In this document: in pieces, positions 1-35,884 of the stretch
Numbering within the stretch: position 1 is the stretch's first letter
Layout of the letters: every line of letters starts with the position of its first letter
Assembly: GCA_014727975.1 (NCBI GenBank)
Contig: WJMK01000030.1
Location: forward strand, 1 to 35,884
From: Microcaldota archaeon
GTDB lineage: Archaea; Micrarchaeota; Micrarchaeia; Anstonellales; Bilamarchaeaceae
Reading direction: 5' to 3'
Length of the DNA stretch: 35,884 nucleotides
Program-made: the position numbers and the translations under genes
Notes under the pieces: model-generated
Told to the model about the DNA's origin: nothing
The model's database searches: none
What the model saw: only the letters and a program-made list of their open reading frames with translations

Positions 1-387
1 CATGAAAACCGGGCCGTATGTGACCATCCTTACAAGGAAGGCTAGGAGCATTATCAGCGCGAGAGCGGCTGAGGGTGCAAGTGCGTTGTAATTTGTTGGG
101 AGGGAGATTCCTTCCCAGGCTTTTTCCTTTATGAAAAATGCGATTGCAAGCAGGTAGAACAATCCTACAGAGAGCACTGCGATGGAGTAATCAAAGGATA
201 CTCCCGCGATGAATAGGACAAATGCAAAGAATGCAGGAATTACCATCCCAAGCCCGAAGCCTATTCCAACTTTATCAAAAAGCGGAAGCTCCCTTTTCTT
301 GAGCAATGCAACTGAAAGCAGTGCGCCGGGGATAAAGAATCCCAGGAAAACCCATAGCAATAGGTAAAGGGGGTCGAATTCAAACAT
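1..387 (-). CDS. Polytopic membrane protein, N-terminal part (runs off left edge)
   Basis: An open frame on the minus strand starts at an ATG at 387 and stays open for 129 codons to the window edge, so the C-terminus is missing. The visible protein is very hydrophobic, with about four predicted membrane segments separated by short loops holding charged clusters such as KKREL and FIKEKAWEG. The N-terminus has no cleavable signal; the first helix begins after MFEFDP. A GGTG ribosome-binding sequence lies just upstream, and an AT-rich TATA-like stretch lies near 425-435. The pattern of an early FFIPGALLS-type helix recalls large archaeal membrane glycosyltransferase-like proteins, but no catalytic motif is visible in this fragment, so I give no function. 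Confidence 0.7.
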   Translation of the reverse strand, partial: MFEFDPLYLLLWVFLGFFIPGALLSVALLKKRELPLFDKVGIGFGLGMVIPAFFAFVLFIAGVSFDYSIAVLSVGLFYLLAIAFFIKEKAWEGISLPTNYNALAPSAALALIMLLAFLVRMVTYGPVFM

Positions 388-452
388 AAATGCACCCACA
401 TCAGAATAGAATTGGAAAGGTAATAATTGAAAAAATTTAAAAGGGGGCGGGG

Positions 453-1628
453 CTAGAGCAGTGAGCCGAGTATTTCAGACTGCATCTCATCCTGCGGCTT
501 CTGCTCCTCAAAAAGGTGGGGGGCCTTTACTCCCGTGATTACTGCGGTTACCTCTATTGCATTTGAAAGCCCCTCATCTATTCTCGCGCCCATCTTCACT
601 TCCGCTTCCTCGTGGAAATCATCCGAGATTCCCATGCAGATTTGGGTTGCATCACCCAGGGTAAGCCCGCCTGGGCCTGCAACGTGGATAAGTGCGCCCT
701 TTGCGCCTTCGTAGGAAACCTCAAGGAGAGGGTTGTTTCTTGTGTCGCTTACTACACTCTCTACCATTCCTGCGCCGGTTCCCGAGCCTTTTCCTACCGA
801 AATCATTGCAATTCCGCCATCCTTCATGATTGCGCGGACATCTGCATAATCCACATTCATCATGCTTGGGAGAACCACTAAGTCGGAAATTCCGCGAACT
901 GCCCTAGAAGCGATTTCATCCGCAAGCGCAAATGCCTTGTCGATTGGGAGGTTCGGGGCATAAGAAAGCAGCTTGTCATTTTCGATTACAATCACTGTAT
1001 CCGCATTCTTCATAAGTTCTTTGAGCCCATCCCTGGCGCGGTGGATCCTTGAGCGCTCAATCTTGAATGGGTAGGTAACCACTCCGATTACTGTGGCGCC
1101 CTGTTCCCTTGCAAGCTGCGCAATCAGTGGGGATGCTCCTGTTCCGGTTCCCCCTCCCATTCCTGCGCATACAAATACGATTTCGTTTTCCCCGATCATT
1201 CTCCTAAGGTCTTCCTTGTCAGAATCAGCTGCTTTTGCTGCAACTTTCGGGTCTCCGCCGCTTCCCAGGCCCTTGGTGACCGTTCTGCCCAGAAGGTGCT
1301 TGCCATGTGCTTCTACCACGCCCAGATGGAGCTTGTCTGTATTGACTGCAAGGGTTTTTGCGCTCTTGATTCCATGCTTGGTGATTCGGTTTACACTATT
1401 GCAGCCTGCGCCGCCTACCCCTACAACCTTGATTCGGATGGATGAATTTTCTTCGATGTTTTTTGGGGTTTCTTCAGCCTCGCTCGGCTTTTCCTCAGTA
1501 GGAAGCGTAATATCTTCAGGATTTTCTTCTGCTTTTTCTTCAGGTTTCTCTTCAAAAACAGGAGCTATTTCCCTTTTCTTCTGTGCCTCTTTTTCAGAAA
1601 CAATATCCTTAACTATTCCGTCCAGCAT
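453..1628 (-). CDS. ftsZ: Cell division GTPase FtsZ, paralogue with acidic N-terminal extension
   Basis: This is a tubulin-family GTPase that polymerises at mid-cell. The 391-residue protein has an acidic, low-complexity extension of about 60 residues (Glu/Pro/Lys rich). The Rossmann-like GTPase domain then begins at KVVGVGGAG (residues 68-75). The tubulin signature GMGGGTGTG is at 156-164, and the T7 loop NVDYADVRAIM (258-268) supplies the catalytic aspartates. It lies 94 bp downstream of a second ftsZ on the same strand, so the two may be co-transcribed. Archaea commonly carry FtsZ1 (ring scaffold) and FtsZ2 (constriction). I am not certain which class this is; the FtsZ2-like features are clearer in the neighbour. 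The extension could bind partners such as SepF, encoded further along the window. Confidence 0.95.
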   Translation of the reverse strand: MLDGIVKDIVSEKEAQKKREIAPVFEEKPEEKAEENPEDITLPTEEKPSEAEETPKNIEENSSIRIKVVGVGGAGCNSVNRITKHGIKSAKTLAVNTDKLHLGVVEAHGKHLLGRTVTKGLGSGGDPKVAAKAADSDKEDLRRMIGENEIVFVCAGMGGGTGTGASPLIAQLAREQGATVIGVVTYPFKIERSRIHRARDGLKELMKNADTVIVIENDKLLSYAPNLPIDKAFALADEIASRAVRGISDLVVLPSMMNVDYADVRAIMKDGGIAMISVGKGSGTGAGMVESVVSDTRNNPLLEVSYEGAKGALIHVAGPGGLTLGDATQICMGISDDFHEEAEVKMGARIDEGLSNAIEVTAVITGVKAPHLFEEQKPQDEMQSEILGSLL

Positions 1629-1722
1629 CCATGGTCACCATTGGAGAAATCGGAAAGAAGAAATAAAAAGGTTTTGCCCATTTTCCGAGGAAAATGGGGC
1701 TTGTGTTTAAACTCAACTGGGT

Positions 1723-2802
1723 TCATCCAAGCATTTCAAGGTCGCTGGAGAATGAAGGCATTGAGGATTCTTCCTCTGCTTCATAGTCCCTTCCAAGGAT
1801 AGAAGCTCCCTTCACTCCGGTTACGATTGCAACGATTTCGAGCTTTCCCTCATAGTTCTGCATAATGCGGGCGCCCCATTTCACGTTGGCCTCTGCATCC
1901 ATCCTTTCGGTGATTATTTCTCCTGCCTTGATTGCGTCTCCGAGGCTGAGGTCGCTTCCACCGGAAATGTGGATGATTGCACCCTTTGCACCTTCAAAGT
2001 CAACGTCCAGGAGCCTGTTCTTCACCACTGCCTCTGCAGAGCTTGTAACCTTGTCAGTTCCCTTTCCTTCACCAACTGCAATGAATCCTACGCCTCCGCC
2101 CTGCATGATTGCTCTTACATCTGCGAAGTCAATGTTGATGAGTGATGGCTGGGTGATTGTCCATACAAGTCCGCTGATTGCCCTTGCAAGGACCTCGTCC
2201 GCAACTGCAAATGCTTCGGACATCGGGAGGTTCGGGACCAGCTGAACCAGGCGGTTGTTGTCTACGATGATTACTGAGTCGCAGCTCTGCCTGAGCTTCG
2301 CAATTGACTCGTCTGCCTTCTTTCTCCTTGCCCTCTCAAGTGCGAAGGGGTAGGTGACCATCGCCACGGTAATTGCACCCTGCTCCTTTGCGATTTGTGC
2401 TGTAATGGGGGCTGCTCCGCCTCCTGTTCCTCCTCCCATGCCAGCGCAGATGAAAACAAGGTGTGCGCCTTCGAGCTCCCTCTCAATAAGGGGGCGGTCA
2501 ACTTCTGCAGATTTTGCACCGAGGTCAGGGTAACCACCTGCACCAAGGCCCTTGGTGATGCTTCTTCCAATTAGCACTTTGGATGCTTTTTCGTGTACCT
2601 GCTTGAGGTGCTGCTTGTCTGTGTTGACTGCAACAAGCTGGCTTCCTTTCACGCCAGACTTCACAAGCCTGTTGATGGTGTTGTTTCCTGCACCACCTAC
2701 ACCTACGGTGACAATTTTGATTGTCTCTGAGCTCTCTTCTTCCTCGGCTCCGGAAGATTCCGGTGGCCTTTCTCCTACAACAGATTTCACAAGGTCGTCC
2801 AT
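1723..2802 (-). CDS. ftsZ: Cell division GTPase FtsZ, FtsZ2-like paralogue
   Basis: The 359-residue protein has a short acidic N-terminus and then the GTPase domain (VGVGGAGNNTINR, about 33-45). The stretch VNTDKQHLKQ and the later WGARIMQNYEGK segment resemble archaeal FtsZ2, the constriction paralogue. The T7 loop LINIDFADVRAIM is intact (about 221-233). The nucleotide signature reads GMGGGTGGG (121-129) instead of the usual GGGTG[TS]G, so the second Thr/Ser is glycine. The C-terminus ends in a short acidic and hydrophobic tail (SDLEMLG), plausible as a partner-binding peptide. It is the first gene of a minus-strand pair, and its promoter lies in the region shared with the divergent vapB-like gene. 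Confidence 0.94.
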   Translation of the reverse strand: MDDLVKSVVGERPPESSGAEEEESSETIKIVTVGVGGAGNNTINRLVKSGVKGSQLVAVNTDKQHLKQVHEKASKVLIGRSITKGLGAGGYPDLGAKSAEVDRPLIERELEGAHLVFICAGMGGGTGGGAAPITAQIAKEQGAITVAMVTYPFALERARRKKADESIAKLRQSCDSVIIVDNNRLVQLVPNLPMSEAFAVADEVLARAISGLVWTITQPSLINIDFADVRAIMQGGGVGFIAVGEGKGTDKVTSSAEAVVKNRLLDVDFEGAKGAIIHISGGSDLSLGDAIKAGEIITERMDAEANVKWGARIMQNYEGKLEIVAIVTGVKGASILGRDYEAEEESSMPSFSSDLEMLG

Positions 2803-2935
2803 TTTATCTATCCTCTATTCGGTTGGTAACGTAGAATCGGTGAACCGGTGTTTAAATACTTTGAGATTTACGTCGGAGAGGAAGCCCCACAAACTTAAAG
2901 CAAAATAAACAGTTTTAGGAAAGCACGTCGGAAGG

Positions 2936-2957
2936 AATATAAATGTATGCACTGCAT
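2936..2957 (+). promoter_or_regulatory. TATA box and palindromic operator candidate of the vapBC-like pair
   Basis: An AATATAAAT box (2936-2944) lies 22-30 nt before the ATG at 2966, the spacing expected for a near-leaderless archaeal transcript. Immediately downstream is a perfect odd palindrome, ATGCA-C-TGCAT (2947-2957). VapB antitoxins commonly repress their own promoters by binding palindromes here, so this is a reasonable operator candidate. The binding is inference. Confidence 0.45.
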
Positions 2958-2965
2958 GTATTTAC

Positions 2966-3181
2966 ATGGTCAAGGTAATCACCATCCGTGATGATGTGTA
3001 CGACCGCCTGAGCACCCTGAAGAAGAGGCACGGGATGAGCTTCTCCGAAGCTATTGACATGCTTCTTAACGAGAGCAAACTCACGCGGGAAGGGTTGCTT
3101 GACCATGCAGGAAAGCTCAAGGAAGTTGACATCGACAGGCGCGCCTTGTACCGCCTGAAGAGGTGGGGAAGCGGTGATTAA
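2966..3181 (+). CDS. vapB: VapB-like antitoxin (UPF0330/DUF217-type)
   Basis: This 71-residue protein begins MVKVITIRDDVYDRLSTLKK, the N-terminal ribbon-helix-helix form typical of archaeal VapB antitoxins. The sequence SFSEAIDMLLNE follows, then a basic, flexible C-terminal half that would bind the toxin. A PIN-domain protein follows on the same strand, which supports an antitoxin role. The start is the first ATG after a TATA box, giving an almost leaderless mRNA. Unusually, the toxin frame starts 108 bp later instead of overlapping. Confidence 0.8.
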   Translation: MVKVITIRDDVYDRLSTLKKRHGMSFSEAIDMLLNESKLTREGLLDHAGKLKEVDIDRRALYRLKRWGSGD

Positions 3182-3190
3182 GGGTTCGGG

Positions 3191-3250
3191 GTTTCCGGTT
3201 TTGGGTTCCGAAAAGGGGCAGGCGGGGACCCATAACACAAAACAGGAAAC
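3191..3250 (+). repeat. Imperfect inverted repeat between the antitoxin and toxin genes
   Basis: The 17-nt arm GTTTCCGGTTTTGGGTT (3191-3207) is complementary at 15 of 17 positions to 3234-3250 (AACACAAAACAGGAAAC), with a 26-nt loop. It fills most of the 108-bp spacer. In an RNA this would be a long hairpin separating vapB from vapC. It could act as an attenuator or processing site, or be a small inserted element. Confidence 0.5.
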
Positions 3251-3289
3251 AGGAAAGAGCCCGCCCTCCCGTAAAACGAGGCATGGCTG

Positions 3290-3670
3290 ATGGCAACTAA
3301 AATCTGCCTGGATACTGACGTTGTCCTTGATTTTTTCAAGGGCGATATGAAGACAGTGCAGAAAATCAAGCAGTATTCGCAGGCGGATAAACTTTGCCTG
3401 ACCTCGCTGTCTTACTTCGAGCTCCTGACTGTGATACGCGGATCTCCCCGCTGGGAGATTGTAAACATAGTGGAAAAGATGGAGATGCTGGACTTCGACA
3501 GGAAGGCGGCAGTGCGCGCTTCCAAGATTTACGAGAATGCGGTTGAAACGCACTTGCAGCTCGGAATGAGGGAGCTGGTGATTGCATCGGTGTGCATCTC
3601 CAACAAAGCATTGCTGCTGACGGGAAAAAGGCAGCCATATGAAGGCATCAAGGGGCTGAAATTCGTCTAG
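3290..3670 (+). CDS. vapC: PIN-domain VapC-like toxin
   Basis: The protein is 126 residues, normal for a VapC ribonuclease. The N-terminus ICLDTDVVLDFF carries the first PIN aspartate (D8), and E44 (SYFELL) fits the conserved glutamate. The third acidic position is Glu95 (RELVIAS) where most families have Asp. The last motif, usually a T-N/D-F type, is TGKRQPYEGIKGL with no obvious fourth acidic residue, so the metal site may be weakened. With the upstream antitoxin it forms a type II toxin-antitoxin pair; the known family activity is cleavage of tRNA or rRNA. Whether this copy is active cannot be judged from sequence alone. Confidence 0.8.
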   Translation: MATKICLDTDVVLDFFKGDMKTVQKIKQYSQADKLCLTSLSYFELLTVIRGSPRWEIVNIVEKMEMLDFDRKAAVRASKIYENAVETHLQLGMRELVIASVCISNKALLLTGKRQPYEGIKGLKFV

Positions 3671-3699
3671 GAATTACGCTCATTAAATCGGTTGGCAAA

Positions 3700-3802
3700 G
3701 CGACAGCCGCCCTCCAAGGCGGCGACCACTTCGTGGTTGAAGTGGGAGGTGAGGCAGGCGACACAGTAGGGCTCTGCGCTTCGGCGCATCCCCTCCTCAT
3801 TA
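3700..3802. other. Non-coding stretch with three compact hairpins
   Basis: Between the toxin and ligase genes (3671-3817) there is no convincing reading frame. Three hairpins stand out: GCCGCC/GGCGGC, ACCAC-TTC-GTGGT, and TGCGC-TTCG-GCGCA with a classic UUCG loop. A GGGAGG-type run pairs with CCCCTCCTC across the last hairpin. This could be a small structured RNA, or a bidirectional terminator between the convergent genes. No known RNA family is recognised. Confidence 0.35.
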
Positions 3803-3817
3803 TCATTAAGGGTAAGC

Positions 3818-5533
3818 TTACGAGAATTTGTGCATTTCCTCTACTTCTTTAGTGGTGGTTGCGTTGAACGGGCCTTTGTCGTCCCGGATGCGAATCATGC
3901 GCGGGAAACGAAGTGCTAACCCTTTGCCTTTTTCCCTTCCGCAGGTGTGCGTAGGAGAGCGGGTAATATTATCGTATGCAACTTCCACAACGTGGCGCGG
4001 GTGCACCCAGAAATCAGGATCCATTTCGTAATCCAAATTGGTGGGCGGGCGCTTGACCTTGTCTTCCTCCAGCATCTTCTGGAACCTGCCCATTTCATCT
4101 TCGGTGAAGCCGCTCCCCACTTTTGCAATTGTCTCGAAGCGGGAAGTTTCATCATTGTACACTGCTACGAGTATTCCTCCAAAGCCGAACCTGGCACGGG
4201 AACCCTTGCCGCGGTAATACCCTACTATTACCGCATCAATTGTGTCCATCTCCTGCCCATAGGATTTCTTGAGCTTAATCCAGGCGAATTTGCGCTTGCC
4301 TGCGGTGTAGGGCGCCTTGAGGTCCTTGGCCATTATCCCCTCGAGCTTCATGCTTAGTGCTGCCTGGAACAATGAGTCGATTTCCTTTGCGGTTTCCACT
4401 ATGCGCATTGTGCTCGGCTTGATTGTTCCCTTGGATGAAAGAAAAGACTCGAGCTTTTTCCTGCGCTCCAGGTAGGGGCAGGTGGTGCAGTCTTCACCGT
4501 CCAGGTAGTGCAAATCAAATGCAAAAACGTAGAGGGGATATTTTTTGGCTGCGGTCTCCAGGCCGTACTTGCGCCTGCGGTGCATTGTTTCCTGGAAAGA
4601 GTAGAAACGCTTGTCTTCTTCATTGAATGCAAGGGCTTCGCCTTCGAATATTGCTTCCCTGGGCCTGAGATTCTGCACCGCGGCAACAACATCCGGGAAC
4701 ATGTGGGTCATCTTTTCCAGCCTTCTGGAATAGATTTCCACGCGGTTGCCTTTTTTGTGGACTGCAATGCGGAATCCATCGTACTTATATTCAACTGCGC
4801 ACTTTCCAAGCTTTGCGATAATTTCCTTGGGGTTTGCAAGGCGCTCTGCCATTGCAGGCATAATCGGCTTGAAAACCTCTATTTTGAAATCCCTGATTTT
4901 TTCTGGGTCCTCCAGGAAGACACGGGCAACATGCCCGATGTCAGAGCAGAGGTTGTATGCGCGCTCTATGGGCTCCCTCCAGGACTTGTCTCCCTCATGG
5001 GAAACGCTTAATGCATCCAGGATTGTGGGGTCGCCCACGCCGAGGCGAAGCTGGCCGAGCACAAACCTGGTGATGTATTTTGCTTCAATTGGAGTTGCAT
5101 TATTATACATTTCAACAAGCCGGTTAATCTTCATCCCCTGGGAGCCTGAGCCCCCTGCCTTTGAAATCCTGAACATCGAGTTATAAACTGAAAGTACGCT
5201 CAGGGAAGTCTGGAAAAGTGATTGCTGCCTTTTCTTGCCCAGGAGCTTTTCTGCAACCAGGCCAAGGTCCCCCTCGCTTTCGAATTCCTGTTCAACTTTG
5301 CTTTTCCCATAACCGGAAGCCTTGCGGATTGCTTCAAGAACGAATTTTTCCCCCATCCCCAAATCAATTCCTTCATATGGGGGGCGGAGCTCCCCCTGGA
5401 TTATATATGCAATGCGCTCCGCCTCCTCGGGGCTTGCTTTTTCAAAAATGCGTGCAAGAAGGTCGGTCATCTCGAGGCGGCCGCTGCGCTTCTCGATTTC
5501 ATTGAATGCTTTTGCAACCTCCTCAAACTGCAT
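3818..5533 (-). CDS. lig: ATP-dependent DNA ligase
   Basis: The protein is 571 residues, typical of archaeal replicative ATP-dependent DNA ligases. An N-terminal DNA-binding domain (about 1-210) is followed by the adenylation domain. Motif I is EYKYDGFR with the adenylated lysine at K250. Later motifs are visible as YSRR, FEGEALAF, LEGIMAKD and WIKLKKSY, then an OB-fold with DAVIVGYYRGKGSRARFGF and the C-terminal RFPRMIRIRDDK. It seals nicks in Okazaki-fragment joining and repair, forming an enzyme-AMP intermediate. The gene is convergent with the toxin gene. The start at 5533 matches the family length. Confidence 0.97.
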   Translation of the reverse strand: MQFEEVAKAFNEIEKRSGRLEMTDLLARIFEKASPEEAERIAYIIQGELRPPYEGIDLGMGEKFVLEAIRKASGYGKSKVEQEFESEGDLGLVAEKLLGKKRQQSLFQTSLSVLSVYNSMFRISKAGGSGSQGMKINRLVEMYNNATPIEAKYITRFVLGQLRLGVGDPTILDALSVSHEGDKSWREPIERAYNLCSDIGHVARVFLEDPEKIRDFKIEVFKPIMPAMAERLANPKEIIAKLGKCAVEYKYDGFRIAVHKKGNRVEIYSRRLEKMTHMFPDVVAAVQNLRPREAIFEGEALAFNEEDKRFYSFQETMHRRRKYGLETAAKKYPLYVFAFDLHYLDGEDCTTCPYLERRKKLESFLSSKGTIKPSTMRIVETAKEIDSLFQAALSMKLEGIMAKDLKAPYTAGKRKFAWIKLKKSYGQEMDTIDAVIVGYYRGKGSRARFGFGGILVAVYNDETSRFETIAKVGSGFTEDEMGRFQKMLEEDKVKRPPTNLDYEMDPDFWVHPRHVVEVAYDNITRSPTHTCGREKGKGLALRFPRMIRIRDDKGPFNATTTKEVEEMHKFS

Positions 5534-5629
5534 AATAACTAGAATGCATAGAATAAATAAAAAATGCGCGCCCGGGCAGCAAAGAGCAGTGTTAAATTAA
5601 AAAACATTTAGTGAGAACGGAGTGTCCAG

Positions 5630-6286
5630 ATGACCAGTGAAGGCACTCTTAGGACCCCTCCGGTACATTTGGGAAAGCTCCGTGAATTCTTAACTGATGG
5701 AAACCCGCAGATGCAGGATTGGGCAATGGGGGCTGTTTTCAACTTAACCTATTCTTACGGAGTTGCTTCCCTCCCGGTATGGAATGAACTGCTTGAATTG
5801 GCGGTGGAGCACCCCTGCTGGAATACAAGGGAATCCTGCCAGGGGCTTGTGGGGAGGTACCTGAAAAACGAGGTGGGGGCACAGGAATTGCTCTACAAAA
5901 TAAGGGGGGAGGCTATGAAAGAGCAATTTGAAGGGGTTGATGGGTTCTTTATTTCCTGTGGGCTGATTGCAATGCAAAATGGGCACAATGATGAAGCTGC
6001 TGAGATTTTTGCCTCGGTTATCCATAAGGATGAGGACCCGCCAAAACTTCGCGATGCAATCCATCTGCAGCTGAGGGCTATGCTCGGCACAGGGAAAAAA
6101 CTGGAAGAAACATGGGGGAAAGTAAGGCGTCAGCTTCTGAAGAAAGAAGCAAAAGAAGAGATTTCCCACCTGGAAAACCTTCGCGGGATGATGAAACCGC
6201 AGGAAGGATTCGGGAGGGAGGCAGGCCCAAAAAGGGAACCCGCTTCCGCTGCGCGTGGGAGGCCCAAAAAGCTTGCACGCTGCTAA
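5630..6286 (+). CDS. Hypothetical protein with AT-hook-like basic tail
   Basis: I do not recognise this 218-residue protein. A TATA-like TTAAATTAAAAAA lies about 35 nt upstream of the ATG. The body is helical in character (LREFLTDGN, VWNELLELAVEH, CWNTRESCQGLVGRYL) and could be a short alpha-solenoid of HEAT type. The C-terminus is strongly basic and ends ARGRPKKLARC; the GRP core flanked by basic residues resembles an AT-hook, suggesting DNA or RNA contact. It stands alone, between the divergent ligase gene and the convergent endonuclease IV-type gene. Confidence 0.7.
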   Translation: MTSEGTLRTPPVHLGKLREFLTDGNPQMQDWAMGAVFNLTYSYGVASLPVWNELLELAVEHPCWNTRESCQGLVGRYLKNEVGAQELLYKIRGEAMKEQFEGVDGFFISCGLIAMQNGHNDEAAEIFASVIHKDEDPPKLRDAIHLQLRAMLGTGKKLEETWGKVRRQLLKKEAKEEISHLENLRGMMKPQEGFGREAGPKREPASAARGRPKKLARC

Positions 6287-6368
6287 TTTAGCCCTAAGTA
6301 TATGCGGGGGACTTAATGGCACTAATCTCAAAAGACAGGGTAAGGGGCAAATCCGTAGGGAAAGGTGT

Positions 6369-7211
6369 TTAGAAGTGCGTCAGGTATTCCTTCTGCATTT
6401 TCAGCGCATCTATTTCCAGTTTGGGTGATTCGGAAATGATTACTCCTCCGTATCCGTTTTCTGCCAGAACCTTCATCAGGGGCTTGTATGGGGGAGGGTT
6501 TTTTCCTTCTAAGGGGAGGTGATTGCGCTCTCCTTTTTCTGAGTAGTTTATGCAGGAGAAATGCGCATGGAAATCCTTCATGTAGCCCGGCGCATTTTTT
6601 TCAACATATGCAAGGAGCTTGGAATAATCAGATTCGTTTTTGCAGGGCCAGTCGCCCCTTGAGAGTAAGTGGGCAAAATCAAGCACCAGCATAATTTCCT
6701 TTACGCTGTGATGGAGCTCGATGCACTCATCCAGGGAGCCATACTGGGATTTCTTGCCTACTGTTTCCGCACCTAGTTTTACGCCTTTTATTTTGTGCTT
6801 GCTCATCTGGGTTTTGAGCTTCTTGAATAATGATTTTGTGAGCTTGAAGCATTCCTTGGAGGTTTTTCCCTGGTAATAGCCGGGGTGGAAAACCGCAACC
6901 CGGGCGCCTGCCCACTGGCACGCCTGCACTGAAAGGAGGAGGTTTCTTTTGGTAGTTTCCTGTTTTGTTTTGTCCGTTGCGCAGCAATTTACCCAGTAAG
7001 GTGCGTGGGCGGAGAGCCTTACATCGAATTTTTCGGAAGCAGGCTTGAGCCTTTTTGCGTTTTCTTCCTTGAGCTTTACTCCCCTTACGAATTCTAGCTC
7101 CATTGCACCCAGCCCTAAATCATGGGAGCATTCAATTGCCTCTAAGCTGCCCCCCTCACATTGGTGGGGTATCCCTGCAGAGCCAAACCTTACCCTGTTT
7201 CTTTTTGGCAT
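6369..7211 (-). CDS. nfo: Endonuclease IV-type AP endonuclease (TIM barrel)
   Basis: With the ATG at 7211 the protein is 280 residues, the usual length of endonuclease IV; an upstream in-frame extension to 7286 looks unrelated. The start MPKRNRVRFGSAGIP matches the first barrel strand. Likely metal ligands follow the family order: H69 (SAHAPY), H109 (FHPG), E149 (GAETVGK), D178 and H181 (LDFAHL), H215/H217 (FHAHFS), H231 and E261 (IISESP). Family members cleave DNA at abasic sites in base excision repair. The xylose-isomerase-like superfamily is broad, so substrate is inferred, but the His/Glu set is persuasive. Confidence 0.88.
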   Translation of the reverse strand: MPKRNRVRFGSAGIPHQCEGGSLEAIECSHDLGLGAMELEFVRGVKLKEENAKRLKPASEKFDVRLSAHAPYWVNCCATDKTKQETTKRNLLLSVQACQWAGARVAVFHPGYYQGKTSKECFKLTKSLFKKLKTQMSKHKIKGVKLGAETVGKKSQYGSLDECIELHHSVKEIMLVLDFAHLLSRGDWPCKNESDYSKLLAYVEKNAPGYMKDFHAHFSCINYSEKGERNHLPLEGKNPPPYKPLMKVLAENGYGGVIISESPKLEIDALKMQKEYLTHF

Positions 7212-7318
7212 ATTGGAACTGTCTGCCGAGCGAAATAAATATCTGCGCTTTAGGGAGGTGGGGCTGGAAAACTGGAAAATGCACATTTTAAAAAATTGCT
7301 GTTGCTAAAAAATTTGCA

Positions 7319-7888
7319 ATGGCACTGTGGGTGGCTAAAAAAGAGCCGGTGATCCCTGAAAACGGGAGAAAGAATCCTATGCAGAAACAATACCCCTTAG
7401 TGGAAAGAAACCCGGGCTATACAAAGCCCATGAGGGTTTTTATGCGGGCAGTGAATGGTGGGAAAGATGGGGATGTAAAGGCCCTTATCAAGAGCCGGGA
7501 AGTTGACCCGGATGGACAGGGGAAATACGGGGACACTGCATTAATGATTGTTGCTGCAAAGGGGTATACGAGGACCGCAGGCGCGCTTCTTGAAAACGGG
7601 GCAGACCCTAATGCAAGGGGAAGGCACTTTGTGACTCCGCTCATGGTTGCAGTAAAGTGGAGCATGAGCCCGAAAATGATAGAGATGCTAATTGACCATG
7701 GGGCAAGGATAAGGGCGAGGAACCTTATGCTGGAAACCGCACTAGAAGAAGCGCGCTGGGCGAAGTGGCTGGATGGGTGCCCTGAAACCAGAAAACTGCT
7801 TGAGCAGAAATGGGTTGAAGAGGGGGTGCTCCACAGGATGGGGAGATTCTTATCCAGTAGGTTTTCCGGAACTGGTGCTGACGCCTAA
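7319..7888 (+). CDS. Ankyrin-repeat protein
   Basis: The 189-residue protein has two to three ankyrin repeats. The clearest run is GDTALMIVAAKGYTRTAGAL with LENGADPNARG, then TPLMVAVKWS...MIEMLIDHGARIRAR. The N-terminal 45 residues are basic and unstructured, and the C-terminal 35 form a likely helix. Ankyrin repeats are protein-binding scaffolds; no enzymatic motif is present. It is divergent from nfo and its last codons overlap the end of the convergent propeller lipoprotein gene by 4 bp. A later ATG at 7379 could also serve as the start. A second, more degenerate ankyrin-like gene lies about 3 kb away. Confidence 0.8.
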   Translation: MALWVAKKEPVIPENGRKNPMQKQYPLVERNPGYTKPMRVFMRAVNGGKDGDVKALIKSREVDPDGQGKYGDTALMIVAAKGYTRTAGALLENGADPNARGRHFVTPLMVAVKWSMSPKMIEMLIDHGARIRARNLMLETALEEARWAKWLDGCPETRKLLEQKWVEEGVLHRMGRFLSSRFSGTGADA

Positions 7889-8892
7889 TCCTTTTTATAT
7901 GCTACATAGATGTCTGCTTCAATCATCGTTCCGTTTTCGTAGAAGTGGTGGGTAAAATAGAGATTCCCCTGCCTGTCCAGGGTTGGCTCCCCTGCAAACT
8001 GGGAAATAATTAGTTCTGGTTCCTGCCAGGCCCCGTTGATTAAATCTGATTTGTAGATTGCTGGGGAGCCCATGTAAGTCCTCGTAAACCAGAGCTCGTC
8101 CATTTCCTCATTTACGAATGGCCAGCCTTCGCAGCCTTCCGTGTTTACTGCCTCAACCGGCTCGGGGGGTTGCCAGATTCCATCCACTCTTTCCAATACG
8201 TAAATGTCATAGCAGCCTAGGCTATCCTCCTTTTCTGAGTGGTAGTACAGCTGCGTTCCATCGGACGTGATATGCATTTCCCCTACCCAGTACCCTAAAT
8301 TGAGCTGCTCGCCTGCATTTTCCCAGTTGGTCCATGTTCCATCAACTAGTTCTGCAGTCCATATGTCTATTTCCCTGGAGTTGCCTGCGCGCACAGAGCA
8401 GAACCATGCTTCGTTTCCCTGCACAAAAAGGCAGCCATCAAGCGAATACTCATCATTGAGAATCAGCCTTTCTGGCTCCTGCCATTGCCCATTCTCCTTC
8501 TTGGACCAGTAAATTGCAGTAACCCCGTCGAGCACCTGCAGCTCAACCGGAATCTGGGGATCCGGGGTGAACCAGACATAGAAATTATTTCCATCCGGAG
8601 TAATAAAAGGGGAGTCTTCTGCACCTTTTGTATTTATCGGGTATGGCATGGGCACCGGCTCTTCAAACTCATCCGAATGGAGGATTGGCGGATAGATGTC
8701 TGTTTCAGGGGTAATCTTGATTGCGCCTTCAGGGATTTTTGATTCCCTTGGATAAATTACCAAGCTGGATTCTGGCTGCGGCTCAGGTTCAGGTGCCGGC
8801 TCATGCTCCGGGGCAGGAATTTCAGGTGCCGTTTTCTGGGGGCACCCAAAAAGCAAAAGAAATGCTGAAATAAACAAGATTAACCTAATCAT
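7885..8892 (-). CDS. Lipoprotein with WD40-like (PD40) beta-propeller
   Basis: The ATG at 8892 overlaps the TGA of the upstream gene (ATGA), which decides the start. The 335-residue protein opens with a lipoprotein signal (lipobox LLLFGC, Cys17) and a Pro/Glu linker. A series of propeller blades follows with recurring motifs: DSPFITPDGNNFYVWF, TAIYWSKKENGQW, GEMHITSDGTQLYYHSE and PAIYKSDLINGAWQEPE. These resemble PD40/TolB-type repeats. It is probably anchored to the outer face of the membrane. The sequence GCPQ-T-PEIPAPE after the lipobox is almost identical in the upstream lipoprotein, so the two share a recently duplicated or co-evolving N-terminal module. Confidence 0.85.
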   Translation of the reverse strand: MIRLILFISAFLLLFGCPQKTAPEIPAPEHEPAPEPEPQPESSLVIYPRESKIPEGAIKITPETDIYPPILHSDEFEEPVPMPYPINTKGAEDSPFITPDGNNFYVWFTPDPQIPVELQVLDGVTAIYWSKKENGQWQEPERLILNDEYSLDGCLFVQGNEAWFCSVRAGNSREIDIWTAELVDGTWTNWENAGEQLNLGYWVGEMHITSDGTQLYYHSEKEDSLGCYDIYVLERVDGIWQPPEPVEAVNTEGCEGWPFVNEEMDELWFTRTYMGSPAIYKSDLINGAWQEPELIISQFAGEPTLDRQGNLYFTHHFYENGTMIEADIYVAYKKD

Positions 8893-10319
8893 TTTTGCGC
8901 CCCTGTGTATTCTTTCCATGTGGCCCATGCCTTTTTAGGGCTTCGGTCCGGGTTCTTGAGCCCAAGGCTGCAGAGGAATTCCCTGAAGCGCTCCAGGTAT
9001 TCCTCTTTTTTCTCAATTTCCGGCAGGTCCTTGGTATAGCGCTCAGAGTGCTCCCTGCAGTCGCTCCACTCGTGCAGGCTGAACCATATCATGAATTCAG
9101 CATCACTGTTTTCATAGTGGGAAAAGAACTCCTCTAGGAACTGGTCCTGCTTTTCCTCGCTTGAGCCCAAAAGCGGTGAAGAGCTCCAGCCTGTTTCAAG
9201 TATTGCATAGGGCTTGCCCTGGACCACTTCCGGAAGCTCCTCTAAGTATTCTGTCCCCCTTGAAACATTGGAATAATTGTACCTTCCCTCATAGGGATGG
9301 ACAGTATAGCCGATTAAATCGCACTCGGGCGCAAGCTCCTGGATAATGTCTGTTGCATTATAGTCTTTTGCATAGTGGTAAGTTACCACTGTCCCTACCT
9401 GGGTTTCTGGGCTTTCTTCTTTTATGCGCTCGTAAGTGTGGGAGAGGAGCTCTTTGAAAGCGGGGAGCTGCTCCCTGTGCATATTGAGGTAGATGTCCAC
9501 CTCCCCTCCTATGAAATAGTAGTCCGGACTATATCGCTTCACAAAGTCAACAGAAAAGTCAGCAAAATCCTCCTTGAAGCCTGGCTCGTCAAAGGATTCG
9601 TAGCGCTCAGGGAATTCCCCCAGCACATTTGAGTAAATAATGTTCATGAGCACTGCTGTTTTTCCCTCATAGGAAAGTGGCTCCATTATATGGTCTGCAA
9701 CAGTCAGGTTGTTTTCAAGAGGGCCCCAGAAAAAATACCAGGAAAGAATGTCTGCACCGTTTTCCCTTGCTTCCCTGAATGCAGGGAGTATGAGTTCAGA
9801 GCTGTCGTTTGCAGGAATGGGCATCAGCCCGAGGCCCGGCTTTATATCGGGCTCACGCTTTTTGCATTCTGCGGATGAAAGAAGGGAACTGTCCGGCTCA
9901 TCTATGCACATCAGGGAAAGCGTATACGTTTTGTAATCGCAGTAAATTGCCCTTGTAATCGCATTGTAGGATGTGCCTTCCGCATTTATTGTATATTCGA
10001 TATATTCCCCACTGAATTCTGCCCCGAACTGCTTTTCCAGCTCCTGCCTGAGTATCCTGGAGGAGAGGGGGTATTCTCCTGCGGAAAACGCGCAGCCCTC
10101 CCCCGTTTTCAGGAGGAACGTGTTTTTATCCTGTGGAAGAGCATCTTCCCAATCTGGGTGCTCAAAAGAGAAATAGCCTATGGAGAACTCTGTGGCGGGC
10201 GGCTCCTCGGGAGGAGCTTCGGGCTGGGGCTCGGGGGCAGGAATTTCGGGCGAAGTTTCCTGGGGGCAGCCAGCAAGGAGCAAAACAACAGCCAGCAGGA
10301 AAGCAGTCCCTTCTTTCAT
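8889..10319 (-). CDS. Lipoprotein with glycosidase-like TIM barrel
   Basis: The start at 10319 (MKEGTAFLLAVVLLLAGC) gives a 476-residue lipoprotein with the lipid-modified Cys at 18. After a Pro/Glu linker, residues about 45-155 form a small domain resembling the short lipoprotein encoded upstream. Residues about 165-470 look like a GH clan A-type barrel. A candidate acid/base Glu is in YFIGGEVDIY (about E273) and a candidate nucleophile is in ILETGWSS (about E375). Related barrels include arabinogalactan endo-galactanases (GH53), but I cannot assign a substrate. The gene begins 4 nt after the preceding lipoprotein gene stops and overlaps the next by 4 nt, so all three are one operon. Confidence 0.8.
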   Translation of the reverse strand: MKEGTAFLLAVVLLLAGCPQETSPEIPAPEPQPEAPPEEPPATEFSIGYFSFEHPDWEDALPQDKNTFLLKTGEGCAFSAGEYPLSSRILRQELEKQFGAEFSGEYIEYTINAEGTSYNAITRAIYCDYKTYTLSLMCIDEPDSSLLSSAECKKREPDIKPGLGLMPIPANDSSELILPAFREARENGADILSWYFFWGPLENNLTVADHIMEPLSYEGKTAVLMNIIYSNVLGEFPERYESFDEPGFKEDFADFSVDFVKRYSPDYYFIGGEVDIYLNMHREQLPAFKELLSHTYERIKEESPETQVGTVVTYHYAKDYNATDIIQELAPECDLIGYTVHPYEGRYNYSNVSRGTEYLEELPEVVQGKPYAILETGWSSSPLLGSSEEKQDQFLEEFFSHYENSDAEFMIWFSLHEWSDCREHSERYTKDLPEIEKKEEYLERFREFLCSLGLKNPDRSPKKAWATWKEYTGAQK

Positions 10320-10323
10320 CTTC

Positions 10324-10785
10324 TCACTTGCACTGGACAGAGCCAAGGGCCCTGTCTGCCTTTTCCTGGTCATACCAGCCTTCCACGCATCCGAACATGG
10401 TGATATACACTGTCCTCTCCCCACAGGGAATCATCTTTATCTGCCCTTCGTAGCTGTTGCCTTCCGCATCTGCAAGAACCCTGAATTCTGCAGAGGAGCT
10501 GTTTACTTTTTCGCTTGCAAGGGTAACTCCTTCGGTGTTCCTGTAGAAGTCCTTTATGTAGTTTACAAAAGCTTCAAATGAAGGCTGGTCTGAAAGTTTT
10601 GTGACTGTGAGCTGGCAGAGGCCATCAGAAACCTTGAACACCTCGTTCCCTGCGGTCTGCTCTATTTCCCCTGCAGGATAGCTCACGCTGAATTTTTCGT
10701 TTGTGTAAATGTCCCATCCTTGCCCTGTGCATCCGGAAAGGAGCAGGGCAAGCACTAAGAGTGAAATTAGTTTTTGCATATGCAT
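10324..10785 (-). CDS. Small secreted lipoprotein
   Basis: The protein is 153 residues (or 151 from the second ATG at 10779). It has a lipoprotein signal ending LLLSGC and then one compact domain (WDIYTNEKFSVSYPAGEIEQ onward) ending near CVEGWYDQEKADRALGSVQC. The domain pattern (FSVSYP, GLCQLTVTK, later paired cysteines) recalls PsbP-like folds and resembles the N-terminal domain of the downstream glycosidase-like lipoprotein. It is the first gene of the three-gene lipoprotein operon. Function unknown. Confidence 0.78.
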   Translation of the reverse strand: MHMQKLISLLVLALLLSGCTGQGWDIYTNEKFSVSYPAGEIEQTAGNEVFKVSDGLCQLTVTKLSDQPSFEAFVNYIKDFYRNTEGVTLASEKVNSSSAEFRVLADAEGNSYEGQIKMIPCGERTVYITMFGCVEGWYDQEKADRALGSVQCK

Positions 10786-10891
10786 TGATTGCTGGGGATG
10801 CTTTAAATTGTTCTTTTTCTACAAAAGGCCAGAAACTGCACCTTTTTAATTATTGCGCCGCCCTAAAAAGCCCAATAAATAAGTGATTGAT

Positions 10892-11320
10892 ATGGGAAGA
10901 AAAATGCAGGGCTCTGCTCCAAAAAAGGGAAAGGTTTTTGTTTTGAGGCAGGATGTGCCCAGGCTGCTGGCGCTCAGGAGCATGCTAAGCGAAAGGAGGG
11001 AAGCCTCAAGGAATAGGGAACTAAAGGAACTAAACGAAAGGGCAGCCAGGGCGCTGCGTGAAGAAAACAGGGATGAGCTTGTTCGCCTCCTAAAAGCCGG
11101 GGCAGGCAGGGGAAAGGCAGATGATGCAGGAAACAGCTTAATAGAGATTGCTGCATGGGAGGGGCGCAAGGACATGGCGCGAATTCTGCTCCAGCACGAT
11201 TTCATGAAGGAAGAGCTTTTCAGCAGGGACCAGCTTGTTGTTGCGCACTTTTATGCTTGCAGGGCAGGTAAGGAATCAGTTGCAGAGCTCATCAAGCTTT
11301 ATGCTGATGAGAAGCTTTAG
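10892..11320 (+). CDS. Small ankyrin-like helical protein
   Basis: The protein has 142 residues from the ATG at 10892; an in-frame GTG at 10883 is also possible. The N-terminal half is very basic and helical (SERREASRNRELKELNERA). The C-terminal half has degenerate ankyrin-like helices: NRDELVRLLKAGAGRGKADD, then NSLIEIAAWEGRKDMARIL. It resembles the ankyrin protein at 7319-7888 in its basic leader plus short repeat tail, suggesting related genes. A hairpin plus T-run directly follows the stop codon. Function unknown. Confidence 0.7.
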   Translation: MGRKMQGSAPKKGKVFVLRQDVPRLLALRSMLSERREASRNRELKELNERAARALREENRDELVRLLKAGAGRGKADDAGNSLIEIAAWEGRKDMARILLQHDFMKEELFSRDQLVVAHFYACRAGKESVAELIKLYADEKL

Positions 11321-11323
11321 GGA

Positions 11324-11342
11324 GGGGCGGAACGCCCTTTTT
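11324..11342 (+). terminator. Hairpin and T-run terminator after the ankyrin-like gene
   Basis: The sequence GGGCG-GAA-CGCCC (11325-11337) is followed at once by TTTTT. It lies 5 nt past the stop codon and just before the promoter region of rpo7. Archaeal termination mainly needs the T-run; the GC stem makes this an unusually bacterial-looking signal. Confidence 0.6.
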
Positions 11343-11383
11343 AAATATTATGCATATAAATAATCGGTTGCCGGTGACTTATT

Positions 11384-11953
11384 ATGTATTATGAACTAAA
11401 GGCCGAGGACACCGTTAGGGTGCCGCCAAGCATGCTTGTAATGAAGCTCAAGGATGCAATCACAAAGATACTCAGGGAAAAATACGAGAGAAGGCTTTTC
11501 AGGGACCTGGGGATGATTGTTGCAGTTGAAGATGTTGATGTTGGCGAGCAGGGAACAGTAATTCCGGGAGACGGGGGAATTTACTACAAGGTTCAGTTCA
11601 ATGCGATTTCCTTCCTTCCGCACGTGAATGAGGTATTTGCAGGGCAGGTAAGGGAAATTGTTGAATTCGGGGCATTTGCATCAATCGGGCCGCTGGACGG
11701 GCTTGTGCATATCTCCCAAATCGGGAACGAGAAATTTTTCTATGACAAAAAAACAAAAGCACTAAGCACAAAAAGGGGGACCAACCTAAAGAAAGACGAT
11801 GGTGTGCTGCTAAAGGTTTCAACAGTTAGCCTGAAAGGAACTACAACAGACACAAAAATCGGGCTTACGATGCGCTCGGAGGGCCTGGGAGTAAAAAGGT
11901 GGGAAAAAGAAAGAAAGGCTGCAAAAAAAGCAAAAAAGGAGGCTAAAAAATGA
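11384..11953 (+). CDS. rpo7: RNA polymerase subunit Rpo7 (RpoE')
   Basis: The 189-residue protein is the archaeal homologue of eukaryotic Rpb7. It has an N-terminal tip domain (MYYELKAEDTVRVPPSML) and a C-terminal S1/OB domain starting near GQVREIVEFGAFASIGPLDG with the LVHISQIG strand. It forms the stalk with Rpo4 and helps open-complex formation and RNA binding. The C-terminus ends in a lysine/alanine-rich tail. A GGTGA ribosome-binding site lies 6 nt before the ATG. The stop overlaps the spt4 start by 4 nt (ATGA), the usual archaeal rpoE'-spt4 pairing. Confidence 0.97.
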   Translation: MYYELKAEDTVRVPPSMLVMKLKDAITKILREKYERRLFRDLGMIVAVEDVDVGEQGTVIPGDGGIYYKVQFNAISFLPHVNEVFAGQVREIVEFGAFASIGPLDGLVHISQIGNEKFFYDKKTKALSTKRGTNLKKDDGVLLKVSTVSLKGTTTDTKIGLTMRSEGLGVKRWEKERKAAKKAKKEAKK

Positions 11954-12132
11954 AGGCGTGCAGGAACTGCAAGAAAATGGTTGAGGAAGGAGAAACCTGC
12001 CCTGCATGCGGCTCGGACGAGCTCAGCGACAGGTTTTCAGGATTGCTGATTGTGCTTGACCCGGAAAAATCCGAAATCGGGGGGATTTCTGAAATAAAAG
12101 CCCCGGGAAGGTATGCGGTTAAGGTAAAGTGA
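11950..12132 (+). CDS. spt4: Transcription elongation factor Spt4 (RpoE'')
   Basis: This 60-residue protein is the archaeal Spt4, partner of Spt5 in processive elongation. Its zinc ribbon has CRNC (residues 4-7) and CPAC (17-20). The core SDRFSGLLIVLDPEKSEIG is characteristic, and the protein ends APGRYAVKVK. It overlaps rpo7 by 4 nt, so translation is probably coupled. The length matches the family. Confidence 0.96.
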   Translation: MKACRNCKKMVEEGETCPACGSDELSDRFSGLLIVLDPEKSEIGGISEIKAPGRYAVKVK

Positions 12133-12189
12133 CGGTTACAGGGCCGTGCAATTCTTAATATTTCGATACTAATTACCTTGAGGCAGGCA

Positions 12190-12915
12190 ATGCCCTGGAA
12201 GTGGCAAATGGTCAGGTTTTTAGCTGGGAAGGAAGCCGCGGTTCATGCGGATGCAGTCATTATATCTGATTTGCACCTGGGCATGGAGGCCTCGCTTTTT
12301 GAGAGGGGGGTAAGGGCTTCGGATGTTTCTGAAAAGCTTGCAGATAAAACAATTGATGTGCTGGAAGAGACAGGGAAAAAGAAACTCATTGTTCTTGGGG
12401 ACGTAAAAGAAAAAGTTGTGGGTGTGCCCTGGGAAATGAAAAAGTATTTTGAAGGACTTGAAGGGCAGGGGGAAATAATTGTTGTGAAAGGGAACCACGA
12501 TGGAGGCATTGAAAAGGTTCCGGGAATTGAGGTAATCGGAGCCGGGGGCTTTGTGTACCGGAAGCTTGGGCTCTTCCATGGGCACGCATGGCCCAGTGAA
12601 GAAGTGATGGGATGCGGAACTGTGATTATGGGGCACAACCATCCCCAGGCTAAGCTTGCAGGGGAATGGAAACCGGTATGGGTGGAAGCAAGGCCGGAAA
12701 AAAAGAACATTGAAAAAAAATACCCGGGATACAACAAGCGGATAAAGCTTATTCTGATGCCTTCCTTCAACCCGCTGCTGGGCACAAACATTGTTAAAAG
12801 CGAGGGCCTCGGGCCGGTTTTAAGGAACAAGTTATTTAAACTCAATACAGCAATAGTATACACACTTGGCGGAACAAAAATCGGGAAGCTGGGTGAACTG
12901 TTCAAGAGGTTATAA
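12190..12915 (+). CDS. ICC-like metallophosphoesterase (COG1407 type)
   Basis: From the ATG at 12190 (GAGG upstream) the protein is 241 residues. All calcineurin-like metal motifs are present: ISDLHLG, LGDVKE, KGNHDGG, FHGHAWP and MGHNHPQ. The archaeal COG1407 family has this length and order. Its physiological substrate is not established; a nucleic-acid or nucleotide phosphoester is the usual guess. It sits just after rpo7-spt4 and is followed 2 nt later by eS26, so it belongs to an information-gene operon. An upstream in-frame TTG at 12178 is a less likely start. Confidence 0.88.
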   Translation: MPWKWQMVRFLAGKEAAVHADAVIISDLHLGMEASLFERGVRASDVSEKLADKTIDVLEETGKKKLIVLGDVKEKVVGVPWEMKKYFEGLEGQGEIIVVKGNHDGGIEKVPGIEVIGAGGFVYRKLGLFHGHAWPSEEVMGCGTVIMGHNHPQAKLAGEWKPVWVEARPEKKNIEKKYPGYNKRIKLILMPSFNPLLGTNIVKSEGLGPVLRNKLFKLNTAIVYTLGGTKIGKLGELFKRL

Positions 12916-12917
12916 AC

Positions 12918-13172
12918 ATGGGTAAAAAAAGGCGTGGAAGAGACAGGCTCATGACTTGCGTTTCCTGCGGCAGGGCGGTGCCAAGGGACAAAGCAGTCGA
13001 TTATGAAAGAAGAAGTTCATTCACTACAGATTTCAGGGACAAGGAAAACGTCACTGCATTCTCAAGCAATGTTGAATACTATTGCATAAGCTGCGCAAAG
13101 CACCGGAAAATTTTTGAGAAAAAGAAAAAGCAGGCCGAAAGGAGAAGGGAGAGGAGAGAAGGGAGGTTCTGA
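12918..13172 (+). CDS. rps26e: Ribosomal protein eS26
   Basis: The 84-residue protein begins MGKKRRGRDRL and carries two zinc-binding CxxC pairs: CVSC (14-17, followed by GRAVPRDKAV) and CISC (56-59, followed by AKHRK). The VPRDKA segment and the YYCISCAKHRK segment are hallmarks of eS26, which binds near the mRNA exit channel of the small subunit. The tail is a long basic helix. eS26 is best known from eukaryotes and TACK-type archaea and is patchy elsewhere, so its presence is informative. It is tightly spaced after the phosphoesterase gene. Confidence 0.8.
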   Translation: MGKKRRGRDRLMTCVSCGRAVPRDKAVDYERRSSFTTDFRDKENVTAFSSNVEYYCISCAKHRKIFEKKKKQAERRRERREGRF

Positions 13173-13176
13173 GACC

Positions 13177-13473
13177 GTGGAGCCCGTTGAATTTGATGGG
13201 AAAACGTATAATGGGATCAGGCAGCAAATCGGGAACCTTACACTGATTGTCGTCCGCGCAAAGCGCGGGTATATCGCATGCAGCTACGTAAGCAAGGATA
13301 CTGCGGAAAAGGTTGGGGATGTTGCAGGGTTTGTGTCCGGGGTAAAGAATTACTCAGATTTCTTTAATGCAAAAATAAAGAACACCACAACCTGGGCAGA
13401 TGACATGGGGATAAGGGAAGGGATGAGCGTAAGGAAAGCACTGGAGATAATGGATTCTGAAGAGGAATACTAA
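13177..13473 (+). CDS. DUF1805 family protein
   Basis: A GTG start at 13177 gives a 98-residue protein beginning VEPVEFDGKTYNGIRQQIG. This matches the compact archaeal and bacterial DUF1805 fold (later motifs KRGYIACSYVS, EKVGDVAGFVSGVKNY and GIREGMSVRKALEIM). The start is 4 nt after eS26 ends. A longer upstream frame overlapping eS26 is unlikely because it adds only a basic stretch absent from the family. The biochemical role of DUF1805 is not established. The 3' end overlaps the convergent lipoprotein gene by 4 nt. Confidence 0.8.
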   Translation: MEPVEFDGKTYNGIRQQIGNLTLIVVRAKRGYIACSYVSKDTAEKVGDVAGFVSGVKNYSDFFNAKIKNTTTWADDMGIREGMSVRKALEIMDSEEEY

Positions 13474-13967
13474 TCTTGTTTTTTGCGGAAAAAGAGGGCA
13501 AATGCCAGCGAGAGCAGAGAGAATGAGGTAAGCACGCAGAGCGGTTCCTCATATGTTGAACTGGTTATGCAGCGGTTCTTCTCAAACTCATACCCCTCTC
13601 CTATCTCCTCGCAGATGTGCGGGAGCCTGAGGCGCTTTGCAATTGAAGAGATACAGAAAACGTGCTCCCTCTCAAGGGTGCTTCCCGGATTACCGGGGTC
13701 TTCTGCAAGAAGCAGAATCTGGTTGCAGGCATTTGTGGCATTCACAGGGTTGCTCTTGGCTGCATGGGCAAGCGCGGCATTGTTCCAGCAGGAAACCCTT
13801 GCCTTGGTTACAACAGACTCATCTGTATTTACCAGGCTTTCCCCCCATGCTGTCTGCTGCAATACCTCCTCCTTGGTTATGGACTCGCAGTCCTCGTCTG
13901 TGGTTAGGTGGAGGCAGCCGGAAAAAAGGATCAGCAGCACCGGGATGGCAAACAGGGCATTTTTCAT
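13470..13967 (-). CDS. Lipoprotein with C-terminal membrane anchor
   Basis: The 165-residue protein has a lipoprotein signal (LLILFSGC, Cys18), an extracellular helical domain with six or more cysteines, and a C-terminal membrane helix (LTSFSLLSLAFALFF) followed by a basic stop-transfer RKKQD. The sorting pattern suggests it is held at both ends. The repeated Ala/Asn/Cys helices (WNNAALAHAAKSN, ATNACNQILLLAEDPG) recall TPR-like scaffolds, but I do not recognise the family. Its ATG overlaps the stop of the HD hydrolase gene by 4 nt. Confidence 0.75.
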   Translation of the reverse strand: MKNALFAIPVLLILFSGCLHLTTDEDCESITKEEVLQQTAWGESLVNTDESVVTKARVSCWNNAALAHAAKSNPVNATNACNQILLLAEDPGNPGSTLEREHVFCISSIAKRLRLPHICEEIGEGYEFEKNRCITSSTYEEPLCVLTSFSLLSLAFALFFRKKQD

Positions 13968-14485
13968 TTTCTCGCCTCAAAAAGCCAGTTGAATGCATCA
14001 CGCTTCAGGGCTTTCTTGCATAATGATTTCGCAGAATCTGTTTTAAGGGATTCGGATGCATTCTTTATCCAGTCTTTTACATAGGGGTTTCCCAGGTCCT
14101 GGTACTCTTTTGCCTGGAAAACGCACTCAAGCTTGTCTGCATCCTTGACAACCTGCATTATCCTTTTGTCCCTGAATGGCTTTAACAAATCAGTGGAAAA
14201 GCCTATGCTGTCTTTTCTTGCTTTTTCTTCATTAAGACTGGAATACCTTTTTGCAACAAGATGGAGGTCCATGGTCAGGGCTTCATGCACATCATGCAGG
14301 AGGGCTGCAAGCAGCACCCCCTCCAAATCCTTTATTCCCTCCTCCTTTGCAAGGAAATATGCAATAAGGGCGGTGCGGTAGCTATGCTCAGAAACCGATT
14401 CAGGCTTTATGCCAACTGTGCGCCAGCCTGAGCGGTCAACATCCTTCAGCGAGCCTGCCTGATAGAGAAAATCAACTAAGTCCAT
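13964..14485 (-). CDS. HD-domain hydrolase (YfbR/HDDC2-like nucleotidase)
   Basis: From the ATG at 14485 the protein is 173 residues; a longer frame to 14593 runs into cdc6 and looks spurious. The HD motif set is complete: H34 (VSEHSYRTALIAY), H64-D65 (LLHDVHEALTMD) and a later D in KDADKLECVFQAKEY. This order fits the YfbR/HDDC2 family of 5'-deoxynucleotidases, which hydrolyse deoxynucleoside monophosphates. The substrate is inferred. It lies 2 nt downstream of cdc6 in the same direction. Confidence 0.85.
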   Translation of the reverse strand: MDLVDFLYQAGSLKDVDRSGWRTVGIKPESVSEHSYRTALIAYFLAKEEGIKDLEGVLLAALLHDVHEALTMDLHLVAKRYSSLNEEKARKDSIGFSTDLLKPFRDKRIMQVVKDADKLECVFQAKEYQDLGNPYVKDWIKNASESLKTDSAKSLCKKALKRDAFNWLFEARK

Positions 14486-14487
14486 TC

Positions 14488-15672
14488 TCACTCCTCCAGG
14501 TGCTTGGAAACTATCTTCATCAGTTCCCTTGGTGGGTGCCCCAGTTTTATTAGCTTTGTGTGGCCCCGGATTCCCTTTCCGCTTTCGACACACGTAAGGA
14601 GGCCGAGCATTTCTAGGTCATTAAGGTAGCTGCGGTAGCTCCTTGCTGTTTTTGGAGGTTTCCTTAGTTTCTTGCAGAGGGAAGTGTATTCCTCATAGAT
14701 TTCCCCTGAGAAAAGGTATCCGTCATCTCCGTCATCAAGCCTCGCGTACCTGCTTCCTGAGAGCGAAAGCCTTGCAACTGCATAAAGCACAACCTGGTGG
14801 TTTTCAGGTAGCTTGTCGATTGCCTCCCTTACTATATCGAGCTCAACAAGCTCCCTTGCAGCCTTTACTTCTGCATCAGTGAACTTGCCCTTGTCTGCTT
14901 CCTCGGCCATTTCTGCTGCCCGGGAAAGTATCTTCAGTGCATACCTCGCATCCCCGGACTCCTGCGCGGCAATTGCTCCGGCAAGATTGATTGCGCCTGA
15001 AGTAAAGGACCCTGGCTGGAACCCAAGCTCTGCCCTCTGGTGAAGGATTTTCTGGAGCTGGTTGGCCGTGTAAGGAGGGAAAACCATCTCCCGCTCATAC
15101 AGGCTGGATTTGCTCCTCGGGTCCAGGTCCTCCTTGAAAAGCAGTTTGTTGGAGATTCCTATTACTGAGAACCCCCCTGCTTCCAGCTCATCATTCGCGC
15201 GGGTAATCATATAGAGGAGCTCGTCGAGGTTCTTTACCATATCTATTTCATCAAGGATTATCAGGACCTGCTTTCCGGTGCCTGCCCATTCCAGTAGGCG
15301 CTCGTAGATGTGGGGGAGCCCATAACCCTGCTTGTCAAAACCCTCCATCACTGCTTTTGCAACCTTGAGCATTACCCTGTAGGGCTTGTTGTGTATCCTG
15401 CAGTTTATGTAAACAATGCGGGCCTTGCCTTCTGCTTTTTCGTCAAATTTCCTGGAAACCTGCTTTACTGAGCAGGTTTTCCCTGTGCCGGTTTTGCCAT
15501 AAATAAATGTGTTGCGGGGCTTCTTGCCCATGAGCGCCGGGGCAAGGGATGACATGAGTTCCCTTATCTGGTGGTCCCGGAAATGGAGGGTATCCGGGAT
15601 ATAGTGGGGGGAAAGAACATCCCTGTCCTTGAAAATTCTGGATTCTGATATGAATTCATCAAAAGAAGGCAT
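14488..15672 (-). CDS. cdc6: Orc1/Cdc6 replication initiator
   Basis: The 394-residue AAA+ ATPase recognises origins and helps load MCM. Walker A is GKTGTGKT (59-66), Walker B is LIILDEID (about 137-144), and sensor 1 sits in VIGISNKL. The C-terminal winged-helix domain begins around residue 290 with LPENHQVVLYAVARLSLSG. The length matches archaeal Orc1/Cdc6. In archaea the gene is often beside an origin; here the upstream intergenic region is only 135 bp and shows no clear origin recognition boxes. It is divergent from sepF. Confidence 0.95.
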   Translation of the reverse strand: MPSFDEFISESRIFKDRDVLSPHYIPDTLHFRDHQIRELMSSLAPALMGKKPRNTFIYGKTGTGKTCSVKQVSRKFDEKAEGKARIVYINCRIHNKPYRVMLKVAKAVMEGFDKQGYGLPHIYERLLEWAGTGKQVLIILDEIDMVKNLDELLYMITRANDELEAGGFSVIGISNKLLFKEDLDPRSKSSLYEREMVFPPYTANQLQKILHQRAELGFQPGSFTSGAINLAGAIAAQESGDARYALKILSRAAEMAEEADKGKFTDAEVKAARELVELDIVREAIDKLPENHQVVLYAVARLSLSGSRYARLDDGDDGYLFSGEIYEEYTSLCKKLRKPPKTARSYRSYLNDLEMLGLLTCVESGKGIRGHTKLIKLGHPPRELMKIVSKHLEE

Positions 15673-15756
15673 ATGCTCAACTCAAGCCTAGATTAGCGGA
15701 AATAGTTAATAAAACTATGCTTCCGGTATTCAAATTAATTCAGAGAAGGGATAAGG

Positions 15757-15765
15757 TATTTAAAT
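15757..15765 (+). promoter_or_regulatory. TATA box upstream of sepF
   Basis: The AT-rich TATTTAAAT lies 43 nt before the sepF ATG, in the cdc6-sepF divergent region. The GGTG of AAGGTGTTATAATG just before the ATG is the ribosome-binding site. Confidence 0.45.
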
Positions 15766-15807
15766 TTGCTTATCTAAATAGGCTAACTCTCTAGACAAGG
15801 TGTTATA

Positions 15808-16176
15808 ATGGGTATATTTGACAAGATTATGGGCGGAAAAGAGAAGGAAGAAGTCCCTGACCTCGAGCATTATCTCGATTTGGAAGAGGAGGGGGATGCA
15901 GTAAACCCACCGGCGGACTTTTATGTAAAGAGGATCGATTTGAGGAATGAGGGTGATGCAAACCTCGCAATGAAGGAGCTTACTGCAAAGAACGTAATCA
16001 TCCTTAATGTGCACGCACTTTCAAAGCAGCCTAACAGGCTCAAGACAATTATTGGCAAGCTCAAGATGAACTGCGAGAAATCCAATGGGGACATTGCCCT
16101 CCTTACCCAGGACCTTGTCATATTGACCCCATCCAAAGTAAAAATCGTGAAGAGCAAAGCAAAGAAGAAGGCCTAG
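15808..16176 (+). CDS. sepF: Archaeal SepF, membrane anchor for FtsZ
   Basis: The 122-residue protein is a SepF/DUF552 homologue. It has a short N-terminal amphipathic segment (MGIFDKIMG), which in archaea binds the membrane, an acidic linker, and a C-terminal SepF core (DFYVKRIDLRNEGDANLAMK, then VIILNVHALSKQP). Archaeal SepF anchors FtsZ (mainly FtsZ2) at the division site. Two ftsZ genes occur in the same window, which fits an FtsZ-based division system. The lysine-rich tail KSKAKKKA is unusual but short. The gene is divergent from cdc6. Confidence 0.93.
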   Translation: MGIFDKIMGGKEKEEVPDLEHYLDLEEEGDAVNPPADFYVKRIDLRNEGDANLAMKELTAKNVIILNVHALSKQPNRLKTIIGKLKMNCEKSNGDIALLTQDLVILTPSKVKIVKSKAKKKA

Positions 16177-16227
16177 GCCTCTTCTACCCCCTTATTTTAT
16201 TTAATTTCCCTTGCTCTAAAATGAGTT

Positions 16228-17130
16228 ATGCTTAACGTTACGTTTTTGGGGACAAGCGGGGCGGTTCCCAGCGCATACCGTGCAATGCCGGCGATAGCAC
16301 TAAAGTATGATAAATTGTTTTTGTGGGACTGTGGAGAAGGCTGCCAGCGGGAAATGATGCGCCGTGGGATTGGGTACGGGGGAGTTGAGGCAGTATTCAT
16401 TACGCATTTGCACCTTGACCATGTGATGGGGGTATTCGGGTTAATTGAAACCGTCCGCATGAACACAGAAAGGGAGAGGATTACCATATTTGCTCCCAGG
16501 GGATTTACTCGGATGCTTGCAGGGATAAGCCCCACAATGGGCTGGGAGCCCTCCTTCCTGGATATCCGTGAGATGCATGAGGGCGAGTTGTACCGGGGAA
16601 AGGATTACTCTGTTTCCGCATTCCCTGTAAAGCACCAGAAAAAAGAGGCATTTGGGTTGGTTTTCCAGGAGGATGACAAGAACAAGTTTCATGAGGCAAA
16701 GGCAAAAAAGCTTGGTTTGAAGGGGCGGATGTTCAGGGAGATACAGGAGAAAGGAAAGCTGAAAGTTGGGGGGAAAACGGTTAAGCTGGAGGATGTTTCC
16801 TGGGTGCGGAAAGGTATGCGGGTGGTGTACTCCGGGGACTCGGCGTATGATGAGGGAGTTGCAAAAATTGCTAAGGGGGCAGATTTATTGATTCATGATT
16901 CTACTTTTGGGGAAGATTTAAAGGAAGAGGCTACGATGCGGGGGCATGCAACTGCAAAAGAAGCTGCAAAGATTGCAAAAAAGGCAAAAGTAAAGCAGCT
17001 AGTGCTTACGCATATTGGGGCGAGGTATAAGGGGCCTGAGCTGGAAGCTGAAGCGAAAAAGGTCTTTGAGAATTCTGTTTGCGCCAAGGATGGGATGAAG
17101 ATAGAACTGAAGCCTGAAAAATCTAAATGA
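16228..17130 (+). CDS. rnz: Ribonuclease Z (tRNA 3' endonuclease)
   Basis: The 300-residue metallo-beta-lactamase-fold protein has the signature THLHLDH (H60, H62, D64, H65). Further ligands are in FPVKHQ, YSGDSAYD (the bridging Asp) and LTHIGARY. The middle flexible-arm region (about 155-215) matches tRNase Z. It removes 3' trailers from pre-tRNA, needed here for the intron-containing tRNA as for others. It starts with MLNVTFLGTSGAVPS, the family N-terminus. Its 3' end overlaps the convergent membrane-protein gene by 8 nt. Confidence 0.95.
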   Translation: MLNVTFLGTSGAVPSAYRAMPAIALKYDKLFLWDCGEGCQREMMRRGIGYGGVEAVFITHLHLDHVMGVFGLIETVRMNTERERITIFAPRGFTRMLAGISPTMGWEPSFLDIREMHEGELYRGKDYSVSAFPVKHQKKEAFGLVFQEDDKNKFHEAKAKKLGLKGRMFREIQEKGKLKVGGKTVKLEDVSWVRKGMRVVYSGDSAYDEGVAKIAKGADLLIHDSTFGEDLKEEATMRGHATAKEAAKIAKKAKVKQLVLTHIGARYKGPELEAEAKKVFENSVCAKDGMKIELKPEKSK

Positions 17131-17509
17131 TTTCCAGCCCCAGCAGGATGCTGTAGATTGAAGACAGGAACAGTATTACAAGGAGGAAGATTATCTCCCT
17201 GGGGATTGGCCTGCTTTTTGAGAGCCTTTGCATATAAGAAGAAACCAGGATGAGAAGCAGTACTGAGATTCCTCCTCCAACAATGAGGACGCGGGAATCC
17301 CCTCCTAAAGATTTTACAATTAAGGAAGAAACGGAAATGCCTACGCCTACGAGGGAGAGGAGGAAGGAGAATTCAGCTTTTTCTGTTTTCCTGTTCTCTG
17401 CCATGTCTTCCAGCCGGTCGTTCATTTTCTTGAGCTCGCGCTTGATGTCGTCTAAGCGCTCTAACTGCTGAACTTCCTGGGACGGGGGCGAAGGCTTCTT
17501 TCTAGTCAT
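17123..17509 (-). CDS. Small membrane protein with coiled coil and three membrane helices
   Basis: The 128-residue protein starts with a charged, coiled-coil-like segment (QEVQQLERLDDIKRELKKMN, onward to about 45). Three hydrophobic segments follow: FLLSLVGVGISVSSLIV, VLIVGGGISVLLLILV and IFLLVILFLSSIYSILLGL. I recognise no family. It overlaps the 3' end of the amphi-Trp gene by 8 nt, so the two are probably translated from one mRNA. Confidence 0.75.
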   Translation of the reverse strand: MTRKKPSPPSQEVQQLERLDDIKRELKKMNDRLEDMAENRKTEKAEFSFLLSLVGVGISVSSLIVKSLGGDSRVLIVGGGISVLLLILVSSYMQRLSKSRPIPREIIFLLVILFLSSIYSILLGLEII

Positions 17510-17717
17510 AATCCTTCATCTTGAGTTCAATGTCTAGCCTTCTTCCGTATTCCTTCTCGCTATACTCGTAATGCAGTGAGAAGAGAGGGTTGTTCAACTT
17601 TACTTTTGAGAATTTGGGGGAAGCAGAATACTCCCCGGCTTCTACCTGGTCTGCGAGTTCGCGGAGGAACTTTATCATTTCCTCCTTGCCCATCTTTTTT
17701 GAGAATTCATATTCCAC
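17502..17717 (-). CDS. Amphi-Trp domain protein
   Basis: The 71-residue protein starts MEYEFSKKMGKEEMIKFLRE and continues LADQVEAGEYSASP, then a beta-strand part ending LDIELKMKDYD. This helix-plus-sheet pattern matches the small amphi-Trp domain, common in archaea and of unknown function. It lies 8 nt downstream of transaldolase and overlaps the next gene, so it is probably carried in the pentose-phosphate operon. Confidence 0.7.
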   Translation of the reverse strand: MEYEFSKKMGKEEMIKFLRELADQVEAGEYSASPKFSKVKLNNPLFSLHYEYSEKEYGRRLDIELKMKDYD

Positions 17718-17725
17718 AGCATCAC

Positions 17726-18370
17726 CTACTTCTTGGACTTTTCATAGTCCGCAAGGAACTGTGCGATTCCCTTGTCTGTGAGTGGGTGCTTCCACATCTT
17801 CTCGATTACTTTTGCGGGGATTGTTGCGATATCTGCTCCGAGCATTGCGGATTCGGTTACGTGGATGGGGTCGCGGACGGATGCAACGATGACCTGGGTC
17901 TCGAAATCATAATTGTCAAAGATGTCCATGATTTCCTCAACCAGCTCCATGCCGTCCTTGGAAATATCATCGAGCCTCCCCACGAATGGGGAAACATATG
18001 CAGCTCCGGCCTTGGCGGCGAGGAGAGCCTGGGAAGCGGAGAATACAAGCGTAACGTTGGTTGGGATGTTTTTTTGCTTGAGGGTGCGCACTGCCTTGAG
18101 CCCTTCCTTAGTCATGGGGACCTTGATTACGATATTGGGCGCCCAGGAAGCAAACTCCTCTGCTTCCTTTACCATGCCTTCCGCATCTTCGGAAATTGCT
18201 TCTGCGCTTATGGGGCCGGAAACAATCTTTGCGATTTCAAGGATTACTTCCTTCTGGTCCCTTCCTGACTTCATGATGAGCGAGGGATTGGTTGTAACTC
18301 CGTCACATATCCCAAGCTCAACTGCCTTCCTTATCTCTTCAACTTCAGCTGTATCCAGGAAAAACTTCAT
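17726..18370 (-). CDS. tal: Transaldolase (TalC/Fsa-type)
   Basis: The 214-residue protein is the short transaldolase form. The Schiff-base lysine is K83 in IVIKVPMT. Other family motifs are [13 protein letters not shown] at the start, [11 protein letters not shown], and [14 protein letters not shown]. It transfers a dihydroxyacetone unit between sugar phosphates. The ATG at 18370 is chosen because GGGTGA stands about 6 nt before it; an in-frame GTG at 18379 would overlap transketolase. It follows the split transketolase genes directly, so it is the last sugar-phosphate enzyme of this operon. Confidence 0.94.
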
Positions 18371-18375
18371 ATTTT

Positions 18376-19350
18376 TCACCCTTTGTTTTTCTTTACCTCT
18401 TCTTTAGCTACTTCTGCAATCCCTTTTGAATCCAATTCATACTTGCCCAGGAGCTCTTTTGCAGAGCCGGACTCGCAGAAGCGGTTGTAGATTCCGTGCC
18501 TGCGGAGAACCGCATCATTCCTGAAAGAAGAAAGCACTTCTGCAACTGCACTTCCCAGGCCACCTGAAACCTGGTGCTCCTCTGCAGTTAGTATGAGGCC
18601 TGTTTCCTTTGCAAGGGCCTTGATGCGCTCCTCATCTATGGGCTTTATGGAATACATGTCCACTACTGCTGCAGAGATGCCTTCCTTCTCAAGGCCCTCT
18701 GCTGCAAGCAGGGACTGGTGGAGCACCGGCCCGTGGGAAAGGATTGCAAGGTCCCTGCCTTCCTTGTAAAGGTTTGAGCCCCCGAGCTCCATTGGGGTTT
18801 CAGGAGTGGTTATGATTGGGACTTTTTCCCTGCTTGTGCGCATGTACCCTGGCATATTCTGCTCATAGAGGAGCCATGTTGCTTTCTTGGACTGCTCAAA
18901 ATCGCAGGGAACAACCACGTTCATGTTCGGGAGGGCGCGCATCAGCGCAAGGTCCTCAAGAATCTGGTGGGAGGCGCCATCCGGGCCAACCGTAATCCCT
19001 GTGTGGGATGCATGGATAACTACTGGAACGTTGTTATAGCAGATTGAAACTCGGATTTGCTCCCAGTTCCTCCCTGGGGAAAATTCCCCGAATGCGGAAA
19101 TAAACGGGCGCTTGCCGCAGGAGGCAATCCCTGCTGCAACCCCTGCCATATTCTGCTCTGCAATCCCCACCTGCACAAAGCGGGAGGGGAATTTTTCCGA
19201 GAACCAGTGGGTGCGGGAGGATTCTGAAACATCTGCGGTAAGGGCCCATGCATCCGGGTCCTTTTCCCCGATTTCCACAAGCGCCTTGCCGAAACCGTCA
19301 CGGGTTCCCTTTTTCTCTTCCGGGTTCCTGTTATATTCTATTGGGGCCAT
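18376..19350 (-). CDS. tktB: Transketolase, C-terminal subunit
   Basis: From the ATG at 19350 the protein is 324 residues. It holds the pyrimidine-binding and C-terminal domains of transketolase: the catalytic Glu is in [16 protein letters not shown], then [26 protein letters not shown] and the C-terminal [15 protein letters not shown]. It works with the N-terminal subunit encoded just upstream (stop 5 nt before this start). Split transketolase is common in archaea. A longer upstream frame to 19443 overlaps the other subunit and is spurious. Confidence 0.93.
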
Positions 19351-19355
19351 CTGAA

Positions 19356-20216
19356 TCACTCCTCCTCCACCTCGCGCCTGTCCAGCTCGAGTATCTTGTA
19401 GGCTTCTGCAGCCTGCTCCTTTGTTGGGGGCTTGCCATGCCACTCTGTAAGGAATTCCATGAATGGGATTCCCTTGCCAGGGATCGTGTGGGCTATTATC
19501 ATTGTGGGGCGCTCGTAGATTGCCTTGGATTCCTCGCAGGCATCTATGATTTTCTTTATGTTGTGGCCATCCACTTCAATTACATGCCACCCGAACGCGC
19601 GATATTTTGCAACTATCGGCTCAAGCGGGTTCACCTCCTCGGTGAAACCATCAATCTGGATGTTGTTGCGGTCCATTATTGCAGTAAGGTTGCCCAGCCT
19701 GAACTTATATGCGAGCATTGCTGCCTCCCAGACCTGGCCCTCCTGCTGCTCCCCATCAGAAACTATTGTGTAGACTCTCCAGCGCTTCCGTTCCCTTTTT
19801 GCGGCAATTGCCATCCCCACTGCAATGGAGAATCCCTGGCCAAGTGGGCCGGATGAATTCTCGATTCCGGGGAGGGAACCGCGGTGTGGGTGGCCCTGGA
19901 GGCGGGAGCCGAGTTTCCTTAGGGTCATGAGTTCTTCCTTCGGGAAATATCCTGCCTCTGCAAGCGCAGCATACATTACCGGGCAGACGTGCCCGTTTGA
20001 AAGCACAAGGCGGTCGCGCTCCCCCCATTCCGGGTCCTTGGGGTCATGATAGAGCACATTGAAGTAAAGTGCGGTGAATATATCTGCAAGCCCTATCGAG
20101 CCTGCGGAGTGCCCGGATTTTGCCTCTTCAAGCATCTCTATTACATCCTTCCTTATCGAATTGGCGATAAGCTTCAGTTTTTTCAGGTCATTTGTTTTTG
20201 GGAATCTCCTTGGCAT
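19356..20216 (-). CDS. tktA: Transketolase, N-terminal subunit
   Basis: The 286-residue protein is the thiamine diphosphate-binding half of transketolase. Motifs are SGHSAGSIGLADIF, LSNGHVCPVMYAAL, LQGHPHRG, SSGPLGQGFSIAVGMA, and the ThDP/metal motif SDGEQQEGQVWEA ending near DRNN. It transfers two-carbon ketol units. It begins 2 nt after the epimerase ends and is followed by the C-terminal subunit. Confidence 0.94.
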   Translation of the reverse strand: MPRRFPKTNDLKKLKLIANSIRKDVIEMLEEAKSGHSAGSIGLADIFTALYFNVLYHDPKDPEWGERDRLVLSNGHVCPVMYAALAEAGYFPKEELMTLRKLGSRLQGHPHRGSLPGIENSSGPLGQGFSIAVGMAIAAKRERKRWRVYTIVSDGEQQEGQVWEAAMLAYKFRLGNLTAIMDRNNIQIDGFTEEVNPLEPIVAKYRAFGWHVIEVDGHNIKKIIDACEESKAIYERPTMIIAHTIPGKGIPFMEFLTEWHGKPPTKEQAAEAYKILELDRREVEEE

Positions 20217-20218
20217 TT

Positions 20219-20881
20219 TTAGGCCTCCTCTGCAAGTTTTTTCAGTTTCTTTATTGCCTCGCCCGGCTTGTCTGCACGGAAAATGGTGCTTGCGCTTGCA
20301 AGTATATCTGCGCCTGCATGCGCTGCGCGCGGGGCAGTTTCAAAAGTAATCCCTCCATCCACCTCTATCTCGTGGGTGGGGCACTCCTCCCTGAGCCTCT
20401 GGATTTTTGGCTCAACCTCCTGGATATATTTCTGGCCGTCAAAGCCCGGGACCACAGACATCACAAGAAAGCGGACTATCCGCTCCTTGTATTGGAGGAC
20501 CTCTTCAAGAGGGGTGCTTGGGTTCAGGGAAAGCGCCAGCCTCCCGCCTGCGGTTTTTACTGCCTTTTCAATTTCATCAAAATGGGAAGGCGACTTTACT
20601 GTTTCAATATGTATCATATGGACATGGGGGCCCGGAAGCTTGAGGATCCACTCTTCAGGTGATTCAACCATCCAGTGGAGGGAATACTCCAGCCCCGGGG
20701 GAAGGGGCTTGAGCTCCTCCGGCCCGATTGTTTTGTTCGGGACAAAAATATCGTCCATTATGTCGATGTGCACACCTTTTACATGGGGCTTGACTACGTC
20801 TACTTGCTCCAGGAATTGGCTCCTGCTCTTTACAAGAATCGCGGGAAGAATCTCTACTCCCTTCTTTTGGCTAAGCGACAT
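20219..20881 (-). CDS. rpe: Ribulose-phosphate 3-epimerase-like enzyme
   Basis: From the ATG at 20881 the protein is 220 residues, the normal length. It is a TIM barrel with the epimerase signature pieces: ILPAILVKSR, VHIDIMDDIFVPN (metal Asp), SLHWMVESPEEW, LVMSVVPGFDGQKYI (glycine-rich phosphate loop) and IEVDGGITFETA. Some usual His positions are shifted or changed (for example LHWM for LHLM), so a related sugar-phosphate epimerase role is possible. It is the first gene of the pentose-phosphate operon; promoter elements lie in the 130-bp region shared with the divergent GINS gene. Confidence 0.85.
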   Translation of the reverse strand: MSLSQKKGVEILPAILVKSRSQFLEQVDVVKPHVKGVHIDIMDDIFVPNKTIGPEELKPLPPGLEYSLHWMVESPEEWILKLPGPHVHMIHIETVKSPSHFDEIEKAVKTAGGRLALSLNPSTPLEEVLQYKERIVRFLVMSVVPGFDGQKYIQEVEPKIQRLREECPTHEIEVDGGITFETAPRAAHAGADILASASTIFRADKPGEAIKKLKKLAEEA

Positions 20882-21011
20882 AGTGCCAAACACACCCACC
20901 CAGTATTAATGCATACTTAATACAGGGCATTAATTTAAAGGTTCCTTCTTTTGCCTTGAATCATGCTGTTTTTTAAGCACTTATGGACAAAAGGGATTCT
21001 GGGAGAGCCCA

Positions 21012-21533
21012 ATGCTTAATTATGCAAAACTCAGGGAGATGCAGCGTTCTGAAATATCAACCAGCGAGCTTTGCATAGTGGAAGAGGACTTCTATTCCCT
21101 GCTTAAAAGCTTCCTGGACGAGAAAAAAGAAGAGGCGATGGGCTCCCAGAACCTGCTTGTAATCAAGGAATACGAAAACCTGCGCAAGATTGCAAGGGCA
21201 ATCGTGAACAAGAGGAACGAGAAGCTTGTGCTGCTTGCGCTCCGGGGGAAGCGGGAAACTACCGGGATGACAAAGGAGGAGGCGGATTTCCTTGGGCACC
21301 TCTCCAGGGCAATGGAGGCAAATGAAGCCCAATTGTCCTTTATTTTCGAGGAGGGAAACGGGAGTGGTAAAAAGGATAATATTAAAAGACTTAGGCTACT
21401 CAAAGATATTAGCCCGTACAAAGGCTTAGACGATAGAGTATATGGGCCTTTCAAGGCGGGCGAAGAAGCGGATTTGCCAGCTGATGAAGCACAGTGGCTT
21501 CTCAAGGAAAAGATGGCAGAGCTGCTTGCATAA
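21012..21533 (+). CDS. gins51: GINS complex subunit (Gins51-like)
   Basis: The 173-residue protein has the GINS A-domain helices (YAKLREMQRSEISTSELC, EDFYSLLKSFLDE, YENLRKIARAIVNKRNEKL). A short B-domain follows (RLRLLKDISPYKGLDDRVYG, PFKAGEEADLPADEAQWLL). This A-then-B order is that of Gins51/Sld5. GINS activates the MCM helicase in the CMG complex. The gene is the first of the GINS-eL42-eS27-aIF2alpha-Nop10-PAC2 cluster, a conserved archaeal layout that supports the call. GGGAG lies just upstream. Confidence 0.85.
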   Translation: MLNYAKLREMQRSEISTSELCIVEEDFYSLLKSFLDEKKEEAMGSQNLLVIKEYENLRKIARAIVNKRNEKLVLLALRGKRETTGMTKEEADFLGHLSRAMEANEAQLSFIFEEGNGSGKKDNIKRLRLLKDISPYKGLDDRVYGPFKAGEEADLPADEAQWLLKEKMAELLA

Positions 21534-21552
21534 AAAAAGAAGGTGTTTTCTT

Positions 21553-21834
21553 ATGAAATTTCCAAAGGAGATTAACGCATACTGCCCGCACTGCCGGAAA
21601 CATGTAAAGATGAAGGTAAAGATCGCGAGCAAGGGAAAGGCCAGGACTACTGCCATCGGCAACCGCAAGCACGAGCGCTCCCTCCTGGGGCACGGTGGAA
21701 AAAGGGCCGGTGAAAAGAGCGTGAAAAAGCAGGGAAAGAGGCAGAAGCTCATGCTTACCTGCCCGGAGTGCAGCAAAAAGACACCCCGCGTTCTTAGGGG
21801 CCGGACCAAGAAGAAGGTGGAAATACAGAGGTAA
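21553..21834 (+). CDS. rpl44e: Ribosomal protein eL42 (L44e)
   Basis: The ATG at 21553 follows an AAGGTG ribosome-binding site. The 93-residue protein has a zinc site C11, C14 (YCPHCRKH) and C70, C73 (TCPECSKK), and a basic middle including [16 protein letters not shown]. eL42 lies near the E-site of the large subunit. It is in its conserved place between GINS and eS27. A longer in-frame extension upstream overlaps GINS and is not needed. Confidence 0.96.
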
Positions 21835-21839
21835 TTTTT

Positions 21840-22010
21840 ATGGCAAGCAAATTCCTAGTTGTAAAATGCGAGTGCGGAAATGAGCAGAATGTATTCAGCC
21901 ATGCATCCAGCCCTGTAGACTGCAAGGTCTGCGGGAAGAGGCTTGCCTCCCCATCAGGAGGTAAAGTCATCATAACCAATGGAACGGTTGTGAAGGAGCT
22001 GGAGGAGTGA
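21840..22010 (+). CDS. rps27e: Ribosomal protein eS27
   Basis: This short gene of 56 codons starts at the ATG at 21840, 5 nt after the eL42 stop. The protein begins [20 protein letters not shown] and has the zinc set C10, C12, C28 and C31 ([15 protein letters not shown]). This is the archaeal eS27 small-subunit protein. The aIF2alpha gene starts 1 nt after its stop. The order eL42-eS27-aIF2alpha-Nop10 is a well-known archaeal ribosomal operon. Confidence 0.94.
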
Positions 22011-22011
22011 A

Positions 22012-22758
22012 ATGGCCCAAAAATATCCTGAAAAGGATGAATTGGTTCTTGCAACAGTAACAAAGATTATGCCCTATGGGGCATTCCTGACCCTGAAGGA
22101 ATATGAGGGCGTAGAGGCTTTCATGCATATCTCTGAAGTTGCGCCCCGCTGGATAAAGAATATCCATGAATTCCTTTCTGTGAACCAGACGCATGTGGTG
22201 AGGGTGCACCGGATTGATCTGGAAAAAGGGCAGGTGGATGTTTCGCTGAAGAGGGTGAATGAAGAAGAGAAAAAGCGCAAGCTTGAGAAGGTAAAGAGGC
22301 ATACGCGTGCAAAGAAGCTGCTGGGGGTTGCAATAAAGAATGCAAAATCCAGGAAGCCTCCGGAAAAGCTGGAGGCGGAGATTCTTGCGCAATACGAAAC
22401 GCTCTATGATTTCCTGGAGGATGTGAGGGACGAAGGGGAAAAGGCATTTGAAGGTATAGATGTGAAGGGGGGGCTCCATGACGAGATTGTGGAGATAGTA
22501 AAAAAATCCGTAAAAAAACCTGTTATTGAAGTAAGCAGATTATTGTTTGTGAAATGCTACGAGCCTGATGGAGTAGAAGTGATAAAAAGCTCCCTTGGGA
22601 AGGTCAATGCGCATTACCTTGGCCCTGGGAAATACAGGGTAAAGCTTACTGCTGAGGATTACAAAACTGCAAACAAGAAGATGGATAAGCTGGTTAAATC
22701 CGTGGAAAAGGGGCTTGCCGGAAAGGACTGCGAATTTTCTTCTGAGGAAGAGAAATGA
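22012..22758 (+). CDS. eif2a: Translation initiation factor aIF2, alpha subunit
   Basis: The 248-residue protein has an N-terminal S1 domain (ELVLATVTKIMPYGAFLTL, then EAFMHISEVAPRWIKNI), a helical middle domain (about 88-170), and a C-terminal alpha/beta domain (KKPVIEVSRLLFVKCYEPDG onward). It is part of the aIF2 trimer that delivers initiator tRNA. Length and domain order match the family. It overlaps nop10 by 4 nt (ATGA). Confidence 0.96.
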   Translation: MAQKYPEKDELVLATVTKIMPYGAFLTLKEYEGVEAFMHISEVAPRWIKNIHEFLSVNQTHVVRVHRIDLEKGQVDVSLKRVNEEEKKRKLEKVKRHTRAKKLLGVAIKNAKSRKPPEKLEAEILAQYETLYDFLEDVRDEGEKAFEGIDVKGGLHDEIVEIVKKSVKKPVIEVSRLLFVKCYEPDGVEVIKSSLGKVNAHYLGPGKYRVKLTAEDYKTANKKMDKLVKSVEKGLAGKDCEFSSEEEK

Positions 22759-22910
22759 AAAGGATGATGAAATGCGTTTCCTGTGGGGAGTATAGCCTCA
22801 AGGAAGAGCATTGCGAGGAGAAAACAATTCCTGCGCACCCACCCAAATATAACCCTAACGATAGATATGCAGATTACCGCAGGAAAGAAAAGGGGATTTC
22901 TGATGGATAG
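22755..22910 (+). CDS. nop10: H/ACA RNP protein Nop10
   Basis: This 51-residue gene starts in an ATGA overlap with aIF2alpha. It has CVSCGEYSL, then the conserved IPAHPPKYNPNDRYADYRR, the Nop10 signature that contacts Cbf5 in pseudouridylation RNPs. The first zinc pair is C7/C10, but the second, usually CxxC, is EEHCEEKT with only one Cys (C20), so the zinc site looks incomplete. Its 3' end overlaps the start of the PAC2 gene by 8 nt. Confidence 0.92.
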   Translation: MKRMMKCVSCGEYSLKEEHCEEKTIPAHPPKYNPNDRYADYRRKEKGISDG

Positions 22911-23652
22911 GACAATCATAAATGAGAAGAAAAAAGTTTCGCTAGAGAACCCTGTAATGGTTACGGGGCTGCCCGGGATTGGGCTGGTTGGGCAGGTTGC
23001 CGCCAAATACATCATCAAGAAGCTTAAAGGGGAAAAAATTGCTGATGTTTATTCTCCGCACTTTCCGCACCAGGTACTTATGAGCAAAAAGGGGGGGATG
23101 CGTCTTTTGAAGAACACTGTTTACCTTGTAAAGGCGAAAAAACGGGACCTGCTTGTGGTGATTGGGGACGTGCAGGCAGTTTCCAGTGTTGGCCAGTATG
23201 AAGTTGCTGACAAAATCCTGGACTACATGGAGGAAAAGGGGGTGAAGCTCATTATTACAATTGGGGGATACAGCACTGGAAAAGTTGAAAAGAGCCGGAG
23301 GGTATTCGGCTCCGCGAACAACAAGAAGCTCAAAAAAGATTATGAGAAAAAAGGAATTGTGTTCGGGGAAACGCGTGGCTCGATTGTGGGGGTTGCAGGG
23401 TTACTTCCCGGGCTTGCGAAGCTTCGGAAGCTGGATGGGATTTGCATAATGGGCGAAACCCATGGGAGCTACGTGGACCACACTTCTGCAAAGAACGTGG
23501 TTGAAAAACTTTCTGAGCTGCTGGAATTCGAGATAGAGATTTCCGAGCTTGAGAAAGAAGCCCATACTCGCGAGAAGGTCATCAAGAAAATCGAGAAGGA
23601 AGTAGAGCACCAGATGGCCGGGGCCAAAAAAGACATCACTTATATTCGATAA
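22903..23652 (+). CDS. PAC2 family protein (proteasome assembly chaperone-like)
   Basis: The ATG at 22903 gives a 249-residue protein beginning MDRTIINEKKKVSLENPVMV. The PAC2 core shows TGLPGIGLVGQVAAKYIIKK, later LLVVIGDVQAVSSVGQYEVA and TIGGYSTGKVEKSRRVFGSA. A C-terminal coiled coil (ELEKEAHTREKVIKKIEKEV) follows. Archaeal PAC2 proteins are relatives of PbaA/PbaB and may chaperone proteasome assembly. The C-terminus TYIR does not form the HbYX motif that docks onto the proteasome, so an exact PbaB role is uncertain. It overlaps nop10, ending the cluster. Confidence 0.88.
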   Translation: MDRTIINEKKKVSLENPVMVTGLPGIGLVGQVAAKYIIKKLKGEKIADVYSPHFPHQVLMSKKGGMRLLKNTVYLVKAKKRDLLVVIGDVQAVSSVGQYEVADKILDYMEEKGVKLIITIGGYSTGKVEKSRRVFGSANNKKLKKDYEKKGIVFGETRGSIVGVAGLLPGLAKLRKLDGICIMGETHGSYVDHTSAKNVVEKLSELLEFEIEISELEKEAHTREKVIKKIEKEVEHQMAGAKKDITYIR

Positions 23653-23661
23653 GGTGTTAAA

Positions 23662-23898
23662 ATGAAAGGACAGGTATCCGCTGAGATGCTAATACTCCTT
23701 GCGGTGGTTATTGCGATTGTTGCAATTGCCGCAGTGTATCTTATGGATTTGGGAAAAAGTGCAGGAGAGCAGGTCCAGGAGCAGGGCAGCGATGTGCTTT
23801 CGGATGTAGATGAGCTTTCCAAGGGGGATGCTGGGGATCCCTGTGTGGACGGGGAGGACTGCAAATCCGGAAGCTGCCCTGACAATAGATGCTCATGA
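23662..23898 (+). CDS. Class III signal-peptide protein (pilin-like), short
   Basis: This 78-residue protein starts MKGQVSAEMLILLAVVIAIV. The QxSxExxxL-type motif (QVSAEMLIL) is the class III (archaellin/pilin) signal recognised by the EppA-like prepilin peptidase. After the hydrophobic helix comes a small acidic Cys-rich tail (CVDGEDCKSGSCPDNRC), unusual for a pilin and probably disulfide-bonded. A second class III gene overlaps its stop, so both are one operon. Confidence 0.78.
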   Translation: MKGQVSAEMLILLAVVIAIVAIAAVYLMDLGKSAGEQVQEQGSDVLSDVDELSKGDAGDPCVDGEDCKSGSCPDNRCS

Positions 23899-24272
23899 AA
23901 GGGCAGGTAACTGTTGAGTATCTACTTCTCTTTTCTGTAGGCTTAGTGCTGATTGCTTTTGCGGTTGGGGCCCTTGTTGTTATTCGGGATGCTGAAGCGT
24001 CCCTTACTTCGCTTGAGAAGGCGGAAATTGCTGTTTCTAGCTTGAAATATGCCGGAGATGAGGCTTGCGCTTTAGGAGACGGGAATTCCCGGGTTGTTGA
24101 GCTTGGATGGGAAGTTGAGCTGGGGTGCTCCGGGGATGTTTTGAAAGCTACTGTGGGGGAGCAGGGGGCTGTTGCTTCGCTTGAGCATTGCGATGTTTCC
24201 TGCTATGGGAGCGGGCATACTTTTACTGTGAGCAATGAGTACGGAAAAGTCAGGGTGGAGGAAGGAGGCTAA
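23895..24272 (+). CDS. Class III signal-peptide protein (pilin-like)
   Basis: The ATG at 23895 overlaps the previous TGA (ATGA) and decides the start. The 125-residue protein begins MKGQVTVEYLLLFSVGLVLI: the class III signal QVTVEYLLL followed by the polymerisation helix. The exterior domain of about 95 residues has four cysteines, probably paired, and beta-rich character. These two genes may encode pilins or minor pseudopilins; no pilus ATPase is in the window. Its 3' end overlaps thyX convergently by 4 nt. Confidence 0.8.
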   Translation: MKGQVTVEYLLLFSVGLVLIAFAVGALVVIRDAEASLTSLEKAEIAVSSLKYAGDEACALGDGNSRVVELGWEVELGCSGDVLKATVGEQGAVASLEHCDVSCYGSGHTFTVSNEYGKVRVEEGG

Positions 24273-25627
24273 CTTTTTGATTCTATCCAGAATGTGAGGT
24301 CAGGGTGGACCTTTTGTATTTCTTCAAGCATCCCGTTTGCGATTTCCCTTATTGTGAAGTGGGCCCAGGGGGTTGAGCGTAGCCTGATGAAATGGTTGAG
24401 CTCCCTCAGGTTCAGGGTGGCGAGGCAGCGGCGGTAGTGTGCGTTTGTTACTATGTATCCTGCTGCGTAGGGGAAATCCTTTTCCATGTCCTTGAAGGCT
24501 TCTGTAGCCTTTTCTAATGCTGCCGTATATTCTGAATCTAGGCCGGCTTTTTTGATGTCTTCCGGGATGTGGTAGCCTAAATGGACCGTGGGGTTCTGGG
24601 TTGTAAGGGTGAGCATGCGGTGCCTCTTGAATTCTGCATATGCACCCTGATCCATTACTAAATCGAAAGTGTAGTAGGCGTGCTCGAATTCGCGCATTGG
24701 GGGCTCCTTGGAGAGCTTTTCCAGGGCCTTCTGGACTGTGGATTTGCGCTCTTCCTGGCTCATGGATTTGGCGCGGGATTCCGCATCTTTGAAGGAGAGA
24801 TTTGAGTATTTGTATAGGAAGGAAGCAACTATCTTTTCGAGTGCATCCTTTTCGTATGCAACTAGTTCTACTTTCTTTTCAAAACCGCTTCTTTGGTTCC
24901 AGAGCTCTGAGTGGAACTGGATTCCGGTTTCCTCCAGATAGGTGCTGGGAATGGGGTTGCCTGTGAGTGTGGGGAGCACTTCGCGCGAGGACGCTTCCAT
25001 TTCTTTTCCTATCTCCCGGACTTCTGAGAGCGGGGAGGAGAGCATCTTGGTAAGCGCGTGCATAAGCGTGCGGGAATTGAAAGTTATTCCTACGTTTGCA
25101 AGGGTGGCGTTGGGGAGGAGGAAGCGTGCGTTATCCAGGGCCTTGAGCTTGAGATTTGATTCGTAGCGCTTTTCGGATTCATCTTCCTTCTTGGGGATTT
25201 GCTTGCGGTAATACTCCATCATGGAGGAGAGCATGGAATCATAGGTGGAGAAAAGGAGGTCGATTGTTTCCTTGTAAATATCTTCGTAGCGGGTTCCCCT
25301 GAGTTCCTTAGGGAAATGCACGTGCTCCTTGTCCAGTTCCTGGTAGCGGGTGGATTTTTCAGTATATGCTCCCAGGCGGTTGGATTCTATGCATTCCACT
25401 GAAAGGCGGGAGATGTTTTCTGCAGCGAGGTGGAGGGAGGCGTGCTCTGCAACGCTCCCGTGCCCGAATTTGAGTACCCAAGTCTCATGGAATTTCTTTG
25501 TGGACTCCGGGTCCAGCCCGGAGATTATTTTGTCAAAGGGCTCTGGGCTCCTGCTGGTTTTTGCAAAAGCAACCGAAACCATTTCTTCTGGATAGCCCTT
25601 AATTGGATAAATGCGCCTCTTAGCCAT
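24269..25627 (-). CDS. thyX: Tandem-domain FAD-dependent thymidylate synthase-like ThyX
   Basis: The 452-residue protein holds two ThyX-like domains. The N-terminal half has HETWVLKFGHGSVAEHASLH and then SNRLGAYTEKSTRYQ (about 83-96), where the classic RHRxxSxxxxSxR motif keeps the second part but has SNR for RHR. It continues to DNARFLLPNATLANVG. The C-terminal half has the other part, KRHRMLTLTTQNPT (about 334-347), and then LRELNHFIRLRSTPWAHFTI. ThyX makes dTMP from dUMP using FAD. Such double forms are known in bacteria and archaea. Whether the two half-motifs form one active site is not decided by sequence. Confidence 0.85.
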   Translation of the reverse strand: MAKRRIYPIKGYPEEMVSVAFAKTSRSPEPFDKIISGLDPESTKKFHETWVLKFGHGSVAEHASLHLAAENISRLSVECIESNRLGAYTEKSTRYQELDKEHVHFPKELRGTRYEDIYKETIDLLFSTYDSMLSSMMEYYRKQIPKKEDESEKRYESNLKLKALDNARFLLPNATLANVGITFNSRTLMHALTKMLSSPLSEVREIGKEMEASSREVLPTLTGNPIPSTYLEETGIQFHSELWNQRSGFEKKVELVAYEKDALEKIVASFLYKYSNLSFKDAESRAKSMSQEERKSTVQKALEKLSKEPPMREFEHAYYTFDLVMDQGAYAEFKRHRMLTLTTQNPTVHLGYHIPEDIKKAGLDSEYTAALEKATEAFKDMEKDFPYAAGYIVTNAHYRRCLATLNLRELNHFIRLRSTPWAHFTIREIANGMLEEIQKVHPDLTFWIESKS

Positions 25628-25687
25628 TAGAATACACCCGCACAGGAAACAGATTTGTATAGCGGGATTTAAAAGAATGGAGGATTG

Positions 25688-25942
25688 CTACGCTTTTACG
25701 AGGAAATCCTTGGGGGTTTTCCCCTGCGGGAAAAAGAACCCTGTGGGGGCACGGATGGGAAGGTCGATTTCGTTTGCAACCCTCATTAACTCTACAATTA
25801 TTATGGGCTGGTCGGTTTCCAGAAGATAATAGTCCCCAAAAGCTGAGCCTTCTTTCTTGAGCTCAAACTTGTGCTTCTGGATCATTCCGGAAACCTTTAC
25901 CTTTATTTCCGCATATCCCTGCTTTATTACCTTCTTATCCAT
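25688..25942 (-). CDS. Hypothetical small protein
   Basis: This 84-residue protein begins MDKKVIKQGYAEIKVKVSGM and is rich in alternating beta-type segments (HKFELKKEGSAFGDYYLLE, PIIIVELMRVANEIDLPI). I do not recognise it. It lies on the minus strand beside thyX and upstream of the divergent macroglobulin gene. It has no signal peptide or membrane segment. Confidence 0.55.
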   Translation of the reverse strand: MDKKVIKQGYAEIKVKVSGMIQKHKFELKKEGSAFGDYYLLETDQPIIIVELMRVANEIDLPIRAPTGFFFPQGKTPKDFLVKA

Positions 25943-26010
25943 TGGTGGGGTGTGTGGGGGGAAACTCTTTTAATAGTAAGGTTGTTCGGGGGAAACCGAA
26001 GCAAGGGTGC

Positions 26011-26020
26011 AATATTTAAA
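26011..26020 (+). promoter_or_regulatory. TATA box of the macroglobulin-like gene
   Basis: AATATTTAAA lies 24-33 nt before the ATG at 26044, typical archaeal TATA spacing for a short leader. A G-rich GTGTGGGGG precedes the start. Confidence 0.5.
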
Positions 26021-26043
26021 GGGATTAATTGCGTGTGGGGGTT

Positions 26044-29000
26044 ATGTGCAGGAACAAGGTTTTTGCGGTTTTGCTTTTGATTATCGGGATTTCCAATGCA
26101 ATCTGGATAAATGTTAATTCAGAATATTCACCAGGGGAAACAATAAGTTTCAGCGTGAGCGATGCAGAAGGCACTCTGGTTGTAGACGTGGCAGACTCAG
26201 AAGGGAAAAATGTTTTCCACGAGGTGCGGACAGTAGAGATGCAGGGCGAGGAGCCTTACTATTATTCATACGAAACATTCGAGCTGGAGCTCCCCGCAGG
26301 GGAATACACAATAACTGCAAAAGATGACGTGGGAAACGAGGGAACCGCAGAATTCAGGGTTAGCTCAATCGGGATCATGGCTGTAATCGGGCCTGAGGGG
26401 GAGGGGGCATTCCTGCACAAGGAAGACGGAAGCGCGATTGAGGGAGGTAAGATAGTCCTTACTTACAACAACTCAGGAGAAATTGAAACTGAAGAAATAT
26501 TTTCCGGGGTTGGGGGCGCCTTTGCCTTTGAAACAAGCGGGCTGCAAAGCATCCTGGGAGAATATGACGGGGAGAGCGCAGAGATTGAGGTTTATGGGGG
26601 AGGATATTCCCCTGAGCCATACCTGGACTACTGGTGGACAGGGGAATACTACACAAGCTACGTATTCAGCGACAAAGAGATTTATCAGCCTGGGGAAACT
26701 GTGCATCTCTCCTCGATAATATTCAAGGAGAATGCAACTGCATATGAGAGTGTGCTGGGGAGCTTCGATGTTGAGATAAGGGACCCGGACTACAATGTGG
26801 TCTATTCCAAGCCCATAGGGGCAGTAAACTCTAGGGTAAGCATTGACTTCCCGCTGGGAGAGGAGGCAGCGCTTGGATGGTACTCTGTAAACATAAAGAG
26901 GAACGAAAGCTATGCGGGCTGGTACAATTTTGAGGTGCAGGAGTATAAGAGGCCGGAGATTGATGTGCAGCTTAGCCCGCGGGAAGAAGCATTCACCGTA
27001 AATGAAACTATTTATGTTGATGTTTACACTGAATATTATTTCGGCGGGGCTGCGGATGCAGAAGTAAAGTTTGAGATATTCAGGGGGCCGCATTATGTGC
27101 CTTATTACAGGTATGGGTATTGCTGCCCATGGTGGCAGGAGGAGCTGGTTGCAGAGGGGATTGTCTATAGCCAAAATGGAGAGGGAACAATTGAGTGGAA
27201 CGGAACCAATGCAACTGGGGACTATAGGATAAAGGTATCAGTTACGGATGAAAGCGAGATTGTAAGTGAAGAAGAAGCAACCGTGTCCGTGCTTGAGGAA
27301 GTGAACCTGCAGGTGCTTGTCCCCACAATGGAAGCAAACCAGAGCAGCACAATTACGCTTCTTTCATATAATGAGGATGATGAAGCGCTGGACGTTTCCG
27401 GAGAAATCAGGATATACAAAAGCGGAGACTACTGGCACATCTACACTGAAGAAGGGGAGAAAAATGAAAGCATTGAGCCGGTGTTCGAGCAGAATTTCAG
27501 CACAGTGGAGGGGAAACATAGTTTTGGATTTGTACCCGGGGAAGTGGGGAGCTATTACCTGGTTGCAGAAGCTGCAGGGGCACGGCTGCAGCAGTACTTC
27601 CACGTATCAGAATACTCCTGGTGGAGCTGGAACTACCTGGAAGTGGAGCTTGACAAGACAGAGTATTCTGCCGGGGAAAACATAGGAGCTACGGTTACCT
27701 CCCCTGTAAGCGGGAGGCTCCTTGTTGCATCCATGGGGAGTGTGCCAAGCATTGAGTTCTATTCGGTTGAGGCAGGGGTTAATGAGCTGGAGATGGAAGC
27801 GGCTGAGACCAGCAACCTGCGCTTCTACGTAATTGAAGGCGGGGAAAAATACGGCGGATATGGGAACTACATGGTAAGGGGTGCGGATTGGGTCGAGGTT
27901 GAGATAGAGCATGGCCCGGTTTATGGGCCAAGGGACATCGCAAGGATTGTGATTAACGCGGAAAAAGCAGGCTCCAGGAGCAATGCGGCTGCATCCATCG
28001 CAATAGTGGACCAGGCAATAATCGACCTTTCGGGTGCGGAATGGAAGGATGTGTATAAATATTTCTACGGGCGGCCCCAGGAGAACTATGAAGTGAAGTT
28101 CAGCTGGGACGGACCCGTATTCTGGAGGACAGGGGGCATGGAAGATGGTTTGGTTTATACTGATGCCATGGCTGAGGAAACTGCAATGCCAGCTCCTGGG
28201 GAGGCTGGGGAAAAGGGGAGGGAAGAGATTGAGGTAAGGGAGAAATTTATAGAAACCTCCCTATGGGTTCCCTACATAATCCTGGAAAACGGGAAAAAAG
28301 AGGTGCTCTGGCACGTCCCGGATACGCTTACAACCTGGAACATCACGGTGGTTGCAAATGAGGGGGCTGCAGTAGGCATGGGCAGCAGCTCGGTGCTGGT
28401 TACCAAGGAGGTGATTGGGAGGATGAGTCCTCCTGCAGGGCTTGTTGCGGATGATGCTGCAGCAATCCCGGCCACTGTTTTAAATTATGGGGAGGAAGCT
28501 GCCACCTTCAAGATTACAATGGAGAGCAGCCCGAACATCTGGGTGCTGGGGAGCCCTGTGAGGCACGTGAACCTGGGAAGCGGGGAATCCTACACACTTT
28601 ACCTGCCTGTGAAGGCGATGGAAGCCGGGGAAGGAAACCTCACTCTTTATGTGGAAGGCGGGGAAGGAGATGCAGTAATGCTCCCGATTGAAGTGCAGGC
28701 GCTCGGGGTAAAAGTAACTGAAGTGGACTCGGGGATTGTGAATGGAAATTCAGGAAAGCTGGGGTATGATGCTCCGGAAGGGGCAGATGTTACGCTTTTG
28801 CTGCACTCTTCAATTCTTTCATCTGCATTTGAGAGCCTGGACTATCTTGTAAGCTACCCATATGGATGCATAGAGCAAACCATGAGCGGATTCCTCCCAA
28901 ATATTGTGCTTGTTTATGCGCTGGATGAGCTGGACATTGGGTATGAAGGGAAAGAGAACATAACTGCGCTGATTGATGAGGGGCTTGCAAGGATTTACGA

Positions 29001-30402
29001 GCACCAGAACCCGGATGGGAGCTGGGGCTGGTTCAGGGGGCAGGATGAAAGAATCAGTGCATACGTTATGGATGGGCTGAGAGTTGCAAAGAATGCAGGG
29101 GTTAGCGTGGATGAGGAAGTTTACGGTTCCGGGCTTGATTGGCTCAAGGGGGCAGAGAGCCCCTATGCATTGTTTGTGCTGAACCGTATAGACTCATCGC
29201 TTGTAGCCAGTTACTCAAAAGACTCCTTTGGGGCGCTTGCTGAGTGCGGCGATGGGGAATGCAGCAGGCTTGTTTCAATGCTGGAATGCTCAGGGAACTA
29301 CTGCAGCCTTGAGTATGGGGAAGGGAACAGGTGGTACCATACTGAAACCGAGCTTACATCTTATGCAGTTGAAGCGCTTGTGAAAAACGGGGAGATGGAA
29401 TATGCGCAGAAATGCGTGAACTGGCTCATGCTGCACAAAAAAGGAGGAAGATACTGGACAAGCACAAAAGACACTGCAAGGAGCGTTCTGGCGCTTGTGG
29501 AATACGCAAAGGCCACTGGGGAAATGCGCTCGGATTATGTTGTTTCTGTGCGCTTGGACGGGGAAGAAGTTTATGCAAATAGGATGGGGCATGAGAGCGT
29601 GGAAAGCGAAGAGATTTTCCTTCCTGCAGGAAAGCATGAAATTGATATTAGTAAGGATGGGTTTGGGCCTCTTTATTACACCCTTGCTGAAGTTTACTTT
29701 ACGGATGAAATCCCTGAAGGGGAAATTGCAGTAGAAAGAGAATACGATAAAACCGTTGCAAAGGTAGGGGATGAGATTGAGGTCGCCCTGAAGATAAACG
29801 GAACAGGGGAATACATTGCAGTTGAAGACCCAATCCCAATGGGGACGGAGATTGTCCAGGAAGGAGACAGATACTGGTGGTATTATGGGGGCTACAGGAT
29901 GGAGGCAAGGGAAGACAAGGCAGTCTTTTTCTTTGACAGGCTGGAGGATACGGAGATTACTTATAAGCTGAGGGTCACCCATAAAGGCGACTTCACTGCG
30001 CTGCCCACGCATGCATATGATATGTATTCCCCTGAGGTGGAAGGGTACTCCGGTTTCGAACATTTCACATTCTATGAGAAGGCATATATCGAACCGTACG
30101 TAACAGAATACAACACGACCCTGAGGATATGGTGGGACGGCCCTGGGCCTGCAACTCTGAAAGTGAACATGGATGGAGAAGAGAGTGAGTATGAAGTTGT
30201 TCCAGGAGAGAATGAGATAGTCGTAGGGGGAACCGGCCAGATAGAGTATTCTTTTGAATCCGAAGAAGAGTACTTTGAGGCAGAACTGGGAGAGGAGGAA
30301 GCGGAAGAGCCTGACGCCGGAAATGGGGGGGAAGGATGGATTGCAATGGCTGCGGTTGGCATTGCGTTTGCTGCGGTCCTTATTTACTTATGGAAAAAAT
30401 AA
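26044..30402 (+). CDS. Membrane-anchored alpha-2-macroglobulin-like protein
   Basis: From the ATG at 26044 the protein is 1452 residues. An N-terminal signal (CRNKVFAVLLLIIGISNA) and a C-terminal membrane helix (WIAMAAVGIAFAAVLIYLWKK) suggest an extracellular, anchored protein. It is built from a long chain of macroglobulin beta domains (MG repeats, about 30-620), then the ETSLWVPYIIL region and LPIEVQALGVKV before the thioester domain. The thioester motif is GCIEQ (C942-Q945 in YPYGCIEQTMSGFLPN), followed by the alpha-helical barrel (NPDGSWGWFRGQDERISAYV, EALVKNGEMEYAQK, TSTKDTARSVLALVEY). Family members trap or bind proteases and attacking surfaces. No penicillin-binding protein is adjacent, unlike many bacterial copies. 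Confidence 0.93.
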   Translation: MCRNKVFAVLLLIIGISNAIWINVNSEYSPGETISFSVSDAEGTLVVDVADSEGKNVFHEVRTVEMQGEEPYYYSYETFELELPAGEYTITAKDDVGNEGTAEFRVSSIGIMAVIGPEGEGAFLHKEDGSAIEGGKIVLTYNNSGEIETEEIFSGVGGAFAFETSGLQSILGEYDGESAEIEVYGGGYSPEPYLDYWWTGEYYTSYVFSDKEIYQPGETVHLSSIIFKENATAYESVLGSFDVEIRDPDYNVVYSKPIGAVNSRVSIDFPLGEEAALGWYSVNIKRNESYAGWYNFEVQEYKRPEIDVQLSPREEAFTVNETIYVDVYTEYYFGGAADAEVKFEIFRGPHYVPYYRYGYCCPWWQEELVAEGIVYSQNGEGTIEWNGTNATGDYRIKVSVTDESEIVSEEEATVSVLEEVNLQVLVPTMEANQSSTITLLSYNEDDEALDVSGEIRIYKSGDYWHIYTEEGEKNESIEPVFEQNFSTVEGKHSFGFVPGEVGSYYLVAEAAGARLQQYFHVSEYSWWSWNYLEVELDKTEYSAGENIGATVTSPVSGRLLVASMGSVPSIEFYSVEAGVNELEMEAAETSNLRFYVIEGGEKYGGYGNYMVRGADWVEVEIEHGPVYGPRDIARIVINAEKAGSRSNAAASIAIVDQAIIDLSGAEWKDVYKYFYGRPQENYEVKFSWDGPVFWRTGGMEDGLVYTDAMAEETAMPAPGEAGEKGREEIEVREKFIETSLWVPYIILENGKKEVLWHVPDTLTTWNITVVANEGAAVGMGSSSVLVTKEVIGRMSPPAGLVADDAAAIPATVLNYGEEAATFKITMESSPNIWVLGSPVRHVNLGSGESYTLYLPVKAMEAGEGNLTLYVEGGEGDAVMLPIEVQALGVKVTEVDSGIVNGNSGKLGYDAPEGADVTLLLHSSILSSAFESLDYLVSYPYGCIEQTMSGFLPNIVLVYALDELDIGYEGKENITALIDEGLARIYEHQNPDGSWGWFRGQDERISAYVMDGLRVAKNAGVSVDEEVYGSGLDWLKGAESPYALFVLNRIDSSLVASYSKDSFGALAECGDGECSRLVSMLECSGNYCSLEYGEGNRWYHTETELTSYAVEALVKNGEMEYAQKCVNWLMLHKKGGRYWTSTKDTARSVLALVEYAKATGEMRSDYVVSVRLDGEEVYANRMGHESVESEEIFLPAGKHEIDISKDGFGPLYYTLAEVYFTDEIPEGEIAVEREYDKTVAKVGDEIEVALKINGTGEYIAVEDPIPMGTEIVQEGDRYWWYYGGYRMEAREDKAVFFFDRLEDTEITYKLRVTHKGDFTALPTHAYDMYSPEVEGYSGFEHFTFYEKAYIEPYVTEYNTTLRIWWDGPGPATLKVNMDGEESEYEVVPGENEIVVGGTGQIEYSFESEEEYFEAELGEEEAEEPDAGNGGEGWIAMAAVGIAFAAVLIYLWKK

Positions 30403-30403
30403 A

Positions 30404-31096
30404 TTAGCTGACCGCAAATTTTATTTTTTTCCTGCTTTTCTGCACAATTATTTTTTCCCCTTTCTTTACGTTCAGGAGCTTCCCGCCGTCCAGTATGAGG
30501 TGGGCAGGATTGTAAGCCTTCAAGATTATTTTGTGGGATGGGGAAACAACAACCGGGTCAAAAAGCCTCTTATCAGGGGCAATTGGGACAATATTGAAAA
30601 GTTCGAGCGTTGGCTCGATTACTGGGCCTCCCGCGGCATAGGCATATGCAGTTGATCCGGTGGGGGTTGAGATGACTGCCCCATCTGCATCAAAGCAGTA
30701 TTCGTCTTTGTCAATTTCCACAGAAACAGTGAGCATTTCATGGCGCTGGGAGAGAAGGGCAACGTCATTTATTGTGGCGTATTTCTTTTTCCTGAATTTC
30801 ACCTCCATGAGCATTCTTTCTTCATATTTTGGCTTTGAGACAAAATCTCCCAGGCATTCTTTCCAGTTTTCGCATGTGCATTGGCATACGAAACTCTTGG
30901 GGCTCCCTATACCGAATATGGCCCCTTCGAGCTCATCTTTGTGGTAAAGGATTGTGCCGTCCCCCCCTATCACTATCGTGAAATCCGGCTTCTTTTTTAC
31001 TACTTTTACGCCTTTTTCTTTGAGGAAGTCTTTTACTTCCGAAGAAGCCTTTATTGCCCATTTTTTGGTTTTGTTCCAGATGATCTTCGCCTTCAT
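30404..31096 (-). CDS. nadK: NAD kinase
   Basis: The 230-residue protein has GGDGT (44-48), the diphosphate-binding NAD kinase motif, then TINDVALL and the STPTGSTAYAYAAGGPVI segment, and ends with an LDG-type turn. It phosphorylates NAD(H) to NADP(H). The length is short but typical for archaeal NadK. It is convergent with the macroglobulin-like gene (1-bp gap). It is the last gene of a minus-strand set with the two genes to its right. Confidence 0.94.
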   Translation of the reverse strand: MKAKIIWNKTKKWAIKASSEVKDFLKEKGVKVVKKKPDFTIVIGGDGTILYHKDELEGAIFGIGSPKSFVCQCTCENWKECLGDFVSKPKYEERMLMEVKFRKKKYATINDVALLSQRHEMLTVSVEIDKDEYCFDADGAVISTPTGSTAYAYAAGGPVIEPTLELFNIVPIAPDKRLFDPVVVSPSHKIILKAYNPAHLILDGGKLLNVKKGEKIIVQKSRKKIKFAVS

Positions 31097-31143
31097 CCTA
31101 TCACCGTTACAATAGAGGAATGGGTGAAAGAACGCTTAAAAGC

Positions 31144-31704
31144 CTATATCCTGGAAAGGATGGCATGGGTTTTGTACTTCCTGGTAAACGGCTTTATGTA
31201 TGCAAGGAACTTTGCAGGGCGGGTGAAAAAAATGAGCTTGCCCCGCCTTACCGGGTTGAACCCAAGGCGGTAAAGAAGCATCTCATCTTTCTGGGTGCAC
31301 TTTGACAGGGAAACTTTCCCGTCTGCTGAAATCCTGCCCACCGCATCAAAAAGTCCTGCAAGGAAATTTGCGCTGTACTCGTTCTTGTACTTGAATCTTT
31401 CCAGCTCATCATCGATTATTTTCTGGAAGAACTTCCTGTAGGAGGTATGATAGAAATATACTGAGCTTTTTTCAGGTTCAAGTGGGTCTTGCTCCTCCAT
31501 GGGTTTTTCTTCATCGGATTCTTCGGGTTCTTTTGGGCTTGAGGCGAGAAGCTTGGTAGACTCGGTAAGGCCTGCATCCAGAACAGCTTTTGTGAATATG
31601 GAAAGGTGCTCCTCGCCCCCGTAAACCCCTATCCCCTCCCTTGTACGGGTTTCCTTCCAGAGCCCTATAATGTATGAAAGTTCAGGTGTGAGCTTCAGTT
31701 TCAT
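31144..31704 (-). CDS. Degenerate LAGLIDADG-like protein
   Basis: The 186-residue protein has two LAGLIDADG-like helices: one near the start (ELSYIIGLWKE), and a clearer one, SANFLAGLFDAVGRISADG, starting near residue 108. These are separated by a Glu/Pro-rich acidic linker (SSPKEPEESDEEKPMEEQDP). LAGLIDADG proteins are DNA-binding homing endonucleases or maturases. Here the catalytic acid positions are changed (DAVG in the second, no acid in the first), so it may be a domesticated, non-cutting derivative. It is not inside an intron or intein. It lies 6 nt downstream of a basic protein gene. Confidence 0.6.
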   Translation of the reverse strand: MKLKLTPELSYIIGLWKETRTREGIGVYGGEEHLSIFTKAVLDAGLTESTKLLASSPKEPEESDEEKPMEEQDPLEPEKSSVYFYHTSYRKFFQKIIDDELERFKYKNEYSANFLAGLFDAVGRISADGKVSLSKCTQKDEMLLYRLGFNPVRRGKLIFFTRPAKFLAYIKPFTRKYKTHAILSRI

Positions 31705-31710
31705 CTGTTT

Positions 31711-32202
31711 TCACGCTCTGCGGCTTTTCTGCTGTGTTTTCTTTTTTTCAGGAAGAGAGATTGTTTTTGTTTTCATCTTTTTTTCAGGGACGAACTCGAA
31801 CTTTGTTTTTTCTTCCCTGTGGATGGATTCCGCAATTTCTGAAACCAGGAGGTCGTCCTCGTCGGTTTCAACATTGTGCTTGAATTTTGCCTCTGCCTTC
31901 TTTGGCATATTGGCGCGCTCAAAGATTACTGCAAGGTCCTTCTTCTCCTTTTCTGTGAACGGTTTCTTGCCTTCAATAATCCTTTCGTTGGCTGTTTCCA
32001 GGATTTTTGAGAGCCGTGTTGTATCCCGCTTTGATGCGCCACCCGCCTTAAGGGCAGAAAGCAGGCCTGCCGCAAGTATGGTGTTCCTTTTCTTTACCCT
32101 TGTAAAGAGCCTTTTCAGGATTCCGACTTCTTTCTTGCTGAGCTTTCCCTTCACTGCATCAAGCACCTTTTTGGTGAATGCGGCAAAATCGACCAACGCC
32201 AT
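31711..32202 (-). CDS. Hypothetical basic helical protein
   Basis: From the ATG at 32202 the protein is 163 residues; a TATA-like TTTAAAAATATAAG lies just upstream on this strand. It is highly basic and helical (FTKKVLDAVKGKLSKKEVGI, LKRLFTRVKKRNTILAAGLL) with an acidic stretch (NVETDEDDLLVSEIAESIH) and a Lys/Gln-rich tail. I do not recognise it. It is the first of a minus-strand operon with the LAGLIDADG-like gene and nadK. A longer upstream frame to 32298 covers the promoter and is unlikely. Confidence 0.65.
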   Translation of the reverse strand: MALVDFAAFTKKVLDAVKGKLSKKEVGILKRLFTRVKKRNTILAAGLLSALKAGGASKRDTTRLSKILETANERIIEGKKPFTEKEKKDLAVIFERANMPKKAEAKFKHNVETDEDDLLVSEIAESIHREEKTKFEFVPEKKMKTKTISLPEKKKTQQKSRRA

Positions 32203-32261
32203 GGATTGGTTTCGGCTTCTTATATTTTTAAAGGTTGCTAATTCCCTGTTTGGCGAAGCAC

Positions 32262-32272
32262 GCTTTAAAAAA
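32262..32272 (+). promoter_or_regulatory. TATA-like box upstream of tRNA-Ile
   Basis: CTTTAAAAAAG lies about 45-54 nt before the tRNA 5' end, in the right range for a tRNA promoter box A with a short leader. No closer AT-rich box is seen between it and the tRNA. Confidence 0.4.
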
Positions 32273-32315
32273 GTGTTGGGGCTAAATGTGAGTTGCACAT
32301 TCTGTGCCTTATAAT

Positions 32316-32418
32316 GGGCCCATAGCTCAGGCTGGTTAGAGCGACGGTCTTATATGGCCACCTCTAATACAATGGTCTAGGACAGCCGTAGGTCAGGGGT
32401 TCAAATCCCCTTGGGCCC
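32316..32418 (+). tRNA. tRNA-Ile (mature anticodon UAU) with a 29-nt BHB intron
   Basis: The acceptor is GGGCCCA (32316-32322) pairing with TGGGCCC (32412-32418). The D arm has GCTC/GAGC. The anticodon stem is ACGGT (32344-32348) with GCCGT (32385-32389). The T arm is AGGGG-TTCAAAT-CCCCT. Removing 32355-32383 leaves a loop CTTATAA, giving anticodon TAT at 32351-32353, which reads AUA isoleucine. The splice sites fit the canonical archaeal BHB at position 37/38. UAU is rare in archaea, where AUA is usually read by a CAU tRNA modified to agmatidine. The gene has no encoded CCA. Confidence 0.93.
32355..32383 (+). other. tRNA intron with canonical bulge-helix-bulge
   Basis: Exon CTTA (32349-32352) pairs with intron TAGG (32378-32381) as the central 4-bp helix. 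Three-nt bulges TAT (32353-32355) and ACA (32382-32384) flank it, each cut after the second base. The inner helix GGCCA (32356-32360) pairs with TGGTC (32373-32377). This is the textbook substrate of the archaeal splicing endonuclease. The 29-nt intron has a 12-nt loop and no protein-coding capacity. Confidence 0.9.
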
Positions 32419-32436
32419 ATTTTCTTATTTTGGTCT

Positions 32437-32545
32437 CCCGTTTCGGGTTCTGAGAAACCTCTGTGTGATCTATAATCACATCTCTTCAGGCAAGCTGAAG
32501 ATTCGGTTTCTTCTCGTGAACTAAGTTCACGATTCCGGTTTCCGG
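32437..32545. repeat. Cluster of small hairpins downstream of the tRNA
   Basis: From 32419 to 32913 I see no gene. The first part is dense in perfect inverted repeats: CCCG-TTT-CGGG (32437-32447), AGAAACC/GGTTTCT (32453-32459 with 32505-32511) enclosing TGTGAT/ATCACA (32464-32480) and CTTCAG/CTGAAG (32484-32500), then GTGAAC-TAA-GTTCAC (32516-32530) and CCGG-TTT-CCGG (32535-32545). This forms a possible branched RNA or a mobile-element remnant. Confidence 0.45.
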
Positions 32546-32744
32546 TTTTTACTTCTGCAAAATTAGGTTTGGAATTAGCAGTTTTGCTGGTCTTTTTTGA
32601 GGTGTCAGACTGGGCACAGTTTGACAGCTGCATTCCGCCATAACTTAAGCCGATTCGCGGAATGCTCAATTTCAAATATCTCGGGTTTTGGGCCCTGCAG
32701 TTTTTGAAATCTGGCATATTCTTCACCATTTTTGGAATGGGATT

Positions 32745-32910
32745 TCTGTGATATTTATATGTTTGGAGAGTTTGTTTCCACTGGCAAGCTCCGCTAGGTG
32801 TGTGCCGAAATGGCTGAGCTGCGTCAGGTTTCGACCAGCCCTTTACCGGAAACCGGGAACGATTAACCGGCCTGGCCAGCCTGCGGATTGCCTGTGAAAC
32901 TTCCTAGCCT
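32745..32910. other. Possible structured RNA, family not recognised
   Basis: This stretch follows an AT-rich GATATTTATATG and has short stems including GGCTG/CAGCC around GGT-TTCG-ACC, and CCGG-AAA-CCGG. It ends before the minus-strand Avd-like gene. It has no good reading frame. I compared it by eye with SRP RNA and RNase P RNA signatures and found no match. Confidence 0.25.
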
Positions 32911-32913
32911 ACA

Positions 32914-33279
32914 CTAGTCATCGACCTCCTCTATTGCACTTTTCAGCTTGCAGAGCATTGAGCGGATGCGCACCAATGCGTTCATGAAATTAAGGTGTTC
33001 TCGCTGGGGGATTATCTTGAGCGAGTGGCACAAATCGAGCCAGAACTCCGACTCGTTTGCCTCGCCTATACAGATTACCAGCTTCTGCCTCTGGGCTTTT
33101 CTGGAATCGTAAGCACCCATCTCTGCCAGATTAGCGCAGATGGAAGACGCAGAAGCTAAGAGTTGCTCTTTTGCCCCCCTGCTCATCTGCTTGTCTTCCA
33201 TGAACTCGAAAATGTCCTTTGAAAGGCGGAAAGCCTCTTCATACACTTTCAGGTTCTTGAAATTCTGCACACTTACCAC
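32914..33279 (-). CDS. avd: Four-helix-bundle protein, Avd-like
   Basis: The 121-residue protein belongs to the S23/four-helix-bundle family. The signature is FKNLKVYEEAFRLSKDIFEF, then SRGAKEQLLASASSICANLA, then IGEANESEFWLDLCHS. DGR accessory protein Avd is a member of this family; it forms a pentameric barrel that binds the reverse transcriptase and template RNA. The gene is on the same strand as the RT, 395 bp downstream of it. A GTG at 33279 or 33270 is the likely start (GGTGG nearby). The family also has many members with no DGR, so the Avd role is inferred from context. Confidence 0.7.
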   Translation of the reverse strand: MVSVQNFKNLKVYEEAFRLSKDIFEFMEDKQMSRGAKEQLLASASSICANLAEMGAYDSRKAQRQKLVICIGEANESEFWLDLCHSLKIIPQREHLNFMNALVRIRSMLCKLKSAIEEVDD

Positions 33280-33350
33280 CTGCCCATGTCGCGAGCCCAG
33301 TCCTCATCTGCCCTTTTCCTTTCATCCCATTCCGGTTGTTTTTCTTCCAT
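33273..33350 (-). CDS. Possible 25-residue small protein upstream of the Avd-like gene
   Basis: An ATG at 33350 follows a GGTG motif at a normal spacing and opens a frame of 25 codons (MEEKQPEWDERKRADEDWAR, then DMGRW) ending in TAA. It overlaps the GTG start of the Avd-like gene by 7 nt, so it may be a coupled leader peptide. It is short and unsupported by homology. Confidence 0.3.
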   Translation of the reverse strand: MEEKQPEWDERKRADEDWARDMGRW

Positions 33351-33384
33351 TTTTCATCACCTTCTCCTTCCCCGGCTACTCTTT

Positions 33385-33468
33385 GGGGAAGTTTTAAGCG
33401 AGCTTCACTCCGAAGCCCGCAAGTTCCATTTAAAGGGCTGAAAGGAGTGAAGCGAGCAAAACTTCCCC
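33385..33468. repeat. Fold-back element 1 between RT and Avd-like genes
   Basis: A 27-nt arm at 33385-33411 (starting GGGGAAGTTTT, ending TTCACTCC) is nearly complementary to 33444-33468 (starting GGAGTGAAGCGAGC, ending AACTTCCCC). An inner AGCCC/GGGCT stem lies between them. No gene occurs in 33351-33673. Confidence 0.6.
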
Positions 33469-33480
33469 TACAAAAAGACT

Positions 33481-33668
33481 AGGCTGCTCGTTCGGTGCGA
33501 GCCATTATTCGTTTAGGTGAAAACCGGCCTCGGAGCGGAGGCGAAAATGCACATTAATGCTTTCGGTGCGGAAGCACCGAACTCTGCTTGAGCATTAAGT
33601 GCTTTTCTGCTGGAGCGGAGAGGAAAACGATTAAAGCGAGCACGCCGGAAGGCGAGAACGAGCAGCCT
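33481..33668. repeat. Fold-back element 2: multibranched palindromic structure
   Basis: A perfect 13-bp outer stem, AGGCTGCTCGTTC (33481-33493), pairs with GAACGAGCAGCCT (33656-33668). Inside are GCACATTAATGCT with AGCATTAAGTGC (33549-33561, 33591-33602), enclosing TTCGGTGC-GGAA-GCACCGAA (33562-33581). Smaller hairpins are GCCTC-GGAGCG-GAGGC, TCTGC-TGGA-GCGGA and CGCC-GGAA-GGCG. Two loops are GNRA tetraloops, suggesting an RNA fold. It starts 5 nt past the RT stop codon. Confidence 0.65.
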
Positions 33669-33673
33669 TTTTG

Positions 33674-34755
33674 CTACCCCTTAAAATCAAAAGCTTCAGC
33701 AAAAGCAGATGCAACCTTCATCCGCAGATTATAAGTATTGGCGAATTCCGCGTACGCAAGCCAGCCATCCAGGCTCTGGGAGATTTTTTCTTTTTCTACG
33801 TTTCCGGCTTGGTGCTTTTGCTTGAACTTTTCCAGGCGCTTCCACACTCTTTTTGCGTTGCTTTTCTTTAGGAGCCTGTAATGATAAAAAACACGGAAAC
33901 CAAGCAGGGTTATTCCATTCCTAACGGGAACTATCTTGGATTTGTCAGGGTGAAGCTCAACTTCCAGGTTGCCTTTCAAAAATCTGTCTATTTCGCGTTG
34001 CCATTTTTCAAGAACAGTTTTATCCGTATGCAGAATTACAAAATCATCAACGTAACGCAGATAGTATTCTGCTTTTAGAGTGTGTTTTACAAAATAATCA
34101 AGCTCGTTCAAATATACGTTCGCAAAGAACTGGGAGGTCAGGTTGCCCAAGGGCATTCCCTTACCGGGGGATTTGGTTTTGTGATTGCTGAGGATTTGCT
34201 TTATCAACCAGATTACTCTGGGATCGCTTATTTTTCTCCTGATTATTTCCAAGAGGATCGCATGGTCGATGTTATCAAAGTACTGTTTGATGTCTGCCTT
34301 CAGCACATAACATCTGGCGCTGCGCAAAACGCAATTTCCCCCCCCATTCCGAATTTTGTGCCATTTGAAGAAACCTTGCGCATGAATTTCTCAAATCTTC
34401 TTATGGCGGAATGGGTGCCTTTCCCTTTCTGGTTTGCAAAGGAATCATGGATGAAGCGCTTCTCGAAAATCGGACCTATTATGTTGCATAAAGCGTGATG
34501 GACAATGCGGTCTCGGAAGTGGGAGGCTGAAATCCTTCTGGTTTTTGGGTCCCGCACAGTGAAGGTTGTTAGCGGGCTGGGAGAATAGGTAAATGTTTCG
34601 AGTTCGTGTTTCAATTGATTTAAGTTTTCTTTCAAGTTAGATTCGAAATCTATTACATAATGCTTCGTGGTTTTCTTCTTCCTTGCTTTCCTGAAGGCGA
34701 GTTCCAGATTTTCATATGAGCAGAGTTGCGGGTAAAGGTTTCTGTACGTTTTCAT
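33674..34755 (-). CDS. DGR-type reverse transcriptase, split by a frameshift
   Basis: The protein would be 360 residues if the reading frames are joined at a run of eight G (minus strand; 34338-34345). The first frame from the ATG at 34755 runs MKTYRNLYPQLCSYENLELA to FMRKVSSNGTKFG; the second carries KADIKQYFDNIDH. One extra G restores the frame through GMGGGNCVLRSARCYVLKAD. Motifs: PLGNLTSQFFANVYLN (about 202-217), characteristic of DGR RTs, and catalytic YVDD (about 235-238). There is no maturase or endonuclease domain. It copies the template RNA with adenine-directed errors. The break could be programmed frameshifting, a recent mutation, or a sequencing error in the homopolymer. Confidence 0.9.
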
Positions 34756-34793
34756 GGGACTCCCTAAATAAATGTCCAAGATGCAAGCCAAGG

Positions 34794-34888
34794 TCATTTC
34801 GATACGGTTGGAAGGCCTGTTGTTGAGGTTGGCGTTGCGCCTGTTGTTGTCGTTGTAGTTGTTGTTGTAGTCGCGGGCAACAGGGCCC
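34794..34888 (-). repeat. DGR template repeat (TR)
   Basis: This 95-nt block lies between the target gene and the RT start, 39 nt from the RT ATG. In the target's reading frame it is AAC-rich: GAC TAC AAC AAC AAC TAC, then AAC GAC AAC AAC, and so on. It matches the variable repeat at 35308-35399 with 22 substitutions, all at template adenines, and one 3-nt gap. Template G, C and T positions are unchanged. Confidence 0.94.
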
Positions 34889-34913
34889 CAAGAGTAACCC
34901 GCCTGCTTAAAAC

Positions 34914-34949
34914 GGCACGGGATGCCCGGAAACCGGAGAATCCTGTGCC
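34914..34949. repeat. Stem-loop 5' of the template repeat
   Basis: GGCACGGGAT (34914-34923) pairs with ATCCTGTGCC (34940-34949) across a 16-nt loop that contains CCGGAAACCGG. It lies 26 nt upstream of the TR on the minus strand and could be part of the DGR template RNA structure. The 34890-35092 gap otherwise holds no gene. Confidence 0.45.
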
Positions 34950-35092
34950 GGCACCGCGGCTTTACTGTTTCGGCTGGTATAGCTTACTAAGTATCGCCGC
35001 TGAATTTCATGTCTGGCTTGCTCAAACAAGCTTCCAGCTCTGCAGGCGGATGTGTGGCCCAGGCTTGCACCTAGGAATAGAAAAAGAAAAGA

Positions 35093-35884
35093 TTATTCTT
35101 TTATTCTTAGTGATTCCACGAGCCTTGCCAGGGGTTCCAGCTTTTCTTCCCGGACAGTCTGCACAAGCTCCTCAAGGCTTGATTTTGCATTGCCTACCAA
35201 TGCCCTGAGCTCTTCTGCTGTGACTCCTTTTACAAGGGCTCCGCTTTCATCTGGTGTGTTTTCAACCTGCGCAATTTCTGGCGCTCCCCCTTCGGGGGAC
35301 TCAACTACCACCCCGAAACGGCCGGAAGGCCTGCTGTAGAGGACGGCGTCGCGCCCGACGTCGCCGTAGCCGTTGACGTAGCCGCGGGCAACAGGGCCCA
35401 CCCTGCTGTCAACTCTCCAAAGGTACCTTGCCTTCTCATCTGAAGAGCTTACTTCTTTTCCAGTAGGAATGTCAAACTGCTCATCACCAAAGTGCCAGCC
35501 GTCTTCTTTTGGAAAGTGCGTAAGACCAACAACTTCTGAAGCTTCAACTACAAGGTTCTTCCCATCCGGAACCAAGGTGAAATTAGGGTGTTCCACTACA
35601 AGAATCATGTTTTTCTCATTTCTGTATTGCTCTGGAACCGGGAATACGTATTTCTGTCCGTCTTCCGGATCGGTGTATTCGACGAATTTGCCGAGTTTCT
35701 TTCCGGGCTCTGTATATCCGGTCATTGTGCCGGTCCAGCAAGTAAATGCTTCCCTCATGCTTTTCCACTCGTCTGTTTCAACAAGGGCTTTGGTCATTCT
35801 TTTGTTTGGGGCGAGAACGAGGTTTCTTTCATCTGCAAGCTCAAGTGCTTTCCTGTAAGAAACTCCATCTGCTTTTTTGACTAG
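35093..35884 (-). CDS. DGR variable (target) protein, N-terminus outside the window
   Basis: The frame is open for 263 residues back to the right edge (first visible residues LVKKADGVSYRKALELADER), so the true start lies outside; the internal ATG at 35797 is not the start. The variable region covers visible residues about 162-193, beginning VGPVARGYVNGYGDVGRDAV, following YLWRVDSR. A further 70 residues follow, including a likely helical or coiled C-terminus (AEELRALVGNAKSSLEELVQ, TVREEKLEPLARLVESLRIK). DGR target proteins usually display the variable residues on a C-type-lectin-like fold; that fold is inferred. The receptor or ligand is unknown. Confidence 0.88.
   Translation of the reverse strand, partial: LVKKADGVSYRKALELADERNLVLAPNKRMTKALVETDEWKSMREAFTCWTGTMTGYTEPGKKLGKFVEYTDPEDGQKYVFPVPEQYRNEKNMILVVEHPNFTLVPDGKNLVVEASEVVGLTHFPKEDGWHFGDEQFDIPTGKEVSSSDEKARYLWRVDSRVGPVARGYVNGYGDVGRDAVLYSRPSGRFGVVVESPEGGAPEIAQVENTPDESGALVKGVTAEELRALVGNAKSSLEELVQTVREEKLEPLARLVESLRIKE
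35285..35299. repeat. Hairpin just downstream of the variable repeat
   Basis: TCCCCC-TTC-GGGGGA is a perfect 6-bp stem with a 3-nt loop, 8 nt past the 3' end of the VR (minus sense), inside the target gene. In the Bordetella phage DGR a hairpin or cruciform at this place promotes retrohoming, so this is a likely functional counterpart. Confidence 0.6.
35308..35399 (-). repeat. DGR variable repeat (VR)
   Basis: This 92-nt block, inside the target gene, is the mutated copy of the TR. Examples (TR to VR): GAC to GGC, AAC to GTC, AAC to GGC, AAC to TAC, AAC to AGC, ATC to TTC, GAA to GGG. The gap removes one AAC codon. The 3' end (minus sense) is GC-rich and acts as the likely initiation-of-homing site; the TR counterpart differs only at adenines. 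Confidence 0.94.

Follow-up and report, generated by a model that had tools for sequence, protein, structure and literature searches.

The 35,884-nt contig analysed here, which we refer to as the window, comes from an archaeon of the Micrarchaeota with a small genome and carries a chromosomal diversity-generating retroelement (DGR) whose reverse transcriptase (RT) gene is very likely phase-variable. That is, the gene would be a contingency gene, switched by slippage of a short G tract; we place the probability of this reading, which is drawn from sequence comparison, at about 0.85. The features of the locus are listed in Table 1.

The evidence supports the assignment of the window element as a genuine DGR, because the differences between its template repeat (TR) and variable repeat (VR) are confined to template adenines, the RT next to it has the RT of the BPP-1 DGR as closest relative among solved structures, the order of TR and RT is conserved, and a hairpin follows the VR. 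On the minus strand, the order is target gene with VR, hairpin, TR and RT. In our realignment of TR and VR on that strand, a single 3-nt gap, i.e., one codon, is needed, and it has several equivalent placements. The realignment bears out the first-pass annotation, which had counted 22 differences, all at template adenines: 22 of 22 mismatches fall on adenines, and no substitution of another base is found outside the gap. The changes had been described as A to G, T or C; G (17) and T (5) are indeed found, but C is not (0). As also stated there, every C, G and T of the TR is kept in the VR, outside the gap. The TR contains 33 adenines, and the probability that all 22 mismatches would fall on them by chance is about 2e-13. 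Codon positions 1 and 2 hold 21 of the 22 mismatches. In the source genome (1.07 Mb, 88% complete, 55 contigs), we find a single TR, a single VR and a single match to the RT domain.

Adenine-only VRs and an identical TR-RT order are found at 25 loci, including that in the window. A stem of at least 6 bp follows the VR in 15 of 25 related loci, versus 3% in shuffled sequences; the loop is mostly GAA, and the stem sequences differ. The DGR signature recognised at first reading thus holds, on the adenine-only changes, the BPP-1-like RT, the 25 like loci and the hairpin. The same annotation had deduced that the element has been active since the VR diverged. Past activity at the window locus is supported; present activity cannot be claimed, because the RT is out of frame as assembled.

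The 5' end of the target gene is lost at the end of the contig, of which the window is the whole. A helix is predicted after the VR in the target protein. The hairpin with its GAA loop doubles as the PEGG codons of this protein, with stems that vary by species. Relatives of the target protein are present in 30 of the 59 genomes searched. A C-type lectin fold is usual, not universal, in DGR targets; for this protein, sequence searches gave no Pfam or PDB match, and a structure search gave no significant hit.

Table 1. Features of the DGR locus in the window, in order along the minus strand.
Feature	Position	Strand	Remarks
Target (variable) protein gene	35093-35884	-	263 aa; VR internal
VR, inside target gene	35308-35399	-	92 nt; 22 mismatches to TR, all at TR adenines
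DNA hairpin TCCCCC-GAA-GGGGGA	35285-35299	-	directly 3' of VR; 6-bp stem, loop GAA
TR, AAC-rich	34794-34888	-	95 nt; just upstream of RT start; same position in related loci
RT N-terminal part (before motif A)	34300-34755, within ORF 34797-34300	-	runs out of frame after the tract
G8 tract (C8 on plus strand), proposed slippage switch	34338-34345	-	out of frame as assembled
RT C-terminal part: motif A, PLGNLTSQ, YVDD, thumb	33674-34345, ORF 34327-33674	-	other frame
Four-helix-bundle protein (PF05635/TIGR02436)	32914-33279	-	0.4 kb after RT, same strand

An RT with YVDD and PLGNLTSQ motifs had been reported for the window. Both motifs, of the GNxxSQ and YxDD types of the DGR clade, are present, but not in one open reading frame with the rest of the enzyme: one ORF corresponds to the first part of RT profiles and another to the second, and the frame changes at the G8 tract. 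All catalytic motifs come after this tract, and the predicted product of the gene as assembled is a fragment of about 150 aa. The best solved relative of the RT profile is the RT of the BPP-1 DGR (8ub7, E 1.5e-63). A dead RT had been named as an observation that would speak against an active element. What we find goes halfway: the RT is broken, but at a tract that could slip, and in a genome of the same genus (G004) it is in frame and can be read as one protein. Because its own genome has ten G8 tracts, the RT tract among them, the case for a switch rests on comparison with relatives, and not on this genome alone.

The PF05635/TIGR02436 protein encoded after the RT is a member of a broad family similar to Avd, an accessory protein of DGRs. 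Avd is present in many DGRs, not all. We considered Avd as a fixed partner of these RTs and found no support: the four-helix protein was not found near the RT in the relatives, and a model built from the Avd of a relative matched one of 39 Micrarchaeota sequences, the PF05635 protein of the window not being matched.

For the comparison, the intact RT of G004 was used as query in the family, order and class, with a match in 37 of 301 genomes; 34 Micrarchaeota RT loci with both halves of the RT were compared, nearly all sequences being metagenome assemblies. The tract of the window lies in a linker, namely RT residues about 128 to 150 (G004 numbering). This linker contains a simple repeat in 25 of the 34 loci, versus 0.17 loci in shuffles: poly-G of 8-11 in 18, C8 or C9 in two, and AG5 to AG12 in five. 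By count there are 26 tracts in 2,049 nt of linker, none in 32,877 nt of other RT sequence and two in 187,250 nt of flanking DNA. Those two, G10 and G9, both belong to one locus (G078, L106), downstream of its RT. Fifteen genomes with a poly-G tract of at least 9 in the RT contain 26 such tracts altogether, 16 of them in the RT; in eight (G012, G127, G153, G192, G196, G221, G224 and G229), tracts of at least 9 G occur solely in the RT.

The presence of a tract goes along with a broken frame. Three tract loci (G004, G056 and G076a) are in frame and 22 are out of frame, versus nine of nine in frame among the tract-free loci (Fisher p 4e-6). In 23 of 25 tract loci, the reading frames on either side stay open as far as the tract, so that the tract alone explains the break. 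Without the decayed G157 and G161, phases 0, 1 and 2 are represented by 3, 11 and 9 loci, and the out-of-frame loci require shifts in opposite directions (11 of one class, 9 of the other). At 3 of 23, the in-frame alleles fall short of one third (p 0.045), which neutral slippage does not predict; this shortage may mean that the ON state is costly or transient.

The sequence CGAACG, or a close variant, often follows the poly-G tracts (G008, G012, G422, G415, G504, G594 and others), and this type of context spans both phylum-level groups and both RT sites described below. We also considered GGGGGGGGCRAACG as a general signature of such switches and rejected it: it is found in just three of the 301 Micrarchaeota genomes, located in the RT in two of those three, and its occurrences in viral contigs are dispersed, with no RT to be recognised, and hence it is no general switch signature.

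The length of the repeat differs between close relatives. In the window genome (G000) it is G8, i.e., OFF, and in G004 it is G10, i.e., ON. G157 and G161 have about 700 nt of RT in common and differ there by G8/G10, one substitution and one indel; their flanks diverge far more than this common stretch, and both copies are decayed. G076 has two DGRs, one with AG10 in frame (ON, G076a) and the other with AG9 out of frame (OFF, G076b). A scaffold of G012 (UBA10214) has two copies of the tract and its context joined across NN, one with G9 and the other with G11, as if two alleles had failed to merge. In G020, one contig ends inside G8 and another begins just after it. A coding simple repeat thus sets the frame, and its length differs between close relatives (G000/G004, G157/G161, G076a/G076b and the G012 scaffold), as is the case for phase-variable genes.

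Apart from the tract, the RT halves are nearly always intact and under strong purifying selection. Between G000 (OFF) and G004 (ON), dN/dS is 0.02 in the N-terminal half and 0.08 in the C-terminal half; for the OFF-OFF pair G028 and G034, the C-terminal half gives a value of 0.08, and dS is saturated in the N-terminal half. In the TR/VR cores of the 25 loci, 368 of 597 template adenines differ and no other base does, OFF and ON loci alike, although the core is defined as the longest stretch without a non-A mismatch, so that this zero is partly by construction; the search tolerated two non-A mismatches per 50 nt, and these were met at the edges only. Because VRs with adenine-only changes are found in OFF loci, homing has been recent in loci that now read OFF.

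In the mechanism we propose, slipped-strand mispairing at replication would add or remove repeat units and so shift the reading frame of the RT. A subpopulation would then be ON, with a full-length RT, and the remainder OFF, with an inactive N-terminal fragment of about 150 aa. In ON cells, the TR would be copied with adenine errors into the VR, and the target protein would be diversified; a later slip would return the lineage to OFF, with the VR frozen. Recurrence in separate lineages, the differing repeat units and the two tract lengths in one scaffold lend support to this mechanism. Slipped-strand mispairing appears to be the simplest account of the data, as a heritable and reversible switch of the RT and hence of mutagenic retrohoming. 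What we infer in this mechanism is the rate of slippage, that it is reversible within a population, that OFF cells lack RT activity and that switching is beneficial.

A different explanation is that the tract is a recoding site, i.e., that programmed ribosomal frameshifting or transcriptional slippage yields full-length RT constantly. Purifying selection on both halves, the fixed site of the tracts with a recurrent context downstream, and the surplus of out-of-frame alleles would all fit. However, opposite shifts would be needed in 11 versus 9 loci and none in three, poly-G, poly-C and AG repeats have no common slippery heptamer, and nine tract-free relatives are simply in frame. In addition, slippage of RNA polymerase is not expected on AG repeats. 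Because the required shift and the repeat unit both differ among loci, we regard recoding as unlikely, though transcriptional slippage could yield some RT from OFF alleles. Nor do we find much to recommend the notion that the broken frames arise from homopolymer errors in sequencing or assembly, which is highly improbable: homopolymers invite errors and the assemblies are drafts, but the tracts recur in assemblies from independent projects (Zod, E14, UBA10214, FK5 and LacPavin), AG repeats are among them, and tract-free RTs are in frame at the linker. Such errors could alter the length of a tract, but not create tracts at one site.

That the OFF alleles are dead, the DGRs having decayed after their VRs were diversified, is very unlikely. 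It would agree with the 22 of 25 tract loci out of frame and with the additional stops in G157, G161 and G060, but the halves are otherwise free of stops with low dN/dS, the breaks are confined to the tract, and the VRs have no internal non-A changes; moreover, decay would not put repeats at one loop. We give hardly any credence to an RT that functions as two separately translated chains. The two ORFs do overlap and both are conserved, yet the close relatives G004 and G022 have single-chain alleles, and no conserved start codon of the C-terminal part was noticed, in what was not a systematic search. A switch by slippage of the tract is the reading we retain.

The survey of RTs outside the Micrarchaeota drew on 378 genomes, sampled evenly from another DPANN class around a Woesearchaeota genome. 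It revealed a second group of RTs, with the split near residue 195. Among 20 split RTs fetched, the tract is at residues 191-199 in 15 and at the first site in one (G379). At this second site, 18 of 18 loci, including the in-frame L170, L183 and L202, have frames on either side that stay open as far as the tract, and phases 0, 1 and 2 are found in 3, 5 and 10 of these 18. AG tracts at residues 317-321 in L150 and L187 are further candidates. In L132, L134, L163 and L178, at least 9 G are found about 15 nt before the RT, at the junction with an upstream Avd-like ORF; in L178, this ORF and the RT are in one frame, and the tract may act as the ON/OFF switch of an Avd-RT fusion. About 22 changes between presence and absence of a tract are counted on the RT tree, versus a mean of 39 in shuffles, with the second group sampled non-randomly. 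In viral DGR RTs, 60 of 60 are in frame, and no such tract was found in the linker. The 73 best-scoring RT loci from outside the Micrarchaeota are in frame at the linker as well, in a ranking by score that favours intact genes. We consider it likely that hypermutation in DPANN archaea is two-tiered, with a heritable, random ON/OFF repeat within the DGR RT. This arrangement would have had repeated origins, in two or more phylum-level groups and at two loops of the RT; a third loop and the Avd-RT junction provide further candidates.

An AlphaFold model of the G004 RT has a mean pLDDT of 77, with values under 50 at residues 131-146, which are located between a helix and a strand. The first tract site is therefore predicted to be a disordered loop, before the catalytic motifs. 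Regions 191-199 and 317-322 also lie between structural elements in this model. The RT of BPP-1 has no residues at the first two tract sites. Because the repeats encode Gly, Pro or Arg-Glu in any frame, in-frame tracts of varying length would be tolerable.

The BPP-1 DGR (bRT, TR, VR in mtd, Avd and hairpin) is like the element in the window in its RT family, its adenine-specific changes from TR to VR, the position of TR beside the RT and the hairpin after the VR, which is required in BPP-1 (PMC3240598). It differs in that its RT has no tract, and no residues at the linker and the site-2 loop; in that it has Avd, whereas the Avd model recognises none here; and in the loop of the hairpin, GRNA as opposed to GAA (PMC3240598). 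The DGRs of nanoarchaea and ANMV-1 (Paul 2015, PMC4372165) are likewise DGRs of DPANN archaea; no frameshift, split or homopolymer is mentioned in that study, nor a frameshift or homopolymer in Roux 2021. Inactivated DGR RTs in DiGReF (PMC3521204) are similar in that a frameshifted RT stands beside an intact TR and VR; they were called inactivation or sequencing error, with no recurrent tract described. Phase-variable genes of bacteria, such as the poly-G genes of Campylobacter, share the coding G, C or AG tracts, the occurrence of both off-frames and the logic of bet-hedging. However, those genes concern the surface or restriction-modification, whereas here the gene is archaeal and encodes the mutator enzyme of a hypermutation system.

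In a literature search on DGRs combined with phase variation, frameshift, homopolymer, slipped-strand, archaea and Micrarchaeota, no earlier report was found (Paul 2017 lay outside its scope). A 2025 review left the distribution of phase variation in archaea to future work (PMC11868660), and a 2026 study called the control of DGR activity 'an exciting frontier' (PMC12875486). If the reading proposed here is correct, a slippage switch would allow a binding protein to be diversified in bursts and a good variant then to be kept, with no regulator needed, and the locus would be a case of phase variation by simple repeats in archaea. We know of no earlier case in which the target of phase variation is the enzyme that does the mutating in a system of targeted diversification. 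Where surveys accept only RTs that are intact, such loci will be missed or taken for dead. Short reads can show both the length of the tract and the diversity of the VR.

Three other features were observed. One genome, G018, has 47 matches to the target-protein family, and its sole RT match looks like that of a group II intron; it thus holds a large reserve of relatives of the variable protein, with no DGR RT recognised. At about 32317-32419 the window has a tRNA-like sequence, apparently interrupted by an intron, while ARAGORN reports no tRNA in the window. At 26029-30402 the window encodes, in an archaeal genome, a 1457-aa alpha-2-macroglobulin-like protein with MG2, A2M and TED domains.
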